A DNA stretch of 64,000 nt from Acorus gramineus (Eukaryota > Streptophyta > Magnoliopsida > Acorales > Acoraceae): NCBI GenBank assembly GCA_030737835.1, contig JAUJYN010000012.1:4398585-4462584 (forward strand), written 5' to 3'. Position numbers and translations under genes: made by a program. How positions within the stretch are numbered: the stretch's first letter is position 1; every line of letters starts with the position of its first letter. The notes beneath the pieces were generated by a model, which worked only from the letters and a program-made list of their open reading frames with translations, searched no databases and was not told where the DNA came from. Below are positions 1 to 64,000 of this stretch, in pieces.

Positions 1-1104
1 TAGGATTTAAATGATTTCCTTTTTTTTACGTAATTAATTTATTTTTCATAATTCATATTTTGTGAATTAAAGTCAATCATATTTTTATTACATGTTTTTT
101 TTTTTTTTTTGTATTTGAGCTCTATGTTTTAGGTACTAGACTTATTTTTTTTATCTTTTCTGAAACCTCATTCTTGAAGTTCAATATTTTGCCCCTACTA
201 GTATAAATCTTGCCTACACCATTGCCTATACAAGAAACCCCTCTTTACCTTTTCCATATCAACTCATCCCACATAATCTCACCACCCAAAACATACTTGT
301 GCAAGCTTATCTCTTTCGATGTAAGCTTTGAATCTTGTATGAAATTAAGTTGTCAATATTTTTCCCTCATCTTTTTGGAGTTGTTCATTCTGTTCCTACT
401 TGCGATTGTGAGTCCTGGGTAGTGTGACTAGGTTACATTATTCGAGAGTCTCGTGTTTCTCCACACTTTCGAATGAAAAATGTTGTGGTCGGTCATTCCT
501 ATAGTCATTCTTGTAGTTCAAAAACATTTTAAATTTTGTGTTGATATATATATACTTGTTTAATGAATTACATATTTTCACAAACAAAAAAAATATATTT
601 AACCGATAATATTGTGTACAATCTCTTTTCCAGCCCCAATTCTAGTCCACATAAGTTTTGATTTTTTTTTAGAAATAGTATACCTCATTTAATGAGGTAC
701 ATATTTTTATAAGAAGATGAAGCATATAATCCAATGAATTGCATTATATATTTATTAAAAATGTAAAAATTTCTATTAAAGCATATAGATCTTTAATGTG
801 AGTATGTGGCTCTAACAAAGCATAAGAGACTAGAATTGGAACTGGAAAAGGGACTATGTGTAACACTTATATTCAAATAAATTAAATGTATATCTTTTTA
901 TATTTAAATATATATTTCATATAATAAATTAGAACAGTAAGAATGACTTGGTGTATCAGTTCCTCATTGTATCGGAATAGATCACATGTTTCTTTATATT
1001 ACATGTTAAAATCATAATAGAACTTTTGTAAACGAATGAAGGTAAGAATGATGGAGAAAAAAATGATCTTGTTGAAAGTGATAGAATGTTTCTTTATATT
1101 ACAG

Positions 1105-1157
1105 GTTCTCAAAATCCATTTAATGAAATGGTAGATCCATGCAATTTAGAATTATAA
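1105..1157 (+). pseudogene. Terminal-exon candidate E2a, unit 1
   Basis: It follows a pyrimidine-rich tract and acceptor (TTTCTTTATATTACAG). Read in phase 1 it is open and codes GSQNPFNEMVDPCNLEL then stop. The same short block recurs in the other units (10354, 20897, 35785, 37001), always with a similar acceptor context and ending around D-P-C-N. No upstream exon 1 is in the window for this copy, so it cannot be shown to be expressed. I do not recognise the peptide. Confidence 0.4.
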
Positions 1158-1577
1158 AGTTTCTCAAAATTAGATAGGAACTTTTTTTTATCGGTAGATT
1201 GAAACTTGTAGATACTTCATTTATTGTATTTTGATAATTGTATGATTTTAATTTTATAGGTATTGATTGGTCCAATAGTTCATATTAATCACACTTTTTT
1301 AATGAATGTTATTACACACAGTACGTACGGATAGTCCATATACCTTGATAGCCATCTATCGAGAGCTATCAATGTATATACTTTTTAGCTTAGGTATGTA
1401 TCTTTTTAACAATTTTTCATGTTCAATTTAATAGATTCATCCAACACATTATGAAGATTAATACATCTTCATAAAAGCATGCATATAACTCTTTGGAGAT
1501 CATTTAATATTTTTTTAAAATAAAAAACATGTATAGACTATTTGATGGATTGTGCCTAACATTATTTTTTTTAATAG

Positions 1578-1646
1578 GTGTTCCACCAGAACTCTGTACC
1601 ATGTGACTCGATCTCTTGTCAGTGCTTAAACTGCCAGCATAATTGA
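1578..1646 (+). pseudogene. Cys-rich last exon relic E3, unit 1
   Basis: The acceptor TTTTTTTTAATAG precedes it. Aligned to 21371-21480 it keeps the cysteine spacing C-x4-C-x-C-x2-C-x-H (PCDSISCQCLNCQHN, stop) but is shorter at the C-terminus. The Cys frame is phase 0 here and phase 1 in units 2 and 3, a 2-base difference near the exon start. Either the upstream exon ends differently or this copy is dead; the window lacks its exon 1. Confidence 0.45.
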
Positions 1647-3597
1647 TGTTCTACATGTTTGATATAGATGTTGTAATAGACATGAGAAAACAGATATAAT
1701 AAATTTGTATCCAGCTCTATTTTTAGTTTCCAGCATATATAACTTTCAATAAGATGATGAATCTACTTGTGTATTCATGCAGAAGCACATGTTGTATGAT
1801 GTAAGAACTTCGATAGGCATATTATATATGTTTCATGATGAGTATGTATTACAAATATAATGTTACAAGGAACAAATACATTCATATGTCAATTTTTTAA
1901 TACATTTAATACGATGACATTTAATGCAAACAAGCACTTATTTTTTCAAGGGCACTGTTCCATTTAGTTTTTTTTACAGTCCAAAATAGATTTCTATATA
2001 TCTCGTTACAAATTCAATGAAGCATATACTTATTAGTGGATGTATATACCTCGTCAATTTTTTTCTCACTTATTAATAATGGGTTCATTCAACTTAAAAT
2101 GGATCGATATATATACTTTTTATTAAAACATATATACATCATTAGATGATGTTTACTATTTTTAAAAAAATAAAAACATGTATGATATGAATTTTGATTG
2201 GTAAAAATGACTAAGTATAACATTTTCCTTTTCTCAATCACAGGTCCTTTTTTCAATCACATGTCATGACATAATGAAGGAAGTATGAATACTTCAATGC
2301 TTCAAGAATATAGACCGGACTAAATAAAAATTTATGCGCACACATACAACTCTCAAAAAGCATACACACCATTGTTAGCTTCTAATTGATGATCTATCAT
2401 ACCTTTTCTTATGTACAAATGTACTGTAACATTTTCACCTCTGACTTGGTGGGAATCTATGGAATGAGAAAGGTTGCAATGACAACTTGCTAATCTATTT
2501 TTGTTTTTAAATTCTTCCTTTGAGCATTTGACAATGAATTAGTACTCTAACAAAAAGTAAAAATATCTTCAAATTAGTCACCTAAATTGAAGGACCCCTA
2601 ATTAATTCACCTATGTGTTTTTATATATTCGTATCTATTGGTAATTTGGTATTAGGTACGAGCTGCGTTACACACATTAATTTTTACAATGGCAAATACA
2701 GTCCTATATAACTTAAGCTCTTTCACTCACTGTATCGATGTATATACCTCATTCAAAATTTTTTAAATGTTCTATAAATGATATCATTCAATTTATTTGA
2801 GTATGTACGTCACCTTTATAAAATTACATACCTCATGAGATAAGAAGGGCCAGTCTTAATAATTGAATTTTATGGCTAAGCCTTAGACGAATTTCTAAAA
2901 TGGGACCCTATATATTTATACAGAAAAATCTAGATTGTTTGAATATTGCACATTATTTTATTTTAAGTTATAAATATTGCAAAATAGATACACAATATTA
3001 CATAATCATTTAAGTTAAAACTTTCTTTATTATCATATACGCCTAATAAATAGCAAAAAAAAATTAAATTTTAATAGAATGAAAAAAATTATAAAAATAA
3101 AAATAATATCTTTAAAAGAGGGGTTAAATACTATATTATTCAATCATATTCATGAGTTTATCATTTTAATTGAAATTTCCATGTAATGCTTACTTTACAC
3201 ATTTTTATGTCATCTGAGTTGACAAACATTTATTCAAAAAGCTCTACCTTATCTATTACGCCTATCCCATCACGAGTCTCTCACGTCTAAGGTTTGTTAC
3301 GTGACAAAGAAAATCTACTTATTTCACATTGTTAATTATATAATTTGCATTAGCTAATCCAGCATTTTAGAATAGATAGCTATACTAGAAGAATATGTTG
3401 AAGAAGATTATAATATATGTGGTTGGTGCTTGGGAATGGTCTCACGTTAAAAGTTTGAAATGATTTTTTCACTTTATATATTGGCCCACTTTGTCGTTAT
3501 CGGATTCTGGAAAAAAAAGGGGGGGGTGAACTCTCGGGAGAGAGAGAGAGAGAGGATGCCTCCTTTCCATTCCGTTTGTGCGTGCGGGCGCGGCGTT

Positions 3598-4748
3598 TGT
3601 GGGGGTTCTTCGGGGGTTCGGATCCGGTGCATGCCTTGGTAGGCTCGGTCGGATCGTCTCTCGGAAGAGGGGAGGGGTTTTGGTTCTCTGCTGAGGCGGC
3701 CGGCAGGTCCTCAGGAGGGTTGTGATCGCCACCTGCTTTCTCAAAAAGCAGGAAAAGTTGGAGTGGATTTGATCGCCTTCGTGGGTGAGTTTGTGGGGTC
3801 TTCGCTCTGAGATACGGGCATGCCGCACACAGAGGTGAAAACAGGGATCCTCTTCTACTCTGAGAACTTGACTAAATGAGGTTTTGAGAATTTAGGGTGT
3901 AGGTGAGGGTCAGCTAGTTGTTTTTAGCCGCCTGGTGGGGGACGGCTAGTTGAGAGTAGCCGCCTAGTGCCTGGCTCTATTTGGGCAGAGCCTGGGTGGG
4001 ACTTGGTTTGGGAGTTGGCAAAGGTTAAGCTAGGTTTAACATGGGTTTTGGAGAGTGAATTTGGAGAGTGGTTTGGTGTAAGAAAATGGGTTTTTCTACT
4101 CACAAATAAGACTCTCTTTCTCTCTCAAAGGGTTTCAAGAGGGTATGGGCTTGGGAATGGATGGAATGAGTGATTATTGTTGATTGGGAGGTATTTGATG
4201 ATGGAGTGATGATGTTGAAGAAGTGCTTAGAGCCCCCTATTTATAGTAAAAAAGGGACAGGAGAGTGTCCACTGGACAATAGATCAAAAATGGGTAATAA
4301 GGTGTTTGATTTGACATCTCCTTAGATATTTATTATCTGACAACGTCCAAATGAGGGGCGACTACTTGAGAGTAGCCGCCCCCATCATGACCTGCCAAAC
4401 GTTCCATCTCTGACAAGCGGTGGCTTAGGTCAGTTACTGAGATTGAACCGGCTGAGATGGGGCGACTAAAAGGGACAATTTGCCACAATCATGCTGCTTT
4501 ATGTCTCATCCCAGGAAGGCGGTTTGGTCGGTCGGGGGACGGATAGTTGAAACTAGCCGCTCGGTGTGGGGCGGCTACTCTCAAGTAGCAGCCCCTGTCC
4601 AGGCCTTAGGTTTTCCTAAGTTTTTGGACTAGGGTTTCCGGTTTTGGTTTCTAAAGAAGCTTTCTATTAGATGTCCAAATGTGTTTATTTCTAAATATTA
4701 CTTGAAGTATTTTTGTCTCTTTGGTCGGTCAAAATTGGGGTATCTACA
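3598..4748 (-). mobile_element. LTR of PMD-type gypsy-like element, copy 1
   Basis: It is bounded by TG (plus TGTGGGGG) and CA (plus GGTATCTACA), so the minus strand starts TGTAGATACCCC. It matches 49270-50463 along its length. A minus-strand TATA (ACTATAAATAGGGG) lies near 4234-4247. On the high-coordinate side, minus-strand purine-rich CGATGAGGGATAAT abuts the LTR like a polypurine tract, making this the 3' LTR of a minus-strand element. It holds several GGCGGCTA...TAGCCGCC hairpins. Old; no intact partner LTR next to it. Confidence 0.6.
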
Positions 4749-6560
4749 ATTATCCCTCATCGAACGTTGTCTTTTGTGCGAAGCAAAAACTTCAACCGAT
4801 GATAAGAAAAGAGACCCCTATTTTGGTTGGCCCGACCCTCAAGAAGATTAGGACACACGACTAACACTATTCAGGGAGTTGATTTAGACTGTCAGAGGCT
4901 AGGTATTAACTAGAATTTTCAACCAAAAGATGATCCAGGTGGAAGGCGGAAAAAGTAAAGTAGCGAGTGATCCAACCCTCGGATGGGGTTCTTAGCCATC
5001 GTGCATGGAGTAGCCCGGCGTCAGTTTCCTTGTGCCTACTGTACCCCTGCTTGGGTAACTCAACAAATCAAGGGGATATCGCCGACATAAAGCAAGTAAA
5101 GGTGTTTGAATTTGGTGAAATTGGATCATCCAAGGATAAAAATTCTAGAAAAGAACCCGAACTGAAGAAATTCGAACTGAATGGCATTGGAAATGTAGTA
5201 AAAAAAACTTCAAGAAAGTTGTGTTTGATCAAGTAAGATTTATAAGTAAACCAATACATGGCTATTTTTTAGAAAACTTGGAAATAAGTGCGTTTGAGAA
5301 GCTGGCGGGGAGGGGGCGGCTAGTCGTGAGTAGCCGCCGGCCGACTGGGTCCCTTATAACTGAAAAAAAACCCTCTCTCCCGCACGTTTTCAAAACGATT
5401 TCTCTCCCTCCATTACTTCTTCTTCTTCATTTCAAACTGATAAAATTTGCTTTCTTGGCTTTAGATTTGTTTGATTTCGCCCTAGATCACTCCTTTCTTC
5501 TTAATTTCGAAGATCTAGTTTCCTTTGCGGTTTTCCTTTCTTTGCGAAATCGGAGGAGATGACAAAGGGGAAGAGGACGGCCTGAATAATGAAGTGCCTC
5601 AGGTCTTCCCGAGAGCAGAGGGGGGCTGTCTCGAAGTCGGGCTTGTTGGAGAGCGACGGGTCGGAAAGGAGGGTTGCGGAGGAGAGGACCCAAACAGTGG
5701 AGACACCATTGGTGGGTGTGGGTGGAGGTGCGCGTGCATCCTCAGGGGCTATCCCGGGGGTAGGGGTAGTATGATAGGGTATTTGCGCAAGAGGAGGCTC
5801 GGGGATCGATCGATGATGGCCGAAGGTGCTGTTTTGGAGGCTGGAGGATCGCCCGAGGGCGCGATTGAGGGGGTAGAGGTCGAGAGTGTTAGTGTAGAGG
5901 AGAGGGTGTCCTTGGATGCGATTGTGGGGATGTTAGAGAGAGAGGCCGAAGAGGCCAGGGCTGAGGAGGAGGAAAGGAGGTCTCTAGGGGACTTTGAGGC
6001 TTTGGCCTCCAGCGCGGTGGGCGCAGAGGAAGGAGAGGGTGTAGGGACTGAGGCCGCAAGGGCCGAGAGTATCCATGTTGGGGCTGCAAGTGCTGAGGTT
6101 GGGGCTGCAGAGGCTAGGGGCATTGGTGCCGGGACCGAGGTGGCCATGGCTGAGGAGGAGGGAGTCGATGGGGAGGAGGGAGACAACGACGAGATGGACG
6201 ATCCTGATGAGGCTGAGGCTGAGGCGGAGGCTCCTGGAGCCACACGAGCCATGGTATTCTCCTAATCCCCTTGGTCTGGCTTATATTCTAGATATCTGTA
6301 TATATGTCTTTGTGGTATGCATGAAATGTGTAAGAAGTGTATATATGTGTCCTTTTAATAGGCATGCTTGTTGTGTATATGAAAAAATGATCACGGTGGG
6401 ATTTGGTGAGCATGGCATAAAAGGGGCAACCTTTATTTTTACTATGCATATATATGAAAGAGGAGGCATGGTGGAGAAAAGAAAGAAATAGTAGAGTATA
6501 GCATGCTTGTATGTGTCATTTTATTAGTGGTCTTGCATGCATATGGTGTAGGGGTATATG
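4749..6560. mobile_element. Internal part of PMD-type element, copy 1 (partial fossil)
   Basis: This is homologous to 50464-52160. It starts at the polypurine-like tract, includes a leader with more TAGCCGCC hairpins, and contains the plus-strand (antisense to the element) N-terminal reading of the PMD-linked protein at about 5558-6262. That reading is very rich in Ala, Gly and Glu and ends in an acidic D/E run before a probable donor. The PMD domain itself is missing in this copy, so it is a broken remnant. Similarity to the other copy fades around 6500-6600. Confidence 0.55.
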
Positions 6561-6599
6561 TTTTTAATCATGGTGGGGTAAGAGAGGGTAAGTATACAT

Positions 6600-8150
6600 G
6601 CATCACATATATATGAAAAAAAATCTAAAAAATCTAAAACACCTTAGATCTGAAAAAAAACCTGAACAACCCTAGATCTGAAAATAAATATGAAAAACCT
6701 AAAAAAACCCAAGATCTGAAAATAAATCTAAAAACCTGAAATACCTAAAATAACCTAAAATACCTGAAAATAAATCTAAAAACCCAAGATCTGAAAATAA
6801 CTTGAAAATAAAGACAGCATGATTCCAATTCAACCAAATCTGCCAGCTCATATTAATAAAGAAGACTAGGAGGGACTGATAATCCATTAAACATTTTAAC
6901 TGAAATATAAAGACCAAATGTGAGCCAAATGCTCATACATTTCATAGAATGAGAGTAGTAACATTTTCATTGCAAACAAAAAATAAACATACATTTCATG
7001 AACAACACACCCACTAATATTGACTACATTAAGGTGCCTAAGCAATCTACACAGGGTTATCTACATATCGCCATGCATCCACAATTTGCAACCCACAATT
7101 CAAAATGATTTAAACATATTCAGTTAAAAAAAAGGAAGAAAATTGCAGTGACATTTATAATGTCACATACATATGAACATGCAAGCATGATCCGAGGAAG
7201 TCCATCCACAAATTCTTGTTCCCATAATGCCATATGAATGACTTATTCATTCTATGTCACATCAGTAATAGGAAGATGTCACACCTACTCCAGGTTTGGA
7301 CAAAAATAGACTCTGAATCGATACAGACTAGCTATCCAAAAGCCTGAGACATCAAAATCAGAACTTTGCACGATAATGTATGCCTACATGATACCTTAAT
7401 AACCACTGTTCGATTAAAATTTAAATTACCCAGGCAACAAGTACACCATCAATATGACATTCATCATATAATCCTTCCAAAATCTCACAAATAACAAAAA
7501 ACTTACTCTGTAAATTTTTATTTGTTCTATCCATAACCAACGATTCTCATTTCAGTAGGATTTCAACTAATCAAACAAAAAATCAAATCAATCTATTCAT
7601 TCTATTTCTTGCATAAACAATCCCTTAACAGTACTTTTCATGCTTCAATTCAGATTATCAGTCACACTAATCAGTCACAGTAATCCAATGTGTATAGTAT
7701 GCACTTACACCTATTTCTAAATAATGTCAGGGTGTGCTGCTACCGATCTCCTCATCTACCACCGGCTTCATCTATCAATTTTTTTTTTTTTTTTGCTTCA
7801 AATGCCTTCCTCAATAAGCATATACAAAGTAAAACAAATCTGAAAAAAGAACTCTAGATCATGAAAGAATATGAAAAAAACCTTATAACTGAAAAAAAAA
7901 TCAGATAAAAACCTAGATTTCAAAATAAATCTGAAAAAAAAACTATGACTGAAAAAAATTAAATAAAAACCTAGACCCAAAATAAATATGAAAAGAAAAC
8001 CCTAGATCTGACCCAAAATCATACAAAAACCTAGATTTCAAAATAAATCTGAAAAGAAAAGCCTATGACTGAAAAAAATCAAATAAAAACCTAGACCCAA
8101 AATAAATCTGAAAACAAAACCCTAGATCTGAAAAAAAATCAGATAAAAAC
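6600..8150. repeat. AT-rich stretch with irregular CCTAGATCTGAAAA repeats
   Basis: Two clusters (about 6610-6800 and 7840-8150) are built from variants of 'AAAACCTAGATCTGAAAATAAAT', about 45 bp each. Between them is non-coding AT-rich sequence. No reading frame or terminal repeat is evident. It may be the interior of an unclassified transposon ending at about 8510. Confidence 0.45.
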
Positions 8151-8512
8151 CTGGATTGGGTGGGGGTGGCCGGTGGTCGACGAGCACGGGGAGGAGTGGG
8201 GGTGGCCGAGCGGATGAGGCCGCAGTAGGTGGTGCTCCCTCCATTTTTTTTTTTCCTCTGTTGGGTCGAAGAGAAGCTCTGTTGTGTCGAAGAGAAGAAG
8301 AGAACAATGAGAGGAGAGAGAGAAGGGGGAAGATTTTGGGGGGTCTCGATGCAACCGGTTTCATCCGGTTTGAGTTTTTTTTTTTTTTTAAAAAAAAAAC
8401 AGTCATCAGCCGTCCGATCGTGAGATCAGCGATCGGACAGCGATCGGACGGCTGAGAGTTTGAGCGCACGATGGGGTGCATGGTGGCACGACCGCACCCC
8501 ATCAACCCCTTA
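8150..8512. mobile_element. GC-rich end of an unclassified transposon (possible)
   Basis: A GC-rich block is followed by a T/A run and a short inverted repeat (GCCGTCCGATCG at 8409 with CGATCGGACGGC at 8442), then a CACCCCATC-rich end just before an (AT)n run. The partner end was not found, so class and left border are open. Confidence 0.3.
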
Positions 8513-9350
8513 TATATATATATATGGATTGAAAGATTGGTTATTAAAAAAAAATTATGGTTTGGGATGGAAAACTATGGTTTTCTATAGAAAGTTAGGG
8601 TTATTTTTGGATTGGACTGGATTGTATTTAGTGTTCAATATTGAAAATGAATATATATATATATATATATATATTGTTGACAACTCTTGCATTTTGTTGT
8701 TAATGAAAACCATAGGGTTACTTAATTTGATAGAGTGAATGAATAGAGTGATAATTCATGTCTAAGATGGGGAATCATTGTTCTTGATAAAAGCATTTCA
8801 ATTGCCATCACTTAGAATGATTATATCATCATATTCATATGTCATTACTCTTAGAATACTTAATTTTGATTTATCTTAATAATTAATCAACTTTGATCGA
8901 AGATTAACATGATAATGGAATTGGTGCTCCTAAAAGACTTGAATTTACCGATCACATGTTGTCTCACCTTGTTCTCCTATTGTATACTCTTATAGAATGT
9001 ATTGATTATTTACAATCATTTGTTAATAGTTTTGTATATCATGTTGTAAGAGCATAGGTTTTAATTTGTCTCTTAGCTTGTGTATGTGAGAATTCAATCA
9101 TCATAAAAAAATGTGATAGTTTTGTATATCACGTTGTAAGAGCATATGTTTTAATTTGTCTCTTAGCTTGTGTATTTGCTTCGTTCTTATCATTATGTTC
9201 ATCTTTGTAATAGAAACTATTAATCGCTATTTTAGATTGTCGAGTGTTGTCATTGGTCAGGCCTTTGAGACCCACAAATTGAAAGTATTTTATTTTGTTC
9301 ATCAATATGATTATGTGACTTCATAGTTAAAACATAGATTACTACATTGT
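8512..9350. other. Gene-free AT-rich sequence with small tandem duplication
   Basis: Two (AT)n runs (8511-8525, 8651-8674) occur. A duplication of about 90 bp (9025 and 9114, sharing TAGTTTTGTATATCA and TTTTAATTTGTCTCTTAGC) is present. Nothing coding is supported. Confidence 0.5.
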
Positions 9351-9354
9351 AAAA

Positions 9355-9835
9355 GTTCGACAGGTCTTCCGTCGCCAGAGATTCCCCAGGTCGACTGACC
9401 TGTTGTCTTTCTCTAGTACGCATGTTCAACCTCAAGGTTGTCGAACGCCATCCAGAATGCAGGTTGCCTATTAGTTTGTTCGACGGGTCTCCTATCGCCC
9501 ATGACTCCTCAGGTCGACTGACTTGTTGTCATCCCCAATACATATGTTTGATTTCAGGGTTGTCGAACGACTTTCAGAACACAGGTTGCCTGTTGGTGTG
9601 TTCGACGGGTCTCCTGTCGCCTGTGACCACCCAGGTCGACTGACCTGTTGTCGTTTGCCAATACATATGTTTGACTTTAGGGTTGTCGAATGACTTTCAG
9701 ACCACAAGCTACCTATTATTCTGTTCGACGGGTCTACTATCGCCCGTGACTCTCCAGCTCGACTGACATGTTGTCATCCTCTAATACATATGTTTGACTT
9801 TAGGGCTGTCGAATGACTTCCAGAACACGCCTTTG
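9355..9835. repeat. Four-copy 122-bp tandem repeat
   Basis: Copies start near 9355, 9478, 9600 and 9723 at GTTCGACRGGTC, a constant period of 122-123 bp. Each unit also holds CAGGTCGACTGAC and GTTGTCGAAYG. Copies differ by scattered substitutions, so the array is moderately old. The short frames in it come from the repeat and I do not consider them genes. Confidence 0.85.
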
Positions 9836-10055
9836 AAAACGTAGGGATGGCCTTTCTAAGTTTTTGGGCTGGTGGGGAGAGAAGGTGGGGTTAATGGATT
9901 TCAAAACCAAATAGATTTTGTGTTTTATATTTTTTTAGGTTGGGGGGGGACAGCAATCTGCATGGTGGGGATAGAGCTGCCCTAGTCACAATCCACCACA
10001 CCATCTATGAAAATATAACTTTTTTAAATGAAGAAGGTAATAATGATTAAAAAAT

Positions 10056-10312
10056 GAAAATATAGCACTAACCATCTTTTTTTTTTTTTTTTTGGTGGGT
10101 GAAAAAAAAATTGTATTACTATGGTTAGTGCTATATCCAAAAAGTTTTACAGGCTATTGCTAAGAACCCAGATTACATTGTAATAATAAAAGATTAGAAG
10201 TTAGGGACTAACCCCAATGAAATCAAAGAAACAACCACAAGGAGGAGACCTCAAGTTAATGAGATTGCATCCCTTCTACCTGCTGCCTTTTCATCCAGTT
10301 GGGTAGAACAAA
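10056..10312 (-). mobile_element. 5'-truncated LINE tail with hairpin at its poly-A end
   Basis: It is absent from the paralogous sites at 35730 and 36960 and flanked by imperfect AAAAATGAA direct repeats. On the minus strand it ends in CACCCACC plus a long A run (T run at 10078-10095), the same tail as the LINE at 28806-29202. A 16-bp inverted pair (ATATAGCACTAACCAT near 10057, ATGGTTAGTGCTATAT near 10120) brackets the homopolymer. Confidence 0.5.
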
Positions 10313-10353
10313 AATGAACTTATTGAAATGATGGAATGTTTCTTTTATTACAG

Positions 10354-10389
10354 GTCCAAAATCCCTTTCAAGAAATTATAGAACCATGA
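10354..10389 (+). pseudogene. Terminal-exon candidate E2a, partial copy
   Basis: Acceptor TTTCTTTTATTACAG. Phase 0 codes VQNPFQEIIEP then stop; the usual DPCN ending is lost. No exon 1 upstream. Confidence 0.35.
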
Positions 10390-10754
10390 TATCTGGTATC
10401 TAGAATGATAACGTTTCACAAAATATGATATAATTTTTTATTTTTTTTGATAGGTTGACCATACTTGTTGAGACTTCCTTTATAATTCTATGATTTTAAT
10501 TTGATCCTCATTACATTAAATCTATGCAAACAACTCGCAGATAGTCCATATACTTTCATAGACATTTAGCAAGGTATATACCTTATTAAGTGAGGTATAT
10601 ACTTTTTTTAACATTTGCTTAAAATATGTCCATTCAAGCCATTATCAACTATATTCATTTTTCATTAAAATATATATTTCATTAGATGAAATTTACTATT
10701 TTTAATAAACCAAAAGATATGCAGCTTATCAACGGAACATAATTCTTTTTTAAG

Positions 10755-10862
10755 TGGTGTCGTAGCTGGACCCTCCATAAATTGTAACAACATAGTTGTA
10801 CGTGCAACTGCGGTCATGGCCTAGACGTTCCCATAGAAGCTAGTGCAAATCTTCATAATTGA
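10755..10862 (+). pseudogene. Cys-rich last exon relic E3, partial copy
   Basis: Aligned with 37977-38089, the 3' half keeps C-T-C-N-C-G-H-G and the conserved ending E-A-S-A-N-L-H-N, stop. The 5' half has stops in the same frame, and a length change shifts the first cysteine out of register. It is a dead copy that still shows the family signature. Confidence 0.45.
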
Positions 10863-10999
10863 TGTCCTACATGTTTGGTGTAGACGTTGTAATATACATG
10901 AAAAACTGAGAGAATAAATATGCATCGAGCTCTATTTTTAGTTTCCAGAATATGTCTTTCAATGTTGTATGGTGTAAGGACTTCAATGAGCATATTAAT

Positions 11000-11578
11000 T
11001 ATTGATAGATTGCACCTTCTTGTAATGATTAGCCGCTGATATCAATTATAACATCTCAAATTTATACAACAAGATATTAATTTTTTGCCCCTGAGTGGAT
11101 TCAAGGCTTTAAAACACATCTTATTGCATAAGAATTGTACTCATAGACAATCTTCCTCTATTCAACCATATTGGACTTAACACTTCACCTCACCTCACTC
11201 ACCTACACTCAACTAATCCATGGCCGGGCCCCAGAGCCATCATGCCCCAACATATAGTTCACTAATGGGGTATCAACCGTTGAAAGAGCTTTTTGCATAT
11301 AACCCCCATAAAAAAATTTATATTGCCAAATATCCTTATTTAAATTATATTATAGCAATAACCTCAAAAGAGTTTTAATTTTGCATCAAGGTATTTTTGC
11401 ATAATATATTTTTTATAATGTTACAGGAACACCACACGGAAAAGGGATATCATTTCAGGAGTATAAGCAAAAAATCATAATTTAAATGAGTGGATTTGAA
11501 ATTGAAAAATGTTACGTGCAATTAGTTCATTCCACAATTTTCTCTCCTACAATAAAGTAAAATTCTCATTCATCCTCT
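11000..11578. other. Gene-free AT-rich sequence
   Basis: No coding region or defined element seen. A piece near 11290-11400 resembles one arm of the Mutator-type MITE at 61720 ('CATATAACCCCCATAAAA') without a clear partner. Confidence 0.4.
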
Positions 11579-12157
11579 CAAGGGGTGCGATTCGGTTGGT
11601 TTGGTTCGGTTTTTTGCAAACTCATATTTGACCAAATTATAATCACATGTAACCCGAAAACCGAACCGAGCAAAAAATTGTAAATCAAATCGAACAAAAC
11701 CTTGCTTGGTTAACCTGAACTAAACAAAACCAAACCGAACCGAACTGTTAAAAATAAACATATATATAACCATTCTTTTCTTCCTACCAATTTGGGTTGG
11801 TAAATTTTTTTAGGAGTTGGTTACAACTTTAAAAAAATATCAAAATACTATGATTGGTGGTAAAAATTTGTATTTATTTTTTATGAAAACTAATGGTATA
11901 ACAACAATATAGCTTTTAATATAAAAAGAAGGATCTAAATCATATTGATTTTGAATAATCATATATTTAAATTTGATTAACTTCGGTTCAATTAATTTGA
12001 TTTTTTTGAAGTAAAACCAAATTAAAACCAAAATAGATCAATTTATTAATTTTTCAATTCATACCCAAACCAAACAAAAAATCTATTGACCTAAATCCGA
12101 AAAATATTAGTTTGGATCAGTTCAGATTTAGTTTAATGGACCAAAAGTTGCACCTCT
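11579..12157. mobile_element. hAT-type MITE, 'GGTTCGG' family
   Basis: Ends CAAGGGGTGCGATT and, inverted, TAGAGGTGCAACTT. Flanking 8-bp repeats CATCCTCT / AATCCTCT (one mismatch) fit hAT. Internal arms are rich in GGTTCGGTT and its complement. The same family, in opposite orientation, lies at 44655-46735, and a half copy at about 32133-32310. No transposase. Confidence 0.7.
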
Positions 12158-12997
12158 AATCCTCTGTCTCAAAATCAATTCAAACGGCCGTAGGAGACTA
12201 GGACTCTTTTTCCCAATAGGCTTCTCTACGTATCTTCGGTATTGTATCTTTCTCCTTTCCTTGTGATTTTTTGTATATTTTTATACTTCTATGCTTTCGT
12301 ACCTTTAGTCTTTGTATATACAATTTACAAGCATTCTCTTCATCGTATAAGTTGATCCAATTTGTTTGAAATGTTGGAAGGTGTAATGTGCGTTATACTT
12401 ATTGTGGTTCAAAAAAAATATAAAATTACAAACAAATTAATCTTTCAAATTTACTTTTTGTGAATGGTACAAAAAGATTTTTATGTTTGTTTTTATTTAA
12501 AAATTAATTTTATAAGAGTCATATGATGCAGATTTATGATACTTTCAATTGGTATTTTGAATAACTTTCTTCAAGCCCCAATTTTAAAAAAATTCCTCAC
12601 TCTGCCACTAATTAACTGGGTTAACCAATTTTATATATTGCATTAGATGTGGCAAATGAAAATATGCCTACAAAATGGACTCAGTGTATTAGAGTCCATT
12701 GAGATTTGGATTCGTGGATCTTTTTTTATAAAAAAAAAATTGTTGTAAGCTTTGTTTTCACAAGAATATGGGTATATGATATTGTTGAAAAATCACTTAT
12801 TTGAATGATTTAATAACTTTTTTTTTGTTTATTTTGATTTTTCATCATTATTATTATATTGAGTTTCTCAAATTTTTTTAAAAGTTAGGTTTGAAAATAT
12901 TTTGTTTTAATCAATTATTTTATCTGAGACTATTGAGCCCCATGTTATCCCGGTCCATCACCCCCTTGAGATAAGCTAGTGTCACATCATGTATTTT

Positions 12998-13743
12998 TGT
13001 TGGGGAATAAAATTAAAACTTAAGTGATGAACCTAACATTTTCCTTGGGACATAAAAATTAAAATATACACAATCATATGTATGCTTTCATTGAGAGTCA
13101 AGACCTCCGCTCATTTCGTATTTCGTATCTTATATCTCGGACTTTGGACTTCGGACTTAGACTAAAACTCAGTCAGAACCGGACATGGTCACGGTCATGG
13201 TCGTGATCACGGGCACGGACACAGGTACGAGTATGGGTATGGGTATGGTTATGGTTAAATAGAAAAATAATTTGGAATGTTTTTCTTTTCGCAATGGCGG
13301 GCAACGTTTGAATTTGAATTACATTCTAAATGTTAGAAATAAATATGGTAACCGAAAATGCTTACCATAATTGGTGCGTGTAATTATTGCCAACGTTACA
13401 CATCCAACAATCGCATCTCTATGCCTATAAAAAGGCCACATTCGCAGAGATTCATAGCATGCGAAAAAATTAAGTGTTCCACCAGAAATCATCAACAAAC
13501 AGAGTTCTTATTTTTTTTCTTTTGGGCGATCAAGTTTACGATCAGTTCGATTTCTCTTCCTAATTGCACCAAGAAGAGAACAACGAGGGCTATGTGATTT
13601 TATCTTGGGGATAGATCGTCGAAAACCCTATGCGATTGAAGGGGCATATTCTGTTCTGAAGACAACGTTATCACATAACTCCATACCAGGCTCTTCTGAT
13701 CCCTGTCTTCATATTCTCTCTGTTTTTGTTTTATAATAGAACA
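12998..13743 (+). mobile_element. Possible copia-like solo LTR
   Basis: It begins TGTTGGGGAATAAAA and carries a good TATA (CCTATAAAAAGG near 13426) followed by a leader-like stretch, as copia LTRs often do. A CA end near 13743 is a guess; target repeats are not convincing. A short run of GGTCATGGTCACGG and GGGTATGGGTAT hexamer-like repeats lies at 13180-13255. Confidence 0.3.
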
Positions 13744-13787
13744 TGTTTTCCAATAGGTTCTGTGTTGTTTCATATTTTGGTTAAAGA

Positions 13788-14160
13788 TATCTAAGTTATT
13801 GTAAACATGTATAATCGCACATAAGTCCTTGCAAACTTGGGGTCATACATGCATGCCCTTACAAATACAAAAAATGTCTCATTGATCTCTACCATTATTA
13901 ACTCACATATGATTAAAATTAACCATGGATGTAAATTGACTATAATACCCTCCTAGATGTCTTTCCCTAAAAAATTCAAAGATACCCTAGTCATCGTAAA
14001 TATACATAATCCTACGTAAGTCATTTTAAACTTGGCATTGTCCCAACAAAGCACAAAAAAGTCACATACATCCCTATATCAATCACTATTAAGTGTGAAT
14101 TAGCTACTATGACCCTCTAAAAAAATATTGTTCTCCATGATATGTTACAAAACAGCGTTA
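13788..14160. repeat. Diverged tandem duplication, about 190 bp per copy
   Basis: Copies begin near 13788 (AAGATATCTAAGTTATTGTA) and 13979 (AAGATACCCTAGTCATCGTA) and stay alignable to the end. The 18-mer CGTTATCACATAACTCC(C/A) occurs just before and after this pair (13665, 14154). No coding content. Confidence 0.5.
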
Positions 14161-14250
14161 TCACATAACTCCCTAAAAAATACTTGAATGAGGGGAAAAC
14201 AAAAATACATGATATGTAAGATAGGAAATTAAAGTTGTATATATTTGTTA

Positions 14251-15065
14251 GAAAAAATACCCAAAAAAATCTTTCAAGTATTGTAAATTCCCAAATCAGC
14301 CATTTTAAAAAATTATACCTAAAAAGGATTTCGAAATTATACCTAAAAGGATTTGTTAGACATTCTGATACGAGGCTTTTGCAATGATAATTGCAACGAA
14401 CTCATTTCGTCGAAAAAGGGTTTTTGCTACGAAATGTTTCGCAGCTAATGCTTGAATTTCTTGTAGTGTTCTTTCTAATTATAGAAAGTACAATGACTTA
14501 ACTACCCCTATATTATATACTATTTAAACATCATCACATATATTTAATTATTTAACAACGCAAAGAAAAAAATAAAAAAATAAAATATTTATTTAAATTG
14601 TAAAAATTTGAAATTTTCTTTATAAAATATTTTTTTAGATATTTTAAACTTTCGAAAGTCTTTTGGGGCACTTATATATGATACAGAAAAAATTCTTGTG
14701 CAAGACATTTATAAAATATAAATAAAAATATTTGAAAAAAAACTTAAAAAGTTAGGAAAATCGAAAACAAAATCTTATAAATTTATGAATGATAATTTTA
14801 ACATTTTTGGTAGCATACTTTAAAATTTTAATAATATGTAAAATAACTCTCAAACAAAAAATCATTTCTTTCATTAATATTATTTTTCAATTAGACGATG
14901 GTTATGAAAAATTTTAAATGTAGTGAGAGAGTTTACAAATTACATAAAGGTATGTTAATTTTTTTACTTTTCATAATGATAAAATGAGACTTTTTTAGAT
15001 ATAATTTTAAAAAGTGGCTGATATTGGTATTTCTAACTTTTAAAATATTTTTTTAGATATTTTCC
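14251..15065. mobile_element. Mutator-type MITE with CACTA fragment inside
   Basis: Long inverted ends: left GAAAAAATACCCAAAAAAAT..., right (inverted) GGAAAATATCTAAAAAAAT..., each continuing for roughly 80 bp with AATCAGCC motifs. Same family as 56746-57502. Non-autonomous. Confidence 0.5.
14350..14468 (-). mobile_element. CACTA transposon terminus (fragment)
   Basis: Ends in ATTTCTTGTAGTG, the inverted CACTACAAGAAAT terminus typical of plant CACTA (En/Spm) elements, preceded by TTTCGTCG / GCTACGAAA subterminal repeats. Only one end is present. It sits within the MITE at 14251-15065. Confidence 0.6.
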
Positions 15066-15365
15066 ATACTTGTTCTAGAGATAATGATTTTATGAATTTG
15101 CACGTGAAATTTGCAAATTTCATTGGATTTGCAAATCTTATGGGATTTGCGTACACTCCTTGAATGCACATAAAAAATATGGTTTGTTTAGTATTATTAT
15201 AAATTAGGCTTTTTTTTTATAACTACTTTTATTTTAATTAAAAGTGTTCTAGGAGTACTTTTTTTTTAATCATTTGATGATATATTCTCCATATTTTGGG
15301 TTTTCCTTTATCAACAAGGAAAAAAAATCTAAAAGGGAACTTAGGCTTGATGGTATAGACTTAGA

Positions 15366-15386
15366 GGGGGGGGGGGGGGGGGGGGG
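15366..15386 (+). repeat. G homopolymer, 21 bases
   Basis: Uninterrupted G run in AT-rich DNA. Length may be affected by sequencing or assembly. Confidence 0.8.
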
Positions 15387-15489
15387 ATGTTTTCCTTAGC
15401 TATGATTTTGAATTTAGGCTAGTTTTTGTTGTTTTTCATTGCTATGATTTTGAATTTAGTAGATCCATTAGAAGATGCCCCCGGTCCAA

Positions 15490-15890
15490 CGATTCTTAAT
15501 TATCAGCAGGATCTGGCACGTTACATTACAAATTGTCTAATCACATAGAAATCTAATAAAGGTTCAACCATCATTCATTCATTCAATCACATATGTGAAG
15601 TTCAAAACTAAATACCCATTATCTAAATGAAACATCCCAAATTGGGTGATTACATGCATTATTAATTTAGTTCCATCTCTACAATTTTGTAGGTAAGGCT
15701 AAGGATAATAGTCCACTACATGCCAAAATAAAGAAAGCTTTATTCATCCTAACATAAACGAAGCTAGACAACAACAGACGATAACTACCCAACCATGATC
15801 TCAACCACAGCCTCGAGATTCACAAGCCACTACATGATCCTCTTATCTGAGAAGGGAGAGGAGAGGAGTGAGCTACTGTACAACAGGCTC
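15490..15890 (-). mobile_element. Possible gypsy LTR fragment
   Basis: The end at 15846-15890 (GAAGGGAGAGGAGAGGAGTGAGCTA...) resembles the AAGGGGAAAACGAGGGGTGAGCTA section of the minus-strand LTR at 58150. Borders and target repeats were not found. Confidence 0.25.
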
Positions 15891-17100
15891 ATTGATTCTT
15901 TAAAATATTCTTAATTATTTTTTAAGTTGTACCCTCATTTGAAGATGAATCAAGAAGAGGAAGAAGATGTACATGCAAAAGAGGAAATGCTCCAAGAGGA
16001 TGAATGGCGAGCTGGGCACATATGAACAAGATAAAATTGACGATGATGATGAATTTTATGTGAAAGTTAAACAAGAAAAAAAGACAATAATAAGACTTTA
16101 TTGCTCAATTAAAAAGTATAATTTATCCCATTTCTAGAATTGGATAAACTTATATACATGATGAATTAACAGGTGATGACCCATAAGGATTCCGTAAGTT
16201 ATACATGATATATCTTGATGCCTTTCAGAAATTATGCCACATCATATAAGATAAAAAAAACATCTTTAGAAGTTACTAGATTTATTTTTATTGAAGAGAT
16301 GCTTGTTATTTTTCTAATGATAGTTTAGAAAGTTTCGATTTTGTCAAACCTAAAGGACTTTTGGCATGTCTAAATGGACTATTAGTCAGAATTTTAATCA
16401 AATGTGGAAGGCATTGAATATAATATCTAGCACTGGCGTTCATGGTTAAATCAAGGTGTTTAGTTTCACCAAAAATTAAGGAGAGTACATGATTTTATCT
16501 TCTTTCTTTTAAAGGTAAGGACAAAATAATGTTTGCGGTGAAAGTCTATAAAATTATGTGAAAATCTATGAAATCTGTAAAAGTATGTGAATGTCCATTT
16601 GTAAAAGCCTATAAAAGTTTGTGAAAATCTACAAAAATATGTAAAACTCTTCGAAATTTATAAAAATTCATCACCCAAATAATTAATCCAGCATAAATCT
16701 ATCAAAGTCTCAACCAAACTACCCCACAAATCCTAGTCATTGCATTACTTCAATTAGTAATATATTGATTCTCTAACAACTCAATCTATATTCTTCACAA
16801 CCTAATTCTAACAACCTGAATACTTCTAAATCTAACAAATCCTATCAATCATGTTTTTCGATCCATATATAAAATATATGGTTAATTACATGGTAAAATT
16901 CTCAAATTAATTATCTAAACTAATTATTTAAATAAAATAATACAAAATCAAAACCACCTTATTTCAATTTGCGTCACCTTTGATCACTCTTAAGGTTTTG
17001 TTGAGCAATAAAGTTTTTCTATATGTCATATCCCTCTCTTTTTCTATAATACAATCTAACACCAATACTTATTACATCAGACCATAACACATTTCTTAAT
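15890..17100. other. Gene-free AT-rich sequence; start of unit 2
   Basis: From about 16730 it matches 28400-28800 (for instance TTACTTCAATTAGTAATATA and AAAATATATGG), which places the left part of the unit 2 duplication here. No reading frame is supported. Confidence 0.45.
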
Positions 17101-17582
17101 CATGAGGTTGTAGATTTATTTCTGTGATGATTGACCAATTCATTGCAAGTGGTTTTCAAAATAAGCTACATATAAGAAATGATATATATTAGTTTCAGTA
17201 CCTAATTAATATCGTGTCATACTGTATATATAAACAGGACATGCAGTAAAAAAAAAAGGACTGAGAGATTTTTTTTTTTTTCAGCGAAACGTAGACGGTC
17301 CGAAGATGGAGATGAGGACAGGAGAAAATAAAATAAAAAAGACTGAGAGATGTATGTTGACAGGAAAATCAAACCGATCGAAGAAAATTATGCCTGGTTG
17401 GTGTTGAAATCGACATGCATGTGTTGAAAAAAATTAGTAATGGTTGATGTTGATGGAATGTGTATTAATGATTGATGTCGAAATATGTATTGACCCAGTG
17501 TTTTATGGACTAAGAAATTGATTTGTTTGCAGAAATTAGACATTATTAATGGTACGGTTGATGTTAATGTGAAACAAAAGAA

Positions 17583-17592
17583 TATATATACT
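17583..17592 (+). promoter_or_regulatory. Possible TATA box of the unit 2 peptide gene
   Basis: AATATATATACTT lies about 55 bp before the ATG at 17641. The surrounding 5' flank (17130-17640) aligns with 33215-33484, so promoter and 5' leader were duplicated with the gene. Confidence 0.4.
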
Positions 17593-17899
17593 TGAAAGTA
17601 ATGCAAATGTGGGTAAGGCAGTGCTTGCTCCCATCCAGCCATGGAAGGCATGAGATTAAAGACTTTTGTTGTGCTGGTGCTTCTTTTGGCTGCTCAGTTT
17701 TATGGTTACACAGAGGAGGGCGGCCAAAGACGGGCTCTTATGAATTGGCAATCCCAGGTGAGAATGAAACATTGTCTTGCTTTCCCCTGGTTCCCCTCCA
17801 AATTTTAGATTTTGTTATTTGAAAATGATTCTGAAGTCTGGTTTGCAGCTATCCTTCACTGTTTTTTTTTTTAAATATAGACAATTGTCTATTGAAATA

Positions 17900-20030
17900 C
17901 ATATCATTTAAAAAAAAAAAAAAACTAAAATACTACTAATATATGCTTTTTGAAAAAAATTATAAAAAATAATTTTCAAAAATGGGTTTAGACAACGGAA
18001 TATTGGTAGAATTGTATGGACTTTATCTTTATCTTTAAAGATAAAGATCAGGAGGTGAGAATGAATCTTTATCTTCCTTTGCCTAGTTCCTCTCAAAATT
18101 GAAATTTTCTGTATTTGAGATTGTATCTCGTTTCTTATTTAATGTAATCTAATCAGCATATATACTTTTTTTAAAAAAATGTATAATTTGTCTAATAAGG
18201 TGTGCATGTTTGTAAAAAAATAAATAAATTATATGTTCCAATGAATTATGTGGACCCATTTATACAAAACTGTGAAAAATTCTAACAAGATATAACCTAG
18301 TTACAGTGAGTGCAGTTGTGCGTGCAAGTGATATGGGGTTGCAAAATTGGTTGAGTGTAACAATGTTCCTTTTTATCCTCTTTTTTTCGAGCACTATTAT
18401 ACTCCACGCATTTCACATTCTTCTTGCCCCCATATACTTCACTAGTCACATGCACTTAGTGTAACGATGTATATATCTTGTACGTTAGAAGTTTTTAACA
18501 TGCAATATAAATAAGTCCATAAAATTCATTAGTGTATACATATTTCATTTTTTTGAAAAAATAGCTTAGATGATGTATATTATTTTTCTTAAAAATAAAA
18601 AAATGATGAGAATTCCTTCTGGGGTTGAAACCGGGTTGAATATAACATTTTCCTTTTGTGTGATGAGGCTTCCCCTTTTTTTTTCCTTTTGCTCTTTTTG
18701 TTTTTTTTTTTTTTTTTTTTAGAAAGAGTCGCGCGCTTGGTCTCCTGATCGTACATTTGAATTGTGATTTTAAGAAACAAAGTCATATTGTATCTTAAGT
18801 TCTCAACTACTACTTAGTACATGATTATTAAAAGTTATAAGCTGGAGATTATAGTTTTTAGTTTAAGAAAAATAGTTGTTGTGTGTTTGTTTAAATTTAT
18901 TAAAACTTATTGAAGCTAAAAACAACTTAAAAAAATTAGAAATTCTAAGCTAGAAAAAGTGTGCTTTTCATATTATAACTTATGGATAGTTTTTTTTGGA
19001 TAATAATTCCCTTAAATTATTTTTCACTAATGTCCATACTATTGTAAAAAAAAATACTTTTTTGACACTAATGACCAAATATAATATAGTTGTACAATGT
19101 ATTATTTGTAAATTATTGTAGTGAATTTTAACTTTTATTATATTACATTAATTTTCCTTTTAAATATTCATCAAATTTATTTTAAGTAAAACCACCTTAT
19201 TTTATCAGAAATTATAAATTTAACTTCTACATTTGAGGGATATTTTTGATAATTAAACAGCAAAACACTGTTTTAAGCTTATTTTAACAAACATCCACTA
19301 CTATTTATTCTCTGCTTTTCAACAACTACAACAAACATGCCTACAGCTTATTAGATAAGTTAAAATCAATAATTTCTAACCTATAATCTATAATTTTTAA
19401 ATTAAAGCTGTAAGAAACATGACCTTAATTATCTTCCTTATTGTTTGGAAACAAGTTTGCAAAATAGTTTTCTATTTAAAAAATTCAAATTAGTTTTTTT
19501 AAAAAACATATGCTATATTTTTTAAAAGATTTATTTTAACTAAAAATTATTTTTCATTATGTGGGGGCGATTGGAAACGAATTTGGATTAATTGGATTTA
19601 TGTAAAAGCAGAATCCCAAAAAGTTGTTCAAATTAAAATAACTTCCAAAACGCAGCTGAACTTATTTAATAACATGAAAAAACATTGCCACTCAATATAT
19701 TAATCTCAAATAGAATCCCTCATCAATATGATATCCTGAAAACTAATTCAACTTGATTGCATTACAATTGGGCCCTCTTTATGGTCCCATTTCTCAATGA
19801 GCCAAAAAAGGATCGAAATTGTTAAAAAAAACTCAGTTACCAGAACCAGTTCGATCATTTTCAAATGAGGATTTAAAAAAATATGTAACTTATAAAATAT
19901 GCAAAATAGTAACTATAATTATTTTCCAATTGTGTGCTTTGTGTTAAATTTTAAACCAAACTTTGTGAGTTATCTATTTTGTTATTTTGAGGGATGTAAT
20001 GAGACAACTTGTAATTTTGTAGGGTACATT
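17900..20030. other. Unit 2 intron, first half
   Basis: AT-rich, no coding content seen. 19440-19830 aligns with 34870-35310 of unit 3 (TTGGAAACAAGTTTG; AAAAGCAGAATC; CTCAATGAGCCAAAAAAGGAT), which supports a shared intron. Arms near 18830 and 19390 may belong to a decayed MITE. Confidence 0.4.
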
Positions 20031-20896
20031 TGACTTGCTTGCATATGTGCCCACTACCATCCTATCCAACACTTTCTACTAGCATCCATCTCATTCATTC
20101 ACCAATACCCCCATCATTATCCATAACTTGGAAAACAACATTCACACCACTTTTCAAAGTCTCCTCCTACCTATGCATTGGAACTCACATTGATCATCAT
20201 TTTTCATATACTTCCGCTTCTTGCATTGGTACATGTATCACACATGCGTGTTGTTGCACCAACTTCCGAAGACCCATTCCCTATGCCACACAAGTTGTGT
20301 GCACCAACTTACCATAACACAGTCTCCATACCACACAAAAATGTTGTGGTCAGTCATTCCTATAGTCATTGTATCTAATGAATTATATACTTTCACAAAA
20401 AATAATAATAATGATAATAATAGTATTCAAAGAACAATGTTGCATACAACCCCTTTTAATATTTTATAGAAATATTATAACTCATTTAATAAGATACATG
20501 CTTTTATAAAAAAAAATGAAATATATACTCTAATAAATTGTATGTAAGCATTTATAGAAAATGTAGAAAATTCATATTAAAGTATACACCTCGTTAATTT
20601 GAGTATACATATGACTCTAAAGAAACATATGAGACTGGAATTAGAGTCAGAAAAGAGATTGTGCGTAATAATCATATTTAAATGAATTAAATATATATAT
20701 TTTTATATTTAAATATATATTTCACATAATGAATTAGAACAGCAAGAATGACATGGTATATCAGTTCCTCATTAGATCAAATAGATCACATGTTTCTCTG
20801 CTAACATGACAATAGAACTTTTGCGAATGAATGAAAGTAAGAAGGATGAAAATAATGAGCTTGTTGAAAGTGATGGAATGTTTTTTTATATTACCG

Positions 20897-20970
20897 GTTC
20901 AAAATTTCTTTACGGTAATCCCTTGACAGAAATAGAAATGGTAGATCCATGCAATAATCTAGAATTATAA
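20897..20970 (+). pseudogene. Terminal-exon candidate E2a, unit 2
   Basis: In phase 1 it is open and ends E-M-V-D-P-C-N-N-L-E-L, stop, like unit 1. The acceptor position reads ACCG instead of ACAG, so this copy may not be spliced. It lies within the exon 1 to Cys-exon intron. Confidence 0.35.
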
Positions 20971-21710
20971 AGTTTCTCAAAATTTGAGAGGAACTTTATT
21001 TTTGGATAGGTTCTTAGAAACTTGTTGATACTTCATTTATAGGTCTTGACTAATTCAGAACAATAACATTTTTTAAATAAATGTAGTTACTCATAGTCCG
21101 CAAGGACAATCCAACACCATATACCTCGATAGCCATCTATCGTGAGCTATCAATGTATATATTTCTTTAGGTTAGGTAAATATCTTTTTAACAATTTTTC
21201 ATGTTTTCAATTTAATGGATTCATCCAATACATCATCAAGATTAATACATCTTCATAAAAGCCTGCATATACCTCTTTAGAGATCGTTAATATTTTTTTA
21301 AAATAAAAAACATGTATAGACTATTCCCAAGACAATTCCTAGGATTGTTCCTAACAATTTTTTTTTATAGGTCCTCCATCAATACCGTCTGAACCATGTA
21401 CCCGAAGCTCTTGTCCATGCTCAGACTGCCATCATGGAGAAGGTGCTCCCGCAGAAGCTAGTGCAAATCTTCATCATTGATGTTCTACGTATTTGGTATA
21501 GATGTTGTAATAGACATGAGAAACAGATAGAATAATTGTGCATCCTGCTCTGTTTTTAGTGCCAAGAATAGATAACATTCAATGAAAGCTTATAAAATAA
21601 TGAATCTCTACTTGGGTCATGCAGAAGGACATGTTGTATGGTGTAAGAACTTTAATAGGCATATTATATATGTTTCATGATGAGTATGTATTACGAATAT
21701 AATGTTACAA

Positions 21711-22993
21711 GCTTTTCATGTAGTATTACCTATCAAACTCCCAGTCATTCAGTGTGCGTCTGGCAAGCTTTTCATGATAACTTCCTACCAGATCACGCCT
21801 TCTTCGAAAAGGGCTTCTTCGTGACTCCACATGCCTTCTTTGTCAAGCCAATGTTGAGGATGTAGACCATCTTTTTCTAAAATGTTCTTATTCTAGATTC
21901 ATTTGGTGTTCCCTCCTCAAAGCGATGAACATCAACACACCTCTTCCACGATTATTTTCAAATCTAGCTTGTTGGTTGGACATGGTTGCACTCACCTCCT
22001 TCTAAAAATCCATTCTACAGCTATCTCTCACCACCATTATTTGGAATATCTGGCTTGAACGAAATGCTTGTGTTTTAAAGAATCTACCTTGCCACAAGAA
22101 GATAGTCCTTCAAAGGATCAGGGTCTCTATGTCGATCAGGTTCTCCTCTATTAATCTCAAGTCTCCATCATCTCCAGAAGTTCTTCAGATGGCTTCTTTC
22201 TTTGGCTTCTCTGTTTTGGAACCCCAACAGACCCAGACTGACGTTCTTTGGTTGCCTCTCCTCCTTGTGAATGGACAAACTAAACTCTGATGAGTCATTA
22301 TCTGATGATAGGGGGGGCTATGGAGCTCTTCTTTGAAATGATCAAGCTGACTTTATTTGTGGTATATATGGCTGGTAGACATGATCTTCCCTCTATCAAT
22401 CTATTAGAGCTCAAGGCAACTGAGGTGGGACTATGGCTTGCCATCAAAACAGGGGTCCAAAAGTTGTGGATTGAATGGGATTCCACCACCGCAATAGCTT
22501 GGGTAAAAGGGAAGGGTTCGCGTCCTTGGACTGCAATCCGATCCCTCCGTTCTATTCAACAGGGTCTTCTTAGGTTAAAGGAATGGAAAGCATCACATGT
22601 CCTTTGTGAGGGGAACTCTCCTGCAGACCTGATTGCTTCGTTCCAATCTACAAGAGGAGAAACAATCCTCTACCCTTCCACCATTTAGTCTGAACTTCGA
22701 GCAGAGCAGCTGTTACACAAGACAAGACTGGTGTTCCCTATGTCCACAATAAAGGATGACACCCTTTTTTCTTCCTCCCCTGTGTCCTCAAAAGGCAGAT
22801 CTTTTTGTTTTGATCTTATTTCATATATGGATTACAGGAGATGTTTAATGATGGTGAAGGGATGCTGGTCGACCTGGCTTCGGCTTTCCCTCCTTCGTTA
22901 TCACTAAAGTTTTTCTTGTTGTCCCTTTTTGTGCTTTTTCATACTCTTTGTAAAGTTTTTTTCTCCATAGAAATACAAAAATTGATTACCAAT
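21711..22993 (+). mobile_element. 5'-truncated L1-type LINE with zf-RVT and RNase H
   Basis: The paralogous locus (1860) runs through this point without the insert. Codons around 21755-21900 give the zinc-binding reverse transcriptase domain (NFLPDHAFFEKGFFVTP). The frame at 22290-22688 gives the C-terminal RNase H of plant L1 elements: INLLELKATEVGLWLAIKTG, LWIEWDSTTAIAWVKG, and the ending LCEGNSPADLIAS. The 3' untranslated part ends near 22993 beside a (GT)n run. The reverse transcriptase core is missing and frames are interrupted, so this is a dead 3' fragment. About 900 bp of the original host sequence seems lost at the site. Confidence 0.8.
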
Positions 22994-23246
22994 CAATATA
23001 TATGTGTGTGTGTGTGTGTGTGTGTCAACTTCATAAAAATACATACCTCATGAGATAAGCAGGGTCGATCCTACAAATTGAATTTTATGGCTGGGCTCTA
23101 GGCAAATTTCTAAAATGGGGCCCCATTACCCTTGTTTAAACTTCGGCCTCTGCTATCAACATTCAACCCCGATCTAGAAGTGGAACTACCAACTGCTTGT
23201 CTGCTGATCTCCTATGTCATGATCATATTAACCACATTATCAAACT

Positions 23247-24141
23247 TTAATTTCTTCTTTCCTGTAGAGTATTGATCGGGATAATAGTGTCATTCCAGCT
23301 CTTGGGTAACTGCCTGAGGATCAATAAAGCATGGATCTCATCATCGAAAACGAGATTGACTAAATTTAATTGGTCTGTCACTTCATTAAATTCGTTGAGA
23401 TGCTCCTTGAAATTGCAATCTTTGGTCATCTTCATATTGAATAACTTCTTAATGAGGCGTACCTTATTTGCCGCAGAAGGTTATTCATACATCTTGGATA
23501 GTTTGGCCATATGAGCAACCGTTCATGTCTCATTCTTGACATTGAAGTCAATATGCTTCGACAACGTCATCCTTACTACATCGAGAGCCTTCTGATCTAA
23601 CAGATCCCACGCTGCTTGCTCCATCGCTTCTGGTTTTGTTGTCAGCTATTGATAAAGATCTTTCTGATACAGATGATCCTTCATCTGCATCTTCTAGTAA
23701 CCGAAGTTTGTGCCATCACACCTCTTGATTTTGGATAATTCCTTATGTAAATCCATTGCTCCCACTCAAATAGACACCTCCTATGTCCTAGATCTTCAGA
23801 TCACATGAATAGGCACCGCATGTGCCCTAGATCTACAGATCTCACAAATAGACACCTCCTATGCCCTAGATTCGTAAAACCAAAATTCTGATACCAATTG
23901 TTACGAATTGTGGATCTTCGGATGTAATCAGTCAAAGATATAAGCAAACAAATCGAAGGAAAGACACGAAGAATTACGTGGTTCAGCAAAACTTGCCTAC
24001 GTCCACGGAGCACACCAGAGATAAATCCACTATCAACGAGAAATTTTTATAATGGTCACGCTAAACCCTAAAACCCTAAAAACATCATTAAGGACATAAA
24101 AGTCAATACATGAAATACCCTTGTCCAACTATGCGCCAACA
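23247..24141 (-). mobile_element. Copia-type fossil: gag fragment, leader, primer site, LTR
   Basis: On the minus strand a short LTR (about 23899-24141, plus ends TGTTACGAATTG and CCAACA) is followed by a primer site complementary to initiator tRNA-Met (TGGTATCAGAAT, plus 23885-23896), a leader, then gag. The gag segment (EHLNEFNEVTDQLN, DDEIHALLILRQLPKSW) is the UBN2-like domain of plant copia elements. It is broken, with several breaks, and everything after gag is missing. Confidence 0.7.
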
Positions 24142-24540
24142 ATACTTTACGCACATCATCAGGCTCCATAATATATAACATCTCAAACTAGGATGGTGAT
24201 ATTAATGTCTGGGTAACAACTGAAAATAATTTTTTGTGATAATCTAAAAATAATTGTAAAATAATTGTCCCTAAAATTTTTCATGGCCTGGTTACTTTTT
24301 TTGAGAAAAAATTTAGACCTTTAATACATGGGCAAAACAGTTAAAGAGGTCCAGATTGGCCAGGGGTCAGATAAAAAAAAAAAAAAGACCACACTCGGAC
24401 AAAAGAGCAAAGGTCTAGCGAGAAAAGTGAAAAAGAAAAGAAAAGACATCGTGATATTAGACTGGCTAGACTTGTGCTTGGTCCAAAATGAAGTAGGGTT
24501 GGAAAAGATGCACAAATCTTTTATTCTCCTGACTGACTTT

Positions 24541-24752
24541 TTTTTTTTATATCAAAGGAACCTATCGTAGCTGGCTTTACGGTTAATTTGGGAAGACTAC
24601 CTCTGTCTGTTTGTCCATATCCTTCAAAAAAATTCTTTCGAATGATCGCCAACAAATTAAATAGGTGGGTAAGTCAGCACTGAGACTTAAACCCAAAATC
24701 TACCCTTAACACAAATAAGCCCTAAACCATTGTGCTACGGTCACTGGGACTA
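24541..24752 (-). mobile_element. tRNA-derived SINE
   Basis: On the minus strand the head has an A-box-like TAGCACAATGG and, about 40 bp on, a B-box-like GGTTTAAGTCTC, followed by a tRNA-unrelated body and an A-rich tail (T run near 24541-24549). These are the parts of a plant tRNA-derived SINE. Ends are approximate; target repeats not resolved. Confidence 0.5.
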
Positions 24753-24882
24753 TTATCCTGACCTTCAGTGAGCACGTAGAATGATCCAACATGTCGCACC
24801 TTAATATTTAGTAAAAGAATTTGGACACTGGAAGATTCTATATTTCTATTGACAAATAGCCCCAAATAAGCTGCAGCCCAAA

Positions 24883-25184
24883 GGGCTGGTTTGACAAAGG
24901 GATAAGTTGTGAGATAAAGGGTAATTTTAGGGATAAATGAGTGGGAGGACAGCTTATCTGATCACCATTTCGCATAAAAAATAATCGAATTAAACTACGG
25001 ACAGTTGTCTTAATACTGAAATGAAAATGGGGATATGTTGTTCCACCTAAATGCTGGGATAACATTTATTCCCACTTTTTGTTCCAATTTTGATAAATGT
25101 GAATGTAAACAAAATTGTTAGATTTTTTATCCTTTAAAATTAGAGCAACTTATCATTAAATCTAACTCTTTGTTAAACTAGCTC
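24883..25184. mobile_element. MITE, GGSCTGGTTTGACAAAGGGATAA family, copy 1
   Basis: Terminal inverted repeats GGGCTGGTTTGACAAAGGG / GAGCTAGTTTAACAAAGAG. AAA on both sides could be a 3-bp target repeat. The ends resemble Tourist/Harbinger MITEs, but the class is not certain. Confidence 0.55.
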
Positions 25185-25248
25185 AAAAAGCTTGGCGAAT
25201 TGCATTTTAGAAAAGTCCGCTAGTACCCTCCTTCATAAAGAAGGTTAA

Positions 25249-25752
25249 GGCCTAGTTTAGTAAAGGGATAAAATATTAAGAATAAGTTTGTCTAATTTAT
25301 GAGAATAAAAAGGCCATTATTTTTATCCATATTTACATTTGGTAATGTATTTTGTTATTCCCATTTTTTGTGTTCTTATTCTTAACTTTGTATTTAGATC
25401 ACATGATGTAAAATAGATGATAACTTCAAAAAAAAAATTTAAAATATCAAGTATACCCTTTCTATTAAAGGGGCATTAATATTGTTGGTTTTGGTTTCAT
25501 GAAGCTTTTGGTTTTTGTTTTTTTGGGAAGGGCTGTCATAAATATTGTCCATGTTTTACAAAATAAGGTGAAAAATGGAGATAAAGTTTATTCCACATTT
25601 TACCTAAAACAAAATATCCTCACTTTTTCTCTCAAAATACGGATAATTATCCATGCATTATTCCTTTTTTTTCTTATATCACATGAGATAACATGTGATT
25701 TAACGCAATTATTTTTTTATCCCAACCCCTTATCCCAATGTCAAACCAGGCC
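25249..25752. mobile_element. MITE, same family, copy 2
   Basis: Left end GGCCTAGTTTAGTAAAGGGATAA, right end inverted GGCCTGGTTTGACATTGGGATAA; 504 bp. It lies only 64 bp from copy 1. Confidence 0.55.
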
Positions 25753-25948
25753 AAGAGATCAAATCTTAGGGCATCAGTTTTGAAAAAAAATATATATGCA
25801 ATCCTAAAAGTTCCTGCCACGGCACGCAACCCAGGATTAATTTCAAAGTCCACCACTTGGTGGAGAGAGAGAGAGAGAGAGATTGTTTGTTTGTGATCTA
25901 GATCTACAAATCTCGTGAATAGACACCTCATGTGCCGTTGATTCATAA

Positions 25949-26449
25949 GGGGCACCGATATATGCACCCCATTTTACAAGAAACCCACCCCACTAAAAAA
26001 AATAGTTTTTATGCATTGTTGCAGTAAGAGGAAACCCACCCCGAGGTCATCTTCCCCTCTAGCAATGGTGGTGAATTATGGTCGCCCAAAGATCCAGCGA
26101 ACTAGAGTCAGAGGTGTTCAACTAAGGGTTTGGCGTGTGTAACAACCTAGGTTGACAACCATTTGGGCGACGGTGTTGAAGTATGGTCGCCAGAAAGTCC
26201 GACGAGCTAAACTCAGAAAAAATAAATTCACATTGTTATAAGTTTCAAACAAATTATAATAAATTTCACATGTAAACACATAACATATACAACCTTGACA
26301 ACAAGAAAAATAAAAACAATTAAACTTTTTTCAAAAAATAAAAACAATTAAACTTTTTTCAAAAAATAAAAATAAACATAAAAAACAATTACTTGACAAC
26401 GAGAAAAGACATGCTTCGTCTCCACCCCCTCTTTGCTTTTGTATCGGCA

Positions 26450-26504
<55 letters not shown>

Positions 26505-26951
26505 TTATGGTCTTATCTTTTCTCTTCATGTATAACTTTAGAAATTTGAACATGTGTTTTGTAGTGTAGTCACATATATGGTTGGTTATGGAATGCTTAC
26601 GTTGTATTTCGATGTGTTATAAATGTAGCAATGATTGTCTATTTTATGTGTTTAAATGTGAAATTTGTCATGTTTGGTATGAAGCTTATAACAATGTGAA
26701 TTTATTCTATCTGACTTTAACTCGCCAGGTCTTCGGACGACCATACTTCAGCATCATCGCCCGAGTGGTTACCGACCTGGGTTGGTACACACGTCAAACT
26801 CTCAGTCGACCATAATACACCACCATCGCCAGAGAGAATGCCAACCTCGAGATGAGTTTTCTCTTACTACAACAGTGCAGGAAAACTGATTTTAATATTT
26901 TTTAAAGGGGTTGATTTCTTGTAAAATGGGGTGCATATATCGGCGGCCCCC
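25949..26951. mobile_element. 1003-bp DNA transposon with about 150-bp inverted repeats
   Basis: Left GGGGCACCGATATATGCACC, right inverted GGGGGCCGCCGATATATGCA, then both ends continue with CCCCATTTTACAAGAAA and stay similar for about 150 bp, including TGGTGGTGAATTATGGTCG. Flanks are ATTCATAA / ATTCATAG; the empty-site equivalent is GATTCGTAAAACC at 23869. The interior holds a (TTA)n run and no transposase. Long repeats with an 8 to 9 bp target duplication suggest a Mutator-like or hAT MITE. Confidence 0.7.
26451..26507 (+). repeat. (TTA)n microsatellite
   Basis: About 18 uninterrupted TTA units inside the 1-kb TIR element. Confidence 0.9.
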
Positions 26952-27010
26952 ATTCATAGAACCAAAAACTCTGATACCAATTGTTACAAATGTCAAAGTC
27001 CACTACTTGG

Positions 27011-27048
<38 letters not shown>

Positions 27049-27059
27049 ATTTGCGGTCT

Positions 27060-28380
27060 TGGGTTATTGGGTTTGGCATAAATTGATTTGTGGACTATAG
27101 TCACCATTGACTTGGACTTTGAACGTCTCTCTTTTTTTCCCCCTCCTCAAGTCTTGTTTTTCGTTTTCTGTGGACCCTTCAAAAATTTGAAGCCTGTTTC
27201 GATGCCATTTCTTGCACCAGAGGTCTCCAGTGAAGGAAGAAGCTTTAAAACAAATGTGAATAAAATTATTTATTTCTATTGAATAAATGAGTTTACCTAT
27301 GTTAAATTAGGTGTGAATAATTAGCTGGCATGTCAAATTAAAATGACTTTAACTTTCATCAATTAGAGGATTTACGTGTTAAATTATTTTTTTTTATCTT
27401 TTATCTTATTAACGTTTTATCAACAATTTATCAACGGTCTGTCAAATAATAGAAACCTCATTCTATTCCAATGAGAATGACTAAAACACAATCAAACAAA
27501 AAATAACTTATTTTTTATTTAAAATAATAAATAATTATTTATCGTAGAAGTAGTTTATGTCGCACCCAAATAGGATTTAAAGTTTTTGATAGTTATTTAT
27601 CCTAGAAGTAGCTTGTGTCGCATATAGCTCGGGAATAATGTTCATGTTTCTTATCTAATGAATTCATACAATATCTCAATAGATGTACATTTTCTTATAA
27701 GAATATATATTTTACTATTTAAAAAAAAAAAAAATATACGTGGACTGCACATGAGAAAGTTCAAACATTTTTCTTTTTCACATTTATGTTATTTCACCAG
27801 TAGGGGAATCAATTGTGATCCCCACAGAGAATATATTTTTGGTTGGAAAAAATTTAAAGAGGGTCCAAATGTGCACATTAAAATTTCCACTTTAAATAAT
27901 GTTAGTGCGTGCCTCAGCCAATGCAAAAATGTTTTCCTTTCATATTTTACATTTTCATTGCGATTTTTAAGGAGTTCATCATTTTAATTGATATTTCAAT
28001 GTAATGCTTATGTTAAACATTTTTATATCATTTGAGTTACTCGTCCTTGACAACAAAAATTTATTCAAAAAAGATTTTCTCATTTTATATATTAGTCCAC
28101 TTGTAAATAGATGTCTTGAAAAGGACAAAAAGAAAAGTAACCACACGTGTGAAAAGTTGCATTTGCTAGTTCATTGAACATGAATATAATTACTAGTTTA
28201 TTCTGATATAACTATATGTCTATATTTCTCTAGTCAACGCAAAAAAAAAAACACTTGTTTTTTACCTATTCATTTCTATTCCAATGCTATTAATATTTAC
28301 AATGAGATTTCAAGTCTTTTGATTTATTTATTTTTTTAAATAGAGAAATCTGGTTCATGATTTTTTCATTTTGAAAATTA
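27060..28380. other. Gene-free AT-rich sequence
   Basis: 27940-28110 matches the end of unit 1 (3140-3490), so this is the 3' flank of unit 2. A frame at 27088-27282 is short and unlike any protein I know. A (GA)n run lies at 27012-27044. Confidence 0.4.
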
Positions 28381-28389
28381 ATCAACTCA

Positions 28390-28412
28390 CCCCCCCCCCC
28401 CCCCCCCCCCCC
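28390..28412 (+). repeat. C homopolymer, 23 bases
   Basis: An uninterrupted C run stands where the unit 2 equivalent (16725) has only CCCC before ACAAATCCTAGTC. An expanded tract or an assembly artefact. Confidence 0.8.
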
Positions 28413-28496
28413 AAATCCTGGTCATTTCAATATTTCGTTACTTCAATTAGTAATATACTACGTAACAATGCAATACATTGCTGACAACCTAAATAC

Positions 28497-28713
28497 TGTT
28501 GTGTTTGGATGTGCAATTAAACCGCTGAGATTATTTGAATCTAACATTTCAAACTTAGATTTTAAAAAGTTTTGTTTTATTAGTTTTTCTTGCCTAAAAA
28601 GAAAGATGGCAGTTTGAAAAACTAAACGTTGAAAATGTGTTTAAATCTGTGTTTGGATATTTTTAGCTTTTCAAAAGAACAATCTACCCAAACACAAATC
28701 CAAATAAGGCCTA
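28497..28713. mobile_element. Small MITE (Tourist-like ends)
   Basis: Left TTGTGTTTGGATGTGCAAT, right inverted AGGCCTTATTTGGATTTGTG. It interrupts the alignment between 28440-28500 / 28715-28800 and 16735-16900. Borders approximate. Confidence 0.4.
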
Positions 28714-28805
28714 AGTCTAATAAATCCTAAGAAACTTATTTTTCAATCCATATTTAAAATATATGGATAAATACATGACATAAATCCCTAAAATTCAAAA
28801 CCAAC

Positions 28806-29202
28806 TTATTTTCCCTCACTTAGTGGCGTATAGCGCATGTCTTTTGGGAAGGTAATCAAGCTACTGACTACTTAGCATCCCTGAGAACGACTCCGTGCAG
28901 CACGTCTCTCCTCCCAAGCCAATTTGATGAAACGCTCCAACACATCCTAGCCAAGGATGTGTCCGGTGAAAGCCATATAAGGTATCATCGGTGCTAACTC
29001 CTTTAGGCTATCATGTGCGAAAACATTTCAAAGGGATGCAGTCTCACTTGTTGAGGCTTCCCTCCTTTGGATGTCTCCATACACCTTTGCCTAACTACTA
29101 AAAAAATGTATTCTATTTTTAGTTTTGTAACTTTTTTAATGTAACTACTCAATCACAGCAGTACAAATTCTTTTTTTTTTTCACCCACCAAAAAAACAAT
29201 TG
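28806..29202 (+). mobile_element. 5'-truncated LINE 3' end (RNase H C-terminus)
   Basis: From 28809 the frame reads AHVFWEGNQATDYLASLRTT, the final RNase H helix of plant L1 elements (compare LCEGNSPADLIAS in the LINE at 22611), then PSQFDETLQHILAKD. It ends in CACCCACCAAAAAAAC. Only this C-terminal tail and the 3' untranslated region remain. Confidence 0.65.
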
Positions 29203-29498
29203 TTGTAATCAATATGCATTATCTGAACAAATCATAAGTTGGTTTTGCAATTCTGTGCAATTCTATAGATTCAATTTAACCACAAAACTTCAATCTTTTC
29301 CACGTTACAAATTAAACAAAATTAATGTAAAATATGGAAATATAACAAATAGCAATACTTAAAAGTAAAATGTCGAAGATCCCAATCTTTTTTACTCATC
29401 AGTTGTCAATCTGTTTCCTTCTAAGACCTACAAAATAAAAAAAAGGGGCTCATAAATATGGTTCTATTCATTATTGTTTTTTTTTCTCTCAGTTTCCT

Positions 29499-30745
29499 TT
29501 CCTCAAAAAAGTGGGATTCCTCCCCTTTTTTTCCACTTATAACTTTCAATAACTATTACAATCAGCCTACCTATTAGTCAAATTTCTTGCCCTGTAACCA
29601 TTCTCATTCATTAGAAATCTATACCATCATTGTATACATTTATTTAGACGGTTTATATGCATTTATGGTGAACAAGACCAAAATCCAGGTTTATTACTAC
29701 ATGTGAATTGAATCTAAAAGATATGGCTATTTTTCAATTGGAAATATTTAGGAAGTCACTTCATCAACATGACTTACACATATATATCTAAAAGCAGTAA
29801 GTTCACAGTCAAACCTTTAAATGAAATGACAATGAGTTCACAGTCTTATCAACACACCTGAATGGATTTATTTTTTTCCTCAAAAAAGTGGAATTCCGTG
29901 AACTGAGCTTTGGTTAAGTCAGCAAACATCTCCGACCTCTATCAAAGAGGTCAAGGAATCAAATCATGAAAGCACCATTATTCAAAAAAAAGGAGTGGAA
30001 TTCCTCCCTTTTTTCACTTTTATTTTTCAATAATTGTTATAATCAGACTACCTTTTAGTCAAATTTCGCACCCTAGATCCATACACATTCATTTGAAATC
30101 TTACCATAATTATATACACTTATTTAGAAGGTTTATGTGCATTTAGACCAAAATAGAGGTTGAGTGCTACATGTGAATTGAATCTAAAAGATATGGCCAA
30201 TTTTCAACGCACGGAAATTGGAAATTTCGGGGAAGTCATTACGTCAACTTGACTTACACATATATATTCTAAAAGCAGCAAGTTCACAATCAGACCTTTA
30301 AATGAAATGACAATGAGTTCAAAGTCTTTTCAACACACATAAATGGATTTATTTCTTTCCTCAAAAAAGTGGAATTCCACCCTTTTTCACTTATAACTTT
30401 CAATAACTGTTACAAGCAGCCTACCTTTTAGTCAAATTTCTCGCCTTACAACCATACACATTCATTTGAAATCTAGATCATAATTGTGTACATTAATTTA
30501 GAAGCCTATGCGCATCATCTATATGGTGAATAAGACCAAAATCGAGGTTGATTACTACATGTGAATTGAATATAAAAGATATGGCTATTTTTCAATACAC
30601 GTGAGTTGAAAATTTTGGGGAAGTCATTTCATCAACATGACTTACACATGTATTCTAAAAACAGTAAATTCACAGTCAGACATTTAAATGAAATGATAAT
30701 GAGTTCACAATCCTTTCAACGCACTCGAATGGATTTATTTCTTTG
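29499..30745 (+). repeat. Tandem repeat, about 376 bp period, three copies
   Basis: Copies start at CCTCAAAAAAGTGGRATTCC near 29499, 29877 and 30359. The second spacing is longer only because of the 96-bp insert plus 11-bp target copy. Each unit contains TAGTCAAATTTC, TACTACATGTGAATTGAAT, GACTTACACATATAT and AAATGAAATGACAATGAGTTC. A partial fourth copy is at 30960-31030. No coding content. Confidence 0.85.
29898..29993 (+). mobile_element. 96-bp SINE-like insertion with perfect 11-bp target repeats
   Basis: Flanked by AGTGGAATTCC on both sides (29887-29897, 29994-30004) and absent from the neighbouring repeat copies. Inside are an A-box-like TGAGCTTTGGTTAAG, a B-box-like GGAATCAAATCAT about 45 bp later and an A-rich 3' end. 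It looks like a tRNA-derived SINE consisting of little more than the tRNA part. Confidence 0.65.
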
Positions 30746-31029
30746 TCAGTTGACAAATTTATTTCATATTTCATACATTTCATGTAGATCTAAATGTGAC
30801 TAACATATTTTTCTAATCAAATTTCACGGCAACTAATCACAAGAGCATCATTGTACTATTATTAAATATTACATGAGTATTTTTATCATCTATAGAAGAG
30901 AGATAATTCCACAAAAATGATTTTTAAGATAGCTATATACGGAAAAGAAAAAAATTCCTTAGGTGAAATGATAGTGAGTTCACAGTCATTTCAATGAACC
31001 TGAATGGATTTATTTCTTTGGCAGTTGAC

Positions 31030-33215
31030 CAATTCATCGCTACATGTTCCAATTAGGCATAAGCATAACAAATGCCATATATAGTACCAAAATAAAGTGC
31101 CATATATCGATGGGGTGTATTGGAAAAAAAAAGCGCATATATTGAACTATCATGGACAATTTCATAAAAGGCTTTTCTGCATGTATAATATTATTTAATT
31201 TTTATTAATGTAAGCATTGATAATTACTATGCCTCTACTAATAAATATTTTCTATATTGATTTTTTATATTTTTGGATTTTAGATGAATTTTATCATTTT
31301 TTATGTTAAAATTAATATTTTTATTTGTATAAATATTGTATTTGGTAATTGGGTCATTTCTCTAAAACTAATAATTTTATAGAAATTTGAATGAAAGTTG
31401 ACTAGGGTGGTATTTTTACATATTCCAATGGTATAAAAATAAATAGCATGCTTTTGGAGATAGTATACATGAAAAAAACACTTTGATGATACTTATTTTT
31501 TTGGAATATTTTATTTTATTTTTTAAAACCTTATTCATCTTTCCTTTTGGGTCTTTTAGTGTTGTTTGTTTCTATTTTATTGAAATTTGATGTTATTTAT
31601 TCTTTAATTTGCATATAATAACATCTTAGTAAATTATGTATATTCATTTAGTTTTTTAATTTGTTTGTTTTATTTTAATTTATTTATTTTATTTTTTATT
31701 TCATAACCTTTTTCATAGAAAGGGAAGATGTTTGCAGATTTAACGGAGGCTATTATATTGTTAAAGTGATTTGTGTAGAAGAATTAAAATTAAAATATTA
31801 AAATGTTCATGATAATAATCATAAAAAAAGAAAAAGAATTGTATGGATAGGGGTTCATTTTTGTAGGACCCACCTCTTCAGACTAATACAGTGTCGACCT
31901 TGATGTCACGTGAATATATATGCAGAATGCAGACTTAAAAGTAATGCAAGTAATGAAAAATGTGAAATTAAAGGTTTCTGTTGAACAAGAATGCGGCCGA
32001 AATAATAGAAGAGTTGCGATCAAGTAGGGGCAAAACATCGGGAGGGCCAAATTTTGAAAGTAGTTGAATGCATGCGAAATGGTTGAACTATCATGCAAGG
32101 AAAAACATTTTATTCTCTCTATTCAAATGACTAGGTCTGCAATTTGTCGGTTTGGATCAGTTTATTGTAAATCATAAATGAAACAAATCATCACACTAAC
32201 CCAATAACCAAATCAAGCCAAATATAACCGAATTGGTAAAACCATAAACCAAACTAAAATTGTTTGATCAACCTGGACAAAACTGAACGTAATAAAAAAT
32301 GTTTGTTGATGTAGATTAGGTTTTTTTTTTATATAGATATTAATGGCATAGGGCCTTACTGAGAATTTACTTTTTTTTGGAGGTCCTAGGCAAAATTTAA
32401 AAGAGACGTACACCCAATACATATTTACGAAAAAATTTAACTTTTGTTTAGCCTTACACATCATTTTATTTTAAGATACAATTATTACAAAAAGACGTTG
32501 TTACACTCAGTTTTTTTTACAACCCAAAATGCAATTTCATATGTGTTGTCCCACTCACAGTAATTAGGTATATACATCGTTAAAAAAAAATTTCATATAT
32601 TCTATAAATAATATATATTTCAATTTATTAGTGTATATACTTCACATTTTAAAAAATATATACCTCATTTGATGAAGAATCTGTTTTTTTTTTTAAATGT
32701 AAACATGGACGGACTATATTTGAAACTGTAAAAAAAGACTGTGTATAATATTTTCCATTACAAAATAGATACAAAATATTGTGTAGTCATTTAAATCAAA
32801 ACCTTCTATATTATCATATCCAGCCACCTAATAAATAATGTATGGATTTTCAATTAAATTAATTTTTAAATCAACAAAGAGAGCTGACTCAACCTAATTA
32901 AAGCCTAAAAGCAACAAAAAAAATTGAATATTTTAATGGAAGAAGAAAATTATTTAAATCAGAAAAAATAATTTTAAAAGTGGGCTTGAGAGGAAGACAT
33001 TGCCATAATGTTTTGAGAGATAGGGGATAAATTTTATACTTGATTTGGAAAATATTAAACTTTGAGAGTGAGAAAGTGTTTAAGAGAAACTAATTCACAT
33101 TTTTAATTGAGGAAAATGACACATTCTATTATAAAGTTAGTCCTTGGGGGACTTCCATGGTGGAGGTCCTAGACCATTATCTTGGTGGAGCCTTTCCTCA
33201 AAGCTGGATTGCAAC
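31030..33215. other. Gene-free AT-rich sequence with hAT MITE half
   Basis: 32133-32310 resembles one arm of the GGTTCGG hAT MITE (11579). 32340-32410 resembles 2860-2920 and 23075-23125, and 32580-32690 resembles 2740-2840, so pieces of the duplicated locus continue here. Nothing coding is supported. Confidence 0.4.
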
Positions 33216-33395
33216 GGTTAACCAATTCATTGCATTTGGTATTGAAATCGACCTGTGTTGAAAAAAAGCCATGGTTGTGAATATGTATTAATGGTTGATG
33301 TTAAAATATGGATTGACCCAGTCTTGTATGGACAAAGAAATTGATTTGTTCGAAGAAAAGTGAACATTATTGATGGTTGATGTTGATGTAATCTC

Positions 33396-33404
<9 letters not shown>

Positions 33405-33428
<24 letters not shown>
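33405..33428 (+). promoter_or_regulatory. TATA region of the unit 3 peptide gene
   Basis: An (AT)n run ends in ATATATATAAAAGG, a good TATA sequence about 60 bp before the ATG at 33485. The run is expanded compared with the AATATATATACTT at the same place in unit 2 (17583). Confidence 0.5.
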
Positions 33429-33430
<2 letters not shown>

Positions 33431-33484
33431 GAAACTTGGAAGTAATATAAATGTTGGTAAGGCAGTGTTTGTTCCCATCCAAAT

Positions 33485-36400
33485 ATGGAAGGCATGAAAT
33501 TAAAACCATTTGTTGTGCTGGTGGTTCTCATGACTGCTCAGTTTTATGGTTACTCAGTGGAGGGCCGCTCACTAGGAAAACCAGGTGAGGATGAATCTTT
33601 ATCTTGCTTTGGGCCTAGTTACTATGAAAATTGAGATTTTCTATTTAAGATTGTATCTTATTTTTTGCTTAGTGTAATCCATTAGAATAATTATTCTTTT
33701 AATTATAATTCATCAAATAAGGTGTATATTTTTTAAACAAAAAAATGAAATATATACTCTAATGAATTGTATAGACTCACATAAATGTGTAAAGAAATTT
33801 CTAACCATATATATATTTTTTATTATAAGAGCACATGTGGCTAACGAGGTTTGTTGGACTGTAAAGCTCTTTTATATCTTTTTCTTTTCAATCACTGTTA
33901 CACCTAGCCCAATTTGATTTGCACTCACTATATCAAGGTATATCTCGCTATAACTTTTTTTTACTAATGGTATAAATGAGTTCATAAAATTCATTAGAGT
34001 GTATACATTTCATCTTTTATAAAAATATATCTCTATATCTATTACTTATTTCTTGAAGGAAAATTGACCCAAATTTTATTTTCGTTTTTACCCTCCTATG
34101 TTTAGCAATTACTCATGACTATTAATCCAAAATTTAAAACTTTCAAATTCATATCATTGTTTTCAAATTTTAATAATTCAGAACTAAAGATATTCACTAA
34201 ATCTTTCTCAATTGAATTCAATAAATCTATTACATATTTATTAAAAAGAAATATATTAAATGGAATGAGCATTGGATGGTTCAATAATCAATAAACACTC
34301 GTTTATATTTTATCATTCATATGAATATTATAATTACATATTATATATTTAGGTATACGTGCATTTGAGGAGTGCATAAAACTACTACAATTTTTAGAAA
34401 AATTAAAAAACTATTTTTGTTGTTGAAAGAGTCGCTGGCTCCCATTGACAAACGAGATGGACAGGGCAAAAGTGCACACGAGGTTAGGTGCACGGGCTCT
34501 GTCTTCTTGACAAAGTGAAGGTGTGCTCAAACCTTCAAGAAACAAAGTCTTAAATGTATCTTATAGCTATGTTACCTTTAGTCTTCTTTACTATCTTAAA
34601 AATAATATCATATAACTCGTTAGCATTTTTCATTTATTATAACGAGATATATATCTCATTAAAAAAAATTTATATTTTTTATAAATGATATCATTCAATT
34701 TTTTAAGATATATACTTCATCTTTTATAAAAGTACTACCTCACATATGATGTTAACAAAAAAAATGAAAACATATACGGACTGCATTTGCATTATATAAT
34801 AGATTGAGTTTAACATTTTCCTATATTTTAAGTTCTTAACTCTTGACTGTACTACCATCGAATAATCTTCGGCATTGTTTGGAAACAAGTTTGAAAAGCA
34901 GTTTTTATTTAAAAGAATTTTTTTAAAATAGTTTTTGAGAAAACATATATATTTTTGTTATATTTCTGAAATGATTTTTTATAACTAAAAATTATTTTTC
35001 GTGTTCTTCAAAAGTTTAGATCATTGGAGCATTTGAAAACCGAATTGGTTTAATTTTGATTAATTTAAAAGCAGAATCTCTAGAAACTATCCAAAATAGT
35101 TTCTAAATGCAACCTTAGAACTTATGTAATCACATGGGTAAACACAGTCACTACATATATTTATCAGGAATACGTTGTCTTATATGTATTATCACTAATA
35201 TCACATAGAACGCCTGATCAATAAGATCATGGAAACTGGTTCAACTTGGTTACATCATAACAAGACCCTCGTTAATTACAGTCCCATTTCTCAATGAGTC
35301 AAAAAAGGATTGAAATTGTTCAACAATTCAGTTGCTAAAACCAGTATGATCAAGTTTCAATGAGATTTTCTTAGACAAATATAATTTAAAAAATGTTAAA
35401 AAAATGCATCTATAGTTTTTTTTTTTTTTTCCAAGTGTGTCAGTGTGTGCATTGGAATGAAAATTGTTACAATCAACCATTCATACAGTCTTTTTCGTTG
35501 TCCGAACATCATTTTGCATTTTATATTAAAGTATATATATTTAATAAAGTACATATAAATTAAAATACATGCTTGAATGAATGAATTAGAACTACAATTA
35601 ATATAATAAGATTGACTTGGTGTAACAGTTTCCCAATGGAATAAATCATATGTTTCCCTAGTAACATGACATTAGTCACAATCCACCACATCATCTATGA
35701 CATTATACTTTTATAAAATGAAGAAAGTAATGATTAAAAAGATGAGTCTGTTGAACATGATGAAATGTTTCTTTTAATTACAAGTCCAAAATCCCTTTAA
35801 AGAAACGGTGGATCCATGCAATCCAGAATTATGAAGTTTTACAAAATTTGATGGAATTTTTTTTTGATATAATTGTTGATAACTTTATTTATTCTATATC
35901 TATAAATGTATTATTTTAGTTTGAGCGCCCTGTTACACGTAGTCCCCGCACAAACAACCCCACAGACAATCCATATACTTCCTTGAATGATGTATATAAG
36001 TTTTTTTTTAACATTTGTTAAAAATAAGTCGATTCAATTCGTTATTATGGATCGATATGATACTTGCTGATACTTTATTTATTCTATATGTATAGTTGTT
36101 TGAGTTTAGTCTGAGCCTATTACACACAATGTTTTAAAAACTGAACCACGAAATGAACTGGAAAAATCATCTGATCAATGGTCACTGATTTAACTATTGA
36201 GTTAACTGGATTTGAATGGTGACATAATTATAATATATAATAAATATATTAATAATCAACACTAAATTTAAAAAATTAAATATTTTTTGAAAAACTTTGT
36301 ACAAAATTTTATTTAACATCATAACATGATTTTAGTATATAAAAACTAAACTTTTTATTAGATTTTATATTTGATCAAATAACTAATAATAATTTCAATG

Positions 36401-38089
36401 AATAAATATTCGATTGGTTTAATCAACGCGTGCTGGTTCACAAAAGCCGTCGGTTCAACAAGTGGGTTGATTTGGTTTTATCGGTTTTTATATCATTGTT
36501 TTTAAAAGTAAATTGAACCGGAATTCAAAGTGGGTGAAGGTTTAGCCACAGGTTCAACCGGCCGGGTCGGGTTTTAAAACACTGGTTACATGTAGTCCGC
36601 GCAAAGAGACCCGTAGACAATCTATATACCTCCTTGAGAGATATACTTTTTTTTTAACATTTGCTAAAAATAAGTTCATTCAATTTATTATGGAACTATA
36701 TACATTTATCATCAAAGCATATATTTCATTATATGGGATTTACTGTTTTTAATAAATTCAAACGCGTAGTTTATCCACAATTTCTCAATGGAGGTATCAC
36801 AATTATATATCACATTTATCCACAATTATATGGGCTTGGTGTAACAGTTTCTCAATGGAATATATCACATGTTTCCCTAGTAACATGACATTAGTCACAA
36901 TCCACCGCATCATCTAAGACTATACTTTTCTAAAATGAAGAAAGTAATGATTAAAAAGATGAGTTTGTTGAAAATGATGGAATGTTTCTTTTAATTACAG
37001 GTCCAAAATCCCTTTAAAGAAATGGTGGATCCATGCAATCTAGAATAATAAGGTTTTACAAAATTTGATGGAATTTTTTTTTATATACTTGTTGATAACT
37101 TTATTTATTCTGTATTTATAATTGTATGATTTTAGTTTGAGCCCTGTTACACGTAGTGCGCATGAACAACCCCCCAGACAATCCATATACTTCCTTAGAT
37201 GAGGTATATACTTATTTTCAAAATTTGTTAAAAATAAGTCAAAATCAATTAGTTATGAATCGATATAATACATGTTGATACTTTATTTATTCTATATTTA
37301 TAGTTATATGAGTTTAGTTTCGGCCATGTTACATACAATGTTTTGAAAAATCATCTTGTCAAGGGTCATTGGTTCAACCATCGGGTTAACTGGATTTGAA
37401 CCGTGACATAATTATAATATAATAAATATACTAATTATCAACACTAAATTAAAAAAAATGAAATATTTTTTGAAAAACTTTGCATAAAATTTTTATTTAG
37501 CATCATAACATAATTTTAGTGTATAAAAACTAAACTTTTTATTAAATTTCATATTTTATCAAATAACTAATAATAATTTCTATGAATAAATATTCAATTG
37601 GTTTAATCAATCCGTGCTGGTTCACAAAAGCCATGGGTTCAATAGGTGGGTTGATTGGGTTTTACCAGTTTTTATATAATTGGATTTTAAAGGTAAATCG
37701 AACTGGAATTCAAAGCGGGTGAAGGTTTAACCAGTTCAACCAGCCAGGTCTGGTCGGGTTTTAAAACACTGGTTACACGGGGAAAAATCTATACACCTCC
37801 TTAGATGAGGTGTATACTTTTTTTAACATTTATTAAAAATAAGTCTATATAATTTATTATGTAAATATACATTTATAATCAAAAACATATATTTCATTAT
37901 ATGGGATTTACCGTTTTTAATAGATTCAATCATGTGTAGTTTATCTTGCTTTATCCCTAACATAATTCTTTTTTAGGAGGCGACTCACAACACAACTCCC
38001 AAAATTGTACACCAAAGTGTTGTCCGTGCCCACATCGCTCTATTGGCGAAGACGCTCCCGAAGAAGCTAGTGCAAAACTTCATAATTGA
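33485..38089 (+). CDS. Small secreted Cys-rich peptide gene, unit 3 (two-exon model)
   Basis: Exon 1 is 33485-33584: MEGMKLKPF, hydrophobic core VVLVVLMTAQFYGY, then SVEGRSLGKP; its donor CCAG/GTGAGG leaves phase 1. The last exon 37977-38089 follows TTCTTTTTTAG and continues in the same phase with GDSQHNSQNCTPKCCPCPH and an acidic tail ending EEASAKLHN, stop. The product is 70 residues: a signal peptide probably cut near Y23-E26, then a mature peptide of about 45 residues with four cysteines (C-x3-C-C-x-C). The first Met is chosen because it is conserved with unit 2; Met4 is also possible. The size and layout fit a secreted signalling or defence peptide, but I recognise no family and infer no function. 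The intron is 4.4 kb, swollen by duplication and MITEs. Alternative last exons lie at 35785 and 37001. Transcription is not shown. Confidence 0.5.
35785..35834 (+). other. Terminal-exon candidate E2a, unit 3 first copy
   Basis: With acceptor ACAAG it continues the phase of exon 1 (33584) and codes VQNPFKETVDPCNPEL, stop. Joined to exon 1 this would give a 49-residue secreted product with a single cysteine, an alternative to the Cys-rich tail. The usual ACAG acceptor is changed to ACAAG in this copy. Confidence 0.4.
36127..36584. mobile_element. hAT-type MITE, TGTTTTAAAA ends, copy 1
   Basis: Ends CAATGTTTTAAAAAC and inverted CAGTGTTTTAAAACC, with GGTTCAACCGG arms. It interrupts the sequence CTGTTACACGTAG (intact near 37147); flanks ATTACACA / GTTACATG are a decayed 8-bp duplication. 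Confidence 0.65.
37001..37048 (+). other. Terminal-exon candidate E2a, unit 3 second copy
   Basis: A strong acceptor (TGTTTCTTTTAATTACAG) precedes it. In phase 0 it codes VQNPFKEMVDPCNLE, stop. In the phase left by exon 1 of unit 3 it stops after five residues, so it would only serve with a phase 0 donor. Confidence 0.35.
37336..37771. mobile_element. hAT-type MITE, TGTTTTAAAA ends, copy 2
   Basis: The duplicated version of the element at 36127, flanked by GTTACATA / GTTACACG. Confidence 0.65.
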
Positions 38090-38151
38090 TGACCTACATG
38101 AAAAATTGAGAGAAAAATGTACATCCAACTCTATTTTTAGTTTCCATAATA

Positions 38152-39130
38152 TATATCTTTTACTTACTTATTAAAAGGTTTCTGATCCAGTATTTTCATT
38201 CCCCTTTATATCTTTTAAACAACTGATTAATTATTAATTTATCTATTAATTTAAATTTTAAAATTTTAAAATATATAATAGATAACTACATGATAGATAT
38301 ATCTTTTACTTACTTATTAAAAGGTTTCTGATCCAGTATTTTCATTCCCCTTTATATCTTTTAAACAATTGATTATTACTAATGTATCTATTAATTTAAA
38401 TTTAAAAATATAAAATGGATAACTAAATGATAGATATATCTATTACTTATTAAAAGGATTCTGATATAGTATTTTTATTTCCCTTTATATTAATTTAATC
38501 AATTGATTAATTACTAATGTATCTATTAATTTAAATTTTAAAATTTTAAAATATATATATTACTTACTTATTAAAAAGATTCTGATGCAGTATTTTCATT
38601 TCCCTTTATATCCTTTAAACAATTGGTTAATTACTAATGTATCTATTAATTTAAATTTAAAATTTTAAAATATATAATGGATAACTACATGATAGATATA
38701 TCTATTAATTACTTATTAAATGGATTCTTATCTAGTATTTTCATTTCCCTTTATATCCTTTAAACAATTGATTAATTACTAATGTATCTATTAATTTAAA
38801 TTTTAAAATATATAATGGATAACTACACTATAGATATATCTATTACTTACTTATTAAAATGATTCTGATGCAGCATTTTCATTTCCCTTTATATCCTTTA
38901 AACAATTGATTAACTACTAATGTATCTATTAATTTAAATTTAAAATTTTAAAATATATAATGGATAACTACATGATAGATATACATGGATTATAATTATT
39001 TTTAATTTCCCTTTATATCCTTTAAACAGTTGATTAATTACTAATATATCTATTAACTTAAATTTTAAAATTTTAAAATGTATTATGGATAACTACATGA
39101 TAGATATACATGGATTATAAGTATTTAAAA
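38152..39130 (+). repeat. AT-rich satellite, 120-147 bp units
   Basis: About seven copies are marked by ACTTATTAAAAGGATTCTGA (near 38165, 38311, 38445, 38565, 38710, 38848), each followed by TTCATTTCCCTTTATATC and CTATTAATTTAAATTTTAAA. The last copies lack the first part. The array continues at 42430-42720 beyond the inserted LTR. Confidence 0.85.
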
Positions 39131-42100
39131 TGTTATATATGTGTCACTTTTAACCTGCTGGTAACCGTTAGAGCGTTCTGGCAGTTTTTTGGTTTTTACC
39201 GGTTTTTCGATCGGAACCGCTTATTTTTGGACTGTTAGCTATCGTCCTGAGTTAGAGGACTCCGATTGGAAATCTAACTGCATATTTGGTGTCCTGGTGC
39301 CATTTTATGCCTCTCACGAAAATTTCATCGAATTCCGGCATCGTTTCCAAAAATTTCGCAGTTCCGCGGCGTATCCGAGTTTTTAAGTCGCTCACTACAT
39401 AAGTGGGAATTTAAAATCGAGTGGCACTATTCATCATCTTCCCGACTTGATCCCTCTCTCTCCCCTTCTCCGTTTTTCTTCCGTTTGAGCCCCCTACACC
39501 CCTCAAAATCAAAAACCTAAAGCACGGGAAGTGTAGATCGGGTCCCGATCTACACTCCGGTGTCTTCAAAACCCGATTCCGACGACTCTAGCCACTCCGT
39601 CCCCCTCTCTTTGTCCTCTGATTCGGGCCATTTCGAGGGCCGTGGTAGATCGGGGCGTAAGAGAGCCTTTGGGAAAGGTTTCGGCGCGCAGAGAGCACCC
39701 GGTTCCCCCTTCCTCCCCCTCGGTAAGCTTCTTTCCCTCCTTTTTCTTGTTTAGATGATTGCTAGGGGGGGGTTTTTGTGTTTGGGGGTGGTCGGCGGCA
39801 GTGGGGGTCGTCGGAGGGTGGTTGGAGATGGTCGGAGGTGGTCGGCGGTCGTGGGAGGGGCGTTTGAGGCGCTCGAGCAGGGGCTGACCTGTTCCGGGCA
39901 GCAGGCAGCAGCGGCAGCGACCCAGGCGGCGCGCAGGCCGGGCGCGCGCGGGCATGCGCGCGTGCGTGCGTACGCGCGGCGTGCGCGCGAGGTGCGCGCG
40001 GGTCTGGTGCGGGGAGCTGCTCGGGCGGCTGTGCGCGGGGCTGTTCGTGCGGCAGGTGCTGGGCGGCTGGTGCTGGGCGGGCTGGTGCGCGAGGTGGTGG
40101 CTGAGGCAGTGGAGGTGCGTGCGCGAGGTGGTGGCTGAGGCAGCGGAGGTGCGTGCGCGAGGTGGTGGCCGAGTGCAGGGTGCGCGCGGAGGGCGCGGCG
40201 AGGCCGTGGCGGTGCGCGGAGTGCGCAGCGAGGCCGTGGAGGTGCGTGCGAGGTGTGCGCGAGGCGCAGCGGGGCAGGCGAGGTGCGTGCGAGGTGCGCG
40301 CGAGGTGCGGCAAGGTGGCGGAGGTGCGGCAAGGTGGCGGAGGTGCGTGCGAGGTGCACGCGAGGTGCGGCAAGGTGGCGGAGGTGCGCGCGGGGTGCTC
40401 GCGGGCCGGCGCGAAGCGTGCGGGGTGCGCGGGCTGAAGCGCGGCGGTGCACCCGGGCGGTCGGGTGGCCGTGCGGGTGGTTGCCGGAGTGCTCGGGCTA
40501 ACGTGCGTGCGGGTCGTGTGCACGTTTGCCCGAGTGTTAGGTGTTTGTTGTGGGTTTTGGGTATTTATTTGTGTATTTAATAATATTTGTGGATTTATAC
40601 TTACCAAGTAATACCCTGTCTTGCAGATCTTGACGGACGGTCGCGCGTCGACCCGAATTCCGGTGAGTGGGACAATCCAACCCAGTAGAGAGGGGTTATA
40701 CGCACTTGGGCGTATACCGACCTCTCCTGGGGCACCGTGGATAATATTAACCTGTAATAATATGTATTACATGTGAGCATGATGTTAAATGTAGAATGCA
40801 TGCTACCCTGGGCTTTTATGTTAGGGACTTGCACCCATAGGATAGGTGTAAGAGCCATGCACCATGCCTCCTGTTTCATGCTAGGAAACCTCGGCCTATG
40901 CATGCGTCCTACTAGTTTATTTATTAAATTAAATGCTAGTGTATGTTAAATCGCATGCCTTAGGTAATATTATCGGGAGGAGCCTTGCGAGGACAGCGGT
41001 GAGACCCGTGTTAGGGTACTCCGTGTTCCTTGTTTGGTTGTCGGGATGTCCTGTATCGGGATCTCACGCTGCTCTCCCAAGGTTTCTAGTCCCAATAATA
41101 TTATAAGTAATGTTGTATGTTTGGTATAATTATTAGCATGAGTAGTGAATATTATAGGGGAGGGGCCTTGCGAGGACAGCGGTGAGACCCGGGTTAGGGT
41201 ACTCCGTGTTCCTTGTTTGGTTGTCGGGGTATCCTATATCGGGAACTCACGCCGCCCTCCCGAGTTTCTTTCCCCCAGTGATATTCCAACACTGCTTTTG
41301 ATTGTACTTGTTTCCCCGCATCTTGGTTATGCGCGCTGGAGGAACTCTGAAGAGTTCATGACATTTGAGTCGTAGAGATGTGTTGTCGGCGGATCCGAGT
41401 GGATCATATGCGTATGGTTAGGCTGTTCTGTTCCCTTCGTTGGATCCGGTAGAGACTACCCCAGCGTTAGACAGGGCCTTCCTGACAGAGGGCTCCCATT
41501 AGTAGGCACCTCCTGATTTGGTGACGGACTGTGCTGAACGTGGGAGTAGACCAGGCGGCCTACGGAGTGGAGGAGGAACTACCGGTGGACCAAGGGTGAC
41601 CAACAGCCTAGTCAGTCCCAAAATCCTATGTCACCCGTGGTAGGGTGAGGGTGAGGGTGTAGTGGGTTGGCGATGAGCGACCTACTGGATATGTGAATGG
41701 ATGATTATCAGTCCCAATAGCCTATGTCACCCATTGATGGGTGAGGGTGAGGGTGTGGTGGTTCGGCGAAGTACGAACCACTGGATCATGTTGTTATGTC
41801 TTTGAGCATGGATAAATAATGGAATTGTGGTAAATATTGTCTGTGATGCATGGGTTGTGCTGTTCACTGAGCGTGTGGCTCACCCCTCGCACATGTTTTT
41901 CCCCAGTGGTCACTGAGCCTGAGCTAGAGCCGGAGCAGTAGTTGGAGCTTTCCGAGGGATTCCTTCAGTAGCGGAGCAGCGCCACGTTCCGCGAGTGCCA
42001 GAGGTTATCAGCATCCCTTCTTGACTGTATGTATTTGATTTCGGTGCTTGACACGTGTTTGTATATGTTCAGTTGTATTGGTGTATATTGGCTCTCACAG

Positions 42101-42311
42101 GACGCATGATTGAGTATCGAGTCTGTAGAATGTTTATTTACAGATTCAGTCTTTTGCTTCCGCATTTGGTGTATATATCATGTCAGCCCTTTTGTTACAT
42201 GTGTGTCATTCTAGTTGTCTGTGTATGATATATTATTGACCTCCTATGTTAGCTTCTGATATGATATACACACTTGCCGCGTCCCTGGGTTGGCCGCCCT
42301 GGGGCGTGACA
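39131..42311 (+). mobile_element. 3.18-kb solo LTR, Ty3/gypsy (Tekay/Del-like), TAAAA target repeats
   Basis: It begins TGTTATATATGTGTC and ends GGGGCGTGACA. TAAAA lies on both sides (39126-39130, 42312-42316), and the uninterrupted site GTATTTAAAATTATTCATTG is seen at 42710. No second terminal repeat or coding region is inside, so it is a single LTR. The GGGGCGTGACA end and the CACCCCTCGC / TTTTCCCC stretch near 41883 resemble Tekay LTRs (inference). Inside: a GC-rich repeat zone (39900-40540), a 126-bp duplication (40976 and 41157) and a TATGTCACCC...GTGAGGGTGAGGGTG duplication (41627, 41725). Exact ends and target repeats suggest it is not very old. Confidence 0.8.
39900..40540. repeat. 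GC-rich GCGCGAGGTGCG mini-repeats inside the solo LTR
   Basis: Dozens of imperfect copies of GTGCGYGCGAGGTGCG with longer sub-blocks (GGCAAGGTGGCGGAGGTGCG at 40307, 40329, 40368). Long open frames on both strands here are Arg/Ala/Pro-rich by-products of composition. Confidence 0.75.
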
Positions 42312-42316
42312 TAAAA

Positions 42317-42845
42317 TTATTCATTGATACAATCTAATCTCATAAGATTATTATGATATGTTAGGATATGAAAATATAGGTTTGACTGAGTTTGATTTAA
42401 GATAAACTTATTTATTTTTAAGATTAATTTTCTATTACTTACTTATTAAAAGGATTCTGATCCAGTATTTTCATTTCCCTTTATATCTTTTAAACAATTG
42501 ATTAATTACTAATGTATCTATTAATTTAAATTTTAAAATTTTAAAATATATAATGGATAACTACATGACAGATATACATGGATTATAAGTATTTTCATTT
42601 TCCTTTATATCCTTTAAATAGTTCATTAATTACTAATATATCTATTAATTTAAATTTTAAAATTTTAAAATGTATTATGGATAACTACATGATAGATATA
42701 CATGGATTATAAGTATTTAAAATTATTCATTGATACAATCTAATCTAACAATCTAATAAGATTATTATGAGATGTTAGCATATGAAAATATAGGTTTGAC
42801 TGAGTTTGATTTAAGATAAACTTATTTATTTTTTAATATTAAATT
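42317..42845 (+). repeat. Satellite continuation with repeated flank
   Basis: TTATTCATTGATACAATCTAATCT...AAACTTATTTATTTTT occurs at 42317-42425 and again at 42724-42840, enclosing two more satellite units (42433, 42590). Confidence 0.8.
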
Positions 42846-42989
42846 ATGGTTTAATCAAAATAATCCCTTGATTTTCTCAAAATTCTCGGATTTGAGATAA
42901 TAGATGATGTTGCATGGTGGACTACTATTTAAATTACATGTGATTGGGTTTTTTTTAGAGCAAGAAGTTTTTTTCCAAAACAAAACGAG

Positions 42990-43800
42990 TATCTTCCTTT
43001 TTATGTTTTTCATTATTATTATGTTCTTTTTTCTTAATTGAAGAGATCTTTTTTATGTTTTTATTATTATGACCTTTCATTTTTTTGTATTTTTTATTTT
43101 TTCAGTTGAAGGAATTGGAGTATGTAGTTCATGAAGAGAAGTACAACTTCAATAAAAAAAAAATGAAGAAAAAAAAAACTAAAATTATTTTTTTTGTTTT
43201 GTTTATAATATTATTGAATATTTTTATGTTGGTGCTGATTATTAATTATTTTGTTTTTAAATAATTTTTCAATGAATAATTTTGTTCGGTTATGCTAAAT
43301 GGAAAACCCATAACTATTTATGTGGGTGCTGATTATTAATTATTTTGTTTTTAAATAATTTTTCAATGAATAATTTTGTTCGGTAATGCTACATGGAAAA
43401 CCCATAACTATTATTATGTTTTTTTATTTTAATTTATTTGAATTATATTTTAGGATTGCCTTTAATCATCTTTTTATGCTTTTATTATTATGATCTTTTA
43501 TTGTTTTTATTTTTTTAGTTAAAGGGATTGAGATACATTCATGAAGAGAAGTACCACTTTAATAAGAAATGAAGGTAAAAAGGAAAACAAACTAAATTTT
43601 TTTTGTGTGTTTTGTTTATAATATTATTTGAATATTTTTATGTGGGTGCTGATTATTAATTATTTTATTTTAAATAATTTTTTAATGAATAATTTTGTTC
43701 GGTTATGCTACAATGAAAAACCCATAGCTATTATTATGTGTTTTGTTTTAATTTATTTGAATTATGTTTTAGGATTGAATAAAAATAAAAGTGCTTTAAT
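42990..43800 (+). repeat. Tandem duplication, about 420 bp, with inner 110-bp repeat
   Basis: GTGCTGATTATTAATTATTTT followed by AATTTTGTTCGGTTATGCTA occurs three times (43232, 43324, 43646). TTCATGAAGAGAAGTACMAC occurs at 43128 and 43538. Non-coding. Confidence 0.7.
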
Positions 43801-44655
43801 CATTTGAAAACAAAATTAACCCATAACTATCTCTCTGTATATTTCAATGTGTGTGAATGTATATGAATCTCCTTTTTTCCTCTCTTTCTTGATTGTATTT
43901 ATAGTGGTTTTGGGGATTGTATTTGAATCCAGACAATCCATAAAATCTCGAGATTCACCTTGATTTGTGGGGACTAATTGGAAGGTGAATCCTGGATCTC
44001 CTGGTTTGGAGAGAGAAATCTGACCGATTAATGGATGAAATTAACCATCCATTAATTGAAGATTTGATTTGATCTTTAAATATATGTTTGATCACCCCAA
44101 AATTTTATGTAATTAACTTGGATTAATACTACGTATGGCAGCGTTATAGGAGGTGCACTTTTGACAACTACAATAATGTTACAAGAAACAAACACGTTTC
44201 ATATGTCAAACTTTTTGTATACATGCATTTAATAAAAGACAACATGTATATCAATAATTAAATGAAAAAGTGAAACATCAATTAGAAGTTTCTAGCAAAA
44301 AAAAAAAAACAAATAGAATATTCTACGTATCATTTAATGTAATCAAATACTTATTGGTTCAATCTGATGAATCATTCATGATATAATCACAGAAGAATGA
44401 ATACTCTAATTGCTTGAAGAATTAATATAAACGTTCAATCTGATGAATATTTCATGATATAATGACAGAAGAATGAATACTCTAATGCTTGAAGAGTTAA
44501 TACAAACGGTACTGAACAACAATTTATGCACGCACAACTCTTAAAAAGCACACACAACACTGTTAGACTTCTAATAGATGATCTATCCTACCTTTTCCTG
44601 TATGCAGATGTGTAATAAATTTGTGTAGGAATCATTGGAATAAGTGGTTCCAATT
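43800..44655 (+). repeat. Tail of unit 3 of the host duplication
   Basis: 44150-44640 aligns with 1850-2480 of unit 1 (ATAATGTTACAAGRAACAAA; GATGATCTATCMTACCTTTTC), so the unit continues past the satellite. 43800-44150 shows nothing recognisable. Confidence 0.55.
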
Positions 44656-44858
44656 AGGGGTTAACTTTGATCGATTAAATGGAATTTGAACCAATCCAAA
44701 TTGATTTTTTTTTGTTTGGGTCAATGGGTTTTGGTTTTGTTTGGATATGAATTGAAAAATTAATAATCGATATATTTTTGTTTGGGTTTAGTTTTACTTC
44801 AAAAACCGAATTAACCGAACGGAATTAAATTAAATTTAAACGCATAATTACTCATTAT

Positions 44859-46420
44859 CTATACTTATTTGAGTCATGATACCGAGGCTCCAAAATACAA
44901 ATATGCACTTCATTAAAAATCTTTCCCATTAACCCAAATCTTTTTTTTTTCTCAAATCAGTTACTAATTTTATATATTTCAAAATTTGAATCTCGAAATC
45001 TTTACCCAGTAACTGAATTTTCTATTTCAGTTACACCCAAAACTTACTTAAATTACACCAAAACTTACCTAAATTATTTTTTTGTCAAAATCCTTCAAAC
45101 GGCTACACTTTTTTTTTTCAAATTACATTCATACTATATATATTTTTTTTTAAAGAATGTTATTAACTAAACTTTATAGCATTTGAGAAATATATTTTCA
45201 ATTTACATAAATAAGATCATCTCTGAAAATGCAAATCCGTTTTCTAAATGTTTACATCCTTTACAATTTTTTGTTGTATTTACATAAACACTATTACATT
45301 TATGTAAATGTAACATTACAGTTACATTTGCATAACTGTTTTACATTACATGCAATGTTTAAACAATTTTAAACAGATCCTCTCTTCAATAGTCGGTTAC
45401 ATTTTATGAAAAATGTCAAACAGTCTTTTTTGTTGTGAGTTACATTTAACAAATATTACATGAACTATTTGATTCATTTTCATAAAAACTGTTACATTTA
45501 CATAAATATAACATATAAGTGTACATTTACCTAAATGTTTTAAATTCCATGCAATTTACTTATAGTTGACACATTTATGAATGTAATAAATATATCAATA
45601 CATGCATGCGGTTGACTGTTACATTTACAAATGTAACAAAAATAACATAGATTTAAAAAATGACTATTTACATTGTTAACAATGTAGCAGTAGCATTAAA
45701 CAAACTATCCACATATAAAATGGAACAGTATCGAGTGTTACATTTAGATATTGAGACAAAAATAAATCAAACTGTGAAAAATGACATTTGATACATGAAA
45801 AAAATTCGTGTTTAAATATTTAAAATAAAACGCAAAACATCAATACATCCACCAAGACAGTTCATCCCCTCACTCTCTCTTTACGGGGTTAGCCTTCCAA
45901 AATGCAGTTTTCGATGGTCGTCGCCGCGGATGGACAACGAAACAACGGGAAAGGCAGGGCCCTCAAATCCAATCCCCGGCGACCGCGCGGACACGGAGAG
46001 GCGGAAGAGGTGGTGGTTCAATACGTGGTGCTTCGGAGGGACCTGATCGATTCATGGCCGTTCAGGAGCGTTGTCATCCAAGGCTGCCACGCCTCCGTCG
46101 CCGCCGTCTAGGCCGACAAAGATGACGTTCTATTGATTTTTATTACGATTTGTTGTTGACGAGGGAGAGAGAAAGTGAGGGTTTTTGGGTTTGAAACGAG
46201 AATTGATTTTGAATTTGAATGAAGGTTGAATCTCAAGAGGAGAAACAATATAATAACAATGATTTTGAGTTTGAATGAAGGTTGAATCTCATGATTCTTT
46301 GAATAAATTTTAAAGTGATTATAAAATAAATGATATAATACCATTAAGGGTATAATAGACAATATACACTTGTCACATCATGGGGCTTGATTTGGGACCT
46401 ATGAAGTTGGGGCCTGGAAA
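44859..46420 (+). mobile_element. 1.56-kb insert carrying a gene fragment
   Basis: It lies between two copies of TCATTAT (44852-44858, 46421-46427) inside the hAT MITE. It holds a TTACATTTACATAAA-rich section (45280-45620), a peptidyl-tRNA hydrolase II fragment (45902-46137) and a short direct repeat TTGAATGAAGGTTGAATCTCA (46216, 46272). I could not find terminal inverted repeats or a poly-A tail, so the class is unknown; the target repeat points to transposition. Confidence 0.5.
45902..46137 (+). pseudogene. Peptidyl-tRNA hydrolase II (PTH2) family gene fragment
   Basis: After a CT-rich leader, ATG at 45902 opens a frame with a basic, low-complexity start and then EEVVVQYVVLRRDLIDSWP, SVVIQGCHASVAAV. 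This matches from memory the N-terminal part of plant PTH2-family proteins, where VVQYVVLRRDL and QGCHA are hallmarks; these enzymes release peptides from peptidyl-tRNA. Where the family has W (VAA-I/V-W) the codon is TAG (46109-46111), and the next codons ADKDDV still fit. The rest of the domain is missing. It reads as a captured first exon inside a transposed insert. GC content is far above its surroundings. Confidence 0.65.
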
Positions 46421-46735
46421 TCATTATTGTATTTATTTTGATCATTCTTTTTATTTTTTAAACTATATTGTTGCCATTAATAATGCTAAAAAATTATTAC
46501 ATTAATTTATACAATCAATCCTAGCATTTCAAATAAATATGTAAAGTTGTTAACCAACCAAAAAACACTTCAAACTAACACAAATTGGCAAGAAGAAAAA
46601 AAATTCGGTGTACACACACACACACACATATTTATATATATATTATCTTTAATAGTTAGGTTCGGTTCAGTTTAGTTGGGGTTAACCAAACAAAATCCAG
46701 TTCGATTTGGTTTTCAATTTGGTTCAAATTGTTCT

Positions 46736-49200
46736 TCCACCATGAGAACATCAATCACAAAATCCTTGTCCGGGCTCAGGAGTATGTTTGAAATTCCAAA
46801 GTCAGTGGGCATGGAATGGTTCAAGTTTGACTCATTCCCTATCCCTCTAGATAGTATGAACCATTCATGCATGTATGTATATCCTTCCCACATAGCCCGA
46901 GGTGCCCAAACTCTGCCTTTCCCCCCGTTAGTGAAGAAGTTTCTCTCGACCTTAGAGCTTCATCCCACACAATGTAATCCTAATTTCTTTAGGGTTTTGA
47001 TGTGCTATGTAGCATTGAATAGGGAGCTCAACTTAGATTTAGGTGTTCCCAAAATAATGTATACATATGAGCTCAGAAAATCCGGTAGAGGTTATCACTT
47101 TAGGGCTAGGAATTTCAAGGAGAAACTCGTAGATGACTTGCCGGATTCAAATAAGAATTGGGCCGAGAGAAAGTTAATTATTTTGTCCGGCAACTGGGAG
47201 TTTGGTGATGCTCCCGAAGATATATGGAAGATCCCTCGGTTCATCTTAATGGGCCCTCTAGGTCGGGCAGCATTACTCAGTCCATTCACGACATAACTTG
47301 CTGTTTCAGACTTTCTAACTCTTTTTCTGTTCTGATTCAGCTCCCGCTGCAAACTCTCGTCCATCCAAGGATTTGGTGAAGTTGGAGCATATTAAAGTCA
47401 CTTTTAAGAGGGACGATCGGGCCTTCTTCGAGATCTTTGGTTGGGATAATCCTAATCCAGGCAATTGTCGCCAGCTCGGCCCTCGTTTTGGTGATATTGT
47501 TGCGGCCCCCTCCTCTCCCATCGACGAGTTTGGCCCTTCAGTTGTTCAGACTAGCCATCTCCCTGAAACAGAGATTTAGAATCAATCTTTCAATTGGGTT
47601 TTGGTGACCCCATGGCGACGGAGAGTTCGTTCAGCGTCGCCCGACATGATTCGCGCCTTCGTAAAGGTCCCAAGAGCAGTCCCAAGTCCGGGGAGAAATC
47701 TGGCTCTTCTTCTTTAGGGTAAACGACCCCCACTTCTGGCGAGGAGGAAAGGTCAGCCAGACCTATGACGCTCCAGACCAATCTCAAGCCCGGGGAGAAG
47801 TCGCGCTCTAGCTCCGCGGATAGGACAGCCCTTTCTTCTGGCGAGAAGGAGAAGATGGCTAGGGTTGCAGCGCTCCAGACTGAAGTGGAGATGTGGTCAG
47901 GGAGTATTGGGATGCTCCCTGGCCCAGAGAAGAGAAGGCATTCGCCGGCAAGGCAGTCTTTGAGCACTCCTGCCAAGAGAAGCAAGCCAGCTATAGCTGG
48001 TCATCCATCCTTAGCTCCCAGTTCATTGCCACCCACCTATAATGCCCCCTCAAGCAAAGGGAAAGAGGTCGTCCCTTCGTTCAGACTCCCTCCCCCGCCA
48101 TCTTCTCCCCGAGACCAAGAGGTTCAGGCATTTGTCCCTCCCCCTCGGACCAAGACCTACCCGGTCCAGGCTTCTGATTTGGTCTGAAAGATCGTGACGT
48201 GGCGGTTGGTTTGATCCAATCCGTGATCCTAGAGAAGGACAGGGCCCTGGCGGGAGATATATCTGCTTCTGAGGCGGGTTCAATCCTACAAAGCATGGCC
48301 TACCAGGTACGTTTCGTTTTGTTGTAAACCAAACTGTGGAAGACTAAGTTTGTCTATCTTTCCGATTCTTATGGTCTTCTTATTTTGGGGCAGCTCAGCG
48401 TTTATTCTAGCATGGCAGGCTAGATGTTTGATCAAGTCATCAATGATTCCATCCAGATACACCGCGCTCATGAGGAAGAGCAGGCAGCTCAAGAGAAAGC
48501 TGAGACTACTATGATGGCAGCCTAGGAATAGCACTCCCAGGTAGTTGAAAAACTTAAAAAGGACCTTTCGGAGATATCAGGAAATTTGGAGAAAGAACAG
48601 GCCGAAAGGGCTTGTGACATTTCTGAGGCTGGGCAGCAAAAGAGGGAGATGAAATGGGATTTTGAAATCAAAGTTCTTGAAAGAGTGCGGGAGCGCCTAG
48701 GTCCGATAGAAAGGAAGTCTGCGGAGGCTGTCTCAGTCAAATACGAAAGGGGTTATCGTAAGGGCTTCCAAGACTGTAGTGATGGAGCACCTGAGGTGGG
48801 CCGTGAACTAGTCATTCAAGTGCTCGGGCCTCAACTCCTTGAATCCAATGAGAAGGTTGTCCACCCCGAATCCGACATCTCCCTCTGGGCATACAGACAT
48901 GCCCGGTCAGGTAACCAGTTTCCTTGGCTGTACCTTGTCCGATATAATCGATGTCGATGAGTTTCCTTCCCTTGATCGGCCAGATAACTCCACTTCCATG
49001 AAGTCGGTAGTTGCAAATGTTACAGAACGAGTCTTCCGAGAGCGCTGCGGGATCAGAGGCGCTTCCTCTTGTGACTGACGCAACCGAGGCCGTGGTTTAT
49101 ATGAATGAAGATCTAGTGACATTGGCAAGTGGAGTCGACAATCAAGACGATATGGAGGATGACTCCATTCTCCTAATCCTCCTGTCGATATCGGATTTCG
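46736..49200 (+). mobile_element. PF04195-like 'gypsy type transposon' protein gene (fossil)
   Basis: 46740-47300 codes the conserved N-terminal domain of plant 'putative gypsy type transposon' proteins (PF04195): FFRVLMCYVALNRELNLDLG, LVDDLPDSNKNWAERK and SGNWEF are typical. It continues in a second exon-like block (about 47340-47580), a Ser/Pro/Lys-rich section (47610-48190) and a coiled-coil section (48480-48960; EEQAAQEKAE, KREMKWDFEIK). Such genes are found on the antisense strand of Tat-type gypsy elements, which fits the minus-strand LTR that follows. It is broken, with several breaks. Frames before 46740 come from the adjoining MITE. Confidence 0.65.
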
Positions 49201-49269
49201 GAAAGGAGGGTTGGGCTGGGGCTCTGGAAAGCCTTCCTCCCTCTTCCGGTACTTCGGGGGGTCTGCGTG

Positions 49270-50463
49270 TGTGGGGGTTTCTTCGGGGGTTCGGATCCGG
49301 TGAGCGCCTTGGCAGGCTCGGTCGGATCGTCTCTTGGAAGGGGTAGTGGGTGGATTTTTCTTTCCTTTCCTGGCTGAGGCGGCCGACGGTTCCTCAGGAG
49401 GATTCAGGGGTGGTTGTGATCACCACCTGCTTTTCTCAAAAAGCAGGAAAAGTTGAGGGTGGATTTGATCACCTTCGTGGGGAGTTTGTGGGGTCTCCGC
49501 TCTGAGAAACAAGCATGCCGTACACAGAGGTGAAGACAGGGATCATCTTCTGCTTCGAGAACTTGACTAAAGGAGAATTGAAACTAAGGTGGGCTAGGGG
49601 AAGGGTCGGCTAGTTGGATTTAGCCGCCTGGTGGGGGGCGGCTGGGTATAAGTAGCCGCCTGGGACCTGGTTCAATTTGGGCAGGACCTGGGTAGGGTTT
49701 GATTTTGGGTATTGGCAAAGGTTAAGCTAGGTTTAACCTCGGTTTTGGAGAGTGGATTTGCAGAGTGATTTGGTGTAGGAAATGGGCTTCTCTCTCTCTC
49801 TCTCTCAAGGGTTTTGAAATGGTGGTGCGGGAATGGGTATTGAGGATGTGATTTGTTGGGTGTGGATTGTTGGTTATTGTTGTGAATGTGAATTGTTTTT
49901 TATTGTTTGGTGGATGCCCCTATTTATAGTAAAAAAAAAGGGTAGGGGAATGTCCACTGGACAATAGATCAAAATGGGTAATAAGGTGCTTGATTTGACC
50001 TTCCATTAGATCTTTGTTCTCTGATATTTGTCCAGGTGCGGGGCAGCTAGTTGTAACTAGCCACCCAGTGAGGGGCAGCTACTCTCAAGTAGCCGCCTCC
50101 ATCATAACCTGCCAAACGTCCCATCTCTGACAAGCGGTGGCTTGGGTCGGTTACTAAGGTTGAACTGGCTGAGATGGGGCGGCTAAAAGGGACAATCTGC
50201 CGCAATCATGCTTGCTTTATGTCCCATCCAGGAAGGCGGTTTAGGGTCGGTTTGGGAGGTCGCTAGTTACTGGTATGGGGCGGCTACTCTCAAGTAGCCG
50301 CCCCTGTCCAGGTCCTAGGTTCTCCTAAGTGTTTGGACCAGGGTTTTGGGTTTCGGTTTCTGTTTCTAATGGAGTTTTCTATCAAATGTCCAAATGTGGT
50401 CATTCTTAAGTATTACTTGAAGTATTTTTGTCTCTTTGGATGGTCAAAATTGGGGTATCTACA
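49270..50463 (-). mobile_element. LTR of PMD-type gypsy-like element, copy 2
   Basis: Plus ends TGTGGGGG and GGTATCTACA; minus strand starts TGTAGATACCCCAATTTTGACC. Minus-strand TATA (ACTATAAATAGGGG) at about 49916-49930. It abuts a purine-rich minus-strand tract (CGATGAGGGACAAT), so it is the 3' LTR of a minus-strand element. It matches 3598-4748. Contains TAGCCGCC hairpins. Confidence 0.6.
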
Positions 50464-53400
50464 ATTGTCCCTCATCGGACGGAGTCTTTTGTGCGAAGCA
50501 GAAAGACTTCAACCGATGATAAGAAAAGAGACCCCTATTTTGGCCAGCCCGACCTTCAAGAAGCTTAGGACACATGACCAATACCATTCAGGGATTTGAT
50601 TTAGGTCATCAGAGGCTGGGTTTTGACTAGAATAGTCATCTAAAGACTGATCCAGGTGGGAGAGTGAGTAAAAGTAAGGAAGCGAGTGATCCAACCCTCG
50701 GACGGGGTTCTTAGCCATCGTGCACGGAGCAGCCCGACGTCAGTTTCCTTGTGCCTACCGTACCCGTGCTTGGGTAACTCAGCAAATCAAGGGGATATTG
50801 TAGATAGAAAGTAAAATAAAGTGTGTTTGATTTGGTGAATTGGATCATTCGAAAGACAAAGATTCTGGAAAAGAACTAGAACTGAAGAAATTTGAACTGA
50901 ATGGTACTGGTAATTGTGGTAAAACTTAAAAAAGTTGTGTTTGATCAAGTAAGACTTGGAAATAAACCAATACATGGCTGTTTGTTTTTAGAAAGCTTGG
51001 AAATAAGTGTGTTTGAGAAGCTAGCAGGGGGCGGCTAGTGGTGATTAGCCGGCAGGGAGGGGCGGCTAGTTGGATTTAGCCGCCGGGCAGGGGGCGGTTA
51101 CTCACGAGTAGCCGCCGGTTGACTGGGTCCCTTATAACCGAAAAAGACCCTCTCTCTCCCGTACGTTTTCAAAATGGTTCCTCTCCCTCCAATACTTCTT
51201 CTTCTCCGTTTGAAACCGAAAAACCTTGATTTCCTTGGCTTTAATTCGCCCTTAATCATCTCTTTCTTCTTGATTTCGAAACCCTAAAAATCTTTTGGGT
51301 TCTCCTTTTTCTTGTGAAATCGGGAGAGATGACGAAGGGGAAGAGGACGGCTTCGATGATGAAGTGCCTCAGGCCTTCCCGAGAGCAGAGTGGGGCTATC
51401 TCGGGGTCGGGCTTGTCGGAGAGCGATGGGTCGGAAAGGAGGGTCGCGGAGGAGACGACCCAAATGGTGGAGATGCCTTTGACTGGTGCTGGTGGAGGTG
51501 CGGGCGCATCCTCAGGCGCTGTCCCGGGGGTAGGGGGTAGTGTGATTGGTTATACACGCAAGAGGAGGTGTGCCGACCGATCGGCGGTGGCCGAAGGCAC
51601 GAGTTTGGAGGCCAGAGGATCTGTCAAGGGTGTAGGTGGGGAAGTAGGGGCTAAGGGGGTTAGTGAGGAGGTGCAAGCATCATTAGATGCTATCGTGGGG
51701 CTGCTGGATAGGGTGGCCATAGAGGCCAGGGCTGAAGAGGAGGAGAGAAGGGCTATGGGTGTTTTTGAGGTGTTGGCCTCTGGTGTGGTGGGCACGGAGG
51801 AAGGTGAGGGAGTTGGGGTTGGGGCCGAAGAGGCCGTGGGTGTGGACATAGGGGCTACGGGGGCCTGGGCTGAGTTTGAGGCCGAGGAGGCCATGGCTGA
51901 GGAGGAGGGGGATGATGAGGACGAGGGAGACGACGACGGGATGGGCGATCCTGACGAGGCCGAGGCGGAAGCTTCCAGAGCCACACGAGCCATGGTATTC
52001 CCCTAATTCCCTTGTATATTATGATATATGTATATATATGTTTTGGTGGTATGCATGAAATGTGTAAGAAGTATGTATATGTGTCCTTTTAATAGGCATG
52101 CTTGTTGTGTATATGGGAGAAAAAAATGATCACGGTGGGATTTTATAAGCATGATTTATATTTTCCGAGTGTAAAATGATGTAAGCATTGGGTTTAGAAA
52201 GGATCGGTCTTACATGGGGGGTTATGGTGGGGTTTACATGTATTTCATGAGTCTAAGAAGTAATCATGGTAGGTTTATATGTGGCGTGTACTTTTAAGGG
52301 AGGGACAACCTCTTTTGTATGCTTAGGTGAGTTTATGAAAGGTGTATAAGCATGATAGATAATAAAAGAAAGTATGCAAGTAATAACCAGTGGGGTAAGA
52401 GGGTAAAATATGTGATCACATAGAAAAGCTTCGCAATAAAGGAGGGTGAATTTCCTTCTAAGGTTTTATTTTTCATGCTTTTGTTTGATTTGGTATGTGG
52501 GAATTCCTAATAAGCATGGTTTAGAATGAATTTGGTTTAGAATCCTTACCTCTTGAATACTATCCCAAGAGACTAACCCCTTTTTCCCTTTCTTTTGTTA
52601 TCAGCGGTCGAACCGTATTCGGGCCCTCTGGAATGGGACGAAGAGGTGGTATGATGCCCTAAGGCCGGAGGAGAGGAACCTAGTGAACGAAGCGGGCTTT
52701 CGCTCCTTCTTTCCTATCGAGCCGTTCCATGCCCATCGTCCTTATCTGGAGGCATTGACAGAGAGATGGGATCCGGAGAGCTGCGCCTTCATCCTCCCTA
52801 CTGGTGCAGTGATGCCGACGCTTGAGGATGTGGAGCGGATCACGGGCCTCCCAGCCTTGGGCGAGGCGGTGATAGCGGCCACTAGTCCTGACTACAAGGC
52901 GCTCTTCCGAGAGTTGATTGGCGACTGGGAGTACGTGGAGCAGGAGAAGACATTGAACCGGATCCCTCTTGGATAGCTTTCGAGGCAGTACAGCCTAGGT
53001 TCGTTCACGCACAGTGAGAAGGGTAAGGCCGCGACCAGTTTTGATAGGAGGAGGCTGATGATCGAGGCTAGGGAGGCCGCTGCATGCCCACAGAGGGCAC
53101 GGAGGGAGTTGAGGGCATTCTTCCTCTATTTCTTCGGCCGGGTCCTCTTCTCGACGGCCTCTGACAAGGTCTCCTCCCACTTCTTGTTGTTGATGGGGGA
53201 CTTGGCGACAATGGGCCGCTTTGCTTGGGGAGCTACGATGCTTGCCCACCTTTTCGTGGAGTTGTCAAAGAAGGTGAAAAGGGTTGGGGGCAAGAATCTC
53301 AACGGCTTCGCGGCTTTTCTGCAGGTATAGTTAGTGAAAATAGATATGATTTGATCTCTGTTTATTCTCTTCACCTGACTTTGGTTTTGGTTTTCCTTCT

Positions 53401-55280
53401 ACAGATTTTCGGGTATGAGCATTTCACCATTGCTCGTCCAACCCAGCTGGTTTTCAACCGTGTCCTGCCTTGGGCTATGAGATGGGCACCTCCAGGGGCT
53501 TCTCGCTTGCGTCACTTCGCTCAGTTTTGGGAGGCCTTCCGTGCCTTAAAGGAAGAAGAGGTATATATCTTCTGGATTTCTAGATTGTACTTGATTTTTT
53601 TTATGACTAAGCTCTCTTCTTTATTCCTTGGTATCCTTTGTAGATGACCTAGAGGCCCTATGCTGAGGAGGAGGTCTCGGAGGCGTTATCAAGAGACATC
53701 TGGCTGATCTTCTTCAATGAGGTGGTCTTTCACGCGATCAGTCGGGTAGTCCACCAGCTTGGATATCATCAGTGGGTGCCCGTCGATTTGTCGAAGCGTC
53801 CTCTGATCCCGGTAGCTGGAATTCCTTGAGATACGAACCTCCTAAAGAATTACGTCGTGTATTTGCGGGGATGGGTCGGAAGGGGGACCTTGGTTGAGGG
53901 TAGTCTAGAGGTGGTTAGCAGCGAGGATTACATGGCCTGGTTCTGCCAGGAGTATGTCGACATCCTTGGGACCATGGAGGAGGAGATCCCGGACGCTTAC
54001 GTAAGAAAAGCTCTCTCTCTTCTCCGTCTTTTCTTTCTTCTACTTCATATTAAAAGATGTGTTCTTGGTGCAGGCTGAGCTGAATGAGTTGGAGAAGAAG
54101 CTCAAGACTACCAATGAGCACCTCCAAGCACGGACCGGGCAGGTAGAGGGGTTGCGGGTGCAGAGGCAACGCCTACAGGACCAGGTTCGGGTCCTTGAGG
54201 CTCAGGTGGATGCTCTGTCGAGAGCGAGAGCCAACGGCGCTTCTTCCTCTTCCGCTCCTCCTCCGACCAGTGCTTCTGATCAAGAGATCGAGTTGATGAA
54301 CGAGCTGGGCATGGTCCGTAGCGAGCTCCTGGCTACTCGGATGGAGCTTGATCAGACGAGGGAGAGGGCTGCGAGGGCCGAGGATGAGGTGGACCTATTG
54401 CGGTCTGAGAGAGCTTTGAGAGAGGAGGAGATGGACCAGTTGCGGTCCCGTATCGTGCTGAGGGAGGAGGAGTCTTCCATTCTGGGTCGTGAGTGGGACT
54501 CCTTCAGGGATAGAGTGTCGGAGTTGGAGGTGTCGGCTAGCGTGCCTGGTGGTTTGATGGGAGACTTGGTCCGCTCTCGTCAAGCAGCTGGGGATAGGGA
54601 TCGGGAGGCTCTTAGGGTCTCGGAGGCGAAGGCACGGGAGATGGAAAAGAGGTTGAGGGTGGCCGACCATTGATCCAGAAGCATGGAGAGCCGCCTTCGT
54701 CAGAGGTTGGAGAGAAGAGATCGGGACATGCAGCAAGTCCACCTCTGGGAGGCCACTATGCGAGGAAAGTTGGTCGGGGGAGGATCTATGTCGGAGGCGG
54801 ATCTCGACCTTCTCCCTCTTGAGCCTGAGCACTCCATCTCGGCTTCTTTGGCCACCGGGGCTTCTTTGAGCAGAGCTTCCCGCCCATCAATGACTCAGAG
54901 TCACAAGATATACGCGAGAGCTGCTTCTTCGGTGAGGGAGACTCCTGCTGCTCCAGACGCTCCAGAAGTTCAGTCTTCTCCTCAGCTACCACCTTCTCAG
55001 CCAGGCCAGGATGTTCTTCCTTCGACCCAGCCTCCCGGGGATGACGACACTCCGAGGTATAGTTTTTGTGTCTTGGTTTTGGTAGAAGAAATGTATATAT
55101 GCAAGGAATTCATGCTTTCTTCTTTTCTTTTGGCTCAGGTGATTGTTTTTGCCCTTCGTCGGGCCGGATCCTCAGGTGTTATTGGACCACCTTCCCCGTC
55201 TTCCCCTTGGATCATCGATCGAGTCCTCGTCATCACCATCTTCTCTGTTTTGAAGTTTGGGACGGCTTCTTGTTCGATTC
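50464..55280 (+). mobile_element. Antisense plant-mobile-domain gene of the element (fossil)
   Basis: Plus-strand gene, antisense to the flanking LTRs. Parts: leader with hairpins; Ala/Gly/Glu-rich N-terminal part (51329-51993) ending in an acidic run; an intron-like gap; the plant mobile domain (from 52605: FRSFFPIEPFHAHRPYLEAL, ERWDPESCAFILPTG, MPTLEDVERITGLPALGE), continuing in blocks at about 52990-53325, 53405-53562 and 53644-54003; then a long coiled coil (54074-54670) and a Ser/Pro-rich tail to about 55055. Exon-like blocks are bounded by GT and AG, as in the family. PMD genes occur both as host genes and in gypsy and Mutator elements; the LTR context argues for gypsy. Broken, with several breaks. 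Confidence 0.65.
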
Positions 55281-56175
55281 CCACAGACGGCACCAAATTG
55301 TGGGGGTAAAATCAGATCATCATCCTCCTAGGACGGATCATCTTCGATCCAGGCTTTTGTTGTGGATCTGAGACGATGTTGATGATGAATATCCTTCGTG
55401 ACGTCCAGTGGCAAATCTTCAGCGCCCGTCGCCGTTGCCGTCGCCGTCCTTCTCCTTCGTCCTTCGAGTACCTGAAACTCACACCAGTGTGGTGCCGGCT
55501 AACGCCCCTCCGACGCTCAAGTCAGTCATCTTCCCAGGGAAGAAGAAGAACTTAAAATTCCTTTTCAACTAACAAGTGAGAGAGAGAGTACTCGCATACC
55601 ATGAGAGGGAGATGAAGTCCCTCTTTTATACCAAACAGGGGCGTGCTGAGTTTGGCCTTGCGGAGTGACTATATCAGGATATGGAATCTCCACGCGGCCT
55701 CTGGATCTGTGGACATGTGTCGCCTAGGTATCATTACCTTATAACTACTTTTCTGACACCCTGTCCTTTTCCAGTATCAGGGAATATTCCCCTTGTTAGC
55801 CGTTACTACGCAAGGTCGGGCATATGGCTGACCTGCATTTCAATTCGGGTATTGAATCCCAGGTGGTCTATTCTTTAAGTCGAGCATTGCTCAGTGTCCG
55901 TTCTTAGCTGGTCAGACTTTGGTCAACCATTTTTCGATACATGTCTGGCTTGACCTAGTCGGGCATAGCCTCATGTCCGACTTGGCCTGGTCAGGCATAA
56001 TCATTTGCCCGATCTGACGGAGAAAGTGGGCCTAATGAGGCCGAGGGGGAATTTTGGCCCATGGGCTTTATTACCCCGAATCCCTCTTTTATCATCATAG
56101 GCTAATCCTCGTTTAATTCCTATACTTATACAACCTTATCCCTTATTCGGCCTTTTGATGAATTTGGTCTCCTAG
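55281..56175 (-). mobile_element. Gypsy-type LTR with primer binding site (minus strand)
   Basis: On the minus strand the LTR ends TTTTACCCCCACA (plus start 55299), followed by ATTTGGTGCCGTCTGTGGGAA (plus 55278-55298), the primer-site arrangement of plant Tat/Athila-type gypsy elements. A minus-strand TATA (GGTATAAAAGAGGG) lies near 55618-55632. The far end is between about 56080 and 56175; no target repeat found. Its sequence does not match the LTR at 49270-50463. The minus-strand leader after the primer site runs against the PMD gene's 3' end. Fossil; partner LTR not in the window. Confidence 0.65.
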
Positions 56176-56745
56176 AAATAGAATAATGTGATTGGTACAT
56201 ATGATAAAAGCCTTTTGATCTTCATCGTTGAGAAAACTCAATTGTGTGAATTGGTAGTCGCCATTCTGTCTTTCAGAATCCATCACTTTGCTCTCGCTCT
56301 TCTTGAGTCTGTCGGAGTCTATGGTCCACTAGATGAGATCTGTCACGATCTCTCTCAATAAAAACTTTATGAGATATTTGAAATAAATTAAAAAGATAAT
56401 TGGGCTTGAATTAATAAGAAGGTGTTTCATAATAAAATGTAAAAACAAGATTTTATTGAACCTATAAAAATCAGAATCACATCAGATCAAAATCTCATAT
56501 GGCTCTGATACCATGTAGAAAATCTAAGATCTAAAATAAAAATAGAAGATAAGCAGGGCGGGAGCCAGGAAATAATTTTGGGGTGGGCTGAATTAAATTT
56601 TAGTAAAAACAAAATTTTGTGCTTGGTAAAAATCTAAATCGTGTTTATAATTAAAATCTTACATCTAAAGAAAATAAGGGTGTGAGGGATATTGGGAGAT
56701 TTTTTTTATTTAGCAGCAAATTTTTTTCTTGTGGCAATCAAAAAA

Positions 56746-57502
56746 GGGAAAATGACTAAAAAAAAGAGTCTTCTAAAATTTAGAAATACTCAAATCAACC
56801 ACTTTTTAAAATAATACCAAGAAAAGTCTCATTTCACAATTTTAGAACACAAAAAACTAACATACTCTTATGTAATTAGATCCTTAACAAATTCCATACC
56901 TCTTAACTTTATTAAAATATTTCACCCTCTTAATTTTGTTAATACATTTTCCGCATTCTCATGTGCAACTTTTTTTTACTCTAAATTATTTATGATTAGG
57001 TGGATTTTGTGAGATATGTGTCAATATAATTTGAGTTTTTTAAAATGAACTCTATGAAATGTTGATGCTTATTTTAAAAAATGGATTTGTACTAATAATG
57101 TCATAAAAATATGTGAATAGCAAAAAAAAAAGAGAATAAAGATTTAAAATACTAAAATATCATCTACGTCATTGGGGTACAACACAAATTTGAATTATAT
57201 ATTATGATTATACACAATGAAAAATGATAAACAACATCAAGTAAGATATATATATAAGAAATACACAATATGATATATAATAACAAAACCTCTAAGAAGA
57301 TTGTTGTTTTATAGAAAAAATAGGTTTTTGGAATGGAATAACCTAACAAAGGTTAGAGGGATGTTAAGGATCTAATTACATAAGGATAGATTAGTCTTTT
57401 GTGCTTTCAAAATTGTGAAATAAGACTTTTTTAGATATAATTTTAAAATGCAGTTGATTTGGGTATTTCTAAATTTTAGGATATTTTTTTGGTCATTTTC
57501 CC
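56746..57502. mobile_element. Mutator-type MITE nested in the hAT element
   Basis: Inverted repeats of about 150 bp begin GGGAAAATGACTAAAAAAA / GGGAAAATGACCAAAAAAA and run to TTAGATCCTTAACA. Flanks ATCAAAAAA / ATAAAAAAA, 9 bp with one mismatch. 757 bp, no protein. Same family as 14251-15065. Confidence 0.75.
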
Positions 57503-57814
57503 ATAAAAAAAAGTGTGTCTTTAAATGTTATATATGGTGGCAATTTTATTACATGCCACAAAAACAAAAATGACAAAAACAAATGAACTGGGGGAAAATT
57601 TAGCAGTGTCACACCTATTGCCATTCAATCAATCCATTTAAAATGCAAAAACAATAATTTATGCTTTAATTCAGCCATTATAGGAAATAAATAACTGCCC
57701 ATATCCCTCACGCCCTTATTTTACTCCACCAAATTTGATTCACACATCAATCCACACGTCCCAACAACTTATTCTCCCCAAAATCAACAAAATGTATTGC
57801 ATCTCCCCCAAAAA

Positions 57815-60579
57815 TGTTACGCCCCCAAATCCACGAGTGAAGCGTAAAATCCAGTTGCATTAACTTAATTAATCGAATCTCAGAGTTCTATTTTTTTTTT
57901 TTCCAGAAAACATAAGAATACATCACCATACTTTATACATCAATTATCTAGGCTAAATCCAAAATAAAATCTCCAAATACTCGATATATATCGGGAACAA
58001 CTGAATTTAAATATATCTACACTATCATATGCATGGGTCCTCTACATGTCAAAGGAATGAGGAACACCTTCTACACAAAGTCTAGTGCTCCAAAAATCAT
58101 TATCTCGACCGCAGCTACACGAGATCCACCAATTTAAGACTTTAAATCTGAAAGGGGAAAACGAGGGGTGAGCTACCCCATGCTCAATGAATGGACCTAT
58201 AGGTCCTAATAATACAATATATCTCAAATAATGATTTTTAATAAAATATCGTAAGAAACAATTTGCAATATAGAATAAAATGATATCTACAAATTCAATA
58301 AAATGATATTCCAATAATCAGAACTTAATAGAAATCTCATTTCAAGATGCATGGTCTCACAAAAATCCTGTCAAAATACATGATGTGTATGAATGCAACG
58401 GACTCGCATACCCGTATTCCATGGCACCTAGCCATTAGGATTTCGCTCTGGAAATCATCTCACCTAGACATGTCATCTAGACGTAGTCACCTAAATGAAG
58501 TCACCTAAACTTGGGTCCATTCTGAACCATAGTCACCTAAACTGAGCCACCTAGACTACGCCACCTAGGCGATGCAATGCATGCATGATCAACCACATAT
58601 TTTACGTTTCAAATATATATGCATGCGATAGATTCAAGTTTAATATTTTCAACACAAATACATAATGAGGCATCAGCCTATATATAATATGTCATGCTCG
58701 AGTTTTATACATAAAATAGCAATTTAAATCATCATGACATGTCGATAAAATCTTTCAAAAACTACATAGGAGACTAGACCCACTCACCTTCGGTCCAACG
58801 ACACGCAACCAATCCAGAATAATCTATAGCAACCTAACTAGACCTGAAATAGTATGACTTACATTACAAATTGCACAAACAGTACGGAACCCGGTGGTAC
58901 CGTACTTTACATAAACCGACGGCCCTAACTAGGACGTCCATAACACAGTTACGATGGCTCCTCTGAGAGCCGTCCAGAAATGGAAAACAAAAACCCCTTT
59001 TATTTTTTTTGTTAAAAAATTAATACCTTTTATCATTTACATACATATATGAGTCGTGTAAAACAATGTAATTCAACAATGAATATTTATCAAAGATCAT
59101 TCGTGTGTAAGAAATCCAATTAAAAACCCTAGTCTATAAGGATTCGCAAAACACGTATATTAAACCAATTAAATCTTATTCAACTTCTCAAAACTCAGAT
59201 CTATTCATATTGTCAAAAATCAATATATAATATATAAATGATACAAAACATTTAGGAGATAGATCAAAGATCGTATAAAGAAAAATTGATTTGAAACCCT
59301 AACTTGTGGAAAAATGAAAAAATATTGATAAAACATTAAAAACACTTGGTACATATAAGGATATGAATATACTCTATAGAAATCTTTTGAAAACCGCGAG
59401 AGATAACATATCATTCTACCTAGCATGATATCCTTTTATATTTGACCCTAGACCTTCAAGGATTTATAAAACACACATAAGAAACCATTAAAACATATTC
59501 CAAAAATCCTTGAAAATCATAGATCTATTATATGTAGAAACAACTAACATGGATCTATGATAAAAACTATAAAAATCATAAGAACATGTATAGGTTCGGA
59601 TCTATGCATATAAGGGTCAAAACAAGACTTTAAACGATTGTAAACATGCTTTCTATTCTTAATAAACAACCCTAGACATAATATACACATAACCCCTTTC
59701 TTCTTACATGAAAGATTTGTAAAATACTTTGAAAAGATCATGATTTCATAGCTATAACATAAGGATCCGAAAATCCTTTAAATCGTATTAAAGATCATGA
59801 AAAATCCAACAAGAAAACTTAAGAAATCACATATTTCAAATATATACATGTGAGACCTAATATTATCATCAGAACTTGTAAAACATCACAAAATCATCGA
59901 CAAATCATTGATATAATACAAGACCTTAAATCATATAAAAACTTTCAAAAATCAAGAAGAAAATCCATTCTTTTTGTTGGAAAAACCCAAACACGAGAAC
60001 ATATACGCAAGACTTCTAAAGGGGATCATTATCATTCGAAAATACTTCACAATAGAGGATAATACTCACAAAAACCCCTTGTTCGAACTCCCTTACCGAG
60101 CTCCTCAACAATGGTATCAAAACAAGAGATAAAGAAAGAGAGGCTTTAGGGTTTCAATGCAAAGGAGAGAGAAAAAGAGAGGTTAATAAACCTCATGCAC
60201 GTGGGGACAAAAATACGACACCATCAAATCAAATAAATCACATTAAAACCTTCTAAAAACTGAAATATTCAAGTTTGAAACTGTTTCCAGATCGACGGCT
60301 CCTATTGGACCCATCAGAAAAATCGACGGCTCACCCCGGAGCCGTCACCATTCTTCTGCCCGACCTCCCAGCACAATTTGACCTATAACTTGATCGATAC
60401 TCATCTGATTCACGATCCGTAAAAAGCTTTAGAAAGCTAACAGAATAAGGATTCTAACAATACCTTAACTTATAAAATTGGAGATATATAATTCCCCCAA
60501 AACCCTATGGGAATATGATCCAATGTACAAAAATCAAGCCACAAAACATGAAACGACTAGAAAAACCATAGTCGTTACA
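57815..60579 (-). mobile_element. 2.77-kb solo LTR, Ty3/gypsy (Tekay/Del-like)
   Basis: Plus strand TGTTACGCCCCC ... ATAGTCGTTACA, with AAAAA on both sides (57810-57814, 60580-60584). On the minus strand it ends GGGGGCGTAACA, close to the GGGGCGTGACA end of the LTR at 42311, and holds GGTAGCTCACCCCTCGTTTTCCCC like that LTR's GGCTCACCCCTCGC. Also holds CACCTARAC repeats (58450-58570). No internal region or second LTR. The poly-A target repeat is weak evidence by itself. Confidence 0.7.
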
Positions 60580-61433
60580 AAAAATCTCATTCGATGAACA
60601 AAAAAAGAAAAAATTCTCTTTTTGTTATAAATTAATTTAATTAAGAGATATTTAGAGATTTTTTTGAGACATATGGGCCGGGCTATAGCCTGGCCTAGCC
60701 TACCTATAAGTCCGCCCTTGAAGATAAGTACATATAAGAAAGAAGGAATATTCTAAATAATAGAAAGAGATTACATGGATCCTATTTATAGATAGGATGA
60801 CTTAAGTTTCAATAGAGTCAAATCTCAACATAATTTGTTAACCAAATCATTCAGTTGAGATGTGATTTTATCCAGTTGCAACCTAGTAACTCATTATTCC
60901 TAATAGAATAATGTGATTGGTATATATGATAAAAGCCTCTTGATCTTCATCATTGAGAAAACTCAATTGTGTGAATTGGTAGTCGCCATCCTATCTTTCG
61001 GAATCCATCACTTTGCTCCCACCCTTTTTGAGTCTATCAGAGTCTAAGTCCAACTAGATCAGATCTGTCACGATCTATCTCAATAAACATTTTATGAAAT
61101 ATTTGGAATAAACTAAAAAGATAATTGGGCTTGAATGAATAAGGTGTTTCATAAAAAAATATAAAAAATAAAAATAGAAATCAAGATCACATCAGATCAA
61201 AATATTATATGGCTCTGATACCATGTAGAAAATCTAAGATCTAAAATAAAAATAAAAGATAATTCAGAGAAGAAAGAAGAAAGAGAAACACAAATGTACA
61301 AGAGACTACATCATGAATATTCTAGATAATAGAAAAAGATTACATGTATCCTATTTATGGATAAGATGACTTAAGTTTAGATAGAGTTAAATCTCAATTT
61401 ATTAAATCATTTAGTTGAGATTTGATCTTATCC

Positions 61434-61719
61434 AATACAACTCAATCAAACTCTATACAACTCAGTCAATCGACTATTGAAAAACATTGAACTCCATGTT
61501 TGCACAAAAGAGTTTTGTTGTGCTCACAAATTAAAATTTAAATATTTTATAAATAATATAATTCAATTCATTGCAACAAATATGTACTTCATGTTTTATA
61601 AAAATGCATATCTAATTCAATGAAATATATGATTTTGTATATGTTAATGACGGTAACAAAAATAATTAGCGTAACACTTTACTGACACAATGGACGGAGT
61701 GAAACATGCATTTAATTTT
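61434..61719. other. AT-rich flank related to the duplicated locus
   Basis: 61545-61625 resembles 2745-2840, 32590-32670 and 34670-34740 (TTATAAATAATATAATTCAATTCATT...CTTCATGTTTTATAAAAATGCATA). No gene. Confidence 0.4.
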
Positions 61720-62246
61720 GGGAAAATTCCATATAACCCCCCACAAACTGTTCAAAATCCATATAATTCTCTAACTTTTCCTGAAGTCCTTATAGCCCCC
61801 TGAAAACACCAATTTAAACCCAAATAGCCTCATGCGTTAAGTTTCTGTTAATAGATGAGGAATATTATATTTGATCATCCCAGACTGAAAATATAATATA
61901 CCAAAAAATTCTTACAATGTGTTAAAAATTTTAAAAATCTTTTATAATTTATTATTTTACCCCTCTGGATATGATTTTATAATCTATTTAGAGGTGTAAA
62001 AATGTTATTTACAGAGGATTTTCACATTTTTAACACATTGTAGAGGATTTTTGGTATATTATATTTTCAATTAAGATTAATCAAATAAAATATTCACATA
62101 ATATTCATCATTTGTCAACAGAAGTTTAACTCAGATGGCTATTTAGATATACAGAAGTGTTTTTATGGAGTTATATGGATTTTAGAAAAAGTTAGGGGGT
62201 TCTATGGATTTCGAGCAATTTATAGGGAGTTATTTGGATTTTTCCC
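61720..62246. mobile_element. Mutator-type MITE with perfect 9-bp target repeats
   Basis: TTTAATTTT flanks it exactly (61711-61719, 62247-62255). Inverted ends GGGAAAATTCCATATAACCCC / GGGAAAAATCCAAATAACTCC extend about 170 bp. 527 bp, no protein. Confidence 0.8.
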
Positions 62247-62589
62247 TTTAATTTTAGATATACTAAATCAATATCCATTTATGTATTATTTATACATTTA
62301 TTCAAGACACCGGTGCAATGATAAAAAAAAAAAAAAAAAAAACAAATGCTAGTAAAATGTGTGAATATTTTTAGTTTGTTAATATTTCATTTTGAGTTAA
62401 GACTCTATCATAGACGTTACCCTATGTCCCTATCCAGAATATGAGAGTGAGTTTAATATTTAAATGTTTCATGTCTTCCAATGTATGGACAAAAAAATGT
62501 TTAAGTAAACATGTTTAACCCTTTTCATCTGTTATTAATTTATTTACATTTTTTGGACACTAGTTAAAACTCTTGTTATTATTTTTCAG

Positions 62590-62730
62590 AAAAGGAAAAA
62601 ATCCATATAAACCCCCACAAACATACGGAAATATAGATAACCCCTGCCTTTTCCCAAAATTCAAATAACCCTCCCATAAACACAATTAAAATCCAAAACA
62701 GCATTTCTGTCGGTTGTATTAACTATGGGT
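62590..62730. mobile_element. One arm of the same Mutator-type MITE family
   Basis: GGAAAAAATCCATATAAACCCCCACAAAC... matches the left arm at 61720; the opposite arm is absent. Confidence 0.55.
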
Positions 62731-62884
62731 CACCTAAATTTAACTCAATGTGTATATTTAAATTTATACCCCCTACTAAACATGCCTAAATCTAACATCC
62801 CTTCATCCTCTTCATCCCTCAAACAAACCTAAGTCTCTCGACGCCTTTCCCTCTTCATCCCCGACAACTATCACCATTAATTGA

Positions 62885-62984
62885 AAATCTACATTTACAT
62901 GTATACACAATTACATGTATGCTTTCATTAAGAGTTGACCTCCCACTTATGGGTGCTCTAACCATCTGAGCTATGAAGGCTTGT
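62885..62984 (-). mobile_element. tRNA-derived SINE head
   Basis: On the minus strand it starts GCCTTCATAGCTCAGATGG, a tRNA-like 5' half with A box TAGCTCAGATGG, and continues TTAGAGCACCCATAAGTGGG to a degenerate B box AGGTCAACTCT and the body. The part TATGCTTTCATTRAGAGT also occurs at 13080. Cannot fold as a full tRNA. Confidence 0.5.
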
Positions 62985-63244
62985 TTTAAAATTTTATATT
63001 TTGTGTTATAGACGTACCGATCGTATATATAACTATGAATAGGTTATGTATCAATGCCGAAAGAATAATGCTTCCCATATTTCAACACGTTTTATTGTAC
63101 AAAACCATATTTAAAATGTATATGCATCTAAGGCGAAAAAATATTCTAAAAATAGTCATTCACTCGTATAAACCATCTATTGAAGATATGTAATCAGAAG
63201 GTATATGCAATTAATATGATGGTGGATTATATATCATTGCAAGT

Positions 63245-63441
63245 GATTAGATGAGGTCATGCGGTAGGTGCTAACCACGTATATACATCCCTTATCGAGG
63301 TATATACATGATAAAAGAAAACATATAGCCCAGTGAGGTATATATGCTTCAATGAGTTGATATGCTTTCTTTATCGACGCATATACCTCGATAAGGGATG
63401 TATATATGCGGTTCGCACCTGCCGCATGACATTACCTAATC
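63245..63441. mobile_element. Foldback MITE, 197 bp
   Basis: Almost the whole element is an inverted repeat: GGTCATGCGGTAGGTGCTAACC ... and inverted TGTCATGCGGCAGGTGCGAACC, both continuing ATATACATCCCTTATCGAGG. Target repeats not clear. Confidence 0.65.
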
Positions 63442-63466
63442 ATGTCTCTATATATCATATCATTCA

Positions 63467-63469
<3 letters not shown>

Positions 63470-63507
<38 letters not shown>
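63470..63507 (+). repeat. (AT)n microsatellite
   Basis: About 19 TA units. Confidence 0.9.
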
Positions 63508-63510
<3 letters not shown>

Positions 63511-64000
63511 AGAGCATTGATACACTCAATTTGTTTTGTAGCCTCTTCTATAGCCTCATAAAATATGATAGCGCTATCGTAGTGTATATGATGCATCATA
63601 GTATATGAAAAATAAGGGTTAATTGTCCAAATACCCCTGCAGCCAACCTCCAATTATTCATGTGCCCCCTCCTTTTGAAAAAAATTTCTATACCCCTACA
63701 GCAAACACCTAATTTCTTTTATACCCTCATCCCTTTAATTCCCCCACCCCCACAGAATCGCAGTTTTCCCCCTGTAAGTGCGTATATGTTTTCTGTAACT
63801 TTCAAAACACAAAATGTAATTTCTGTAAATATTATCTGTAAGTGCATTATTATGCATGTTATGTAAAATTGCTAACTTGCAAAACACTAGAGAAACATAT
63901 GTTAATGCATAACATCTTTAAAATATTTTATCACGATAAATACATCAAAACATTTGAATTCATCGAATGTTTGCATTCTCATGTTCCTACCCTAATGAAC
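63508..64000. other. Gene-free sequence; one MITE-like arm
   Basis: 63617-63760 has the AATACCCCTGCAG / CCCCTACAG style of Mutator-type MITE arms (compare 61720), with no partner inside the window. Nothing coding. Confidence 0.35.

Follow-up and report, generated by a model that had tools for sequence, protein, structure and literature searches.

Combining a 64,000-nt stretch of Acorus gramineus DNA (hereafter the window, C32:4398585-4462584 in the 398.6-Mb assembly) with searches of the surrounding genome, we recovered what is very probably a two-exon family of secreted peptides, carried by one tandem cluster in which eight intact genes lie beside broken copies and a recombined copy. Taken as a whole, we moderately favour the reading that the cluster holds a young, lineage-specific, tandemly duplicated family of diversifying secreted cysteine-rich peptide ligands. 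The initial annotation had proposed, from the window, a secreted cysteine-rich gene in a tandem birth-and-death cluster, and the genomic context agrees with this proposal; support for birth and death comes, however, from the remaining members of the cluster and not from the argument made within the window, where conserved cysteines had been set against degraded surroundings. From its sequences, we file the cluster under a known kind, that of tandem, fast-evolving secreted cysteine-rich peptides.

A single cluster of two-exon genes

The family forms one cluster of ~320 kb on a single contig, the window's own, where at least 14 exon-1 matches were located among the matches listed by the genome search. 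At least 15 exon-2 copies were counted, 14 in the stretches of the cluster examined and one at 4359885 from a whole-genome protein search; when the best 10 candidates of the exon-2 protein search of the genome were scored, 10/10 fell inside the cluster. These copy counts are lower bounds that exclude 4348501-4375899, 4385801-4395099, two 10-kb N runs and two short gaps, and neither the weak exon-2-like matches (E 0.03-0.39) at 4110463, 4288283, 4311071 and 4311171 nor the signal-peptide fragments at 4142833, 4145795, 4380158 and 4383118 were counted as units. The cluster copies share one orientation and sit in syntenic units that take in promoter, intron and 3' flank. Eight are intact two-exon genes whose products count 70-75 aa and whose intron (1962-8214 nt) has a phase-1 donor and a matching acceptor:

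C32:4114183, U0, intact two-exon gene
C32:4139543, U1p, intact two-exon gene, protein identical to that of U1
C32:4158440, U2p, intact two-exon gene
C32:4194385, U4p, intact two-exon gene, 237-kb partner of U4
C32:4238361, U5, intact two-exon gene
C32:4259488, U6, intact two-exon gene
C32:4376839, U1, intact two-exon gene
C32:4432069, U4, intact two-exon gene, window 33485-38089

The usual architecture of these genes is a putative signal peptide, a variable part, a C-x4-C-x-C-x2-C cluster and an ending close to APAEASANLHN-stop. The putative signal peptide has a hydrophobic core behind a basic N-terminus in all eight, and the mature part counts 43-48 aa with four or six cysteines, again in 8/8 genes. 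The tail, taken as the 14 residues up to the stop, always finishes on N, preceded by H in six genes and by R in the two others. The 11 full-length exon-1 copies fall into five length classes (100, 112, 118, 139 and 145 nt), and because nine of their donors are nonetheless in phase 1 (the exceptions being U3 and U3p), the changes in exon-1 length preserved the frame.

Intact and broken units in the window

The two exon-1 and four exon-2 copies named by the initial annotation were found at their positions. All window units run the same way, in an A-B-A-B order in which 657-1869 matches 20454-21711 and 10575-10953 matches 37790-38152; one of the four, U4, is intact and the remaining three are broken:

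1578..1646, + strand, exon 2 of U2, carrying 2-nt and 39-nt deletions
10755..10862, + strand, exon-2 remnant of Ux, frameshifted
17641..17757, + strand, exon 1 of U3, with a phase-0 donor, out of phase with its own exon 2
21371..21480, + strand, exon 2 of U3, with a phase-1 acceptor and the open reading ...CTRSSCPCSDCHHGEGAPAEASANLHH-stop
33400..33427, + strand, TA-rich candidate TATA box, ~60-85 nt upstream of the U4 ATG, as judged from the letters
33485..33584, + strand, exon 1 of U4, encoding the putative signal peptide MEGMKLKPFVVLVVLMTAQFYGYSVEG and the first residues of the mature part, ending in phase 1
33585..37976, + strand, U4 intron of 4392 nt, GTGAGG...TTTTTTAG, with a branch-point-like CTAAC motif at 37957
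35764..37060, + strand, two copies (starts 35764 and 36981) of an acceptor-like block in the U4 intron, reading (V)QNPFKE(T/M)VDPCN(P/L)E(L)-stop
37977..38089, + strand, exon 2 of U4, encoding a four-cysteine mature part that closes with the tail GEDAPEEASAKLHN-stop

Exon 1 of U2 lies 2.6 kb upstream of the window, at C32:4396001, and an exon 1 for Ux (10755) was looked for and none was found. Mobile-element remains (RVT_3, plant mobile domain) are abundant in the window.

In U4, splicing at 33584^37977 connects the phase-1 donor CAG|GTGAGG in phase with an acceptor rich in T and gives the uninterrupted 70-residue reading that had been announced, with its stop at 38089. The conservation claimed for the signal-peptide exon was equally recovered: between 33485 and 17641, 20/27 signal-peptide residues and 71/81 nt are identical, the AG|GTGAG donor is common to both, and the 5' flank (33236-33400) matches that of the 17641 unit at 127/164 nt, with a shorter TATATATA in U3 at the place matching the TA-rich stretch of U4 (33400..33427). 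The EASA(N/K)LH ending is present, as reported, in three of the four exon-2 copies (10755, 21371 and 37977), and is absent from the 1578 copy through its 39-nt deletion. On both strands of the window, an open hydrophobic N-terminus combined with an AGGTRAG donor was encountered at four ATGs belonging to two loci, solely 33485 and 17641 (mean of 0.1 in 40 order-1 Markov shuffles), and the CTAAC-T-tract-AG pattern occurs four times for 0.37 expected (0/100 shuffles reach four), three of these occurrences being exon-2 acceptors, both patterns having been formulated after the sites were known.

Other parts of the first description had to be amended. Conservation of the cysteines holds across the cluster, C-x4-C-x-C-x2-C being found in 7/8 intact genes, but not in U4 itself, in which the fourth cysteine is lost and another gained; U4 is, as its reading indicates, a family variant with a shifted cysteine. 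The degraded surroundings were not recovered: when window units are compared, the similarity of introns and 3'UTRs mostly equals or exceeds that of exon 2. Among the u2/u3/u4 pairs, the identity of the exon-2 tail (0.81-0.88) exceeds that of the cysteine core (0.64-0.68), and 3'UTR identity (0.75-0.88) stands roughly at the level of the tail. Window copies only gave dN/dS values of 0.65 for exon 1 and of 0.74 and 1.07 for exon 2, with no third-position excess among them, so that coding function is not demonstrable from these copies alone.

The acceptor-like block repeated within the U4 intron is a possible alternative terminal exon. Such a candidate exon (QNPF..VDPC.LEL-stop) is in phase in U2 and U2p, and some units may switch to it. 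An AlphaFold prediction for exon 2 with two sequences returned a mean pLDDT of 55, and no fold was obtained.

Divergence of the mature part

We read the export signal and the cysteine core as constrained and the mature part as diversifying. Pooled over 27/28 pairs (the near-identical U1/U1p omitted; column bootstraps on all 28), pN/pS reached 0.40 in the signal peptide (column bootstrap 0.19-0.88), 0.57 in the cysteine core (0.28-0.93), 1.21 in the variable part, 1.49 in the tail (0.84-3.46) and 1.00 over the whole mature part (0.75-1.30). This last value is equally expected without selection and counts against the diversification reading, and the value of the tail implies that its conserved look cannot be taken as held by selection. 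The mature part was less similar than the adjacent non-coding DNA (P<0.05) in seven of nine non-independent pairs, and no such excess was seen in U1-U1p (P=0.3) and U4p-U6 (P=0.85). In the U2 and U3 pairs, mature parts diverge more than the near flanks (P 2.5e-4 and 0.009); the case for accelerated exons in these two pairs by themselves is weakened, however, because their exon-2 divergence does not stand out from the whole aligned block, which holds 17 and 22 other clusters of equal windows. Deamination may have caused exon changes; transversions outnumber transitions in three of six pairs and equal them in one, and CpG-context transitions number 0-5 per pair.

Diversification of the mature part has its strongest single piece of evidence in the exon-1 tail of U4. 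Collinear identity of 97-98% links window positions 1-37729 to 4161108-4198649; these copies, 237 kb apart, are either recently duplicated or belong to two haplotypes. Between U4 and U4p, the signal peptide is identical over 81/81 nt and the intron start over 195/200 nt (five differences), and the exon-1 mature stretch is identical at 12/19 nt (seven differences), which makes it the sole place with at least seven mismatches per 19 nt in the 36.9 kb aligned. Over the mature part, the two genes differ by 22 nonsynonymous changes (~100 sites) and one synonymous change (~29 sites). Recombination contributes to their difference in exon 2, because the exon 2 of U4p is common to U6: U4p and U6 share 98-99% identity near exon 2 against 86-91% near exon 1, and trees built from the exon-1 and exon-2 ends conflict.

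The sequences themselves show genes split by a phase-1 intron of ~2-8 kb, with a signal-peptide-like N-terminus, a short cysteine cluster and a 14-residue tail; their mature part changes faster than the signal peptide, and copies are gained, broken and recombined. If the family does encode ligands, the peptide would be exported to the apoplast, where the cysteine cluster would close a small disulfide loop. This loop together with the free C-terminal tail would be recognised by a partner, for which a plant receptor kinase is the likeliest candidate and a foreign protein the other. Changes in the partner would drive diversification.

The same cluster could instead encode defence peptides, i.e. 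secreted antimicrobial or anti-herbivore cysteine-rich peptides that have no dedicated receptor in the plant and that an arms race diversifies, which we hold to be unlikely but by no means negligible. The tandem array, the broken copies, the fast mature part and the constrained signal peptide would all suit such peptides, although the mature parts are short, mostly with four cysteines, and weakly charged (net charge -3 to +2, not strongly cationic), with no match to an antimicrobial family of Pfam. The defensin-type cysteine framework is also longer than the four cysteines within 11 residues observed here, and membership in DEFL was rejected, without a defensin-type profile match in Pfam. Clusters of cysteine-rich peptides (CRP/DEFL) such as AtLURE1 share with the family, according to PMC3525529 and PMC5731061, a signal peptide followed by a short mature part with mostly even cysteines, tandem arrays, species-specific expansion and loss-of-function copies. 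PMC5731061 describes positively selected sites as commoner in the mature part of Arabidopsis defensin-like genes, which also favours defence peptides, and PMC3525529 reports no positive selection for AtLURE1.

A decaying or neutral family, in which duplication and neutral drift would have left most or all copies as pseudogenes or rarely expressed genes, appears distinctly unlikely. It would account for a mature pN/pS of about 1.0, for the three broken units out of four in the window and for introns and 3'UTRs conserved there to the level of exon 2, but less well for eight intact frames, for changes in exon-1 length that keep the frame, for pN/pS below 1 in the signal peptide and cysteine core, and for the seven mismatches in 19 nt that, between U4 and U4p, are limited to the coding sequence right after an unchanged signal peptide.

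Likeness to known peptides and significance

No known family had been recognised by the initial annotation, and our searches yielded no convincing match either. In Pfam, the U4 protein retrieved no family at E<=10, and seven family members retrieved one weak match (DUF3797, E=0.037) and no defensin-type or antimicrobial family. PDB sequence and profile searches gave two matches with E about 1, confined to the hydrophobic stretch, Rfam gave none against the window, a literature text search with sequence fragments of the peptides found no match, and the exact DNA pattern of the tail had zero occurrences in viral and prokaryotic contigs. The family has no convincing counterpart in Pfam, PDB sequences, Rfam and text, and the term 'new family' is provisional because these resources, and not plant protein databases, define its scope.

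Peptide hormones are another near resemblance. With CLE, IDA/IDL and other hormones that have a C-terminal active peptide (PMC7552357 and PMC4627355), the family shares a precursor of <120 aa with a signal peptide, a variable middle and a repeated C-terminal motif, which here finishes on HN at the stop in six of the eight intact genes. The ...NLHN end of the family resembles that of peptide hormones in which receptor kinases bind the terminal Asn (PMC4627355 and PMC6749341), PMC6749341 describing such receptors. In contrast, neither the CLE motif nor the Pro and Ser conserved in IDA occur in the tail, which is preceded by a cysteine cluster. The tail DAPEEASAKLHN has 5/12 positions in common with IDA PIPPSAPSKRHN (0.001 of residue shuffles), and the u2 and u3 tails have four and three (0.010 and 0.075 of shuffles). 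IDA/IDL membership was rejected on the DAPEEASAKLHN tail, without the Pro/Ser positions of the PIP motif, which is marked by conserved Pro, Ser and HisAsn, and CLE membership on the eight tails, none of which shows R/H-x-V-P-x-G-P-N/D-P when compared by eye with the examples given in PMC7552357.

On cysteines alone, the family can also be compared with CTNIP/SCREW, the ligands of HSL3, which are small secreted precursors with functionally required cysteines in their C-terminal part (PMC9191895). The C1-C4 spacing of 9 in 7/8 intact genes lies within the 9-11 filter given there for CTNIP, which have two conserved cysteines where the family has four. The family could also define a new bipartite plant ligand class, in which a cysteine-clustered loop, possibly metal-binding, would be combined with a hormone-like free C-terminus (…NLHN), with two hypervariable mature pieces on the coding side and a nearly unchanged signal peptide and introns; we consider this proposal unlikely.

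It is improbable that, once in the apoplast, the cysteine cluster binds copper(I) or zinc instead of closing a disulfide loop. C-x4-C-x-C-x2-C with an H within one residue after it is found in U0, U1/U1p, U2p, U3 and U5, and in 7/8 genes this spacing (CX4CXCX2C) equals four of the five cysteine spacings of the yeast Mac1 copper box, CXCX4CXCX2CX2H. The first Cys of the box is however absent from the family and its His is at another distance or absent; Mac1 is an unrelated nuclear transcription factor of fungi, and the likeness, kept here as a lead, is one of spacing only and could be chance. Moreover, the fourth Cys is lost in U4 and the His is absent from U4p and U6. The apoplast is oxidising, which also counts against metal binding. 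Finally, the repeated exons are hardly credible as parts of a transposon or non-coding RNA, the origin against which the initial annotation had set its own claim: despite a window rich in mobile-element remains, Rfam has no match there, the copies found form, among the matches listed, one cluster of syntenic units in one orientation, and the signal peptide and cysteine core display protein-like constraint.

Returning to the secreted peptides that we favour, short, intron-split and fast-evolving genes of this type are readily overlooked by gene annotation. The eight intact genes, whose promoters, signal peptides and introns are nearly the same while their mature parts differ, offer a natural series in which to seek the drivers of diversification. 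The cluster may also serve in defence or recognition specific to its lineage. If the copies 237 kb apart are two haplotypes of one plant, such hypervariable alleles would point to a function in recognition or incompatibility.

The 237-kb-offset repeat

Positions 1-37729 of the window are repeated at a 237-kb offset in C32:4161108-4198649 (C32, the contig that carries the cluster), with an identity of 97-98%. Further along, C32:4476649-4480122 matches 4221695-4225165 at 99.4% identity directly ahead of a 10-kb run of N, so the repeat may represent one haplotype placed twice. Two ORFs sit between the halves of the cluster, at C32:4274584-4275129 and 4287626-4288837 (- strand), which we take to resemble S-adenosylhomocysteine hydrolase and heat-shock factor.

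Local repeats and mobile-element remains

Shorter repeats occur in U3 (exon 1 at 17641) and on both sides of the intact gene U4, and the window also holds remnants of mobile elements.

Repeats and mobile-element remnants in the window
17756-18118: U3 donor region present twice (17756-17822 and 18053-18118), second copy ~297 bp downstream
29494-31037: 3-4 tandem copies upstream of U4, unit roughly 370-480 bp
38136-39126: minisatellite, ~120-145-bp units, starting directly after the U4 3'UTR
42411-42845: same minisatellite, 3.5 kb further on
22284-22685 and 52557-52973: mobile-element remnants matching RVT_3 with E 9.1e-10 and the plant mobile domain with E 3e-11

A block preceding exon 2

From unit U1 onward, exon 2 is preceded in the cluster units by a block that resembles an acceptor and translates as QNPF..(V/I)DPC.LEL-stop, found at 15 places in the cluster; none was found in unit U0.

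Copies of the block in the window
1085-1157
10335-10430
20877-20970
35764-35843
36981-37060

Numerous copies are degraded. The phase of the block matches that of exon 1 in U2 and in U2p, its partner copy in the 237-kb-offset repeat, and the block could be an alternative terminal exon.
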